Below are positions 1-34,336 of a DNA stretch of 34,336 nt, piece by piece. Source of the stretch: Lachnospiraceae bacterium (GTDB taxonomy: Bacteria > Bacteroidota > Bacteroidia > Bacteroidales > Muribaculaceae); contig JAMPGZ010000030.1 of assembly GCA_023663655.1 (NCBI GenBank), positions 1 through 34,336 of the forward strand, given 5' to 3'. Under the pieces are notes generated by a model. That model had not been told where the DNA came from. It saw only the letters and a list, made by a program, of their open reading frames with translations, and ran no database searches. Made by a program: the position numbers and the translations under genes. Within the stretch, counting starts at the first letter, position 1. Every line of letters begins with the position of its first letter.

Positions 1-3000
1 AGGAGGTTGACGCAACCCAGGGTGAAATGAAGATAGTGCTCAGCAGCGACGCCTCGGCTCTTGAAGAGGTGGTGGTAGTCGGTTACGGCGGCACACGCGC
101 ACGCCGCGACCTGACCGGTTCAGTCGGGTCAGTGTCAGGTGCCAAACTTGAAGTTGTCCCCGTGTCATCAGCTGCGGTGGCACTTCAGGGTAAGGTCGCC
201 GGTGTGCAGGTTACAACAGTCGACGGTCAGCCCGGTGCCGATGTCAACATCCGCATCCGTGGTACGGCTTCTATTTCAGTAGGTGAAGGTTCTGACTCCA
301 ATCCGTTGTTTATCGTTGATGGTTTCCAACAGGACAACATCAACGACATTCCCCCGAGCGACATCCAGTCAATCGACATCCTCAAGGATGCGTCATTGAC
401 CGCTATCTATGGAGCCAAGGGTGGTAACGGTGTTGTTGTCGTGACTACCAAATCGGCAAAGGAGGGCAAGACTACCGTGTCGTTCAACGGATCATTGACA
501 TGGAGCCACATCACAAAACAGCTTGATCTTATGGACAGCTACAATTTTGTGGACTACCAGTATGACCGACTCGTTGGTACTTCAACACGTTCCACCGAAG
601 CAAAGAAATTCCGTTTCAACTTTGGACACCCCTACGACCTTTCCATGTATGAGTATATGCCTACTCACGACTGGCAGGACGAGGTTATGGGCAACACTCC
701 GATGAGCTACTCGGCAAACGTATCAATCGGCGGTGGAACAGAGAACACCCGTTACAACATCTCGATCACTCAGAGCGAGGACAAGGGTATCATTCTTAAC
801 ACCGGCGTGCGCCGCACCAACATCAACACCAAGTTAAACACCAAGCTCGGCAAGAACCTTACATTGACTTTCAATCCCAAGATGTCTTATCGCCGCGACC
901 TTGGTGAGGGTGGTGACCACGTAGGTACAGGTGGTATCATTGACGTGCTCAAGTATCGTCCCACCAACGGTCTCCGTGAATTTGCCAATTGGCAGGAAGG
1001 CGTGTTTGACGCTGACGCAGAAAAAGAATTTGAATATACCAATCCTGTAAGCGACATCAAGCGCAACCAGTACAAGAAGCACTCTTACACCATCACTAAT
1101 CAGGCTTCATTGGAGTGGAAACCTTTCGCGGGTCTCACACTGCGTACTGAAGGAGCTTACAGCGTAGCTTTCTCGCAGCTCGACAAGTTTTATGCTGTAG
1201 GTACTGCCGAGGCTACCGATAACCGCAACCTTCCGGTGGCTTCAATTGAAAAAGTTCAGACTGATAAATATATATGGACAACCACAGCCAACTATGACTG
1301 GACACTCCGTGAGAAGAACAATTTCTACTTCCTCCTCGGTTATGAAATCCAGCACTCTCAGTCATCAAAGAATGTAATGGAGAATCGCTATTTCCCCCAC
1401 GACATCACTGCCGACAAAGCACTTTCAATGATGGGCATGGGTGAAAATGCAGAAGCGACCTCTTCTAAAGGCACTCCCAACAATCTTCAGTCATATTTCG
1501 GTCAGGTCAACTATAACTACGACCACAAGTACCTCGTCTCACTCACAGCACGTGCCGATGGTACTTCATTCTACTCAAGCGACAAGCGTTGGGGATTCTT
1601 CCCGTCAGTATCAGCCGGTTGGGTTGTATCTAACGAGAATTTCATGAAAGATTCAGCTCCTGTGATCAACAACTTGAAAATCCGTGCCGCTATCGGTAAG
1701 GCAGGTAAGAACTTGACCAAAGCAGATATGTGGAACATTGTTTACGGAATGTCATCATCAGGCGGTCCCGGTTTCGGCGAATCTACCGTGAACGGCGACC
1801 TCTACTACAGCGTGAGCGACTATCTTCCCAACCCGAAGATCAAATGGGAAACAACCCTCACCCGCAACGTGGCAGTGGACCTCTCAATGTTTGACAACCG
1901 CTTGTCAATCACCCCTGAGTTATATTGGAACACCACCAGCGACCTTCTCCACCGCGTTTCAATGTTGACCAATACCGGTTATCGCTACCAGTGGCAGAAC
2001 ATAGGTCAAATCACCAACAAGGGTGTCGAATTGACCATCAACGGCGAAATCCTTCGCGGTAAAGACTATAACTTGAGTGCGACCTTCACTCTCGGAGCCA
2101 ACAAAATGAAAGTTGATAAACTCAACGGCACCGAAAACGAAATGGGCAACACCGCACCCAAATACATCAGCGACGCTTACAATATGTACCGTCTCCGCGT
2201 GGGCAGCCAGGTGGGTCTCATCTACGGATTTGTTTACGACGGTCTATACAGCCCTGATGAATTCTACTTCAATCCGCGTAACAGCAACGCAGCTGAACCG
2301 CGTGACGGCAGCGATGAACTCCACATGCCTCTCGAAGGACGTGATAAAACTGTCATCATGAGCTCTGACGTGATGGGCGGATCTTACTCAGGCGACGCCA
2401 CTCTTCCCGGCAAACCCAAGTTCAAGGATCTAAACGGAGACGGACAAATCACTTCTGCCGACCAGAAAGTAATCGGTAACACTACTCCCAAACTTCAGGG
2501 TGGTTTCACCGTAAACGCTCAGTGGAAGAACTTTGACCTTACCGCCAACTTCACTTACTTCCTCGACTTCGACATCTACAATGCAACAGCACAGGCACTC
2601 TCAACCTGCGGCAAGAGCAACACTGTATGGCATAACGTACTTGCCGAATTCGCTCAGGACCGTTGGCGTTACACCTACCGCAACAACTCAGAGAACCTCT
2701 ACAAAAACAACTACAATGTCAGCCCCGAGCAATATGTCGAGTATAACGCAGGCGCTAAACGCTGGAACCCGGGTGACTTCGTAAGCAATGTTCCTCTCGA
2801 TTACTTTGTTGAGGATGGTTCATTCCTTCGCTGTACCGACATTACCATCGGCTACACCTTCCCGCAGAAGTGGACCAAGAAAGTGTGCATGAGCCGTCTC
2901 CGTCTCTATGGTTCTGTAAGCAACCTGTTCACTATCACCAACTACTCAGGTTTCGACCCCGAGGTTGACATCATGAGCGGTCTTACACCTTCATTCGACT

Positions 3001-3056
3001 ACAACAAGTACCCGCGTTCTCGCGGCTATGTAGTGGGTGTTAACGTAACATTCTAA
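1..3056 (+). CDS. SusC-family TonB-dependent outer-membrane receptor (5' end outside the window)
   Basis: This is the outer-membrane channel of a SusC/SusD glycan importer, which uses TonB energy to bring oligosaccharides into the periplasm. The frame is open from base 3, with no stop before the internal ATG at 27, so the true start lies upstream and the signal peptide and most of the carboxypeptidase-like N-terminal domain are missing. What is visible starts at the end of that domain, followed by EEVVVVGYG, a hallmark at the junction with the plug. The plug has LFIVDGF and the DILKDASLTAIYGAKGGNG stretch typical of SusC. A long beta-barrel follows, ending in an aromatic residue (VNVTF), as expected for barrel assembly. 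About 1017 residues are present, close to the family size. SusD begins 21 bases downstream, so the two are cotranscribed. Family assignment is very secure. The pectin substrate is only inferred from the third gene and from the GH28 gene elsewhere in the window. Confidence 0.97.
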   Translation, partial: EVDATQGEMKIVLSSDASALEEVVVVGYGGTRARRDLTGSVGSVSGAKLEVVPVSSAAVALQGKVAGVQVTTVDGQPGADVNIRIRGTASISVGEGSDSNPLFIVDGFQQDNINDIPPSDIQSIDILKDASLTAIYGAKGGNGVVVVTTKSAKEGKTTVSFNGSLTWSHITKQLDLMDSYNFVDYQYDRLVGTSTRSTEAKKFRFNFGHPYDLSMYEYMPTHDWQDEVMGNTPMSYSANVSIGGGTENTRYNISITQSEDKGIILNTGVRRTNINTKLNTKLGKNLTLTFNPKMSYRRDLGEGGDHVGTGGIIDVLKYRPTNGLREFANWQEGVFDADAEKEFEYTNPVSDIKRNQYKKHSYTITNQASLEWKPFAGLTLRTEGAYSVAFSQLDKFYAVGTAEATDNRNLPVASIEKVQTDKYIWTTTANYDWTLREKNNFYFLLGYEIQHSQSSKNVMENRYFPHDITADKALSMMGMGENAEATSSKGTPNNLQSYFGQVNYNYDHKYLVSLTARADGTSFYSSDKRWGFFPSVSAGWVVSNENFMKDSAPVINNLKIRAAIGKAGKNLTKADMWNIVYGMSSSGGPGFGESTVNGDLYYSVSDYLPNPKIKWETTLTRNVAVDLSMFDNRLSITPELYWNTTSDLLHRVSMLTNTGYRYQWQNIGQITNKGVELTINGEILRGKDYNLSATFTLGANKMKVDKLNGTENEMGNTAPKYISDAYNMYRLRVGSQVGLIYGFVYDGLYSPDEFYFNPRNSNAAEPRDGSDELHMPLEGRDKTVIMSSDVMGGSYSGDATLPGKPKFKDLNGDGQITSADQKVIGNTTPKLQGGFTVNAQWKNFDLTANFTYFLDFDIYNATAQALSTCGKSNTVWHNVLAEFAQDRWRYTYRNNSENLYKNNYNVSPEQYVEYNAGAKRWNPGDFVSNVPLDYFVEDGSFLRCTDITIGYTFPQKWTKKVCMSRLRLYGSVSNLFTITNYSGFDPEVDIMSGLTPSFDYNKYPRSRGYVVGVNVTF

Positions 3057-3077
3057 TCTTTAAATCACAAAATTACA

Positions 3078-5189
3078 ATGAAACTACGCAATATATTATT
3101 AGCTGGTGTCGCTGTAACAGGGTTGATGACAACATCTTGTAACGACTACTTGGATGTAGATTCACCGTCAATGTTTGAATATGACTACGTGTATTCAACC
3201 ACTTATGACATGAATCTTGCACTCAACGGAGTTTATGCCAAGTTGATGTCACCCTATTCGAGCCTGTTGGTCAATAACCTTATTCTCAACAGCGACATTG
3301 ATTTCGCTACATTCACCAGCGATACTTATGGCACCGGCAACTCAAAACGATTTGACTCTACAGCCGAAAGTGCAGATGCCAACAACCTGTGGCGCCAGTG
3401 CTATAACGGAATTGAGTACTGCAATATGTTTATAGCCGGCGTCGAAAGCAGCTCCATTTTTGATGAAGAGGATGCCGATATCATGCAGATGCTCGGAGAA
3501 GCATACTGTATCCGTGCCATTCTATATCATGAGCTGGTGTGGTACTTCGGCGACATACCTTACAGCCGTGTCCCCGCTACCAAAGCTGACGATGTGAGAT
3601 TCCCCGTGGTTGACCGTCACACTATTCTCGACGACATGATAGCCGATGTTGAAGCAATAGCCCCCAAGATGAAAGCTACCGCCGAAATATCAGAAGGTGT
3701 CGAACGTATCGGTCGTGAACTTGCTTACGGTCTTCTCGCACGTATGTCATTGACTGCAGGCGGCTACACTCTTGAAGCTGACAAGAACGATAAAACATCT
3801 GTCGGCATAATGAAACGTCCCGACAATTATCTTGATTATTACAAGAAAGCCGAAAAGTATGCCGGTGAAGTTATCGCAATGAACAGCCATTCTCTTACAA
3901 AATCATTTATTGATGTATTTGTAGACGAGTGCAACAATGTTATCAACAACAGCGACGACCCCATCTTCGAAATTCCTTTCGCAAAAGACAACTCGGGCAA
4001 CATCGGCTATATCCACGGTCCTAAGTTCAACACCAACGACTCACAGACCAACTACTCATGGGGTGGTACATCAAGCTCTGTACGTCTACACGGTCTTGCT
4101 CCGTATCTCTTCGATCCAGATGACATCCGTCAGAAATATCTTTTCGGAATATGGAACTATGCTTATGACGGCAAACCTTCATTCGAGAGCGACTCCTATA
4201 CCCTCTACAACAACAAATGGTCTAAATTATGGGCTAAGCAGGGTCTTGGCAACACTTCAGCAGGTAGCACCGGTATCAACTTCCCGTATATGCGCTACAC
4301 CGATATATTGCTGATGTTTGCCGAAGCGTCAAATGAAGTACACAACGGTCCTACTCCTGAGGCTGTCGCAGCTTTAAAGCAAGTGCGTGAACGCGCATTC
4401 CGCCACACCGGAAACACCGCTGACAAAGTTGATGCTTACATCGCAAACGCAAGCACTAAAGATGCATTCCTCGATATCGTGCTCGATGAACGTAAATTTG
4501 AATTTGCCGGTGAAAACCTGCGTTGGCGTGACCTCGTCCGCAACAATATTTACGGTCGTGAATTGTATTACACTTTCTTACGTCACTGCCTCATCGCCGA
4601 CCAAAAGATCGGTCAGGGTGACAGCTATGCCGACAAGCTGACTGAACATGACGGTCTAAGCGAAGGCTTCTACTCTGACCAAATCATGCTTTACCCCTAC
4701 TACAGAACACTTGAGAATGTAGGTACAGTAGAAACCATGAGATTGGATGGTGTGGATTCTGACGTTGCCGTTGATCCTATCAAGGTATCAGCATTCCCCA
4801 ACACACAGCTTCAATATGTGGATGTCTACAAAATCTGGTCGAAATACACTGCCGATGAAGCAAAGAAAGCTAAACGCGTAAAAGCAAATGGAGCAACCGA
4901 GAACCTGTATAACCTCACCATCGAAAATGAGATGTACAACAAGCATCGCTCAGGCGACGGTTATATCTCAGCAGAGGTTTGCTACTCTCTTCTCGGCTAT
5001 GTGTACCGCGACCGCAACACTGAAGTTGAATACATTTCCAACGGACATCGCACCGGCGTGATCAACAGTGACTTCACGGCAATCACCGATGTGCCCGCCG
5101 AATTCCCTCCTGTGCGCTATATCCTGCCTTACCCTGCAGCTGCTATCCGCGACGGAGCCGGCGTTTATGTTAACTACTACGGTTATTAA
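3078..5189 (+). CDS. SusD/RagB-family surface glycan-binding lipoprotein
   Basis: This is the cell-surface lid of the SusC transporter, which captures oligosaccharides and hands them to the channel. The N-terminus is a lipoprotein signal peptide with the lipobox ending at Cys21 (LMTTSC), followed by NDYLDVDSP, the usual SusD opening. The early helical part has the family-like text LWRQCYNGIEYCNMFI and AYCIRAILYHELVWYFGDIPY. The late part has YMRYTDILLMFAEASNE and the ERKFEFAGENLRWRDLVR segment, both diagnostic of RagB/SusD. At 703 residues it is longer than many SusD proteins (about 500-600). It starts 21 bases after susC and is followed 27 bases later by the beta-helix lipoprotein gene. Function as a glycan-binding partner is established for the family; the ligand is not visible in the sequence. 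Confidence 0.96.
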   Translation: MKLRNILLAGVAVTGLMTTSCNDYLDVDSPSMFEYDYVYSTTYDMNLALNGVYAKLMSPYSSLLVNNLILNSDIDFATFTSDTYGTGNSKRFDSTAESADANNLWRQCYNGIEYCNMFIAGVESSSIFDEEDADIMQMLGEAYCIRAILYHELVWYFGDIPYSRVPATKADDVRFPVVDRHTILDDMIADVEAIAPKMKATAEISEGVERIGRELAYGLLARMSLTAGGYTLEADKNDKTSVGIMKRPDNYLDYYKKAEKYAGEVIAMNSHSLTKSFIDVFVDECNNVINNSDDPIFEIPFAKDNSGNIGYIHGPKFNTNDSQTNYSWGGTSSSVRLHGLAPYLFDPDDIRQKYLFGIWNYAYDGKPSFESDSYTLYNNKWSKLWAKQGLGNTSAGSTGINFPYMRYTDILLMFAEASNEVHNGPTPEAVAALKQVRERAFRHTGNTADKVDAYIANASTKDAFLDIVLDERKFEFAGENLRWRDLVRNNIYGRELYYTFLRHCLIADQKIGQGDSYADKLTEHDGLSEGFYSDQIMLYPYYRTLENVGTVETMRLDGVDSDVAVDPIKVSAFPNTQLQYVDVYKIWSKYTADEAKKAKRVKANGATENLYNLTIENEMYNKHRSGDGYISAEVCYSLLGYVYRDRNTEVEYISNGHRTGVINSDFTAITDVPAEFPPVRYILPYPAAAIRDGAGVYVNYYGY

Positions 5190-5216
5190 TAATCTTAATT
5201 TAACCTTAACAGAAAA

Positions 5217-7595
5217 ATGAAAAAATTCTTATATAGTTTATTAGCCCTGACTGCCGTGACTCTCGTATCATGCGAGGACGACACTTACAATGTCAAGGCG
5301 GATGACCCGGATATGATCGAAGGACGAGAGCACATGGCTCTCTTCCTTCACGACAACAACACCGGAACAAGTGACTACTTGAAGTCATCACACGTAGACG
5401 AAGAGATTGCCAACAAGATATGGCTTTCCTGGACTGAAATTCCGGGAAGTGCAGGATATCAAATCCGTATCTGCAACTCTCAGAGCGTGCTGGGACATCC
5501 CGAACGCTGGATGGAGGACACCTATCTGTATCTTGACACAATCGTAGATTCCAATGTGACAGAACTCGTGCGTGAACATCTTGAATATAGCCAGGTTTAT
5601 TATTTCTCAATCAGAACACTGTCGGAAAAGGCTCGCCAAGCCGATGGCTCAATCGACCTTGACAGCCCCTATCACTCCAAGTGGTTCGGACACGGCAGCA
5701 CATCTGACTGGGCAAACTATTTCGGCTTGACCACCAATGACCGCTATGACGTGCCTGATGTGCTCAGCTTCTCTGATAAGACCGAGACTACCATGCGCGT
5801 GACTTTTGACAATAATGTCGCCACCGCAGGTTACGGCGAGCCCACTCTTTGGACCGAGCATTTCGAGATGGAGGACGGAAAATTTGTTTTCGACCAGATT
5901 CATGTCATGATCTCAACATCCAATCCCACCGCTACTTTTGAGGATCCCAATTTCACCTACGATCCAAATATCAAGCGTTATGTTCATGTCCTGACTGATG
6001 AGGAAAAAGAAAACGGCTACATCGATCTCATCGGTCTTACCAAGAACTCAGCATACGTGGTCAATGTCTACAACAGCAATCAGCCCATATACGTTGACGC
6101 TGTCTACAACACTATCTCACCGCGTACAACCGGAGAACCCGGACAGCCTATCCTTCTCGACTGGAAAGAAGAATATCTTGCCGCCGACACAATTCCCGAA
6201 GCTCGCGAATTCAGATGCGTGCGTATTGACACTATTCTCGACAACTTTATGCGTGACACCGAGCTCGCTGAAGGCACAATCTTCGAACTTGAAGGAGGAA
6301 AAACCTACTACTTGTTCAACAGCCTTCAGATTTCGAAAGGCTTCACTTTGCGCACTCGTAAAGAGGATGCCGACAACGGTCTCCGCGCTAAAGTCTACAT
6401 GAAGGGTATCGACCGTGAAGAGACCAATTCCTCTTCTTTCGGATGTAACTTCGTATTTGGCAAGAGAAAAGAAACCGGTGAAGCTGACGCTCCTATTTTC
6501 GTTGATGACGTGATCATTCAAGATATCGACTTCGATGTTCCATTAGCACGTAACTACAATGACCAAGAAGCAGGTTATGGCGACAATACCGGTAACTACA
6601 TCGCAAATATGTATTCCGACGGTCTTGCAGTGACATTCAACTCATTCCAGATCAGAAACTGTACGTTCCAGGGATTTATCCGCGGCTTTATCCGCGTGCA
6701 GGGATCGAAGCGTAAGACCTTTGAAAAACTTCTCATCGAGAACTGCGTGCTTTGGAACTGCGGAAACTATGGCAACAAGGGAACCGGTTATGCCCTCGTA
6801 GCTTCCGACGGCAAGCCCGTATCAGGAATCTCCAACGTGTTCAAGAACTGTATTGTACGCAACAACACCCTTCTTGACAGCCCAAGCGGCGCATTCCTCT
6901 ATGAAAAAGAAAATCGTCCATGGCCGTCAAGCGTGAAATGGAATGTTGAGTTCTCCAACAACACCATCATCAACTACAATACCATCACGGCTACAAGTAT
7001 GTTTGATATGCGCTATATTCCTACCGGTTCAACATTCAAGATCACCAACAACCTCTTCATGATGGCAAAGGATCTCGATGATGAACGCGCCATGAACTTC
7101 AAGGGCTCTCAGTTCAACGATATCAACGGTGAACCTGCCGAAGTATTCTTTGAAGTGCATGACAACTATAGCTGCAACTGGGATCCCAACAAGCAGGAAG
7201 ATGACCAGGTGTTCACTGCATCTCCATTCTCTACCACTTCCAACTCCATCGGCAAGTTCAAAGAGAAATCATTCAACGGAGGTCCTGCCGGTTCAGCCAT
7301 GCATCCTGATAACGACCTTGTGGTAAGAGTTGGTTCTTATGCTCTTCTGCCTTCAGAATTGATGAGCAAGGTTAATCCTCCTCACCACCAGTCAAAGGAC
7401 ATGGAAGCCAACCGCAACAGACACCGTCGCGAAGTGCTTGACCTTTACTACAATACCGATGCCAAAGTTACCGGTCATGAAATATATCAAAAGAATATCG
7501 GTGACTTCCGTTGGAAGATGGCTCCGCGCGAAGAGTGGACTAAGGCTTCAGGTATGCCCGCCGCATTCCATGCTATAGGCCACGGTGCTTACTAA
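5217..7595 (+). CDS. DUF4957/DUF5123-type beta-helix lipoprotein of a SusCD operon
   Basis: A 792-residue surface lipoprotein with a signal peptide ending at Cys19 (TLVSC). After a linker come two beta-sandwich regions that read like fibronectin type III domains (roughly residues 60-190 and 180-310; for example IWLSWTEIPGSAGYQIRI). A right-handed beta-helix follows (about 370-700) with repeated rungs such as FQIRNCTFQGFIRGF and FKNCIVRNNTLL. This order matches proteins carrying DUF4957 and DUF5123 that are third genes of many Bacteroidota SusCD operons, commonly pectin-linked. I see no clear polysaccharide-lyase catalytic set, so binding is at least as likely as cleavage. It is the last gene of the operon and is followed by a terminator hairpin. 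The family name rests on architecture and remembered family text, not on a profile search. Confidence 0.8.
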   Translation: MKKFLYSLLALTAVTLVSCEDDTYNVKADDPDMIEGREHMALFLHDNNTGTSDYLKSSHVDEEIANKIWLSWTEIPGSAGYQIRICNSQSVLGHPERWMEDTYLYLDTIVDSNVTELVREHLEYSQVYYFSIRTLSEKARQADGSIDLDSPYHSKWFGHGSTSDWANYFGLTTNDRYDVPDVLSFSDKTETTMRVTFDNNVATAGYGEPTLWTEHFEMEDGKFVFDQIHVMISTSNPTATFEDPNFTYDPNIKRYVHVLTDEEKENGYIDLIGLTKNSAYVVNVYNSNQPIYVDAVYNTISPRTTGEPGQPILLDWKEEYLAADTIPEAREFRCVRIDTILDNFMRDTELAEGTIFELEGGKTYYLFNSLQISKGFTLRTRKEDADNGLRAKVYMKGIDREETNSSSFGCNFVFGKRKETGEADAPIFVDDVIIQDIDFDVPLARNYNDQEAGYGDNTGNYIANMYSDGLAVTFNSFQIRNCTFQGFIRGFIRVQGSKRKTFEKLLIENCVLWNCGNYGNKGTGYALVASDGKPVSGISNVFKNCIVRNNTLLDSPSGAFLYEKENRPWPSSVKWNVEFSNNTIINYNTITATSMFDMRYIPTGSTFKITNNLFMMAKDLDDERAMNFKGSQFNDINGEPAEVFFEVHDNYSCNWDPNKQEDDQVFTASPFSTTSNSIGKFKEKSFNGGPAGSAMHPDNDLVVRVGSYALLPSELMSKVNPPHHQSKDMEANRNRHRREVLDLYYNTDAKVTGHEIYQKNIGDFRWKMAPREEWTKASGMPAAFHAIGHGAY

Positions 7596-7625
7596 CAGCA
7601 TTAAGAGCTTATTAATCTGAAACAT

Positions 7626-7659
7626 AAGGGGCTGCGCCGATAAGGCACAGCCCCTTTCA
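7626..7659 (+). terminator. terminator of the SusC-SusD-beta-helix operon
   Basis: A 13-base inverted repeat (7626-7638 with 7644-7656, one C-A mismatch, 5-base loop GATAA) lies 30 bases after the operon's last stop codon. Its right arm ends in TTT but the U-run is short. It separates the operon from the next gene at 7674. Confidence 0.7.
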
Positions 7660-7673
7660 CACAAAAAGTTGAT

Positions 7674-8225
7674 ATGAAGAATTTACTTATTACCATAATC
7701 TCCATTGCAGCTGTAATGATCAGTTGCACAGAAAGCAAGACAAAACTCCCGGGCAACCTGTATCCCGCTGAATACACCGCCATAGAAGGAATGCCATACG
7801 GCATCCAGCTCAACAGCCACGCCACTTGGGAACGCACTGACTCCTACCCCGACTACAGCTGTTTGAATTTCAAATATCCGGAATATGGCGCTGATGGCTT
7901 TCTTACAGCAGTGACTCTTGATTCCGCTCGGCTATTAAACACCATGAACCGTTACTTCGCCATCATGGAAATGCGAGCCGACACCATCTGCGACATTATT
8001 GAGAACGATTCGCCCGCCGGAATCCATAGCTGGATTTTCGTACACCCTGCCGGCAAAGAGCAACTTCAATGGATGGCTACCGACAGTGCCACAATGTATG
8101 TTACAGGACGCGTAAAGCTTCAGGCTGCCGCCGACACCACCATTGACATCACCCCCGCCATCGAAAATATCCGTGCCGATATCACGCACCTCATCAATAA
8201 TCTTAAGCCGGACAACGCCAAATGA
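7674..8225 (+). CDS. GldD-like lipoprotein
   Basis: A 183-residue lipoprotein with a short signal peptide ending at Cys18 (AVMISC). The rest is soluble. Several stretches resemble GldD, the gliding-motility and type IX secretion-associated lipoprotein: an early LYPAEYTAIEGMPYG, a YSCLNFKYPEYGADGFL segment where GldD has its FP..NATLHLSY region, and a closing part (YVTGRVKLQAAADTTIDITP then IRADITHLINNLK) that follows the GldD C-terminal pattern of a small beta hairpin and a final helix. The resemblance is from memory and only moderate. It sits alone between two terminator-like hairpins, not with other gld genes. Muribaculaceae are not known to glide, so if it is GldD its role would be in secretion. 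A generic periplasmic lipoprotein is the alternative. Confidence 0.55.
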   Translation: MKNLLITIISIAAVMISCTESKTKLPGNLYPAEYTAIEGMPYGIQLNSHATWERTDSYPDYSCLNFKYPEYGADGFLTAVTLDSARLLNTMNRYFAIMEMRADTICDIIENDSPAGIHSWIFVHPAGKEQLQWMATDSATMYVTGRVKLQAAADTTIDITPAIENIRADITHLINNLKPDNAK

Positions 8226-8253
8226 AGATAAAGCCGAAACAAGGCTCACATAT

Positions 8254-8306
8254 ACGCTGACCGCTATACGTCTTACCCAAGCCACGTAATAGCGGTCAGC
8301 GTTTTC
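8254..8306 (+). terminator. terminator after the GldD-like gene
   Basis: A perfect 14-base stem (8254-8267 with 8289-8302) is followed directly by TTTTC. It lies 29 bases after the stop codon and upstream of the dnaE promoter region. Confidence 0.75.
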
Positions 8307-8358
8307 TATCTTTCAATCTAATTCACATAATCGGTTTTGCGGGGTGAAGATATTTTCG

Positions 8359-8366
8359 TAACTTAG
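8359..8366 (+). promoter_or_regulatory. probable dnaE promoter, -7 element
   Basis: TAACTTAG differs from the Bacteroidota -7 consensus TAnnTTTG at one base and lies 25 bases before the dnaE ATG, downstream of the preceding terminator. Confidence 0.45.
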
Positions 8367-8390
8367 CCATCCGAAAAATACCGAATCACA

Positions 8391-11300
8391 ATGCACCCTT
8401 TCATTCACCTTCACGTACACTCCCAGTTCTCAGTGCTCGACGGACAGGCTGCCGTGCCCGCTCTTGTCGACAAGGCTATCGCCGACGGTATGCCGGGCAT
8501 AGCCTTGACCGACCATGGCAATATGTTTGGCATAAAAGAACTGTATAACTATGTCAATAAAAAGAATGGCAAAATAAAAGACGCCGTTAAAGAAGCCGAA
8601 AAAGCGCTCAAGGAAGCAGAAGAGGCGGGAGACACAGCCACTGCCGAAGAAAAACGCACTGAAATAGAAAAGCTCAACAAAAAGTTTTTCAAGCCCATAT
8701 TCGGCTGCGAAATGTATGTGGCGCAGAAATCACTGCATGAACACGTCGACAAGAAAGACACCGGACGCCACCTCATCGTGCTTGCCAAGAACGAAAAAGG
8801 CTATCACAACCTCATCAAGATAGTGTCACAGGCATGGACAGAAGGATTCTATTCCCATCCGCGTACCGATAAAGCCGCGCTCGCTTCCCACAGCGAGGGA
8901 TTGATCGTGTGTTCGGCGTGTCTCGGCGGCGAGATACCACGCCTTATTCAAGCCGGAGAGATTGAAGAAGCGGAGCGACAGGTGCAATGGTTCAAAAGCG
9001 TGTTTGGCGAAGACTACTACATTGAACTTCAACGCCACCCGACCAACAAACCGGGCGCCAACCGCACAGTGTATGAGGTGCAGCAGCAAGTGAACCCCGA
9101 GCTGATAAGAATAGCACGGAAATATGACATCAAGCTCATCGCCGCCAACGACGTGCATTTCGTGAATGAAAATGACGCCGAGGCGCATGACCGACTTATA
9201 TGCGTGAGCACCAACAAATTCCTCACCGATGAAAAGCGTATGCGCTACACCAAGCAGGAATGGATGAAGACACAGGCAGAGATGAACGAACTGTTTGCCG
9301 ACATTCCTGAAGCGCTTACAAATACAATCGAGATTCTGGACAAGGTCGTGCCCTACTCCATCGACCATAAGCCTATTCTGCCCAACTTCCCTCTGCCCGA
9401 CGGATTTACCGACAATGACGAATATCTACGTTACCTCACCTATGAGGGGGCGAAGCGACGCTGGGGCGAGAACCTTGATGATGTGCATCGCGAGCGTCTC
9501 GACTTCGAGCTCGACACTATCAAAAACATGGGATTTCCCGGCTACTTCCTCATCGTGCAGGATTTCATCCGCGCAGGACGCCAGCTTGGCGTGTCGGTGG
9601 GACCGGGACGTGGATCGGCAGCGGGCTCAGCAGTAGCCTACTGCCTCGACATCACACAGATCGACCCCATAAAATACGACCTGCTTTTCGAGCGTTTCCT
9701 TAATCCTGACCGTATCTCTCTCCCTGATATCGATATCGACTTCGATGATGACGGACGTGCCGAAGTGCTCCGCTATGTGACCGAGAAATATGGTGCCGAG
9801 AAAGTAGCGCGCATCATAACCTACGGAACAATGGCGGCAAAGTCGGCGATAAAGGACGTAGCGCGCATCGAGCAGCTACCACTATCCGAGAGCAACCGAC
9901 TGACCAAGCTCATTCCGAAACACATGCCGGAGGTCAACGGCAAAGAGCTGAAACCCACGTTAAAGAACTGCTACGAACACGTCGATGAATTCAAGACCGA
10001 GCTCAAAAGCCCCAATCATCTCGTGGTCGAAACCCTGAAATATGCCAAAGAGCTTGAAGGGAATGTGCGCAACACCGGTGTACACGCGTGTGGCGTGATC
10101 ATCGGCAGGGATGACATCACCGACTGGGTGCCTGTGAGCACCGCCACCGACAAGGACGGCACAAAACTGCTCGTGACCCAGTACGAAGGATGCGTGATCG
10201 AGGACACCGGACTTATAAAAATGGACTTCCTTGGTCTTAAAACGCTTTCAATCATAAAAGAAGCACTCGCCAACATCAAGCAGACCCGAGGAATTGATGT
10301 GGATATCGACAACATCCCCATCGACGACAAGAAAACCTATGAGCTTTACTGTGCAGGAAAAACCACCGGAACATTCCAGTTTGAGTCGGCGGGTATGCAG
10401 AAATACCTGCGCGAACTTCAGCCGTCAGTGTTTGAGGACCTCATCGCCATGAACGCCCTCTACCGCCCGGGACCTATGGACTACATACCCGACTTCATCG
10501 CTCGTAAACACGGAAAGTCGCCCATCGTCTATGACATTCCCATCATGGAGCAATATCTTAAGGACACCTACGGGGTGACCGTCTACCAGGAGCAAGTGAT
10601 GCTTTTGTCGCGTCTTCTCGCCAACTTCACCCGTGGCGAGAGCGACACCCTGCGTAAAGCGATGGGTAAGAAGCTCATCGACAAGATGAACGCTTTGAAA
10701 GCCAAATTCCTTGAAGGAGGACAGAAAAACGGTCATGATCCGAAAGTGCTTGAAAAAATATGGGCTGACTGGGAAAAATTTGCATCCTACGCCTTCAACA
10801 AGAGCCACGCCACCTGCTACTCTTGGGTAGCGTTCCAAACCGCTTACCTCAAAGCCAACTACCCTGCCGAATACATGGCGGCGGTATTGAGCCGAAATCT
10901 CGCCGACATCACCAAGCTCACCACCTTCATGGACGAGTGCAAGGCGATGCACATCAATGTAAAGGGTCCTGATGTCAACGAGTCATTCGCAGCATTTGGT
11001 GTGAACAAAGAGGGAGAAATACGTCTGGGAATGGCGGCGATCAAGGGAATCGGCGTGAACGTGGTCAATGAAATAATCCGGGCACGAAACAACGGCGGTC
11101 CGTTTAAAGACATCTATGATTTCGTGGAACGCGTGGACCGAAGCGCCATCAACCGCCGCGTGGTGGAAAACCTCGCGCTTGCCGGAGCATTTGACTGCTT
11201 CACCGATTTCAAACGCGAAGATTACTTCAGCACCAACATGAAAGACGAGACATTCGCCGAGTTGCTCGTGCGTTACGGTCAAAACTACCAGAACGACAAG

Positions 11301-12035
11301 AGTAAGAATGAAAACTCGCTATTCGGCGGCTTCGATGACGACCTAACAACTGCCGGACGACCACAGGTGAAACCGGCATTGCCGTGGGTTAATATGGTGA
11401 AACTCGAAAAAGAGCGCGACCTCATAGGAATGTACCTGTCAGGACACCCTCTCGACCCATACTACATCGAACTCAACTACGGCTGCTCAATGACCCTTAA
11501 AGACTTTGCCGAGGAACCGCCAGTAGAAGGAAAAGAGATAACCTTGGGCGGCAGAGTGACTGACTTCACTAAGAAAATGGGAAAATCAGGATATTTCGGA
11601 ATCCTTAAAATCGAGGACTACACCGGAAGCTCCGAATTCATGCTATTCGGAAAAGATTTCATCAATTTCAGCCCGTTTGGCATTCCCGACACTTCAATCA
11701 TAATAAGAGGACGATATGCAAGAAGATTTGCCAACAGCGATCTGCGTTTCCAGATCAACAGCATATCACTGCTTGAGGAAGTGAAAGGCAAGCTCGTGAA
11801 CGGAATAACCCTGTCACTGAACACCGAACACATAAATGAAGCATTCCACTCGCTTATCAAGTCATTTATAGCCGCTGAGGAAGATGGTGCACCGGTTGAC
11901 CTTAACTTTCATATCCATGATTCGGAGATGAACCGATCGGTCAATCTGTCGTCCAACAAAAAGATACCCGTGTCGCGCAAGCTGCTCAATTCCCTCAACG
12001 AAATGGACATTGATTTCGAGCTAAGCAGAGTTTAG
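8391..12035 (+). CDS. dnaE: DNA polymerase III alpha subunit
   Basis: The catalytic subunit of the replicative DNA polymerase, 1214 residues. An N-terminal PHP domain opens with HLHVHSQFSVLDGQ and TDHGNMFG and includes CSACLGGEIPRL. It carries a charged coiled-coil-like insertion around residues 58-103 (KEAEKALKEAEEAGD), of a type I associate with Bacteroidota DnaE. The C-family polymerase core has GPGRGSAAGSAVAYCL and the catalytic aspartates in PDIDIDFDDD (from Pro445). Further on are the AFNKSHATCYSWVAFQTAYL segment, a helix-hairpin-helix (AAIKGIGVNVVNEI), and a C-terminal OB fold (EITLGGRVTDFTKKMGKSGY). Length and domain order are normal and the gene is intact. A single trxA gene follows 73 bases later with its own promoter. 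Confidence 0.99.
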   Translation: MHPFIHLHVHSQFSVLDGQAAVPALVDKAIADGMPGIALTDHGNMFGIKELYNYVNKKNGKIKDAVKEAEKALKEAEEAGDTATAEEKRTEIEKLNKKFFKPIFGCEMYVAQKSLHEHVDKKDTGRHLIVLAKNEKGYHNLIKIVSQAWTEGFYSHPRTDKAALASHSEGLIVCSACLGGEIPRLIQAGEIEEAERQVQWFKSVFGEDYYIELQRHPTNKPGANRTVYEVQQQVNPELIRIARKYDIKLIAANDVHFVNENDAEAHDRLICVSTNKFLTDEKRMRYTKQEWMKTQAEMNELFADIPEALTNTIEILDKVVPYSIDHKPILPNFPLPDGFTDNDEYLRYLTYEGAKRRWGENLDDVHRERLDFELDTIKNMGFPGYFLIVQDFIRAGRQLGVSVGPGRGSAAGSAVAYCLDITQIDPIKYDLLFERFLNPDRISLPDIDIDFDDDGRAEVLRYVTEKYGAEKVARIITYGTMAAKSAIKDVARIEQLPLSESNRLTKLIPKHMPEVNGKELKPTLKNCYEHVDEFKTELKSPNHLVVETLKYAKELEGNVRNTGVHACGVIIGRDDITDWVPVSTATDKDGTKLLVTQYEGCVIEDTGLIKMDFLGLKTLSIIKEALANIKQTRGIDVDIDNIPIDDKKTYELYCAGKTTGTFQFESAGMQKYLRELQPSVFEDLIAMNALYRPGPMDYIPDFIARKHGKSPIVYDIPIMEQYLKDTYGVTVYQEQVMLLSRLLANFTRGESDTLRKAMGKKLIDKMNALKAKFLEGGQKNGHDPKVLEKIWADWEKFASYAFNKSHATCYSWVAFQTAYLKANYPAEYMAAVLSRNLADITKLTTFMDECKAMHINVKGPDVNESFAAFGVNKEGEIRLGMAAIKGIGVNVVNEIIRARNNGGPFKDIYDFVERVDRSAINRRVVENLALAGAFDCFTDFKREDYFSTNMKDETFAELLVRYGQNYQNDKSKNENSLFGGFDDDLTTAGRPQVKPALPWVNMVKLEKERDLIGMYLSGHPLDPYYIELNYGCSMTLKDFAEEPPVEGKEITLGGRVTDFTKKMGKSGYFGILKIEDYTGSSEFMLFGKDFINFSPFGIPDTSIIIRGRYARRFANSDLRFQINSISLLEEVKGKLVNGITLSLNTEHINEAFHSLIKSFIAAEEDGAPVDLNFHIHDSEMNRSVNLSSNKKIPVSRKLLNSLNEMDIDFELSRV

Positions 12036-12045
12036 CCAAATTAAT

Positions 12046-12076
12046 TTTGCATCAAATAATATCTTTACTAAATTTG
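12046..12076 (+). promoter_or_regulatory. trxA promoter (TTTG - 19 nt - TAAATTTG)
   Basis: TTTG at 12046-12049 and TAAATTTG at 12069-12076 are separated by exactly 19 bases, matching the -33/-7 arrangement of Bacteroidota housekeeping promoters. The trxA ATG is 33 bases beyond the -7 element. Confidence 0.8.
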
Positions 12077-12108
12077 CCACCGAATAACAAATCTTAAATA
12101 TAACAGTA

Positions 12109-12423
12109 ATGGCTATACAATTTACAGATCAAAACGTAAGCGAGATTATCGAATCAGGCAAACCGGTGCTCATCGATTGCTGGGCAACCTGGTGCGGACC
12201 ATGTGTGAGAATGAGCCCCATCATCGATGAAGTTGCCGAAGAACTTGGCGACAAGGCTGCTATCGGCAAATACAACATTGACGAGCAGAACGACCTCACA
12301 GCTCAATACCGCATCATGTCAATCCCCACAATCCTCATCTTCAAGGATGGAAAATTGGTGGAACGCCTCGCCGGCTCACAACCTAAAGCCACTCTTCTCG
12401 AAAAGATGAACGCCCTCATCTAA
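12109..12423 (+). CDS. trxA: thioredoxin
   Basis: A 104-residue cytoplasmic thioredoxin that reduces disulfides in client enzymes. The redox motif WCGPC is at residues 28-32, preceded by LIDCWAT and followed by RMSPIIDE, as in classical thioredoxins. The cis-proline segment SIPTILIFKDG is present, as is the C-terminal helix. There is no signal peptide. An additional cysteine (Cys24) lies four residues before the active-site tryptophan. The gene has its own good promoter and is convergent with tyrS across a shared terminator. Confidence 0.98.
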   Translation: MAIQFTDQNVSEIIESGKPVLIDCWATWCGPCVRMSPIIDEVAEELGDKAAIGKYNIDEQNDLTAQYRIMSIPTILIFKDGKLVERLAGSQPKATLLEKMNALI

Positions 12424-12432
12424 AATAGCAGT

Positions 12433-12480
12433 AACCCATAAAAAAAGAGGTCGAGCATTCGACCTCTTTTTTTATGGGTT
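12433..12480. terminator. bidirectional terminator between trxA and tyrS
   Basis: A perfect 22-base stem (12433-12454 with 12459-12480) with the 4-base loop GCAT. It contains an A7 run in the left arm and a T7 run in the right arm, so the GC-rich inner stem is followed by a T-tract on either strand. It sits between two convergent genes, 10 bases past the trxA stop and 38 bases from the tyrS stop. Confidence 0.9.
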
Positions 12481-12517
12481 GAGCCAATTAGTTTTATTAG
12501 TCTAATCGGACTAATTA

Positions 12518-13816
12518 TCACTTCACTATAAGAAGATAATAGTTCTTCTTACCCTTCTGGACAAGGATATATTTGTCATTAAGAAGATCAGCGGCAGTGG
12601 CAACACTGTTGATATCGGTTACTTTTGCTTTGTTGATTGACAGACCGTTCTGCTGAGCGAGTTTGCGCAGCTCTCCCTTGCTTGGGAAAATCTTAGCCTT
12701 GTCAGTGAGCAACACTGCCCAATTCACCTCACCGTTAAGGTCGGCACGATCAATCTCATGCTTCTCAACACCCTCAAACACGTCAAGCAATGTCTGCTCA
12801 TCAAGTGTGCGAAGTTTATCAGCAGCCTTGTTGCTGAACAGGATTTCCGATGCTTCAACAGCTGCCTCATAATCCTCAAGCGAGTGCACCATCACAGTCA
12901 CCTCCTTGGCGAGTCGTTTCTGCAACGGACGCAATCCCGGATCCTTGGCTTGTTCAGCCTCAAGCTCGGCTATCTCTTCCTGAGTGAGCGATGTGAAAAT
13001 CTTGATATAGCGTGCAGCATCCTCGTCCGACACATTCAACCAGAACTGGTAGAACTTATAAGGTGATGTGTAGCGGCGGTCAAGCCACACATTTCCGCTC
13101 TCGGTTTTTCCGAATTTTGTACCGTCGGCTTTAGTAATCAACGGACAGGTCAAGGCGTATGCCTCATTTTCGTTGCCGAGAGTACGGCGTATAAGCTCTG
13201 TACCGGTAGTCATATTTCCCCATTGATCGCTACCTCCCATCTGCAATTTGCAACCCTTTGTCTCATAAAGATGGAGGAAGTCATAGCCTTGCAATAGCTG
13301 ATAGGAGAATTCAGTAAACGAAAGACCGTCACGAGCCTCTCCGTTAAGACGCTTTTTAACGGAATCCTTAGCCATCATGTAGTTGACAGTGATGTGCTTG
13401 CCCACGGTACGTGCGAAATCAAGGAATGAAAAATCTTTCATCCAGTCATAGTTGTTGACAAGAACGGCACGGTTGGGAGCGTCAGACTCGAAATCGAGGA
13501 ACTTTGACAATTGCTTCTTAATCGCTTCCTGATTGTGACGCAAAGTCGCCTCATCAAGAAGGTTACGCTCTGCCGACTTACCTGAAGGGTCTCCGATCAT
13601 ACCGGTAGCGCCACCCACAAGTGCGATAGGCTTGTGGCCGCAACGCTGGAAATGGCGCAGAATCATCACGCCGCATAAGTGTCCGATGTGAAGAGAATCG
13701 GCTGTCGGGTCAATACCCAAGTATCCCGCCACACTCTCTTTGGCAAGCACCTCTTCTGTGCCGGGCATCATTGAATGGAGCATTCCGCGCCATTTCAGTT
13801 CTTCTACGAAATTCAT
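12518..13816 (-). CDS. tyrS: tyrosyl-tRNA synthetase
   Basis: A class I aminoacyl-tRNA synthetase of 432 residues that charges tRNA-Tyr. The HIGH-type motif appears as SLHIGHLCG after [10 protein letters not shown]. The ATP-binding KMSKS loop appears as KFGKT in [13 protein letters not shown], and [11 protein letters not shown] is the tyrosine-pocket segment found in bacterial TyrRS. The C-terminus contains an S4-like RNA-binding domain (from about 365: [16 protein letters not shown]). It is intact and of usual length. A TAAATTTG promoter element on the same strand lies about 34 bases upstream of the start codon. Confidence 0.98.
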
Positions 13817-13849
13817 CTAAATATCTGTTTTTTTGAATATATTCTGCCA

Positions 13850-13857
13850 CAAATTTA
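13850..13857 (-). promoter_or_regulatory. tyrS promoter, -7 element
   Basis: TAAATTTG on the minus strand matches TAnnTTTG and lies 34 bases upstream of the tyrS ATG. I do not see a well-placed TTTG at -33. Confidence 0.6.
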
Positions 13858-13899
13858 CTCATTTCCTCCGACAAAGTTCCTCAATAGGCAAGAAAAACT

Positions 13900-13907
13900 T
13901 AAATTTG
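13900..13907 (+). promoter_or_regulatory. promoter element directly upstream of the ModF-like gene
   Basis: TAAATTTG fits the -7 consensus exactly, but its final G is only 5 bases from the ATG at 13912. Transcription from it would start at or next to the start codon, giving an essentially leaderless message. Confidence 0.55.
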
Positions 13908-13911
13908 CGCC

Positions 13912-15345
13912 ATGGAAGAGCCATTAATCTATCTGAACAGCGATTGTCTGCGCTACATCGGCGTTTCAATCAACAATCCCCGTCACATAAAAATACCGGA
14001 AGGGGTGACAGTTGTCATCGGTCCCAACGGAAGCGGAAAATCAACGCTGGGACGCATCATAGAAAAAGGATGGAACATAGCCACCAACAGCATATCGTCG
14101 CCTCGCGGAAAACTCAACATAAAGCTCATCGAGTTCAACGACATCCACTCCCTGACAGGAGCCAAAGCCGAATACTATCAACAGCGCCATGAAGCGACGA
14201 TGAACGACGAAGTTCCCACAGTCAGGGAAGTATTCGCCGAAAAAATCGAATCCGACGAGTGGAAAATTTTCTGCTCACGTCTGCGTCTTGAAGGGATTGA
14301 AGACAAGCGTCTCAACTTCCTGTCAAGCGGAGAGCTGCGCAAACTGCTCATTATAAATATTCTCCTCGACACTCCCGATCTCCTTATACTCGATAACCCC
14401 TACATAGGGCTCGATGCCGCATCGCGACAGCTGCTTGACGATATGATCGATGCCATTTCATCGCGTGGGATATCAGTGCTGATGCTTCTATGCAATCCCG
14501 GTGAGATTCCCGATTTTGTGACTACAGTCATCCCCATGCGCGACCTCACCATCGAAGAGCCGATAAAGCGCGAAGGAGAGATGGAGCAACTACGCACATC
14601 ATTAATGTCGCTCATGGACTTCGCCGTGGATCTCGATGCCATACCCCTGCCTTGGGAGAAACCGATAGAGCATGAAGTCACGCTGAAAATGAACAAGTGC
14701 TGTGTGAAATACGGCGACAAGCAGATAATTAAAGACGAGTCATGGACCATCATGAACGGTGAACGATGGGCGCTCGCCGGACCCAACGGCTGCGGAAAAT
14801 CAGTGCTGCTGAGCCTCGTCAGTGCCGACAATCCACAGGCTTACGCCAACGACATCACCATCTTTGACCGCCGCCGCGGCTCAGGAGAGTCGATATGGGA
14901 CATCAAAAAGCACATAGGATATGTGTCGCCTGAAATGCACCTGTATTTCAAATTCAACGGTACCGTGACCGAGGTCATAGCCCAAGGACTGCGCGACACC
15001 GTGGGAAACTATGGCAAGGTGTCGGCATTCGCTCGTGAACGTGCCTTGGCATGGATAAAGCTCTTTCACCTCGAGGAGCTTGCCGAACGCCGCTACAATA
15101 CCCTGTCAGCCGGAGAGCAACGGTTGGTGTTGATAGCCCGCACACTTATCAAGCATCCGGCGCTCCTCATCATGGACGAACCACTGCACGGACTCGATGC
15201 CGCCCGCAAACGCAGCGTCCGTGCCGTGGTCAATAAGCTCGTGAACCGCGACAAGCCATCATTGATCTATGTCACCCATTTCCTGCCTGAAGTGCCCGAA
15301 TGTATAACCAGGACAAAGACCCTGCAAAAGTTAAAAAATGTATAA
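13912..15345 (+). CDS. ModF/PhrA-like protein with two ABC ATPase domains
   Basis: A 477-residue cytoplasmic protein with two complete ABC ATPase domains and no membrane segment. Domain 1 (about residues 10-220) has Walker A GPNGSGKST, signature LSSGELRK and Walker B LLILDNP. Domain 2 (about 245-475) has Walker A GPNGCGKSV, signature LSAGEQR, Walker B LLIMDEPLHGLDA, and a switch histidine in YVTHF. Length and layout match E. coli ModF (about 490 residues), whose physiological role is unclear, better than the ABC-F translation factors, whose domain linker is longer. No molybdate permease gene is nearby. Domain 1 has Asn where most ATPases have the catalytic Glu (LDNP versus DEP), so it is probably weak or inactive as a hydrolase. 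The promoter lies immediately before the ATG. Confidence 0.8.
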   Translation: MEEPLIYLNSDCLRYIGVSINNPRHIKIPEGVTVVIGPNGSGKSTLGRIIEKGWNIATNSISSPRGKLNIKLIEFNDIHSLTGAKAEYYQQRHEATMNDEVPTVREVFAEKIESDEWKIFCSRLRLEGIEDKRLNFLSSGELRKLLIINILLDTPDLLILDNPYIGLDAASRQLLDDMIDAISSRGISVLMLLCNPGEIPDFVTTVIPMRDLTIEEPIKREGEMEQLRTSLMSLMDFAVDLDAIPLPWEKPIEHEVTLKMNKCCVKYGDKQIIKDESWTIMNGERWALAGPNGCGKSVLLSLVSADNPQAYANDITIFDRRRGSGESIWDIKKHIGYVSPEMHLYFKFNGTVTEVIAQGLRDTVGNYGKVSAFARERALAWIKLFHLEELAERRYNTLSAGEQRLVLIARTLIKHPALLIMDEPLHGLDAARKRSVRAVVNKLVNRDKPSLIYVTHFLPEVPECITRTKTLQKLKNV

Positions 15346-15371
15346 CATTTTATAGATTCACCTCTTTGCCG

Positions 15372-15379
15372 TAACTTTG
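15372..15379 (+). promoter_or_regulatory. promoter -7 element of the cyclase-sufE-POT cluster
   Basis: TAACTTTG matches TAnnTTTG exactly and lies 23 bases before the ATG at 15403. The next three genes follow with gaps of 7 to 27 bases and no visible promoter of their own. Confidence 0.65.
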
Positions 15380-15402
15380 ATAAAATACTTTAAATTATCT
15401 AA

Positions 15403-16386
15403 ATGACACGTTTCAACTTTCTTCTGGCATTCTCATTATTGCTCATTGCCTCATGCAAAACAGCGGCAACGAAAGAGAGTGCTGAAAGTGAGCAAAAATT
15501 CAATAACACTGTCGAGTTCAACAGCGACAGCGCCTACAACCATATAGCCACGCAAGTGGCATTCGGTCCCCGCGTTCCGGGCAGCGAGGCTCATTCAGCC
15601 TGTGCCGACTATATAATATCACGTCTCAACAGTGCCGACAGCATAATCGTGCAAAAATGCTCGGCAAAAAATTTCCGTGGCGAGTCATTGCCATTGACCA
15701 ATATCATGGGGCGGTTTAACCTCGGCGCGGCACGACGCATTCTCCTCGTGGCTCATTGGGACACACGCCCGTGGGCAGACAATGACAACGACAAAAACAA
15801 CCATGCCACTCCTATCGACGGCGCCAACGATGGCGGCAGCGGTGTGGGTGTGCTGCTCGAACTTGCCCGGCTATTTGGCGAAAAGATGCCCGCCGTGGGA
15901 GTAGATATGCTCTTTGTCGACGGCGAAGATTCCGGCGACTCAAGCAGCATGATAGAAAACAACGACGACACATGGTGTCTCGGCACCCAATATTGGGTAA
16001 ATCACACTCCATATTCCCCCGACAATCTCCCTGCCTACGGAATATTGCTCGACATGGTGGGGGGTCGCAACGCACGCTTTTACCGCGAATATGCCTCAGA
16101 GCTTAATGCTTCGGCTATAAACTCAAAAGTGTGGGCGATGGCAAACGCCTCAGGCTACGGCGACCGATTCATCAACACCGTGCGCGGTGCGGTCAATGAC
16201 GACCACATACACATCAACAAAGCCGGAATACCCACCATCGACATAATCGAGTGCAGCAACAGCTCAACCGGGTCATTCCCCCCTACGTGGCACACTCTGC
16301 AAGACAACGTGGATAACATTGACACCGCTACCCTCAAAGCTGTGGGACAAACGGTGGCAAACACTATATATCTGGAAAAAAACTAA
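15403..16386 (+). CDS. M28-family glutaminyl-peptide cyclotransferase-like lipoprotein
   Basis: A 327-residue lipoprotein (lipobox ending at Cys18, LLIASC) with a zinc-dependent M28 fold. Metal and catalytic segments are visible: AHWDTRPWAD with His118, DGANDGGSG with Asp143, FVDGEDSGD with Glu175/Asp176, and DDHIHINKAGIP late in the protein. The HWDTRP and FVDGED text fits bacterial type II glutaminyl cyclases, such as those of Porphyromonas and Tannerella, rather than M28 aminopeptidases. These enzymes convert N-terminal Gln to pyroglutamate on proteins exported past signal peptidase. The size matches (about 330). sufE starts 7 bases after the stop. Specificity between cyclase and peptidase cannot be proved from sequence alone. 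Confidence 0.85.
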   Translation: MTRFNFLLAFSLLLIASCKTAATKESAESEQKFNNTVEFNSDSAYNHIATQVAFGPRVPGSEAHSACADYIISRLNSADSIIVQKCSAKNFRGESLPLTNIMGRFNLGAARRILLVAHWDTRPWADNDNDKNNHATPIDGANDGGSGVGVLLELARLFGEKMPAVGVDMLFVDGEDSGDSSSMIENNDDTWCLGTQYWVNHTPYSPDNLPAYGILLDMVGGRNARFYREYASELNASAINSKVWAMANASGYGDRFINTVRGAVNDDHIHINKAGIPTIDIIECSNSSTGSFPPTWHTLQDNVDNIDTATLKAVGQTVANTIYLEKN

Positions 16387-16393
16387 ACGAATC

Positions 16394-16831
16394 ATGACTA
16401 TCAACGAACAACAGGACGCTATCATCGACGAATTTGCCGATATTGACGATTGGATGGACCGCTATGCCTACATCATCGACATGGGAAACGCTCTTGAACC
16501 CATGCCCGAAAAATATAAAACGCCCCAAAACCTCATTGAAGGATGCCAGAGCCGTGCTTGGCTCAACGCCGAGCTCGACAGCGACGGGAAAGTGCAATTC
16601 CGTGCCGACAGCGACGCAATCATCGTGAAAGGCATCATCAGTATGCTCGTGAATGTTTTGTCGGGACACACTCCTCAGGAAATACTTGACACCAACCTAT
16701 ATTTCATCGACAAAATAGGTCTTGCCGAACACCTTTCGCCCACTCGCAGCAACGGTCTCGCAGCTATGGTGAAGCAGATGCGTCTCTACGCTATCGCTTT
16801 CAAGGAACTTGAAGATGCAAAGAAAAAGTAA
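16394..16831 (+). CDS. sufE: SufE-family cysteine desulfuration protein
   Basis: A 145-residue cytoplasmic sulfur-acceptor protein that takes persulfide sulfur from a cysteine desulfurase for iron-sulfur cluster assembly. The acceptor cysteine is Cys51 in LIEGCQSRAW, the invariant SufE context, and the later segment GIISMLVNVLSGHTPQEIL is also family-typical. The ATG at 16394 is chosen. A longer reading from 16319 would overlap the end of the preceding gene by 68 bases and add 25 residues with no family counterpart. There is no suf operon around it; it sits between the cyclase gene and a peptide transporter gene. Confidence 0.94.
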   Translation: MTINEQQDAIIDEFADIDDWMDRYAYIIDMGNALEPMPEKYKTPQNLIEGCQSRAWLNAELDSDGKVQFRADSDAIIVKGIISMLVNVLSGHTPQEILDTNLYFIDKIGLAEHLSPTRSNGLAAMVKQMRLYAIAFKELEDAKKK

Positions 16832-16858
16832 TATTAATAATTAATCCTCATCATTATC

Positions 16859-18364
16859 ATGTTTAATCAACCTAAGGGTCTGATACCCGCCGCCCTCAGC
16901 AACATGGGCGAACGCTTTGGATTTTACGTCATGATGGCAATCCTGACGTTATTCCTCATGTCAAAATTCGACCTTGACGGAAGTCAAGCCGGAGCTCTCT
17001 ACTCAGTATTCTACTGTGCCATCTACATCCTTGCGCTTGTGGGTGGTGTGATTGCCGACAAAACTAAGAACTACAAGGGCACCATCATCGCCGGTTTGCT
17101 CGTGATGTCGTTAGGCTATGCCCTTCTCGCCATCCCCGCGCTCATAACCACTGAGTGAATCGCTCTCGGAGCTCTCCTCGTGATAGCATTCGGTAACGGT
17201 CTGTTCAAGGGTAACCTCCAGGCTGTGGTAGGTCAGCTTTACGACGATCCGAAATGGAGCCACAAACGCGACTCCGGCTTCCAGATTTTCTATATGTTCA
17301 TCAACATCGGCGGTTGCATCGCTCCGTTTGTTGCCGTATGGGTGCGCAACACATTTGTAAAGATGCAGGGCTATGCTTACAATGCCGACCTCCCCGGACT
17401 CTGCAACGCCCTCCTTGCCGACCGTGAAGTGAACACCGACCTCTTCCTCGAATATGCCAACCAGGTATCACAGACCGAGGTCAACCTCTCTACCCTGCGC
17501 GAGTTTGCCCAGAACTATCTTGAGGCATTCAACACCGGATTCCACTACGCATTCTCAGTGGCAATCGTTGCGATGCTCATCTCGCTCGTCATCTTCCTCT
17601 GCTTCAAGAAGCAGCTTCCCACCCCTGGAGCCAAGAAAGCTGCGGCTGCCGGTGAAAAATCAGCTGCCGAAAAGGAGGAAATCCGTCAATCGGCTAAAGA
17701 AATCAAGCAGCGCATAATGGCTCTTATGGCAGTGTTTGGCGTGGTTATCTTCTTCTGGTTCTCATTCCATCAGAATGGTTTGACACTCACCATGTTTGCC
17801 AAAGACTACACCCTCCTTGCACTTGGCAATATGCAGCTTTCAGCCGAGATATTCCAGTCCATCAACCCGTTTGTTGTGGTATTCCTCACCCCTATCATCA
17901 TGTGGATCTTCTCAGCTCTCGCCCGTCGCGGCAAAGAGCCTTCTACACCGCGTAAGATAGCCATCGGTATGGGAATCGCCGCAATCGCCTACGTTGTGAT
18001 GTGTGTCGCTTCAATCGGCTTGCCTTCTCAGGCTTCGCTTGCCGGTGAACCGGTGCCAACCGCTGACCGCGTCACCCCGTGGATTCTGTTCTCGGTTTAT
18101 TTCATCCTCACTGTTGCCGAGCTGTTCATCTCCCCGCTCGGTCTGTCATTCGTGTCCAAGGTGGCTCCCGCTCATCTTCAGGGCTTGATGCAGGGATGCT
18201 GGCTTGGCGCTACCGCCGTGGGCAACGCCTGTCTGTTCCTCGGAGCAGTAATGTATCAGAGCATCTCCCTCTCGGCTACATGGAGCGTGTTTGCAATCGT
18301 ATGCTTCATCTCGATGGCAGTTATGCTTTGTATGGTAAAATGGCTTGAAAGAGTCGCTAAATAA
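16859..18364 (+). pseudogene. POT/PTR-family peptide:proton symporter with one in-frame TGA stop
   Basis: The reading frame from ATG 16859 to the stop at 18364 encodes a full-length (about 500-residue) proton-coupled oligopeptide transporter, but codon 17156-17158 is TGA. Before it: NMGERFGFYVMMAILTLFLM and GGVIADKTKNYKG, the classical POT N-terminal half. After it, in the same frame: GNGLFKGNLQAVVGQLYDD, FQIFYMFINIGG, a charged loop rich in Lys, Ala and Glu, and more membrane helices to the end. The break falls at TTE-stop-IALGALLV, where TGG (Trp) is one base away. The remaining sequence shows no frameshift or decay, so the stop is either very recent, a sequencing error, or read through. 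If real, the product is a 99-residue fragment, or a second piece starting near 17180. Confidence 0.85.
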
Positions 18365-18390
18365 AAGGTTGTTTAATAATATCCTGAACC

Positions 18391-18828
18391 GTGTTTAAGA
18401 ACCAACCTTCAGCACTATATGTCTTATCGCTCGCCAATATGGGTGAGCGATTTGGCTATTATACGATGCTTGCCATCTTCCTGCTTTTCCTTCAGGCTAA
18501 GTTCGGATTCGATGCCGCAGTGTCGGGACAGATCTACGCCATATTCCTCGCCGTGGTCTATTTCACCCCGCTAATCGGCGGATGGGTGGCTGACCGGTGG
18601 AGCTTCTCAAAATGCGTGGTGACAGGCATCTTCATCATGTTTGCCGGATACCTCGTCATGGCGATACCCACCGAGATACGCTCCACGTCGTCGCTCGTCA
18701 TCCTGTGCCTCGCGCTGGCTATGATAGCCTGTGGCACGGGACTCTTCAAAGGCAACCTTCAGGTGATGATAGGCGACCTGTGCCCGGTAGAATGCACCCA
18801 AAACGCACTCTGCAAAGAGTGCCCCTGA
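18391..18828 (+). pseudogene. second POT-family peptide transporter, 3' truncated at a repeat
   Basis: A paralogue of the preceding gene starting at GTG 18391; the N-terminus aligns with its neighbour (MFKNQPSALYVLSLANMGERF). It keeps about 130 genuine residues, through GGWVADRWSFSKC and GTGLFKGNLQVMIGDL. It then runs into the 256-bp repeat at about 18772, which contributes 15 foreign residues (starting CPVECTQNALCK) and a stop. A whole POT protein has about 500 residues, so roughly 70 percent is missing, and no further POT sequence is found downstream. It starts 26 bases after the first POT gene. The repeat's leading bases (gacctgt) coincide with the conserved GDLY codons of the transporter, which may mark the recombination point. 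Confidence 0.85.
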
Positions 18829-19030
18829 ACACCATAAGACAAGATCACCATGACAGCCGTGAAACGGCAATGCAATAATAGCTCCGCCACGAGGCGAAGC
18901 CGAGGCGCGGAGAAAGAGTCACAAACCAAACGGGCGTCGAAGACGTCCATCAACCACCGAGCCCGCGGGAAGCCCCAAAATGTCTGAAAGACATTGCCTA
19001 CGGTTAGCCGCAGTACAGGGAGCCACAGGC
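18772..19030 (+). repeat. dispersed hairpin-rich repeat, copy A1 (full 256-bp unit)
   Basis: The unit starts near GACCTGTGCCCGGTAG (18775) and repeats 256 bases later. It contains several small hairpins: GCACTCT-GCAA-AGAGTGC (18805-18822; 7-bp stem, GNRA-type loop), TGCCGT-GAA-ACGGCA in the other copies (the left arm is changed to AGCCGT here, near 18855), CTCCGC...GCGGAG (18881-18912) with an inner GGC-GAA-GCC, and ATGTCT-GAA-AGACAT (18980-18994). Other copies lie at 19031, 24094 and 27347, all in the same orientation. No convincing protein is encoded. Confidence 0.85.
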
Positions 19031-19153
19031 GACCTGTGCCCGGTAGGATCCACCCTAAAAACGCACTCTGCAAAGAGTGCCCCTAAAGCCCACAAGACAA
19101 GATCACCATGACTGCCGTGAAACGGCAATGCAACAATAGCTCCGCCATGTAGC
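19031..19153 (+). repeat. dispersed repeat, copy A2 (partial, tandem with A1)
   Basis: Starts GACCTGTGCCCGGTAGGAT and follows copy A1 almost base for base through the GCACTCT-GCAA-AGAGTGC hairpin, TGCCGT-GAA-ACGGCA, and CAATAGCTCCGCCA. It then departs at CATGTAGCATTCC, so about half of the unit is present. Confidence 0.85.
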
Positions 19154-19179
19154 ATTCCTACAGACTGTATTGATACACA

Positions 19180-19221
19180 AATTCCGGATGCGATTGGCAT
19201 ACGCCCACCACATCCGGATTA
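19180..19221 (-). terminator. possible terminator of the BspA-like gene
   Basis: The inverted repeat TCCGGATG (19183-19190) with CATCCGGA (19211-19218) lies just beyond the 3' end of the minus-strand gene ending at 19245. The U-run is poor, so this is tentative. Together with the repeat copies it fills the gene-free stretch 18829-19244. Confidence 0.35.
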
Positions 19222-19244
19222 TCATAACGGTCATACCGGACGCA

Positions 19245-21014
19245 TTATCTGCCCACCATCACCTTGACAGTTTTGCCGCCGACACGCACCGCATATATGC
19301 CTGGCGCGAGATTGTCGGCACGTCCGGAACCGCGATACACCAATTGCCCGTTCATCGAGTAAACCTCCATCTCGTCGCAACCATAGGCTACCACAGCACC
19401 GTCAATCACCTTAACCTCAACACCATCACCAGCAACTGTATCAACACCGGCATACTCCAGTTCCTCGATGTTCCAAAAATCCCTCCAAGGATCCACCTTC
19501 TCATATAACCTCATATAACCCTTGGGCACATACAGCACAGCATACCTAACCACTTCTTCAGGAAAATTCGGGCTACACTTTAGCGGCTCAGACCAATGGC
19601 AATAAACCGATTTCAAGCCGCTACAACCTTTGAACGCACTCTCGCCAATAGTAGTAACCGAATTCGGAATCGCCACGCTCGTCAAACCGCTACAACCTCC
19701 GAACGCACTCTCGCCAATAGTAGTAACCGAATTTGGAATCGCCACGCTCGTCAAACCGCTACAACCTCCGAACGCAGCTTCCTCAATCTCTATAACAGAA
19801 TTTGGTATTTCAATGTTAGTCAAGCCGCCACATTCATAAAACGCAAACTTACCAATGGAGATCACTGAGTTTCCAATCGTTACGCTCTTTAAACCACGAC
19901 ATTTACAGAATGCCAACCAGCCAATCGTGGTAACCGAGTTAGGTATCGTCACACTCGTCAAACCGCTACAACCTTCGAACGCATAATTGCCAATTGAGGT
20001 AACTGAATTCCCAATCATCACGCTCGTCAAACCGCTACAGCCTTCGAACGCATAATTGCCAATTGAGGTAACTGAATTCCCAATCATCACGCTCGTCAAA
20101 CCGCTACAGCCTTCGAACGCATGACCGCCAATCGTGGTAACTGAGTTAGGCATGACTATCTCCCCTTTTTTTCCCAGAGGACATAATACTACCGAAATTT
20201 TGCCTTTTGTGTAAAGAATGCCATCCTCTGATGTAAAATTCGGATTCTTTGCATCCACATTGATTTCTGTCAAACTACTACACCACATTAACGCATCGTA
20301 TCCAATCTTGGAAACTGAATTTCCAATCGTAATGTTTGTCAAGCCGTCACAGCCTCTGAACGCATAATTGCCAATCGTGGTAACTGAGTTAGGAATCGTC
20401 ACGCTTGTCAAACCACCACAGTTTTCGAACGCATAATCGCCAATTGAGGTAACTGAATTCCCAATTGTCACGCTCGTCAAACCATCACATTCATAAAACG
20501 CTCGCTCGCCAATCGTAGTAACCGAATTCGGAATAGTTACACTTGTCAACCCGCGACAATAAGAGAATGCACGCTCGCCAATCGTGGTAACCGAATTTCC
20601 AATCGTCACACTTGTCAAGCCAATGCAACCTTCGAACGCATAATTGCCAACCGAGGTAACTGAGTTAGGAATCGTCACGCTCGTCAAGCCACCACAACTA
20701 TTAAACGCAGCATCGCCAATCGTAGTAATAGAGTTAGGAATCGTCACGCTCGTCAAACTGCTATAACCAGAGAACGCATTGGAATCAATTGAGGTAACAG
20801 TATATGTGATTGATTCATATAATATTTCCTTGGGAATCTCCAAGTCTCTTTCTATATATTCATATGGTCTATATACCGCTACGGTCCGGTCTCCTCCAGA
20901 CAAGATACGATAGTAGAGTCCATCCACACATAAGTCGTAGGCATTTGCCGAAAGTGATGCAAAACACATCAAAATGACAGTTACAATTACGTTATATTTG
21001 CTTTGTTGTTTCAT
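19245..21014 (-). CDS. BspA-like leucine-rich-repeat surface protein with type IX-like C-terminal tail
   Basis: A 589-residue secreted protein. A signal peptide (MKQQSKYNVIVTVILMCFA...) is followed by about sixteen LRR_5/BspA repeats of 23 residues built on the pattern LTSVTIPNSVTTIG..AF..C.G. A divergent spacer (YTKGKISVVLCPLGKKGEIV) interrupts the array after about half. The last 70 residues resemble a T9SS sorting domain: VYSMNGQLVYRGSG, then DNLAPGIYAVRVGGKTVKVMV. BspA-type proteins act in adhesion and surface recognition; the target is unknown. Two neighbouring 69-bp DNA units (19981-20049 and 20050-20118) are identical, and another pair (19632-19700 and 19701-19769) differs by one base, so the array has recently expanded. 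The start has a normal signal peptide. I see no clear promoter in the AT-rich upstream stretch. Confidence 0.9.
   Translation of the reverse strand: MKQQSKYNVIVTVILMCFASLSANAYDLCVDGLYYRILSGGDRTVAVYRPYEYIERDLEIPKEILYESITYTVTSIDSNAFSGYSSLTSVTIPNSITTIGDAAFNSCGGLTSVTIPNSVTSVGNYAFEGCIGLTSVTIGNSVTTIGERAFSYCRGLTSVTIPNSVTTIGERAFYECDGLTSVTIGNSVTSIGDYAFENCGGLTSVTIPNSVTTIGNYAFRGCDGLTNITIGNSVSKIGYDALMWCSSLTEINVDAKNPNFTSEDGILYTKGKISVVLCPLGKKGEIVMPNSVTTIGGHAFEGCSGLTSVMIGNSVTSIGNYAFEGCSGLTSVMIGNSVTSIGNYAFEGCSGLTSVTIPNSVTTIGWLAFCKCRGLKSVTIGNSVISIGKFAFYECGGLTNIEIPNSVIEIEEAAFGGCSGLTSVAIPNSVTTIGESAFGGCSGLTSVAIPNSVTTIGESAFKGCSGLKSVYCHWSEPLKCSPNFPEEVVRYAVLYVPKGYMRLYEKVDPWRDFWNIEELEYAGVDTVAGDGVEVKVIDGAVVAYGCDEMEVYSMNGQLVYRGSGRADNLAPGIYAVRVGGKTVKVMVGR
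19632..20118 (-). repeat. near-identical 69-bp tandem units inside the LRR gene
   Basis: Units 19981-20049 and 20050-20118 are identical over 69 bases. Units 19632-19700 and 19701-19769 differ only at one C/T. Each encodes one 23-residue LRR_5 repeat, and other units in the array are more diverged. Confidence 0.9.
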
Positions 21015-21142
21015 AAATTCGTTTTTAAGTTTTAAAATTTTTATTTTAATGTGAGTCCGAGCTATTGTGACAGCGTTCCTTTTCGGGAAAATTTTTCATC
21101 TATCTACCGAAACTTTACGCTGTCATTTAAATTGTATTTCAG

Positions 21143-22051
21143 TTATTTTCTGTACAATTCACCCATCTGTGCAATTCGATTTGCAATTTTCGCCCTTACC
21201 GACTCGGGGGCTACAACCTCCACCCTCGGTCCGTGAGAAAGGATCTCCATTATGAAATCGTAAGTCGGCGCCACTCTCATTGCAAGTGTCACGAAGTCGC
21301 CATCCTCCTCGATGATGTGTTGCGACGAGTGCAGCGGCAGACTTTTAAAATAGTTAGCCTGTTCCCGCTCCACTTTCAGCACTATATCCTCAGCATGAAC
21401 TCCATTCTCTACAATGATTCCGTAACTATCGGCAAAGATTTGGTCAATGCTCAGCTTCGACGGCTTGACATTTCTCCCGCAGGCGACATCCACGATTCGG
21501 TCAAGAGAGTAGGAATAATGCTTGCCGTCGGGCTTTTCCGCAATCAGATACCATCGCTGGCGAAATAGCTTTATACCAACCGGCTTCACCGTGATTTCCT
21601 CCTCCATTGCCAAATCATAGTTGTGTCGATAACTGAGCCTGAGTTCCCGTTTATCGGTCAGAGCCTTGATAATAGTCAGCAGGGACTCATTGCCTCCATA
21701 GATTTTTTCCAAGTGAACATACCGCTCCAGATCAGCCGACGACATGAGATTTTTGAGCATGATGGCACTGCTCATCATCTCGTGAAGCCGTGTTTCCGAC
21801 TCCATTCCATCCGATTTTATCGAATACTCATTGGTAGCTCGGTCACAAACTATCTCCACGTCAAAAAACTCCTCGACAGCCCGGCGATGATTCTCGAAAG
21901 TCTTGTGAGGCAACGGCAATCCGTCGCCCAGCGAGGAGCGTTGCCACAATCGATCTATCTCTTCGAAGGTCGCACCTCCCGAGCTCAACAGAGTCTCATA
22001 CAGCCACATATAGCGGCGTAACACGTATGCCTGGCTACGGCGTTCACTCAT
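21143..22051 (-). CDS. WYL-domain transcriptional regulator
   Basis: A 302-residue regulator with an N-terminal winged-helix region (about residues 1-75, including LPHKTFENHRRAVEEFFDVEI) and a central WYL domain (RQRWYLIAEKPDG, YSLDRI) around residues 130-200. A C-terminal region follows (VTLAMRVAPTYDFIMEILSHGPRVEVVAP) of the kind often seen after WYL. WYL domains sense nucleic acids or nucleotides, and such regulators often control phage-defence operons. The ATG at 22051 is preferred over an in-frame TTG at 22057. It lies 2 bases after the TGA of the GIY-YIG gene (22056-22054), so translation is probably coupled. The inverted repeat upstream of the operon is a candidate binding site. Confidence 0.9.
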   Translation of the reverse strand: MSERRSQAYVLRRYMWLYETLLSSGGATFEEIDRLWQRSSLGDGLPLPHKTFENHRRAVEEFFDVEIVCDRATNEYSIKSDGMESETRLHEMMSSAIMLKNLMSSADLERYVHLEKIYGGNESLLTIIKALTDKRELRLSYRHNYDLAMEEEITVKPVGIKLFRQRWYLIAEKPDGKHYSYSLDRIVDVACGRNVKPSKLSIDQIFADSYGIIVENGVHAEDIVLKVEREQANYFKSLPLHSSQHIIEEDGDFVTLAMRVAPTYDFIMEILSHGPRVEVVAPESVRAKIANRIAQMGELYRK

Positions 22052-22053
22052 AA

Positions 22054-22944
22054 TCAATTGTTATTATACCCGAATTCGCGGGTCATGAATTTACGTTTAT
22101 ACAGATTCTCTCGTTCTATCGCATACTCCTCAGTAACACCGAGATACATAATCTCAAGTATGCACCATTGGAAGTGTTGAGCATATTCAGGATCATCCGC
22201 GATTAACTTTTCAAGATCTTTGTTTCCGCCATGACCGCCGGTGGTAAAATAGCATTTCCATCTGCCCCATATTCCCTCCGGTCCATAGGTGCTCCCAACA
22301 TACTGCTTCCCGGTCTTGGTATCCTGAATAAGATAAATGCCGTTCACGGATTGAAGCGGATTTTTCCAGCTCTCGGCTTCTTTTGAGAAGATCGCTTTAA
22401 GCTCGTTGTAAGGCAACAACACATCCTCATAGCTCTTAAACTGAGGCACTCCATCGGCATCTTCAAATCCCTCGTCAATGCGAGTCACCGGCTTGAGCTG
22501 CTTCCGGAAATCCTGATGCCATGCTACTGTGGCTTTACCCCACTCGATAGTCACCCTATCGGCAAGAAAACGGAAATCATCCACCTCCTGAAGGTTGAGC
22601 AGACAACAGCGGCTGTCATAGGGCGACGGCACGATTTCGCCTACTTTATACACCGCAACAAAGCGTGCCTTGGTATTCTGTGTCCCCACACAAACCACGA
22701 TATAATCGGTTTTGTCAAAGGTTCCCTTCAGTTGCTCATTCTGATACCTCATAAACATATCCTTGTCATAGCGGTACAGATCAAGCAATGTGGTTCGATA
22801 GGTTTTACCCTCAATGGGGAGGTCTTTTCGCGAATCGGCATGGCGGACAATCTTAATCGACTTGCTCGCGTCGAAATCGGCGTTTCTTCCTGCCAACAGC
22901 TCCTGGAGCGTTGCAATTACATTTTTTTCTTTTTCCATAATCAT
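22054..22944 (-). CDS. GIY-YIG nuclease-domain protein
   Basis: A 296-residue protein. The C-terminal domain (about residues 200-290) is GIY-YIG: NGIYLIQDTKTGKQYVGST supplies the two motif strands, followed by GIWGRWKCYFTTGGHGGNKDL with the catalytic-type arginine and a later EIMYLGVTEEYAIERENLYK containing the metal-binding type Glu. The N-terminal 200 residues have no domain I can name; WGKATVAWHQDF stands out. GIY-YIG domains cut DNA in repair, restriction or homing. Here the gene is followed at once by a WYL regulator with near-zero spacing, and a promoter and inverted repeat precede it. No methyltransferase is adjacent, so classical restriction-modification is not supported. A second ATG lies two codons in (22938). 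Confidence 0.85.
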   Translation of the reverse strand: MIMEKEKNVIATLQELLAGRNADFDASKSIKIVRHADSRKDLPIEGKTYRTTLLDLYRYDKDMFMRYQNEQLKGTFDKTDYIVVCVGTQNTKARFVAVYKVGEIVPSPYDSRCCLLNLQEVDDFRFLADRVTIEWGKATVAWHQDFRKQLKPVTRIDEGFEDADGVPQFKSYEDVLLPYNELKAIFSKEAESWKNPLQSVNGIYLIQDTKTGKQYVGSTYGPEGIWGRWKCYFTTGGHGGNKDLEKLIADDPEYAQHFQWCILEIMYLGVTEEYAIERENLYKRKFMTREFGYNNN

Positions 22945-22956
22945 TTATTTTTGATG

Positions 22957-22964
22957 CAAAATTA
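22957..22964 (-). promoter_or_regulatory. promoter -7 element of the GIY-YIG/WYL operon
   Basis: TAATTTTG on the minus strand matches TAnnTTTG and lies 13 bases upstream of the GIY-YIG ATG. Confidence 0.65.
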
Positions 22965-22967
22965 ACC

Positions 22968-22998
22968 ATAGCTTTCGCCATAACAAGACGAAAGCTAT
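22968..22998 (-). promoter_or_regulatory. perfect inverted repeat beside the GIY-YIG/WYL promoter (candidate operator)
   Basis: ATAGCTTTCG (22968-22977) and CGAAAGCTAT (22989-22998) form a perfect 10-bp inverted repeat with an 11-base spacer, lying 4 to 34 bases upstream of the -7 element, where the -33 contact would be. There is no U-run after it on the minus strand, so it is more likely an operator than a terminator of the upstream lipoprotein gene. Confidence 0.5.
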
Positions 22999-23013
22999 CT
23001 TTTTATCATGTTA

Positions 23014-23640
23014 TCAGTTAAAAAAATCAGTCACTATCTTAGGATTCCTTAACATATTTATGTAGAGATTCACTCCAACTGCAATTATTAGTATTACAAA
23101 TAAATTCACTACAAACATAGCCGTGCCCAATAAATCAGGTTCTTGTCTGATATCCAAATCCTTATCAAATTCCAAAGGCGAGGAGAGCGACAAAACGATG
23201 AAAGAAGCCAATCCCCCTCCCATTATGCAGTTCACCATCCATATCCACACTATTCTATGTAACTTTTTAGCCTGAACATACGTTGCATAGAGCAGATATC
23301 CTTCCCCGGCAACCAACAATAAAACCATCATAATCAGATGACCTTTTATAGGATTAAGGGGCTCCCTGCTCTTTCTTTTTTCATGATTCTTATCATTTTT
23401 GGCATAATACTCATATTTCTGCCGAAAAGCCTTAATATCATAATCGTAATACAATCCAAACGCTTCCATCAGATCCTCATCAACCTCTGTATGATTCCAA
23501 TCTGTGTATGTCTCATCTTCAGGATCAAAAATTTCATTTAAATCTGTCACAATTCGGTCTTCATGCTGTTCCTCTTTAGAGCAGGATGCTAATGATATCA
23601 CCAGCACCAGTATCCCCAAAATTTTCAAAAATTTTTTCAT
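23014..23640 (-). CDS. hypothetical lipoprotein with three C-terminal membrane segments
   Basis: A 208-residue protein I do not recognise. It begins with a lipoprotein signal peptide (lipobox ISLASC, Cys20). An acidic, tyrosine-rich soluble part follows (residues about 21-95, with FDPEDETYTDWNHTEVDEDL), then three hydrophobic segments: roughly 100-125 (LIMMVLLLVAGEGYLLYATY), 130-155 (WIWMVNCIMGGGLASFIVL) and 170-198 (FVVNLFVILIIAVGVNLYI). The ATG at 23640 is chosen because it gives a clean signal peptide. Reading from 23787 would add 49 residues that overlap a structured RNA. A lipidated N-terminus combined with membrane helices would tie it to the inner membrane. It lies on the same strand as, and just upstream of, the GIY-YIG/WYL operon, but an inverted repeat and promoter separate them. 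Confidence 0.7.
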   Translation of the reverse strand: MKKFLKILGILVLVISLASCSKEEQHEDRIVTDLNEIFDPEDETYTDWNHTEVDEDLMEAFGLYYDYDIKAFRQKYEYYAKNDKNHEKRKSREPLNPIKGHLIMMVLLLVAGEGYLLYATYVQAKKLHRIVWIWMVNCIMGGGLASFIVLSLSSPLEFDKDLDIRQEPDLLGTAMFVVNLFVILIIAVGVNLYINMLRNPKIVTDFFN

Positions 23641-23707
23641 GGCGAATTTTATTAGAGTTCTCCGGCGGCAGACTGTCAGAGATGTTAAACATAATATGAT
23701 TCTATAC

Positions 23708-23783
23708 AAAAAAAGCGGACTGCCCATCCTGCTCTCTTGTAGGTATCGCCAAACACCTGAATACACGCACGGATAGGCAGCCC
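23708..23783 (-). ncRNA. candidate structured RNA ending in a U7 tract (family not identified)
   Basis: On the minus strand a 13-bp helix joins 23771-23783 with 23717-23729 (11 Watson-Crick pairs and 2 G-U). Inside it a 7-bp hairpin (23752-23758 with 23741-23747, two G-U pairs, loop UGGC) is reached through an internal loop of about 11-12 bases per side. The outer helix is followed by GC and seven Us. All four wobble pairs are valid only on the minus strand, where they are G-U; on the plus strand they would be A-C mismatches. The layout (closing stem, open bubble, apical stem) recalls 6S-type or SRP-type RNAs, but the SRP apical GGAA loop is not seen. It lies 68 bases upstream of the lipoprotein start, so it is either a leader/attenuator or an independent small RNA. 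The rest of the gene-free stretch 23641-24093 is AT-rich and shows nothing further that I recognise. Confidence 0.6.
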
Positions 23784-24093
23784 ACATTATATGAGCTGTC
23801 CCCGTGCCCCGGATATTCTTTGTTCAATTTGGCGATTTCACAAGAGACAAGGCACTTTTTTCTCTAATTTTAAACATGTTGCCGCTCTCGGCAACGCAAA
23901 TATACTCAAATTTCCGTAAATCCAAGATATATCCGCAGTGTATCGCAAAAACTTTACCGCAAAATTACCCACTCAAATCGCCATAATGCAGCGATAGCAC
24001 CCACTTTATCAAAAAATTTTCATCAGCATCCGGTAAAATCACATTAAAGTTTGGGCAATAAACCTGCATAGTGCCGTCAGGCACGGAAAAAGG

Positions 24094-24291
24094 ACATGAC
24101 TGCCGTGAAACGGCAATGCAATAATAGCTCCGCCACGAGGCGAAGCCGAGGCGCGGAGAAAGGGGCACAAACCAAACGGGCGTCGAAGATGTCCGCCAAT
24201 CACCGAGCCAAGCCCCCGGAAAGCCACAAAATGTCTGAAAGACAATGCCTGTACCCGGTAGGATACCCCAAAAAACGCACTCTGCAATGAG
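24094..24291 (+). repeat. dispersed repeat, copy B
   Basis: Carries TGCCGT-GAA-ACGGCA (24100-24114), the CTCCGC...GCGGAG hairpin region, ATGTCT-GAA-AGACAA, then the CCCGGTAGGAT and ACGCACTCTGCAA segments. The order is the second part of the unit followed by the start of the next, as if cut from a tandem array like the one at 18772-19153. The AGAGTGC arm is lost at the right end (ATGAGATACC). A small GTGCC-GTCA-GGCAC hairpin precedes it at 24071-24084. Confidence 0.8.
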
Positions 24292-24318
24292 ATACCTTTT
24301 TTACTTCAATTATTTTAT

Positions 24319-24344
24319 GGTATCAAAAATAATACCTATATTTG
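24319..24344 (+). promoter_or_regulatory. promoter with adjacent dyad, DUF4160/DUF2442 pair
   Basis: TATATTTG (24337-24344) matches TAnnTTTG and lies 20 bases before the ATG at 24365. Directly upstream is the inverted repeat GGTAT (24319-24323) / ATACC (24332-24336), a possible autoregulatory operator for the HTH protein of the pair. Confidence 0.6.
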
Positions 24345-24364
24345 CATCCATAAAATCAATCCCT

Positions 24365-24611
24365 ATGCCTGAAATATTCAATCTCTACGGTTACAGTTTT
24401 TTTCTTTTGGAGCAAAGAACACGATCCGATCCACGTACACGTAGAGGGTGCTGACGGATATGCCACATTTGATTGGGACAATGGCTCTGAAACATTCATT
24501 GAACGCGAATGTTATAACATTAAGGCTGGAGATCTCCGCAAAATCAAAAGAGCTATTGCCGACCGTAAGCAGGATATTTTTGACAAATGGAACGAATATT
24601 TTAATAAGTAA
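24365..24611 (+). pseudogene. DUF4160 protein, frameshifted in a T7 tract
   Basis: Reading from ATG 24365 gives MPEIFNLYGYSF and then leaves frame. If one T of the seven at 24397-24403 is dropped, the frame continues as FFWSKEHDPIHVHVEG..., then WDNGSETFIE, AGDLRKIKRAIADRKQDIF and NEYFNK, ending at TAA 24609-24611. That is a complete DUF4160 protein of about 81 residues. As written, translation stops at 24454 after 29 residues. DUF4160 genes commonly sit beside DUF2442 genes, as here (6 bases apart), and the pair has the size and layout of a toxin-antitoxin module, though I know of no proven activity. The +1 shift lies in a homopolymer, so it could be a phase-variable switch, a sequencing error, or true decay. 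Confidence 0.8.
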
Positions 24612-24617
24612 TGCGAT

Positions 24618-25025
24618 ATGAAGATTACCCGAATATGGTTTGACACCGACTACATCTACGGAGTGGATGAGAGCGGAAAAGAATACCGCCAATCCTTACT
24701 CTGGTATCCGAACCTAAGGAATGCCGGGTTGGAAGAACGCATGAACTACAAGTTTGGATTTCGCGGTATTCATTGGAGAGAACTTGACGAAGACATCAGC
24801 TTTGAAAGTTTTGCGGACGAAAACGCAGAACCGACGGCACTGCAGCGTTTCTTCCTCACACATAAAGAGATTAAAATTTCTGAATTTGCAAAAATGATTG
24901 GCATCGACGCATCATTGCTACGCAATTACATAAATGGATTTAAAAAGCCATCCAAAGACCGCGAGCAAATAATTCTGAACGGCATCCACACTCTTGCAAA
25001 AGACTACGCTACTGCATCATTTTAA
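24618..25025 (+). CDS. DUF2442 protein with C-terminal helix-turn-helix
   Basis: A 135-residue protein. The N-terminal part (about 1-70: ITRIWFDTDYIYGVDESGKEY and RGIHWRELDEDISFESF) is DUF2442. The C-terminal part (about 80-130) is a helix-turn-helix of the type found in antitoxins and phage regulators: KISEFAKMIGIDASLLRNYINGFKKPS. It follows the DUF4160 gene after 6 bases. If the pair is a toxin-antitoxin-like module, this would be the DNA-binding partner, with the dyad at 24319-24336 as a candidate target. The gene is intact although its partner is frameshifted. Assignment of the two domains is by eye. Confidence 0.82.
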   Translation: MKITRIWFDTDYIYGVDESGKEYRQSLLWYPNLRNAGLEERMNYKFGFRGIHWRELDEDISFESFADENAEPTALQRFFLTHKEIKISEFAKMIGIDASLLRNYINGFKKPSKDREQIILNGIHTLAKDYATASF

Positions 25026-25042
25026 CCGACTATTCTCTAAAC

Positions 25043-25081
25043 AAACCGCAGACGCACCACTACTCGGTTCGTCTGCGGTTT
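25043..25081 (+). terminator. hairpin after the DUF2442 gene
   Basis: A perfect 12-base stem (25043-25054 with 25070-25081, 15-base loop) lies 17 bases after the stop. It has no U-run beyond the TTT closing the stem, so termination is likely but not certain. Confidence 0.55.
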
Positions 25082-25200
25082 CGTAATACGACGACTCGTC
25101 CCCAGTAGCCAATATCATCTCCCAACCACACGCACATTTAACATATCTATTTTTCTAATTTCAATCTTTTTTACCATATTTGCACTTGAATTCACCACTA

Positions 25201-25490
25201 AGGCTGTAAAGACAGCCTCGCTGGATTCAACTTTTCGTTGAATTGATGGAATAATCCATCAAAGGTGTTATTGAAATTCTATCTTCAATTCTCAAACTTG
25301 GCGGTTTGCAACACTTTCGAAGATGAATTGACAATGGCACCTGCATCGGTAGCTATACCCACTCCCGAGAGGGAGAAATGTATATGCTTAATCGGTGTGG
25401 GGCTGTCGTCTTTTATTCGAAAGTGTAGGTACGCCAAGACCTGAGAATTGAATGAAGGACAAGATACAATCCTCACACCTTTATTTTTTT
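25201..25490 (+). ncRNA. large structured RNA with terminator tail (family not identified)
   Basis: In a gene-free stretch (25026-25641) about 290 bases fold into many perfect helices. Hairpins: 25201-25207/25212-25218; 25225-25231/25237-25243; 25243-25250/25255-25262. A long nested arm: 25284-25294/25442-25452 (11 bp), 25297-25303/25432-25438 (7 bp), 25311-25321/25416-25426 (11 bp), 25351-25358/25380-25388 (8 bp with a bulge) and 25362-25366/25371-25375 with the GNRA loop GAGA. 25261-25268 pairs with 25475-25482 (8 bp), sharing two bases with the third hairpin, so these two may alternate. A T7 run follows to 25490. Possible G-U pairs and the T-run favour the plus strand. No RNase P, tmRNA or SRP signature, and no reverse transcriptase or IscB/TnpB gene, was seen beside it. 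From 25491 to 25641 I see only AT-rich sequence. Confidence 0.75.
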
Positions 25491-25641
25491 AATTTAACCG
25501 TTTTCAGGGGATTGGGAACAAACAGATACTGCAATGGAAACAATAAATTTTTGTCTAATAAAAAGTTCCTGTCGAAATGCCTTCTTAGAAAAAGTCATCA
25601 CCTCTTATTTCAATCATAGTTAAATTTTTAATTTTAAATTT

Positions 25642-26988
25642 ATGAAAAAGATTCCCCTACTAATTTCTATTTTAAGTTGCATTATCATCTATAGTTGCTC
25701 TTCGAAACCGGAAAAACTATTCAGAGTGCAGGAAGACGGTTTATTTGGGTTTATTGACAGTATTGGAAACATCAAAATCAAACCCCAATATAAGTATGTC
25801 GGTAATTTTTCCGAGGATGGTTACGCTCTCATTATTACTGATGTAAAAATATTAAACAGACATATAAATCTGACCTATGGATTTATCGACACCAAAAATA
25901 ATTTAGTTGTAGATACAATAAATAAATTGATTATCGATAGCGATTATTGCCCTCGATTGTGGCATGAAAATGATTATGAAGATTTTTTTTGGCATTTTAT
26001 ACATAAAGACATAGGATTCAATGAGTTCTACTTTGAAAATATTAGATTATCTGAAAATAAATATCCATATATGAATGAATCAACAAAAAAATTTGGATAC
26101 AAAAATATTAAAGGAGATACCATCATTCCGGCTAAATTTCTTTCCGCCAATCCATTCTATAAAGGAGTAGCTATTGTATCGGAATATCCTGATAGTTCCG
26201 GCAATACAAACGATATTTCTTTAATTAATCAAAAAGGCGATTATATAAAAGAAAGAGGATGGAGCTATGTTCATGACTTCACCAAAAAAGATTTGACATG
26301 GAGTCTTGAATTTGATATAGATATCGACGCAGATGGAAAAATGTCAGACAATGGAGGAATATGGACTCTAATAGATTTAAATGGAAATATCATAATTGGT
26401 CCAATAAGCCCATTTAAAATAGCAACAAGATCATATACTGGCTATGCTTTTAATGGTTATCCAGAAAATAATGACTTATATCTTTATAGTTTTCCTAAAC
26501 TTTATGGGGTACATCTCGGCTATTCTTACATAAACAAAGATGGCAAATATGCTACTGATTATAATAATGATAACTCCATAACTTTCTTTGGAGATGAAAA
26601 CACTAAAGGTGAAGTTTTCGGAGATGCAACTAATTTTTCTGAAGGTTTTGCGGGCGTAAAAGGTCACATTGGTGATGAAGCATTTTGGACTTTCATGAAT
26701 CCTGATTTCGAAATAGTTACAGAGGAAAAATATGATTCAGTAAAAACATTTCATGAAAATATGGCTGTCGTTAAACAACATGGAGAGTGGGGTGTAATAA
26801 ACACGGATTTTGAAATAATAATTCCCTTTAAATTTTCAGAAATATCTAATTTTCAGAATGGTCTTGCCTATGCAAAAATTTCTGGCACAAAATATGACCG
26901 AGAAGGTTATATAAATTCCACAGGAGAATTCATTTGGGAAACAAAACGCAAAAAATGGAAATCGAAACACAGTACACATAATAATTAA
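25642..26988 (+). CDS. WG-repeat lipoprotein
   Basis: A 448-residue lipoprotein with the lipobox ending at Cys19 (IIYSC). It is built from WG/KWG-type beta repeats, each of the form aromatic-Gly-hydrophobic-x-Asp/Asn...G...I.P.(F/Y)...F..G.A. Clear examples are LFGFIDSIGNIKIKPQYKYV (about 34-53), KFGYKNIKGDTIIPAKF (about 152-168) and EWGVINTDFEIIIPFKF (about 383-399), with a closing REGYINSTGEFIWETK. WG-repeat proteins are abundant in Bacteroidota and their function is mostly unknown; surface or periplasmic binding is plausible. The gene is strikingly AT-rich compared with the flanking core genes (runs of aat, ata and aaa codons), suggesting horizontal origin. It stands downstream of the large structured RNA with 151 bases between. 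Confidence 0.85.
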   Translation: MKKIPLLISILSCIIIYSCSSKPEKLFRVQEDGLFGFIDSIGNIKIKPQYKYVGNFSEDGYALIITDVKILNRHINLTYGFIDTKNNLVVDTINKLIIDSDYCPRLWHENDYEDFFWHFIHKDIGFNEFYFENIRLSENKYPYMNESTKKFGYKNIKGDTIIPAKFLSANPFYKGVAIVSEYPDSSGNTNDISLINQKGDYIKERGWSYVHDFTKKDLTWSLEFDIDIDADGKMSDNGGIWTLIDLNGNIIIGPISPFKIATRSYTGYAFNGYPENNDLYLYSFPKLYGVHLGYSYINKDGKYATDYNNDNSITFFGDENTKGEVFGDATNFSEGFAGVKGHIGDEAFWTFMNPDFEIVTEEKYDSVKTFHENMAVVKQHGEWGVINTDFEIIIPFKFSEISNFQNGLAYAKISGTKYDREGYINSTGEFIWETKRKKWKSKHSTHNN

Positions 26989-27024
26989 TCAGTAATATTT
27001 ACAATCAAAATATATGACAGCATT

Positions 27025-27192
27025 ATGTCTATTATACTTTGTAGTAAGATCTCGGTTGCAACCTTGTGGGGCATCCTCATCGTGATATGCTGCATCTCAG
27101 CGATCTTCATATTCTCAATAATGAAGAAACTCGAAGCAGTCACCTCCAACACTCCCGCCTACCTCGAAACCGTCGAAGATGAAGCCATCTAA
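27025..27192 (+). CDS. small single-pass membrane protein (55 aa)
   Basis: A 55-residue open frame beginning ATGTCTATTATACTT and ending TAA at 27190-27192. Residues about 12-33 are strongly hydrophobic (ATLWGILIVICCISAIFIFS), followed by basic MKK and an acidic tail ending EDEAI. The frame is bounded by a strong terminator 17 bases later, as for a real transcription unit. I cannot name it. The composition is less AT-rich than the WG-repeat gene before it, so it may be a separate gene. No clear promoter is visible in the 36 bases between them. Confidence 0.55.
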   Translation: MSIILCSKISVATLWGILIVICCISAIFIFSIMKKLEAVTSNTPAYLETVEDEAI

Positions 27193-27209
27193 CCCTCTGC
27201 ATTAATCGA

Positions 27210-27255
27210 AAAAAATCTCAGCCAAGTACCGTTTGATTTTGGCTGAGATTTTTTG
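27210..27255 (+). terminator. strong terminator after the small membrane protein
   Basis: A perfect 16-base stem (27210-27225 with 27239-27254) has A6 at its base on one side and T6 on the other, enclosing the GC-containing core ATCTCAGCCAA. It could work on both strands. Confidence 0.85.
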
Positions 27256-27346
27256 CCCAGCACTCATCCTCAACTTTCAGAATACACTGCCTGATCGCCT
27301 GTAAGGCGGTGCTTATGCTTAACCGTGGTACGGCGAGACTATGCGA

Positions 27347-27400
27347 GCCGTGCCCGGTAGGATGCACACATAAAATGCACTCTGCAAAGAGTGCCCCTAA
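27347..27400 (+). repeat. dispersed repeat, copy C (short fragment)
   Basis: GCCGTGCCCGGTAGGATGCA followed by the hairpin GCACTCT-GCAA-AGAGTGC (27377-27394) and CCCCTAA reproduces the start of the unit seen at 18775 and 19031. The second part of the unit is absent. It lies 51 bases from the 3' end of the beta-helix gene on the other strand. A CGCCT-GTA-AGGCG hairpin is just upstream (27296-27308). Confidence 0.75.
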
Positions 27401-27450
27401 AGATCTTAGGTCAACGAGCCGCCCACCATCGAGCTACCTCGGTAACGCGA

Positions 27451-29988
27451 TTATTTCCACTCAGCGTAAAGGTTGCTGATGAGCGACGCGCTTGCGCCGG
27501 TGGAGCCGGTGTGCTGGATGCCAAGCGCCGAATAATCGTTCGGCTCAACCGGTGCCGACAGAGCCACGCTTTCCATCACTCCGGCACGCGACTCAACGGG
27601 GGCGGTGGTGCTCACCGTTGCGGTAAACACTCCGTCCTTTATCGCAAGATTGATATTGCACTCAGTGCGGTAACAACTCGACGCGACAGCATCGCTTATG
27701 GGCGTCACCACGCCATTGTCATAACGCACAAGCGAGAACACCACGGCACGGTCATAATCGGGCGTGCGCTCTATGCGCAACGCATAGCCCGACAATGCCG
27801 ACGGGTCAAACTTGATATACACATCCATATACTGCCCCGTAGCGCTGCCAAAACCCTGACCCGCAGGTTTGCACGGCTCAACAGTCATCGACACCGACAT
27901 ATCGCGGCATTTGTCACGGTAAGGCTCATAGAACATCCTCGCACCTTTGGTCATCTGCACAATGCCTATACCCTTTGCACCGTCAGTACCGGAGCCATAA
28001 TACCATCCACGCTCGGGCTGAGCCGTCCAGTCATGTTCAGCAGTGTCGAGAGGCTTATAAGCGTCAAATGTCCAAATTCCCTTACCCAACTTAGGTTGAT
28101 AGTGTACCGGCAGATCGGAAAAGTCAGTGGCGAGACTGCGCTGAGTCTTCTCAGCACCGCGAAGATGCCCACCTCCTATCATCTCTCCAAATTCCACCAC
28201 AACCCTTTCTCCCGGCTTGGTGTCATCACCCTTCGGAGTGACAATGGCAAAGACGCGACACCCTTTGTCGGCATAAACCGGATGATACACAGCCGCCTTT
28301 GAAGCACGTCCATGCTTCACCCTGATTGTGTCGCCATCGGCATCACAGCGATACCATGCGATGAAACTGTCATCATAATTTATCGGAGCCAAAGAATAGT
28401 CAACCTTCAGCCCCCTCTCTCTTTTATCATATTTTATGCTCGGCTCCATGACAAATCGAGGAGCCTCAAACAGATACGGAGCAACCGTGACCGACACTTT
28501 TCCCTGCCAACCGAAATCATGAGTCATAGCCACCTCTCCCGTAATCTTCTTAGGGATGACATTGCCGCTCACGCATGACATCGATCCATCGTTCCGGGCA
28601 TAAAGCTTCACGCAGTCAGGAAATGCCCATTTAGTCCCACCCTGAAAAACAGAGCCGTCACAACTATAATCACCCCACAAGCGATAGACGGGCGACAACT
28701 CAATTCGGTCACCCGATGCTTCCATCGCCAACCCCTTCGCTCCGAAATCAGCCATCACGGGAATACCCAGCAGTTTACGCCCGGTCAACACTTGCAATCT
28801 CTCTATCTCAGGACGCACGCCAAGCGGATCCCATCCATCGTCACCGGCAAGAAGATTGGGAGTATTGTACACCACCCGCCCCTCATGAACCACCTTATAG
28901 GCATCAAGCAACGGTTTACCTGTTAGGTCAACACTCAACTGCGGACGCTCGGCATCTATGAAATAACTTTTCCCGTCGACAGTCACTCCACTCTGGTAGC
29001 AGGTGTGATGCGACGCATCACGTGTCCACTGCAATGCAAGTCTTGACCTTCCCTGTCGGTCCACGCGGTGAAAGCGTGTGTCAATCATCGTCACCATACC
29101 GGGAACTTTGGTGATATACTGCGACGTGGAGTTCCGGAGGTCTATGTCACAATTCAGGAACACTGCCCCGGTCTTTGCCGTACCGTAAAACGGCTTGGTG
29201 CTGAACCAAGTGAAACGGCAGTCGAGATACACCGCCGATCCGGCAAGGGCATCATCGGTGCACTCCATATAGCAATCCTTGAAAAGCGACCGCCTCGCAC
29301 CCACAAACGGGCACATATTAAGACGGCTTATAAAACGGCAATTCCGTGCAAACAATCGGTCAGTGCCACCGCATATACCGATCTGAGCCTGCACAATGGC
29401 ATCACGCCGCTTAGCTCTGTTCAATTCCGGGCGAAGAGGATATTCAAGATCCACATTGCAATAATTGCCGAAAGTCATGTTCTCCAATTCAAGCGAAGCC
29501 CCGATGAAATGCATCATCGTAAAATTGCCCAACGCCCCCTGAGTCTGCCCTCGGTTCACGGCAAACACCACATTCGCCGGATCGGCAGCAAGACCTATTA
29601 TTTTAAGCGTGTCACACTTCACCTCCACTCCATACGGAACGCCATTGCTGTTGGAAGCATCACGCCTTATCACTGGATCGTCAGGATCATCAAGCCAATA
29701 CACCCATGGGGCAACAAGCAGTGTGACCTCCTCACCCGATGCATTCTGCACAGACCGAAGCGCCTCTTTTACGTCATTGAACACGAATGGCGACGACGCA
29801 TCTTCAAGCGAGCCGTCAAGATAAAGCACCGACCGGCTCAGGGCGTAACGGTTACCGTCGAAAATCACGGTGGAATCACCGCGCAACTCCACCAGTTTCG
29901 TTAAGTCCGCCGCACCAACCTCTGCATGAGCCAATTGCCATCCGCAAAGGAGCACGCACAATATGAACTGCAATATTATTTTTCCCAT
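27451..29988 (-). CDS. exported pectinesterase-like right-handed beta-helix protein
   Basis: An 845-residue exported protein starting at ATG 29988, giving a standard signal peptide (MGKIILQFILCVLLCGWQLA, cut near AHA-EV). A GTG 30 bases further up lies on the promoter element and is rejected. Residues about 60-290 follow the pectinesterase (CE8) fold: VLYLDGS, a repeated LENMTFGNYCNVD rung, then QAQIGICGGTDRLFARNCRF and FKDCYMECTDDALAGSAVYL. Where CE8 enzymes have QDT and DFIFG catalytic Asp motifs, this protein has NMC and TDDALAG, so the first Asp is missing and the second is altered. The middle and C-terminal parts (about 500-845) are beta-sandwich-like and end with a LamG-like region. It is divergent from a GH28 gene. 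Methylesterase activity is uncertain; binding or another esterase activity is possible. Confidence 0.7.
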   Translation of the reverse strand: MGKIILQFILCVLLCGWQLAHAEVGAADLTKLVELRGDSTVIFDGNRYALSRSVLYLDGSLEDASSPFVFNDVKEALRSVQNASGEEVTLLVAPWVYWLDDPDDPVIRRDASNSNGVPYGVEVKCDTLKIIGLAADPANVVFAVNRGQTQGALGNFTMMHFIGASLELENMTFGNYCNVDLEYPLRPELNRAKRRDAIVQAQIGICGGTDRLFARNCRFISRLNMCPFVGARRSLFKDCYMECTDDALAGSAVYLDCRFTWFSTKPFYGTAKTGAVFLNCDIDLRNSTSQYITKVPGMVTMIDTRFHRVDRQGRSRLALQWTRDASHHTCYQSGVTVDGKSYFIDAERPQLSVDLTGKPLLDAYKVVHEGRVVYNTPNLLAGDDGWDPLGVRPEIERLQVLTGRKLLGIPVMADFGAKGLAMEASGDRIELSPVYRLWGDYSCDGSVFQGGTKWAFPDCVKLYARNDGSMSCVSGNVIPKKITGEVAMTHDFGWQGKVSVTVAPYLFEAPRFVMEPSIKYDKRERGLKVDYSLAPINYDDSFIAWYRCDADGDTIRVKHGRASKAAVYHPVYADKGCRVFAIVTPKGDDTKPGERVVVEFGEMIGGGHLRGAEKTQRSLATDFSDLPVHYQPKLGKGIWTFDAYKPLDTAEHDWTAQPERGWYYGSGTDGAKGIGIVQMTKGARMFYEPYRDKCRDMSVSMTVEPCKPAGQGFGSATGQYMDVYIKFDPSALSGYALRIERTPDYDRAVVFSLVRYDNGVVTPISDAVASSCYRTECNINLAIKDGVFTATVSTTAPVESRAGVMESVALSAPVEPNDYSALGIQHTGSTGASASLISNLYAEWK

Positions 29989-30017
29989 GGCACTGAATAT
30001 TATTGTGAATATTACCA

Positions 30018-30025
30018 CAAAAATA
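30018..30025 (-). promoter_or_regulatory. promoter -7 element of the beta-helix gene
   Basis: TATTTTTG on the minus strand matches TAnnTTTG and lies 30 bases upstream of the ATG at 29988, in the divergent intergenic space with the GH28 promoter. Confidence 0.6.
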
Positions 30026-30057
30026 GCAGTTTGTTTTCACAAAAATGCCAAAAAGCG

Positions 30058-30065
30058 TATCTTTG
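30058..30065 (+). promoter_or_regulatory. promoter -7 element of the GH28 gene
   Basis: TATCTTTG matches TAnnTTTG and lies 33 bases before the ATG at 30099. This rules out the longer open frame from 30045, which would start upstream of the promoter. Confidence 0.7.
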
Positions 30066-30098
30066 TATCAATTTAATAACCAATGCGAAAAACGAATC

Positions 30099-31592
30099 AT
30101 GAAATTACGCAACTTCATTCTCGGTGCAATCGCGTTATTGTCAATAACGACACTGAATGCACAAGCCCAAACTGATTTTTCAGGCTATTACAAAAATCTA
30201 CCTCTTAAACTCCAGCCGGTCACCGCACCTGCAATCCCCGCTTACACAGTAAAGATTTCGGATTTTGGCGGTGTTAACGACGGTGTCACAAAAAACACTG
30301 AAGCTTTTACAAAAGCTATGACACACCTCGCCCAAAAAGGGGGCGGACATCTCGTGGTGCCCGAAGGAATATGGTACACCGGACCTATTCAGTTCGAAAG
30401 CAACGTGGACCTCCACCTTGAACGCGGAGCACTCATCCTGTTCTCGGAAGATCTTGCCGACTACCCTGTGCAGTCATCCAATTGGGAAGGACTAAGCACT
30501 CACCGCGCGATGTCGCCGCTTTCGGCACGTGACAAAGAGAACATCATGATTTCAGGTTTCGGAACCATCAACGGCAACGGACAATGCTGGCGTCCGGTCA
30601 AGAAGGGCAAAATGACCGATGCCCAATGGAAATCGCTGTTGAAGGATGGAGCGGTAAATCAAAGAGGCGATATATGGTTCCCCAACGAACGCATCCGCGA
30701 AGTCTACGAGGACAAAAATCTTCAGGCACAAGCCCATGGTGGCGACAAAGCCAAAATCGAGTATGTGCATGACTTCCTGCGCCCTGTATTGTTGTCATTC
30801 ATCAACTGCAAGAACGTGATGTTGAAAGATGCCACTTTTGAAAACTCACCCGCTTGGAATCTGCATCCTTTCCTTTGCGAAAACCTCATCATCGACAATG
30901 TGACAGTGCGCAATCCCTGGTATGCTCAGAACGGCGACGGTATCGACATCGAGTCCTGCAACAATGTGCTTGTTGTCAACAGCTCCTTTGACGTGGGCGA
31001 CGACGCAATCTGCATCAAGTCAGGAAAAGACAAGGATGGTCGCGACCGTGGCATACCCTGCCGCAACGTGCTCATCGATGGCTGTACAGTGTACCATGGA
31101 CACGGCGGATTTGTGATCGGTTCTGAAATGTCGGGTGGAGCAAAAGATATCGTTGTGAAAAACTGCCTATTCATCGGCACCGATGTAGGTCTACGCTTCA
31201 AGTCAACACGCGGACGTGGCGGAGTCGTTGAAAACATTTATATCGATGACGTGAAGATGAGCGACATAGCAGGCGATGCACTTATTTTCGACCTCTATTA
31301 CGGAGGAAAAGGCAATGCCACTGCAGTGCCTGTGACCGAAGAGACCCCGTCGTTCAAAGACATATATATGAACAACATCACCTGCCGCAGCGCCAAGCGC
31401 GCAGCTTTCTTCAACGGACTTCCCGAAATGCCGATGAAGAATGTGCAGATCAAGAATTCACGTTTCCGTGCCGACACCGGCATCACCCTCAATCATGTGG
31501 ACGGACTGCTGCTTGACAACGTCACAATTGACGCTCTCAACGGAGAACCGTTGACAAAACAGAACGGCGTGACCAATCTTGTCATCAAATAA
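30099..31592 (+). CDS. GH28 polygalacturonase-family glycoside hydrolase
   Basis: A 497-residue secreted enzyme with signal peptide MKLRNFILGAIALLSITTLN followed by AQAQ. The GH28 catalytic set is complete: NGDGID (Asn278 to Asp283), the paired aspartates in DVGDDAI (Asp301-Asp302), GHGG (from Gly334), and the substrate-binding RFK (Arg366-Lys368, family RIK). It has the pectate-lyase-superfamily entry segment ISDFGGVNDGVTKNTEAFTK near residue 50. GH28 enzymes cleave alpha-1,4 galacturonan (homogalacturonan), as endo- or exo-acting hydrolases, and some cut rhamnogalacturonan. The insertion between residues about 160 and 220 is often seen in exo-type Bacteroidota enzymes, but mode and exact substrate are not provable here. 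The gene is divergent from a pectinesterase-like gene, consistent with pectin breakdown. Confidence 0.95.
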   Translation: MKLRNFILGAIALLSITTLNAQAQTDFSGYYKNLPLKLQPVTAPAIPAYTVKISDFGGVNDGVTKNTEAFTKAMTHLAQKGGGHLVVPEGIWYTGPIQFESNVDLHLERGALILFSEDLADYPVQSSNWEGLSTHRAMSPLSARDKENIMISGFGTINGNGQCWRPVKKGKMTDAQWKSLLKDGAVNQRGDIWFPNERIREVYEDKNLQAQAHGGDKAKIEYVHDFLRPVLLSFINCKNVMLKDATFENSPAWNLHPFLCENLIIDNVTVRNPWYAQNGDGIDIESCNNVLVVNSSFDVGDDAICIKSGKDKDGRDRGIPCRNVLIDGCTVYHGHGGFVIGSEMSGGAKDIVVKNCLFIGTDVGLRFKSTRGRGGVVENIYIDDVKMSDIAGDALIFDLYYGGKGNATAVPVTEETPSFKDIYMNNITCRSAKRAAFFNGLPEMPMKNVQIKNSRFRADTGITLNHVDGLLLDNVTIDALNGEPLTKQNGVTNLVIK

Positions 31593-31615
31593 AGGATTAT
31601 TTCATACCTGCGATA

Positions 31616-31659
31616 GAGAGACCGTGCGTGACCAGTTCACGCCGGTCTCTCGTTGTTTT
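31616..31659 (+). terminator. terminator of the GH28 gene
   Basis: A 9-bp stem GAGAGACCG (31616-31624) / CGGTCTCTC (31643-31651) continues, after a one-base bulge, into GCGTGA / TCACGC with loop CCAGT, and is followed by GTTGTTTT. It lies 23 bases beyond the stop codon. Confidence 0.8.
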
Positions 31660-31736
31660 AACATGATTTGTGGGGATTTTGCAGGTTTTATATGCGTAAG
31701 CCTATCTCTTTTATTACACAAATGTGGATTTTTTCG

Positions 31737-31744
31737 TAATTTTG
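31737..31744 (+). promoter_or_regulatory. promoter -7 element of the NhaC-like gene
   Basis: TAATTTTG matches TAnnTTTG; the TTG start codon at 31811 is 66 bases further on. The leader contains the palindrome AAGCGCTT near 31780, with no known riboswitch recognised. Confidence 0.55.
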
Positions 31745-31810
31745 CGCATAAATAAAAAACAATTATGCGCCTTTCATAAGCGCTTATAACCATAACTCAT
31801 AATTAAACAG

Positions 31811-33244
31811 TTGAATATATCAGCATTTTTCGGCAAACGCAATCAGCCGTCATTGACAGTTTCCATAATCCCTTTTTCGTTTCTTATAGCCAGCCTGCTC
31901 ACTGTCATAATCGTAAGCGGCGCTGACGGAGTTTTCTCACTCGGTCCGTGGATTCTGCTCTCGGCATCGGCAATAGCTCTATCACTCGCCACCGCAGGGC
32001 GAATAGCCTCACGCCGTTACCTCGGTTTGGGACTACGCCGAAGCGCCATACAGATATTGCCGGCAATACCGATACTGATATGCATCGCGATCGTGGCTAC
32101 CACATGGATGTTGTCGGGAGTAGTGCCCACACTCATCGCCTACGGGCTTCACTTCCTGTCGCCCAAACTATTCCTGTTCATAGCCTGCATGGTATGCTCG
32201 GTCATTTCGGTGATGACCGGAAGCTCATGGACCACGATAGCCACCATCGGAGTAGCTTTCATAGGTATCGGGCGCATTCTCGGCTACAGCGATCCCTGGA
32301 TTGCCGGAGCCATCATCTCAGGAGCCTATTTCGGCGACAAGGTTTCCCCGCTCAGCGACACCACAGTAGTAGCTTCATCGACAGCCGGAGTGGATCTTTT
32401 CGACCACATCCGCTACCTCATGTTCACAACCGTTCCCGCCATGACGATAGCCTTGCTGGTCTACATTGCCGTAGGGTTCCTCACGCCTCTTCACTCCTCA
32501 CCGGAATCCGCGCCGCTGCTCAACGCCCTACACTCCACGTTCAGCATATCGCCTTACACCCTTCTCATTCCGCTTGTGACACTGATCATGATCGCCTTGC
32601 GCATCCACACTTTCATCGTCCTGCTCACCGCAGGATTCCTTGGAGCGGTCGGAGTTTTCGTGTTCCAGCCTCAAATAAGAATGAGCGTGGCGGAGCTCGC
32701 ATCCTCAGTGTGGAGCGGCGCCGACATGGCGACGGGCAACAATGCCCTTGACGAGCTTGTGGCAACAGGCGGCGTGCTGGGAATGCTCCCCACTGTGTTT
32801 CTCGTGCTCAGCGCCATGGTATTCGGCTCGGTGATGATAGGCACAGGAATGCTCACAAAGCTCACCGACTCCTTCACCCGCCGCTTGCGTAAACGCACGA
32901 GCATCGTCGGAGCTACAGTAGCAAGCGGCATCACCATGAACTGCGCCACCGGCGACCAATACCTGTCTTTGATCATAACCGGAAATATGTATCGCTCGCT
33001 TTACCGTCGCAACGGACTTGAACCGCGATTGCTGAGCCGCTCCATGGAGGACTCTATTTCCGTGACCTCGGTGCTGGTTCCCTGGAATTCATGCGGTCTC
33101 ACTCAGTCAATGGTGCTTGGCGTGAGCACGCTCGCCTATTTCCCTTGCTGCATATTCAATCTTCTCACCCCGTTGATGAGCATCATCATGGCAAGAGTGG
33201 GATTCAAAATTCGCCAGTCTATCCCTGCGGCAGCAAGCGCCTGA
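31811..33244 (+). CDS. NhaC-family sodium:proton antiporter
   Basis: A 477-residue inner-membrane protein with about eleven to twelve hydrophobic helices. Segments typical of the NhaC family are AYFGDKVSPLSDTTVVASSTAGVD around residues 170-190, the polar helix SVMTGSSWTTIATIGVAFIG, and, near the C-terminus, NCATGDQYLSLIITGNMY and VTSVLVPWNSCG. These genes exchange sodium for protons, or dicarboxylate or amino-acid pairs in related members. The start is a TTG at 31811, giving MNISAFFGKRNQP; no earlier in-frame ATG is seen. The promoter is 66 bases upstream. It is convergent with the patatin-like gene, with only 5 bases between stop codons. Confidence 0.93.
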   Translation: MNISAFFGKRNQPSLTVSIIPFSFLIASLLTVIIVSGADGVFSLGPWILLSASAIALSLATAGRIASRRYLGLGLRRSAIQILPAIPILICIAIVATTWMLSGVVPTLIAYGLHFLSPKLFLFIACMVCSVISVMTGSSWTTIATIGVAFIGIGRILGYSDPWIAGAIISGAYFGDKVSPLSDTTVVASSTAGVDLFDHIRYLMFTTVPAMTIALLVYIAVGFLTPLHSSPESAPLLNALHSTFSISPYTLLIPLVTLIMIALRIHTFIVLLTAGFLGAVGVFVFQPQIRMSVAELASSVWSGADMATGNNALDELVATGGVLGMLPTVFLVLSAMVFGSVMIGTGMLTKLTDSFTRRLRKRTSIVGATVASGITMNCATGDQYLSLIITGNMYRSLYRRNGLEPRLLSRSMEDSISVTSVLVPWNSCGLTQSMVLGVSTLAYFPCCIFNLLTPLMSIIMARVGFKIRQSIPAAASA

Positions 33245-33249
33245 ACACC

Positions 33250-34098
33250 CTACTTTGCCAGAAAATCCTGGAGCTGCGGAAGGAGCGACGTGCATATATC
33301 ACGCCCTATCGAGTAGACGCGCTTCATCTTATCCGGATTCATTTCCACCCTGCCTATAGGCAGCGGAGCAGGAGGAGCAATGACAAACGCATCGCCCGCC
33401 GCCACACGGTCATGCACGAAATCGAGCTGGGCGTTGTACATCTCATGCCGACGTGCCATCGCGTCCACAATTGCCGGATAACGCCGCATGAAGGTCGAGA
33501 ACACCCACCTTTTCGCCGGCGTCTTCCTGTAGTCGAGCGGCTGCGTGAGCACAACCACATTGCGCCCGAAGCCGCAATTCATGAAATATTCAAGAGGAAT
33601 TGAATCACTTATTCCGCCATCGAGCAGAATGTGTCCATCGGCAACTTTCACCGGACGTGTCACAATAGGCATCGATGCCGACGCACGAAGCCATTCCAGC
33701 GAATCATAATCCACCTTATCCATCAGGTAATACACCGGCTTGCCGGTCAACACATCAGTACACACCACATGGAATTCAATAGGATTAGACTCGAAAGCTG
33801 CACAATCGAAAATATCAAGTTCAAGAGGAAGGGTGTGATAGGCAAACTCAGCACCCACAAGATCGCCGGTAGAGAGTAGCGAGCGCACACCCATGTAACG
33901 CGGATCCTTGCAGAAACGAAGATTGTAGCGCAACACACGTCCCGGCTGACGTGACTTAAAATTGCATCCGAAACTTGATCCAGCCGACACACCAACGAGT
34001 CCGTCGAAATCGATGCCGTTCTCCATCATCACGTCAATAACTCCGGCAGTGAACAGCCCTCTCATGGCTCCGCCTTCAAGCACAAGTCCGGTTTTCAT
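33250..34098 (-). CDS. patatin-like phospholipase (RssA-type)
   Basis: A 282-residue protein with the patatin serine-aspartate dyad. The oxyanion-hole motif is GGAMRG (residues 9-14), the nucleophile Ser38 is in GVSAG, and the Asp160 is in LLDGGISDSIP. There is no signal peptide or membrane segment, so it is cytoplasmic. Length and text (LVLEGGAMRGLFTAGVID, ILLDGGISDSIPLEYF) are close to RssA/YlbK-like bacterial patatins, which are lipid acyl hydrolases of largely unknown role. It starts at ATG 34098, with an imperfect promoter element (TAATCTTG, 34116-34123 minus) just upstream, and it lies beyond the terminator of the tRNA operon. Confidence 0.93.
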   Translation of the reverse strand: MKTGLVLEGGAMRGLFTAGVIDVMMENGIDFDGLVGVSAGSSFGCNFKSRQPGRVLRYNLRFCKDPRYMGVRSLLSTGDLVGAEFAYHTLPLELDIFDCAAFESNPIEFHVVCTDVLTGKPVYYLMDKVDYDSLEWLRASASMPIVTRPVKVADGHILLDGGISDSIPLEYFMNCGFGRNVVVLTQPLDYRKTPAKRWVFSTFMRRYPAIVDAMARRHEMYNAQLDFVHDRVAAGDAFVIAPPAPLPIGRVEMNPDKMKRVYSIGRDICTSLLPQLQDFLAK

Positions 34099-34132
34099 AC
34101 TCTTTTTTCGTCACACAAGATTAAAGTCTATA

Positions 34133-34178
34133 CAAAAAAAAATCCGCAAGCATTGAAATTCAATAACTTGCGGATTTT
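34133..34178 (-). terminator. terminator of the tRNA-Gly/tRNA-Leu operon
   Basis: On the minus strand, AAATCCGCAAG and CTTGCGGATTT pair across an inner ATTGAA-TTCAAT hairpin, followed by a run of 9 T (plus-strand A9, 34134-34142). It starts a few bases after the tRNA-Leu 3' end. Confidence 0.85.
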
Positions 34179-34182
34179 AAAG

Positions 34183-34266
34183 TGTCCGAGATGAGATTCG
34201 AACTCACACAGCCGAACGGCCACTACCCCCTCAAAGTAGCGTGTCTACCAATTCCACCACCCGGAC
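34183..34266 (-). tRNA. tRNA-Leu (anticodon GAG)
   Basis: 84 bases on the minus strand. The acceptor stem GTCCGGG pairs with CTCGGAC (one G-U), discriminator A. The D-arm text TGGTGGAATTGGTAGACACG is typical of leucine tRNAs. The anticodon stem CTACT / GGTAG has loop TTGAGGG, anticodon GAG. A long variable arm and GTTCGAATC in the T-arm follow. CCA is not encoded. Confidence 0.93.
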
Positions 34267-34282
34267 ATTCATTCAAATCATT

Positions 34283-34336
34283 TGAGCGAAAAACGGGACT
34301 CGAACCCGCGACCCCAACCTTGGCAAGGTTGTGCTC
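34283..34336 (-). tRNA. tRNA-Gly (anticodon GCC), 5' part outside the window
   Basis: Minus strand; the visible part runs from the end of the D-arm (GAGCACAACC) through the anticodon loop TTGCCAA (GCC), the variable loop and the T-arm GCGGGTTCGAGTCCCG, to the acceptor end TTCGCTC. The first 20 or so bases are beyond the window. It is transcribed ahead of tRNA-Leu. Confidence 0.92.

Follow-up and report, generated by a model that had tools for sequence, protein, structure and literature searches.

The locus and its surroundings

The window analysed here is a stretch of 34,336 nucleotides from a Muribaculaceae genome (contig JAMPGZ010000030.1). A large folded RNA lies on its forward strand, after a DUF2442 gene (24618-25025) and before a gene for a WG-repeat protein, and the features of the RNA and of the DNA that follows it are collected in Table 1. 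The region 25001-27000 has a G+C content of 0.354 and 0.311, versus 0.429 and 0.519 in the flanking kilobases, suggesting that the DNA around the WG-repeat gene was acquired. A GC-rich inverted repeat followed by T's (25030-25085) stands after the DUF2442 gene and is probably its terminator. Just before that gene, an open reading frame on the forward strand (24370-24611), which from its appearance we take to encode a DUF4160-type protein, seems split in two frames near a T-rich run; Pfam gave no hit for the fragment 24448-24618, and 24370-25025 may encode a toxin-antitoxin-like pair whose first gene is broken. Elsewhere in the window, 17180-18828 contains two adjacent transporter pieces, the second of which (145 aa) looks truncated, since its matches to MFS/POT models are confined to their first part.

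Table 1. Features of the RNA and of the adjoining DNA, in window coordinates
Feature	Coordinates	Strand	Remarks
Likely promoter -7 box, CATATTTG	25175-25182	+	found by eye; one mismatch to the Bacteroidetes motif TAnnTTTG
5' hairpin 1	25202-25217	+	loop AAAG; TAGAG-type loops instead in many relatives
5' hairpins 2 and 3	25224-25260	+	25224-25243 and 25245-25260; found in some relatives only
Strand p ('1')	25261-25273	+	partners: 25475-25482 (P1) or q
Hairpin A	25280-25325	+	a 25280-25286 / b 25319-25325; h1 25293-25297 / 25304-25308
Hairpin A, apical loop l1 and exchange strands v1, v2	l1 25297-25303; v1 25287-25294; v2 25312-25319	+	
Strand q ('2')	25332-25350	+	partners: p (25263-25273) or r
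Variable central hairpin	25351-25390	+	GNRA (GAGA) cap
Strand r ('3')	25391-25408	+	partners: q or t (25394-25402 / 25471-25479, by inspection), beside the U-tract
Hairpin B	25408-25460	+	c 25408-25418 / d 25450-25460; h2 25427-25430 / 25439-25442
Hairpin B, loop l2 and exchange strands v2', v1'	l2 25432-25438; v2' 25418-25425; v1' 25442-25449	+	l2 kisses l1; v2' pairs with v2, v1' with v1
Strand t ('4')	25467-25482	+	25467-25474 with r or the downstream loop; 25475-25482 with p
U-tract, TTTATTTTTTT	25480-25490	+	
Downstream hairpin	25498-25519	+	loop ('5', 25507-25514) pairs with 25467-25474 over the U-tract
29-codon ORF	25534-25623	+	ATG 48 nt after the core, the family-typical distance
WG-repeat protein gene	25642-26988	+	448 aa, lipoprotein-like start; starts 156 nt after the core

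Fold of the window copy

The folded RNA in the window is real. The minimum free energy of 25191-25500 is -118.3 kcal/mol, versus -69.7 +/- 5.0 kcal/mol in dinucleotide shuffles (n = 100), none of which was equally stable (0/100; z -9.7). The helices that the original prediction had drawn over 25201-25490 are present, including the three 5' hairpins, the nested arm with its GAGA (GNRA) cap and the T7 at 25484-25490, as is the 8-bp pairing of 25261-25268 with 25475-25482. The absence of a long coding frame was also correctly called, given that in the list of ORFs of at least 40 aa none that overlaps the RNA, on either strand, exceeds 63 aa. In the cmscan against Rfam 15 that had been proposed as a check on the claim of no known family, the window RNA matched no family at the gathering score, and its matches at permissive E-values were noise only.

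Copies and distribution of the family

When 310 bases of the window were used in blastn, the suggested route to homologues within the Muribaculaceae, 19 of 61 relatives matched, all of the same family and some with several copies, while none of the 24 genomes of other families did. Covariance models were needed to go further. A complete core, running from (A)AAGGTGTTATTG to CAATCCTCACACC plus the U-tract over 202-235 nt, was found in 29 of the 30 loci returned by a fuzzy motif search. The covariance model R1 was built from 25 cores, and R2 is a broader model; the alignments A1 and A2 hold 25 and 22 of the 29 full-core loci.

With five to seven candidates scored per genome, strict filters and drawn samples, which make the counts lower bounds, R1 detected the RNA in at least 196 of 397 genomes of the family Muribaculaceae (27 of 30 genera) and in at least 42 of 295 genomes of the order, and R2 in at least 36 of 395 genomes of the phylum (4 in its own order, 30 elsewhere in the class and 2 elsewhere in the phylum). 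A search of ten genomes with laxer filters left three in which R1 had no match (G001, G009 and G020). An exact pattern of the compact type has at least 118 matches in named genomes, and those listed include Flavobacterium, Chryseobacterium, Elizabethkingia, Pedobacter, Mucilaginibacter, Parabacteroides and Bacteroides sp. 519. Also among the matches listed, L196, L230 and L262 lie in metagenome bins whose contigs carry the labels Lentisphaerae, Pelotomaculum and Ignavibacteriae, through mis-binning or transfer.

The genome of the window itself carries 14 sense copies by R2 at E<=1.8e-5, all but one of which reach E<=6.4e-10, and additionally one weak row and one antisense echo. The sequences of 12 of the 14 copies were inspected. 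Ten of the 11 other displayed copies (L174-L184) belong to a longer divergent subtype of 241-265 nt with an enlarged central hairpin, the remaining one measures 203 nt, and the GGTGTT-type start of the window copy recurs in none of these 11. The idea of an RNA class confined to this accessory region is not borne out, given that the RNA is multi-copy and spread across the phylum.

R1 is specific: it returned one sense site per locus in 91 loci (357,675 bases, E up to 1e-6) and in 54 loci (241,858 bases, E up to 1e-4). Its opposite-strand matches are weak and few (12 of 103 rows and 2 of 56 rows), and these antisense echoes appear because one half of the RNA is close to the reverse complement of the other. 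In 38 other loci (20 + 18), no Rfam 15 family reached threshold over the RNA, and the matches elsewhere in these loci were tRNAs and one rteR sRNA. The latter (RF04181, L171:37-119) shares its locus with a member that stands before a RibD-like gene, as judged by eye, a hint that some copies may have moved with conjugative elements. The window copy had no blastn match in phage and plasmid collections, and one exact pattern had none in viral contigs. As far as these searches reach, the RNA is new, as had been proposed, and has no Rfam family; its sequences point to a large, apparently undescribed family that is Bacteroidota-wide.

Covariation and architecture

Covariation was measured on the alignment A6, whose 42 members were selected for diversity and fitted to a long-arm model, so that it favours the long arm. 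Two-sided changes occur in 54 of its 60 pairs, and 93.7% of the cells hold standard pairs. The covariation score is 0.641, versus 0.077-0.117 when the partners are slid by one to three columns and 0.234 after shuffling. The covariation that had been called for among homologues is clearly there, well above both kinds of control, as in a conserved structured RNA. Among 3279 pair cells, 411 are G-U and 85 are A-C, and this excess indicates that the fold has been selected as RNA of the forward strand.

The long arm is the fold given by RNAalifold and by the minimum free energy. A scan that presumes no structure was run on 108 sequences (109 of the 145 loci, leaving aside L018, L019, L026 and 33 divergent ones, minus one near-identical row), with a substitution-shuffled null from a custom script in the style of R-scape, which is not R-scape itself. 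Thirteen canonical pairs reached E<0.05, and they fall in 25287-25291 / 25445-25449, in 25297-25303 / 25432-25438 (three pairs) and in 25314-25318 / 25419-25424; three additional pairs are cross-talk inside the kissing columns. No pair of a-b, c-d or t-5 was picked by this column scan. A second test, which is independent of exact columns, compared the complementarity of segments of the same RNA with that of swapped segments in 60 loci. The exchange helices gave z values of 32 (v1-v1') and 30 (v2-v2') and the loop-loop contact l1-l2 gave 16.6, followed by the stems of the two hairpins (c-d 12.6, a-b 10.8, h1-h1' 9.1 and h2-h2' 6.3). The helices of the long arm were weaker (b-c 5.1, a-d 3.3), and the controls lay at -1.7 (a-c), 2.0 (b-d), -1.3 (v1-v2) and 0.1 (v1-v2').

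The kissing contact l1-l2 consists of 359 Watson-Crick pairs and one G-U among 360 cells. In the window, the segments abut exactly, as in a four-way junction: a meets v1 and v2 meets b in one half, and c meets v2' and v1' meets d in the other (Table 1). Two hairpins, A and B, which exchange strands and kiss at their tips, are therefore better supported by the sequences than a plain long arm. The long arm was dropped as the sole fold given that a-b and c-d outscore a-d and b-c. Nonetheless, the latter retain some support: in the alignment fitted to them, 86.4% of the cells of a-d and 89.3% of those of b-c are paired, with two-sided changes in 5/5 and 3/5 pairs, respectively. The nested minimum free energy structure of the window core is the long arm, at -92.0 kcal/mol; the two-hairpin state comes to -75.1 kcal/mol when its inter-hairpin helices are left out. 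The mean energies of the three inter-hairpin helices over 60 loci sum to about -20 kcal/mol, and by this rough sum, which is not a calculation, the two states may be close in energy.

Pairing across the U-tract

The 3' strand of the core, CAATCCTC (25467-25474), complements GGGGATTG (25507-25514), the loop of a small hairpin past the U-tract. Over 174 loci, own pairs score 15.4 versus 12.4 for swapped ones (z 16.7, reached in 0 of 5000 permutations). As controls, a downstream window at +60 to +102 gave z -0.1 and another segment of the core z 0.8. The signal is found in each set, with z 8.9 in set A (Muribaculaceae-type, n = 91), 9.2 in set B (n = 54) and 3.7 in set C (flavobacterial-type, n = 18), while controls within the sets range from -0.9 to 1.8; it is weak among the own-genome copies (z 1.9, n = 11). 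Compensation can be followed in pairs such as AATCTCC / GGAGATT, GTTCCC / GGGAAC and GTGCCT / AGGCAC. The conserved unit thus reaches to about 25520, rather than ending at 25490 as predicted.

The longest T run reaches at least six in 65% of the 174 loci, versus 2.1% of random upstream windows, and the U run exceeds the opposing A run in 144 of the 174. The U-tract on which the proposal of a dedicated terminator was based does exist. The proposal is right in part only, given that a helix conserved over the U-tract implies that the selected RNA includes the read-through transcript.

Competing strands

Four strands of the core, p, q, r and t, can pair in more than one way. In the window, p (25263-25273) and q (25332-25342) can form 11 pairs with -15.0 kcal/mol, and by inspection nine pairs can form between r and t, immediately ahead of the U-tract. 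The strongest of these helices in the window is p-q, not r-t (-14.2 kcal/mol, for an r-t segment cut by one base). When own and swapped segments are compared, z values of 9.4 (p-q), 7.8 (q-r), 6.4 (p-t) and 4.5 (r-t) are obtained, with 11.9 for the sub-segments q2-r2 and 7.2 for p1-t1, and the controls p-r and q-t lie at -0.7 and -1.3. Without the 15 GGTG-type members, the values are 5.7 (p-q), 6.9 (q-r), 4.7 (r-t), 1.5 (p-t), 9.8 (q2-r2) and 4.7 (p1-t1). The complementarity of q2-r2 and p1-t1 backs a closed state, which thus has support alongside the two-hairpin one.

Mean duplex energies in 57 of 60 loci, three being dropped because a segment was shorter than 5 nt, are -16.3 kcal/mol for r-t, -13.4 for q-r, -9.8 for p-q, -9.8 for t-5 and -5.9 for p-t. 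The best q-r and r-t helices overlap by at least 3 nt of r in 57/57 of these loci, and the best p-q and q-r helices by at least 3 nt of q in 54/57, overlaps that the segment windows partly force. Mutually exclusive helices and a terminator hairpin before a U-tract, as in an attenuator, are found here at the level of the sequence, and to this extent the compatibility with a switch that had been noted is supported.

Position relative to promoters and genes

An ORF of at least 60 aa begins within 260 nt downstream in 140 of 145 loci. Its start lies 40-80 nt after the core in 97 of the 140, nearer in 22 and further in 21; given that 18 of the 22 nearer loci have an in-frame ATG at 40-80 nt, the total at this distance rises to 115/140. 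Upstream, the exact motif TAnnTTTG occurs within 140 nt in 148 of 172 loci, versus 10 of 165 control windows from 420-560 nt upstream. Ahead of the window copy, TAnnTTTG is not present in its exact form, and the one-mismatch CATATTTG stands there instead. Several Muribaculaceae loci, L009, L010, L013 and L028 among them, have a TAACATTTTTT-like stretch before a TAnnTTTGC box, perhaps a special promoter class, and in other loci a GGACATATT-like block, perhaps a further part of the RNA, precedes the core.

The family thus often sits between promoter and start codon, on the strand of the gene, with a looser arrangement in flavobacterial-type loci. Among the flavobacterial-type matches listed, 94 of 118 are followed within 420 nt by an ORF of at least 60 aa, at distances spread over the range, and 24 of 118 are not; by eye, their downstream products include SusC-like and sigma-factor-like proteins. 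The upstream promoter motif and the start codon 40-80 nt after the core indicate that the RNA is most likely a cis-acting 5' leader. Its neighbours had been said not to explain it, a statement that fails in most of the relatives examined, where the RNA stands like a 5' leader before the next gene. In the window, the usual place of the start codon (25534) is taken by the 29-codon ORF, and the long gene lies 156 nt from the core. This copy may have lost its original gene, or it may act on the WG gene via the short ORF.

By our own crude rules, 94 of the 140 downstream proteins have a signal-peptide signature and 35 a lipobox-like one. Pfam was run on the first 330 aa of 130 of the 140 ORFs, leaving out short, redundant or spurious-looking ones (L007, L011, L017, L018, L042, L067, L069, L088, L096 and L125). 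Fifty-two families were found over the 130 proteins, with LRR_5 (BspA-type) in 22 and TerB in 6; of the two proteins with WG hits, one is the WG-repeat protein of the window. With 52 families over 130 proteins, no shared pathway of the kind expected for a riboswitch that senses a pathway metabolite was found among the downstream genes.

Proposed mechanism and alternative explanations

On balance, we judge it probable that the RNA is a cis-acting 5' leader with attenuator-like strands 1-4. The strand logic would be that of a 1-2-3-4 attenuator in which p, q, r and t act as segments 1 to 4, with a fifth strand able to capture strand 4. Pairing of p with q and of r with t would place a GC-rich terminator hairpin against the U-tract and turn the gene off, and pairing of q with r and of p with t would remove the terminator. 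In the read-through RNA, the downstream loop '5' would capture strand t, and the gene would be on or its translation adjusted. The balance could be tipped by a ligand, by a protein or by the folding kinetics of the kissing hairpins. In the order of synthesis, p-q and hairpin A would form first and r-t would then terminate, so that read-through would require something that opens hairpin A or holds it. With unrelated genes downstream, a pathway metabolite is a less likely input than a global signal or a general factor that binds RNA or acts in transcription. A more ambitious version, which we put forward tentatively and regard as possible rather than probable, is a phylum-wide switch that senses a global input, either a second messenger or a general factor, via an intramolecular double crossover of kissing hairpins and gates the transcription of scattered surface, envelope and other accessory genes.

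A cis leader could also act on translation or mRNA stability only, with the U-tract as a linker or an extension of P1, and with the zipped hairpins and the downstream pseudoknot placing or blocking the ribosome. We consider this rather unlikely, but it deserves weight, given that the U-tract is crossed by the covarying t-5 helix, whose end lies about 20-30 nt before the usual start codon, and that the U runs pair partly with A runs in P1. The frequency of U runs of at least six, their excess over the opposing A runs and the GC-rich r-t helix that immediately precedes them speak for termination instead. Complementarity that covaries across the U-tract speaks, together with the narrow spacing of start codons in the Bacteroidales set, against a stand-alone trans-acting RNA of about 290 nt freed at its own terminator. 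Such an RNA seems improbable, even if a promoter motif and a U-tract are present, the next 260 nt lack an ORF of at least 60 aa in 5 of the 145 loci, and flavobacterial-type copies often lie further from a gene (with 24 of the 118 listed lacking such an ORF within 420 nt).

The large imperfect palindrome, the several copies per genome and the weak opposite-strand matches of the model (12/103 and 2/56 rows) would fit an element that matters as DNA, such as a mobile palindrome or a recombination site. That is very improbable in view of the 411 G-U versus 85 A-C cells on the forward strand, of the spacing to promoter and start codon, and of the lack of matches to the window copy in phages and plasmids and to one exact pattern in viral contigs. 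On the G-U excess and the lack of phage or plasmid matches, we put aside explanations by a mobile element, phage or plasmid, and we did so with an integron attC site because the promoter and start-codon spacing does not fit one. A retron was also considered; inspection by eye of the window ORFs of at least 100 aa showed no recognisable reverse transcriptase. The size, the leader position and the switch logic are riboswitch-like, but there is hardly any chance that a known riboswitch or Rfam class includes the RNA as a divergent member, given that cmscan of the window and 38 other loci gave no family at threshold over the RNA.

Relation to known RNAs and significance

The attenuator-like leader preferred here resembles transcription attenuators and terminator-type riboswitches in its 5' leader position, its competing helices and the U-tract after the 3-4 helix. 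It differs from them in that no leader peptide or ligand is known, that a fifth strand past the U-tract covaries with strand 4, and that its halves, nearly reverse complements of each other, are linked through kissing and exchange helices. In the extended kissing complex of CopA and CopT, two hairpins pair loop-to-loop and along both flanks, forming a four-way junction. Here, in contrast, both hairpins belong to one RNA, and covariation across many families has preserved their contact. Riboswitches for second messengers (such as GEMM/c-di-GMP) are found at several sites per genome, ahead of unrelated genes of which many encode exported proteins. The RNA described here shares these traits, but it has no Rfam match.

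The HMP-PP riboswitch is reported to have a terminator-embedded aptamer (PMC6478431). FopS and GibS of Bacteroides are likewise a multi-copy RNA family in Bacteroidota, and the description of FopS, a trans-acting RNA with a single-stranded 5' stretch and a terminator hairpin, sets it apart from the large folded leader found here (PMC11697453). A trans-acting sRNA of the FopS type, going by that description, was considered and rejected, its single-stranded 5' seed plus terminator hairpin not being seen in the folds or alignments. In the literature searched, no description of this RNA was found; the motif tables that supplement PMC8040213 and PMC9723704, which list many unnamed structured RNAs, may include it without a name. 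Flavo-1 (RF01705) and Bacteroidales-1 (RF01693) appear in PMC2864571 as Bacteroidota RNA motifs without an assigned function. Neither reached threshold at any locus tested.

The Bacteroidota count among the main bacteria of the gut, and their RNA regulation has been mapped less fully than that of other groups. The fold of this RNA is supported almost base by base, and two hairpins zipped at their flanks and tips are an unusual architecture for structural work. A multi-copy, phylum-wide leader that is absent from Rfam 15 would define a readily testable regulon.
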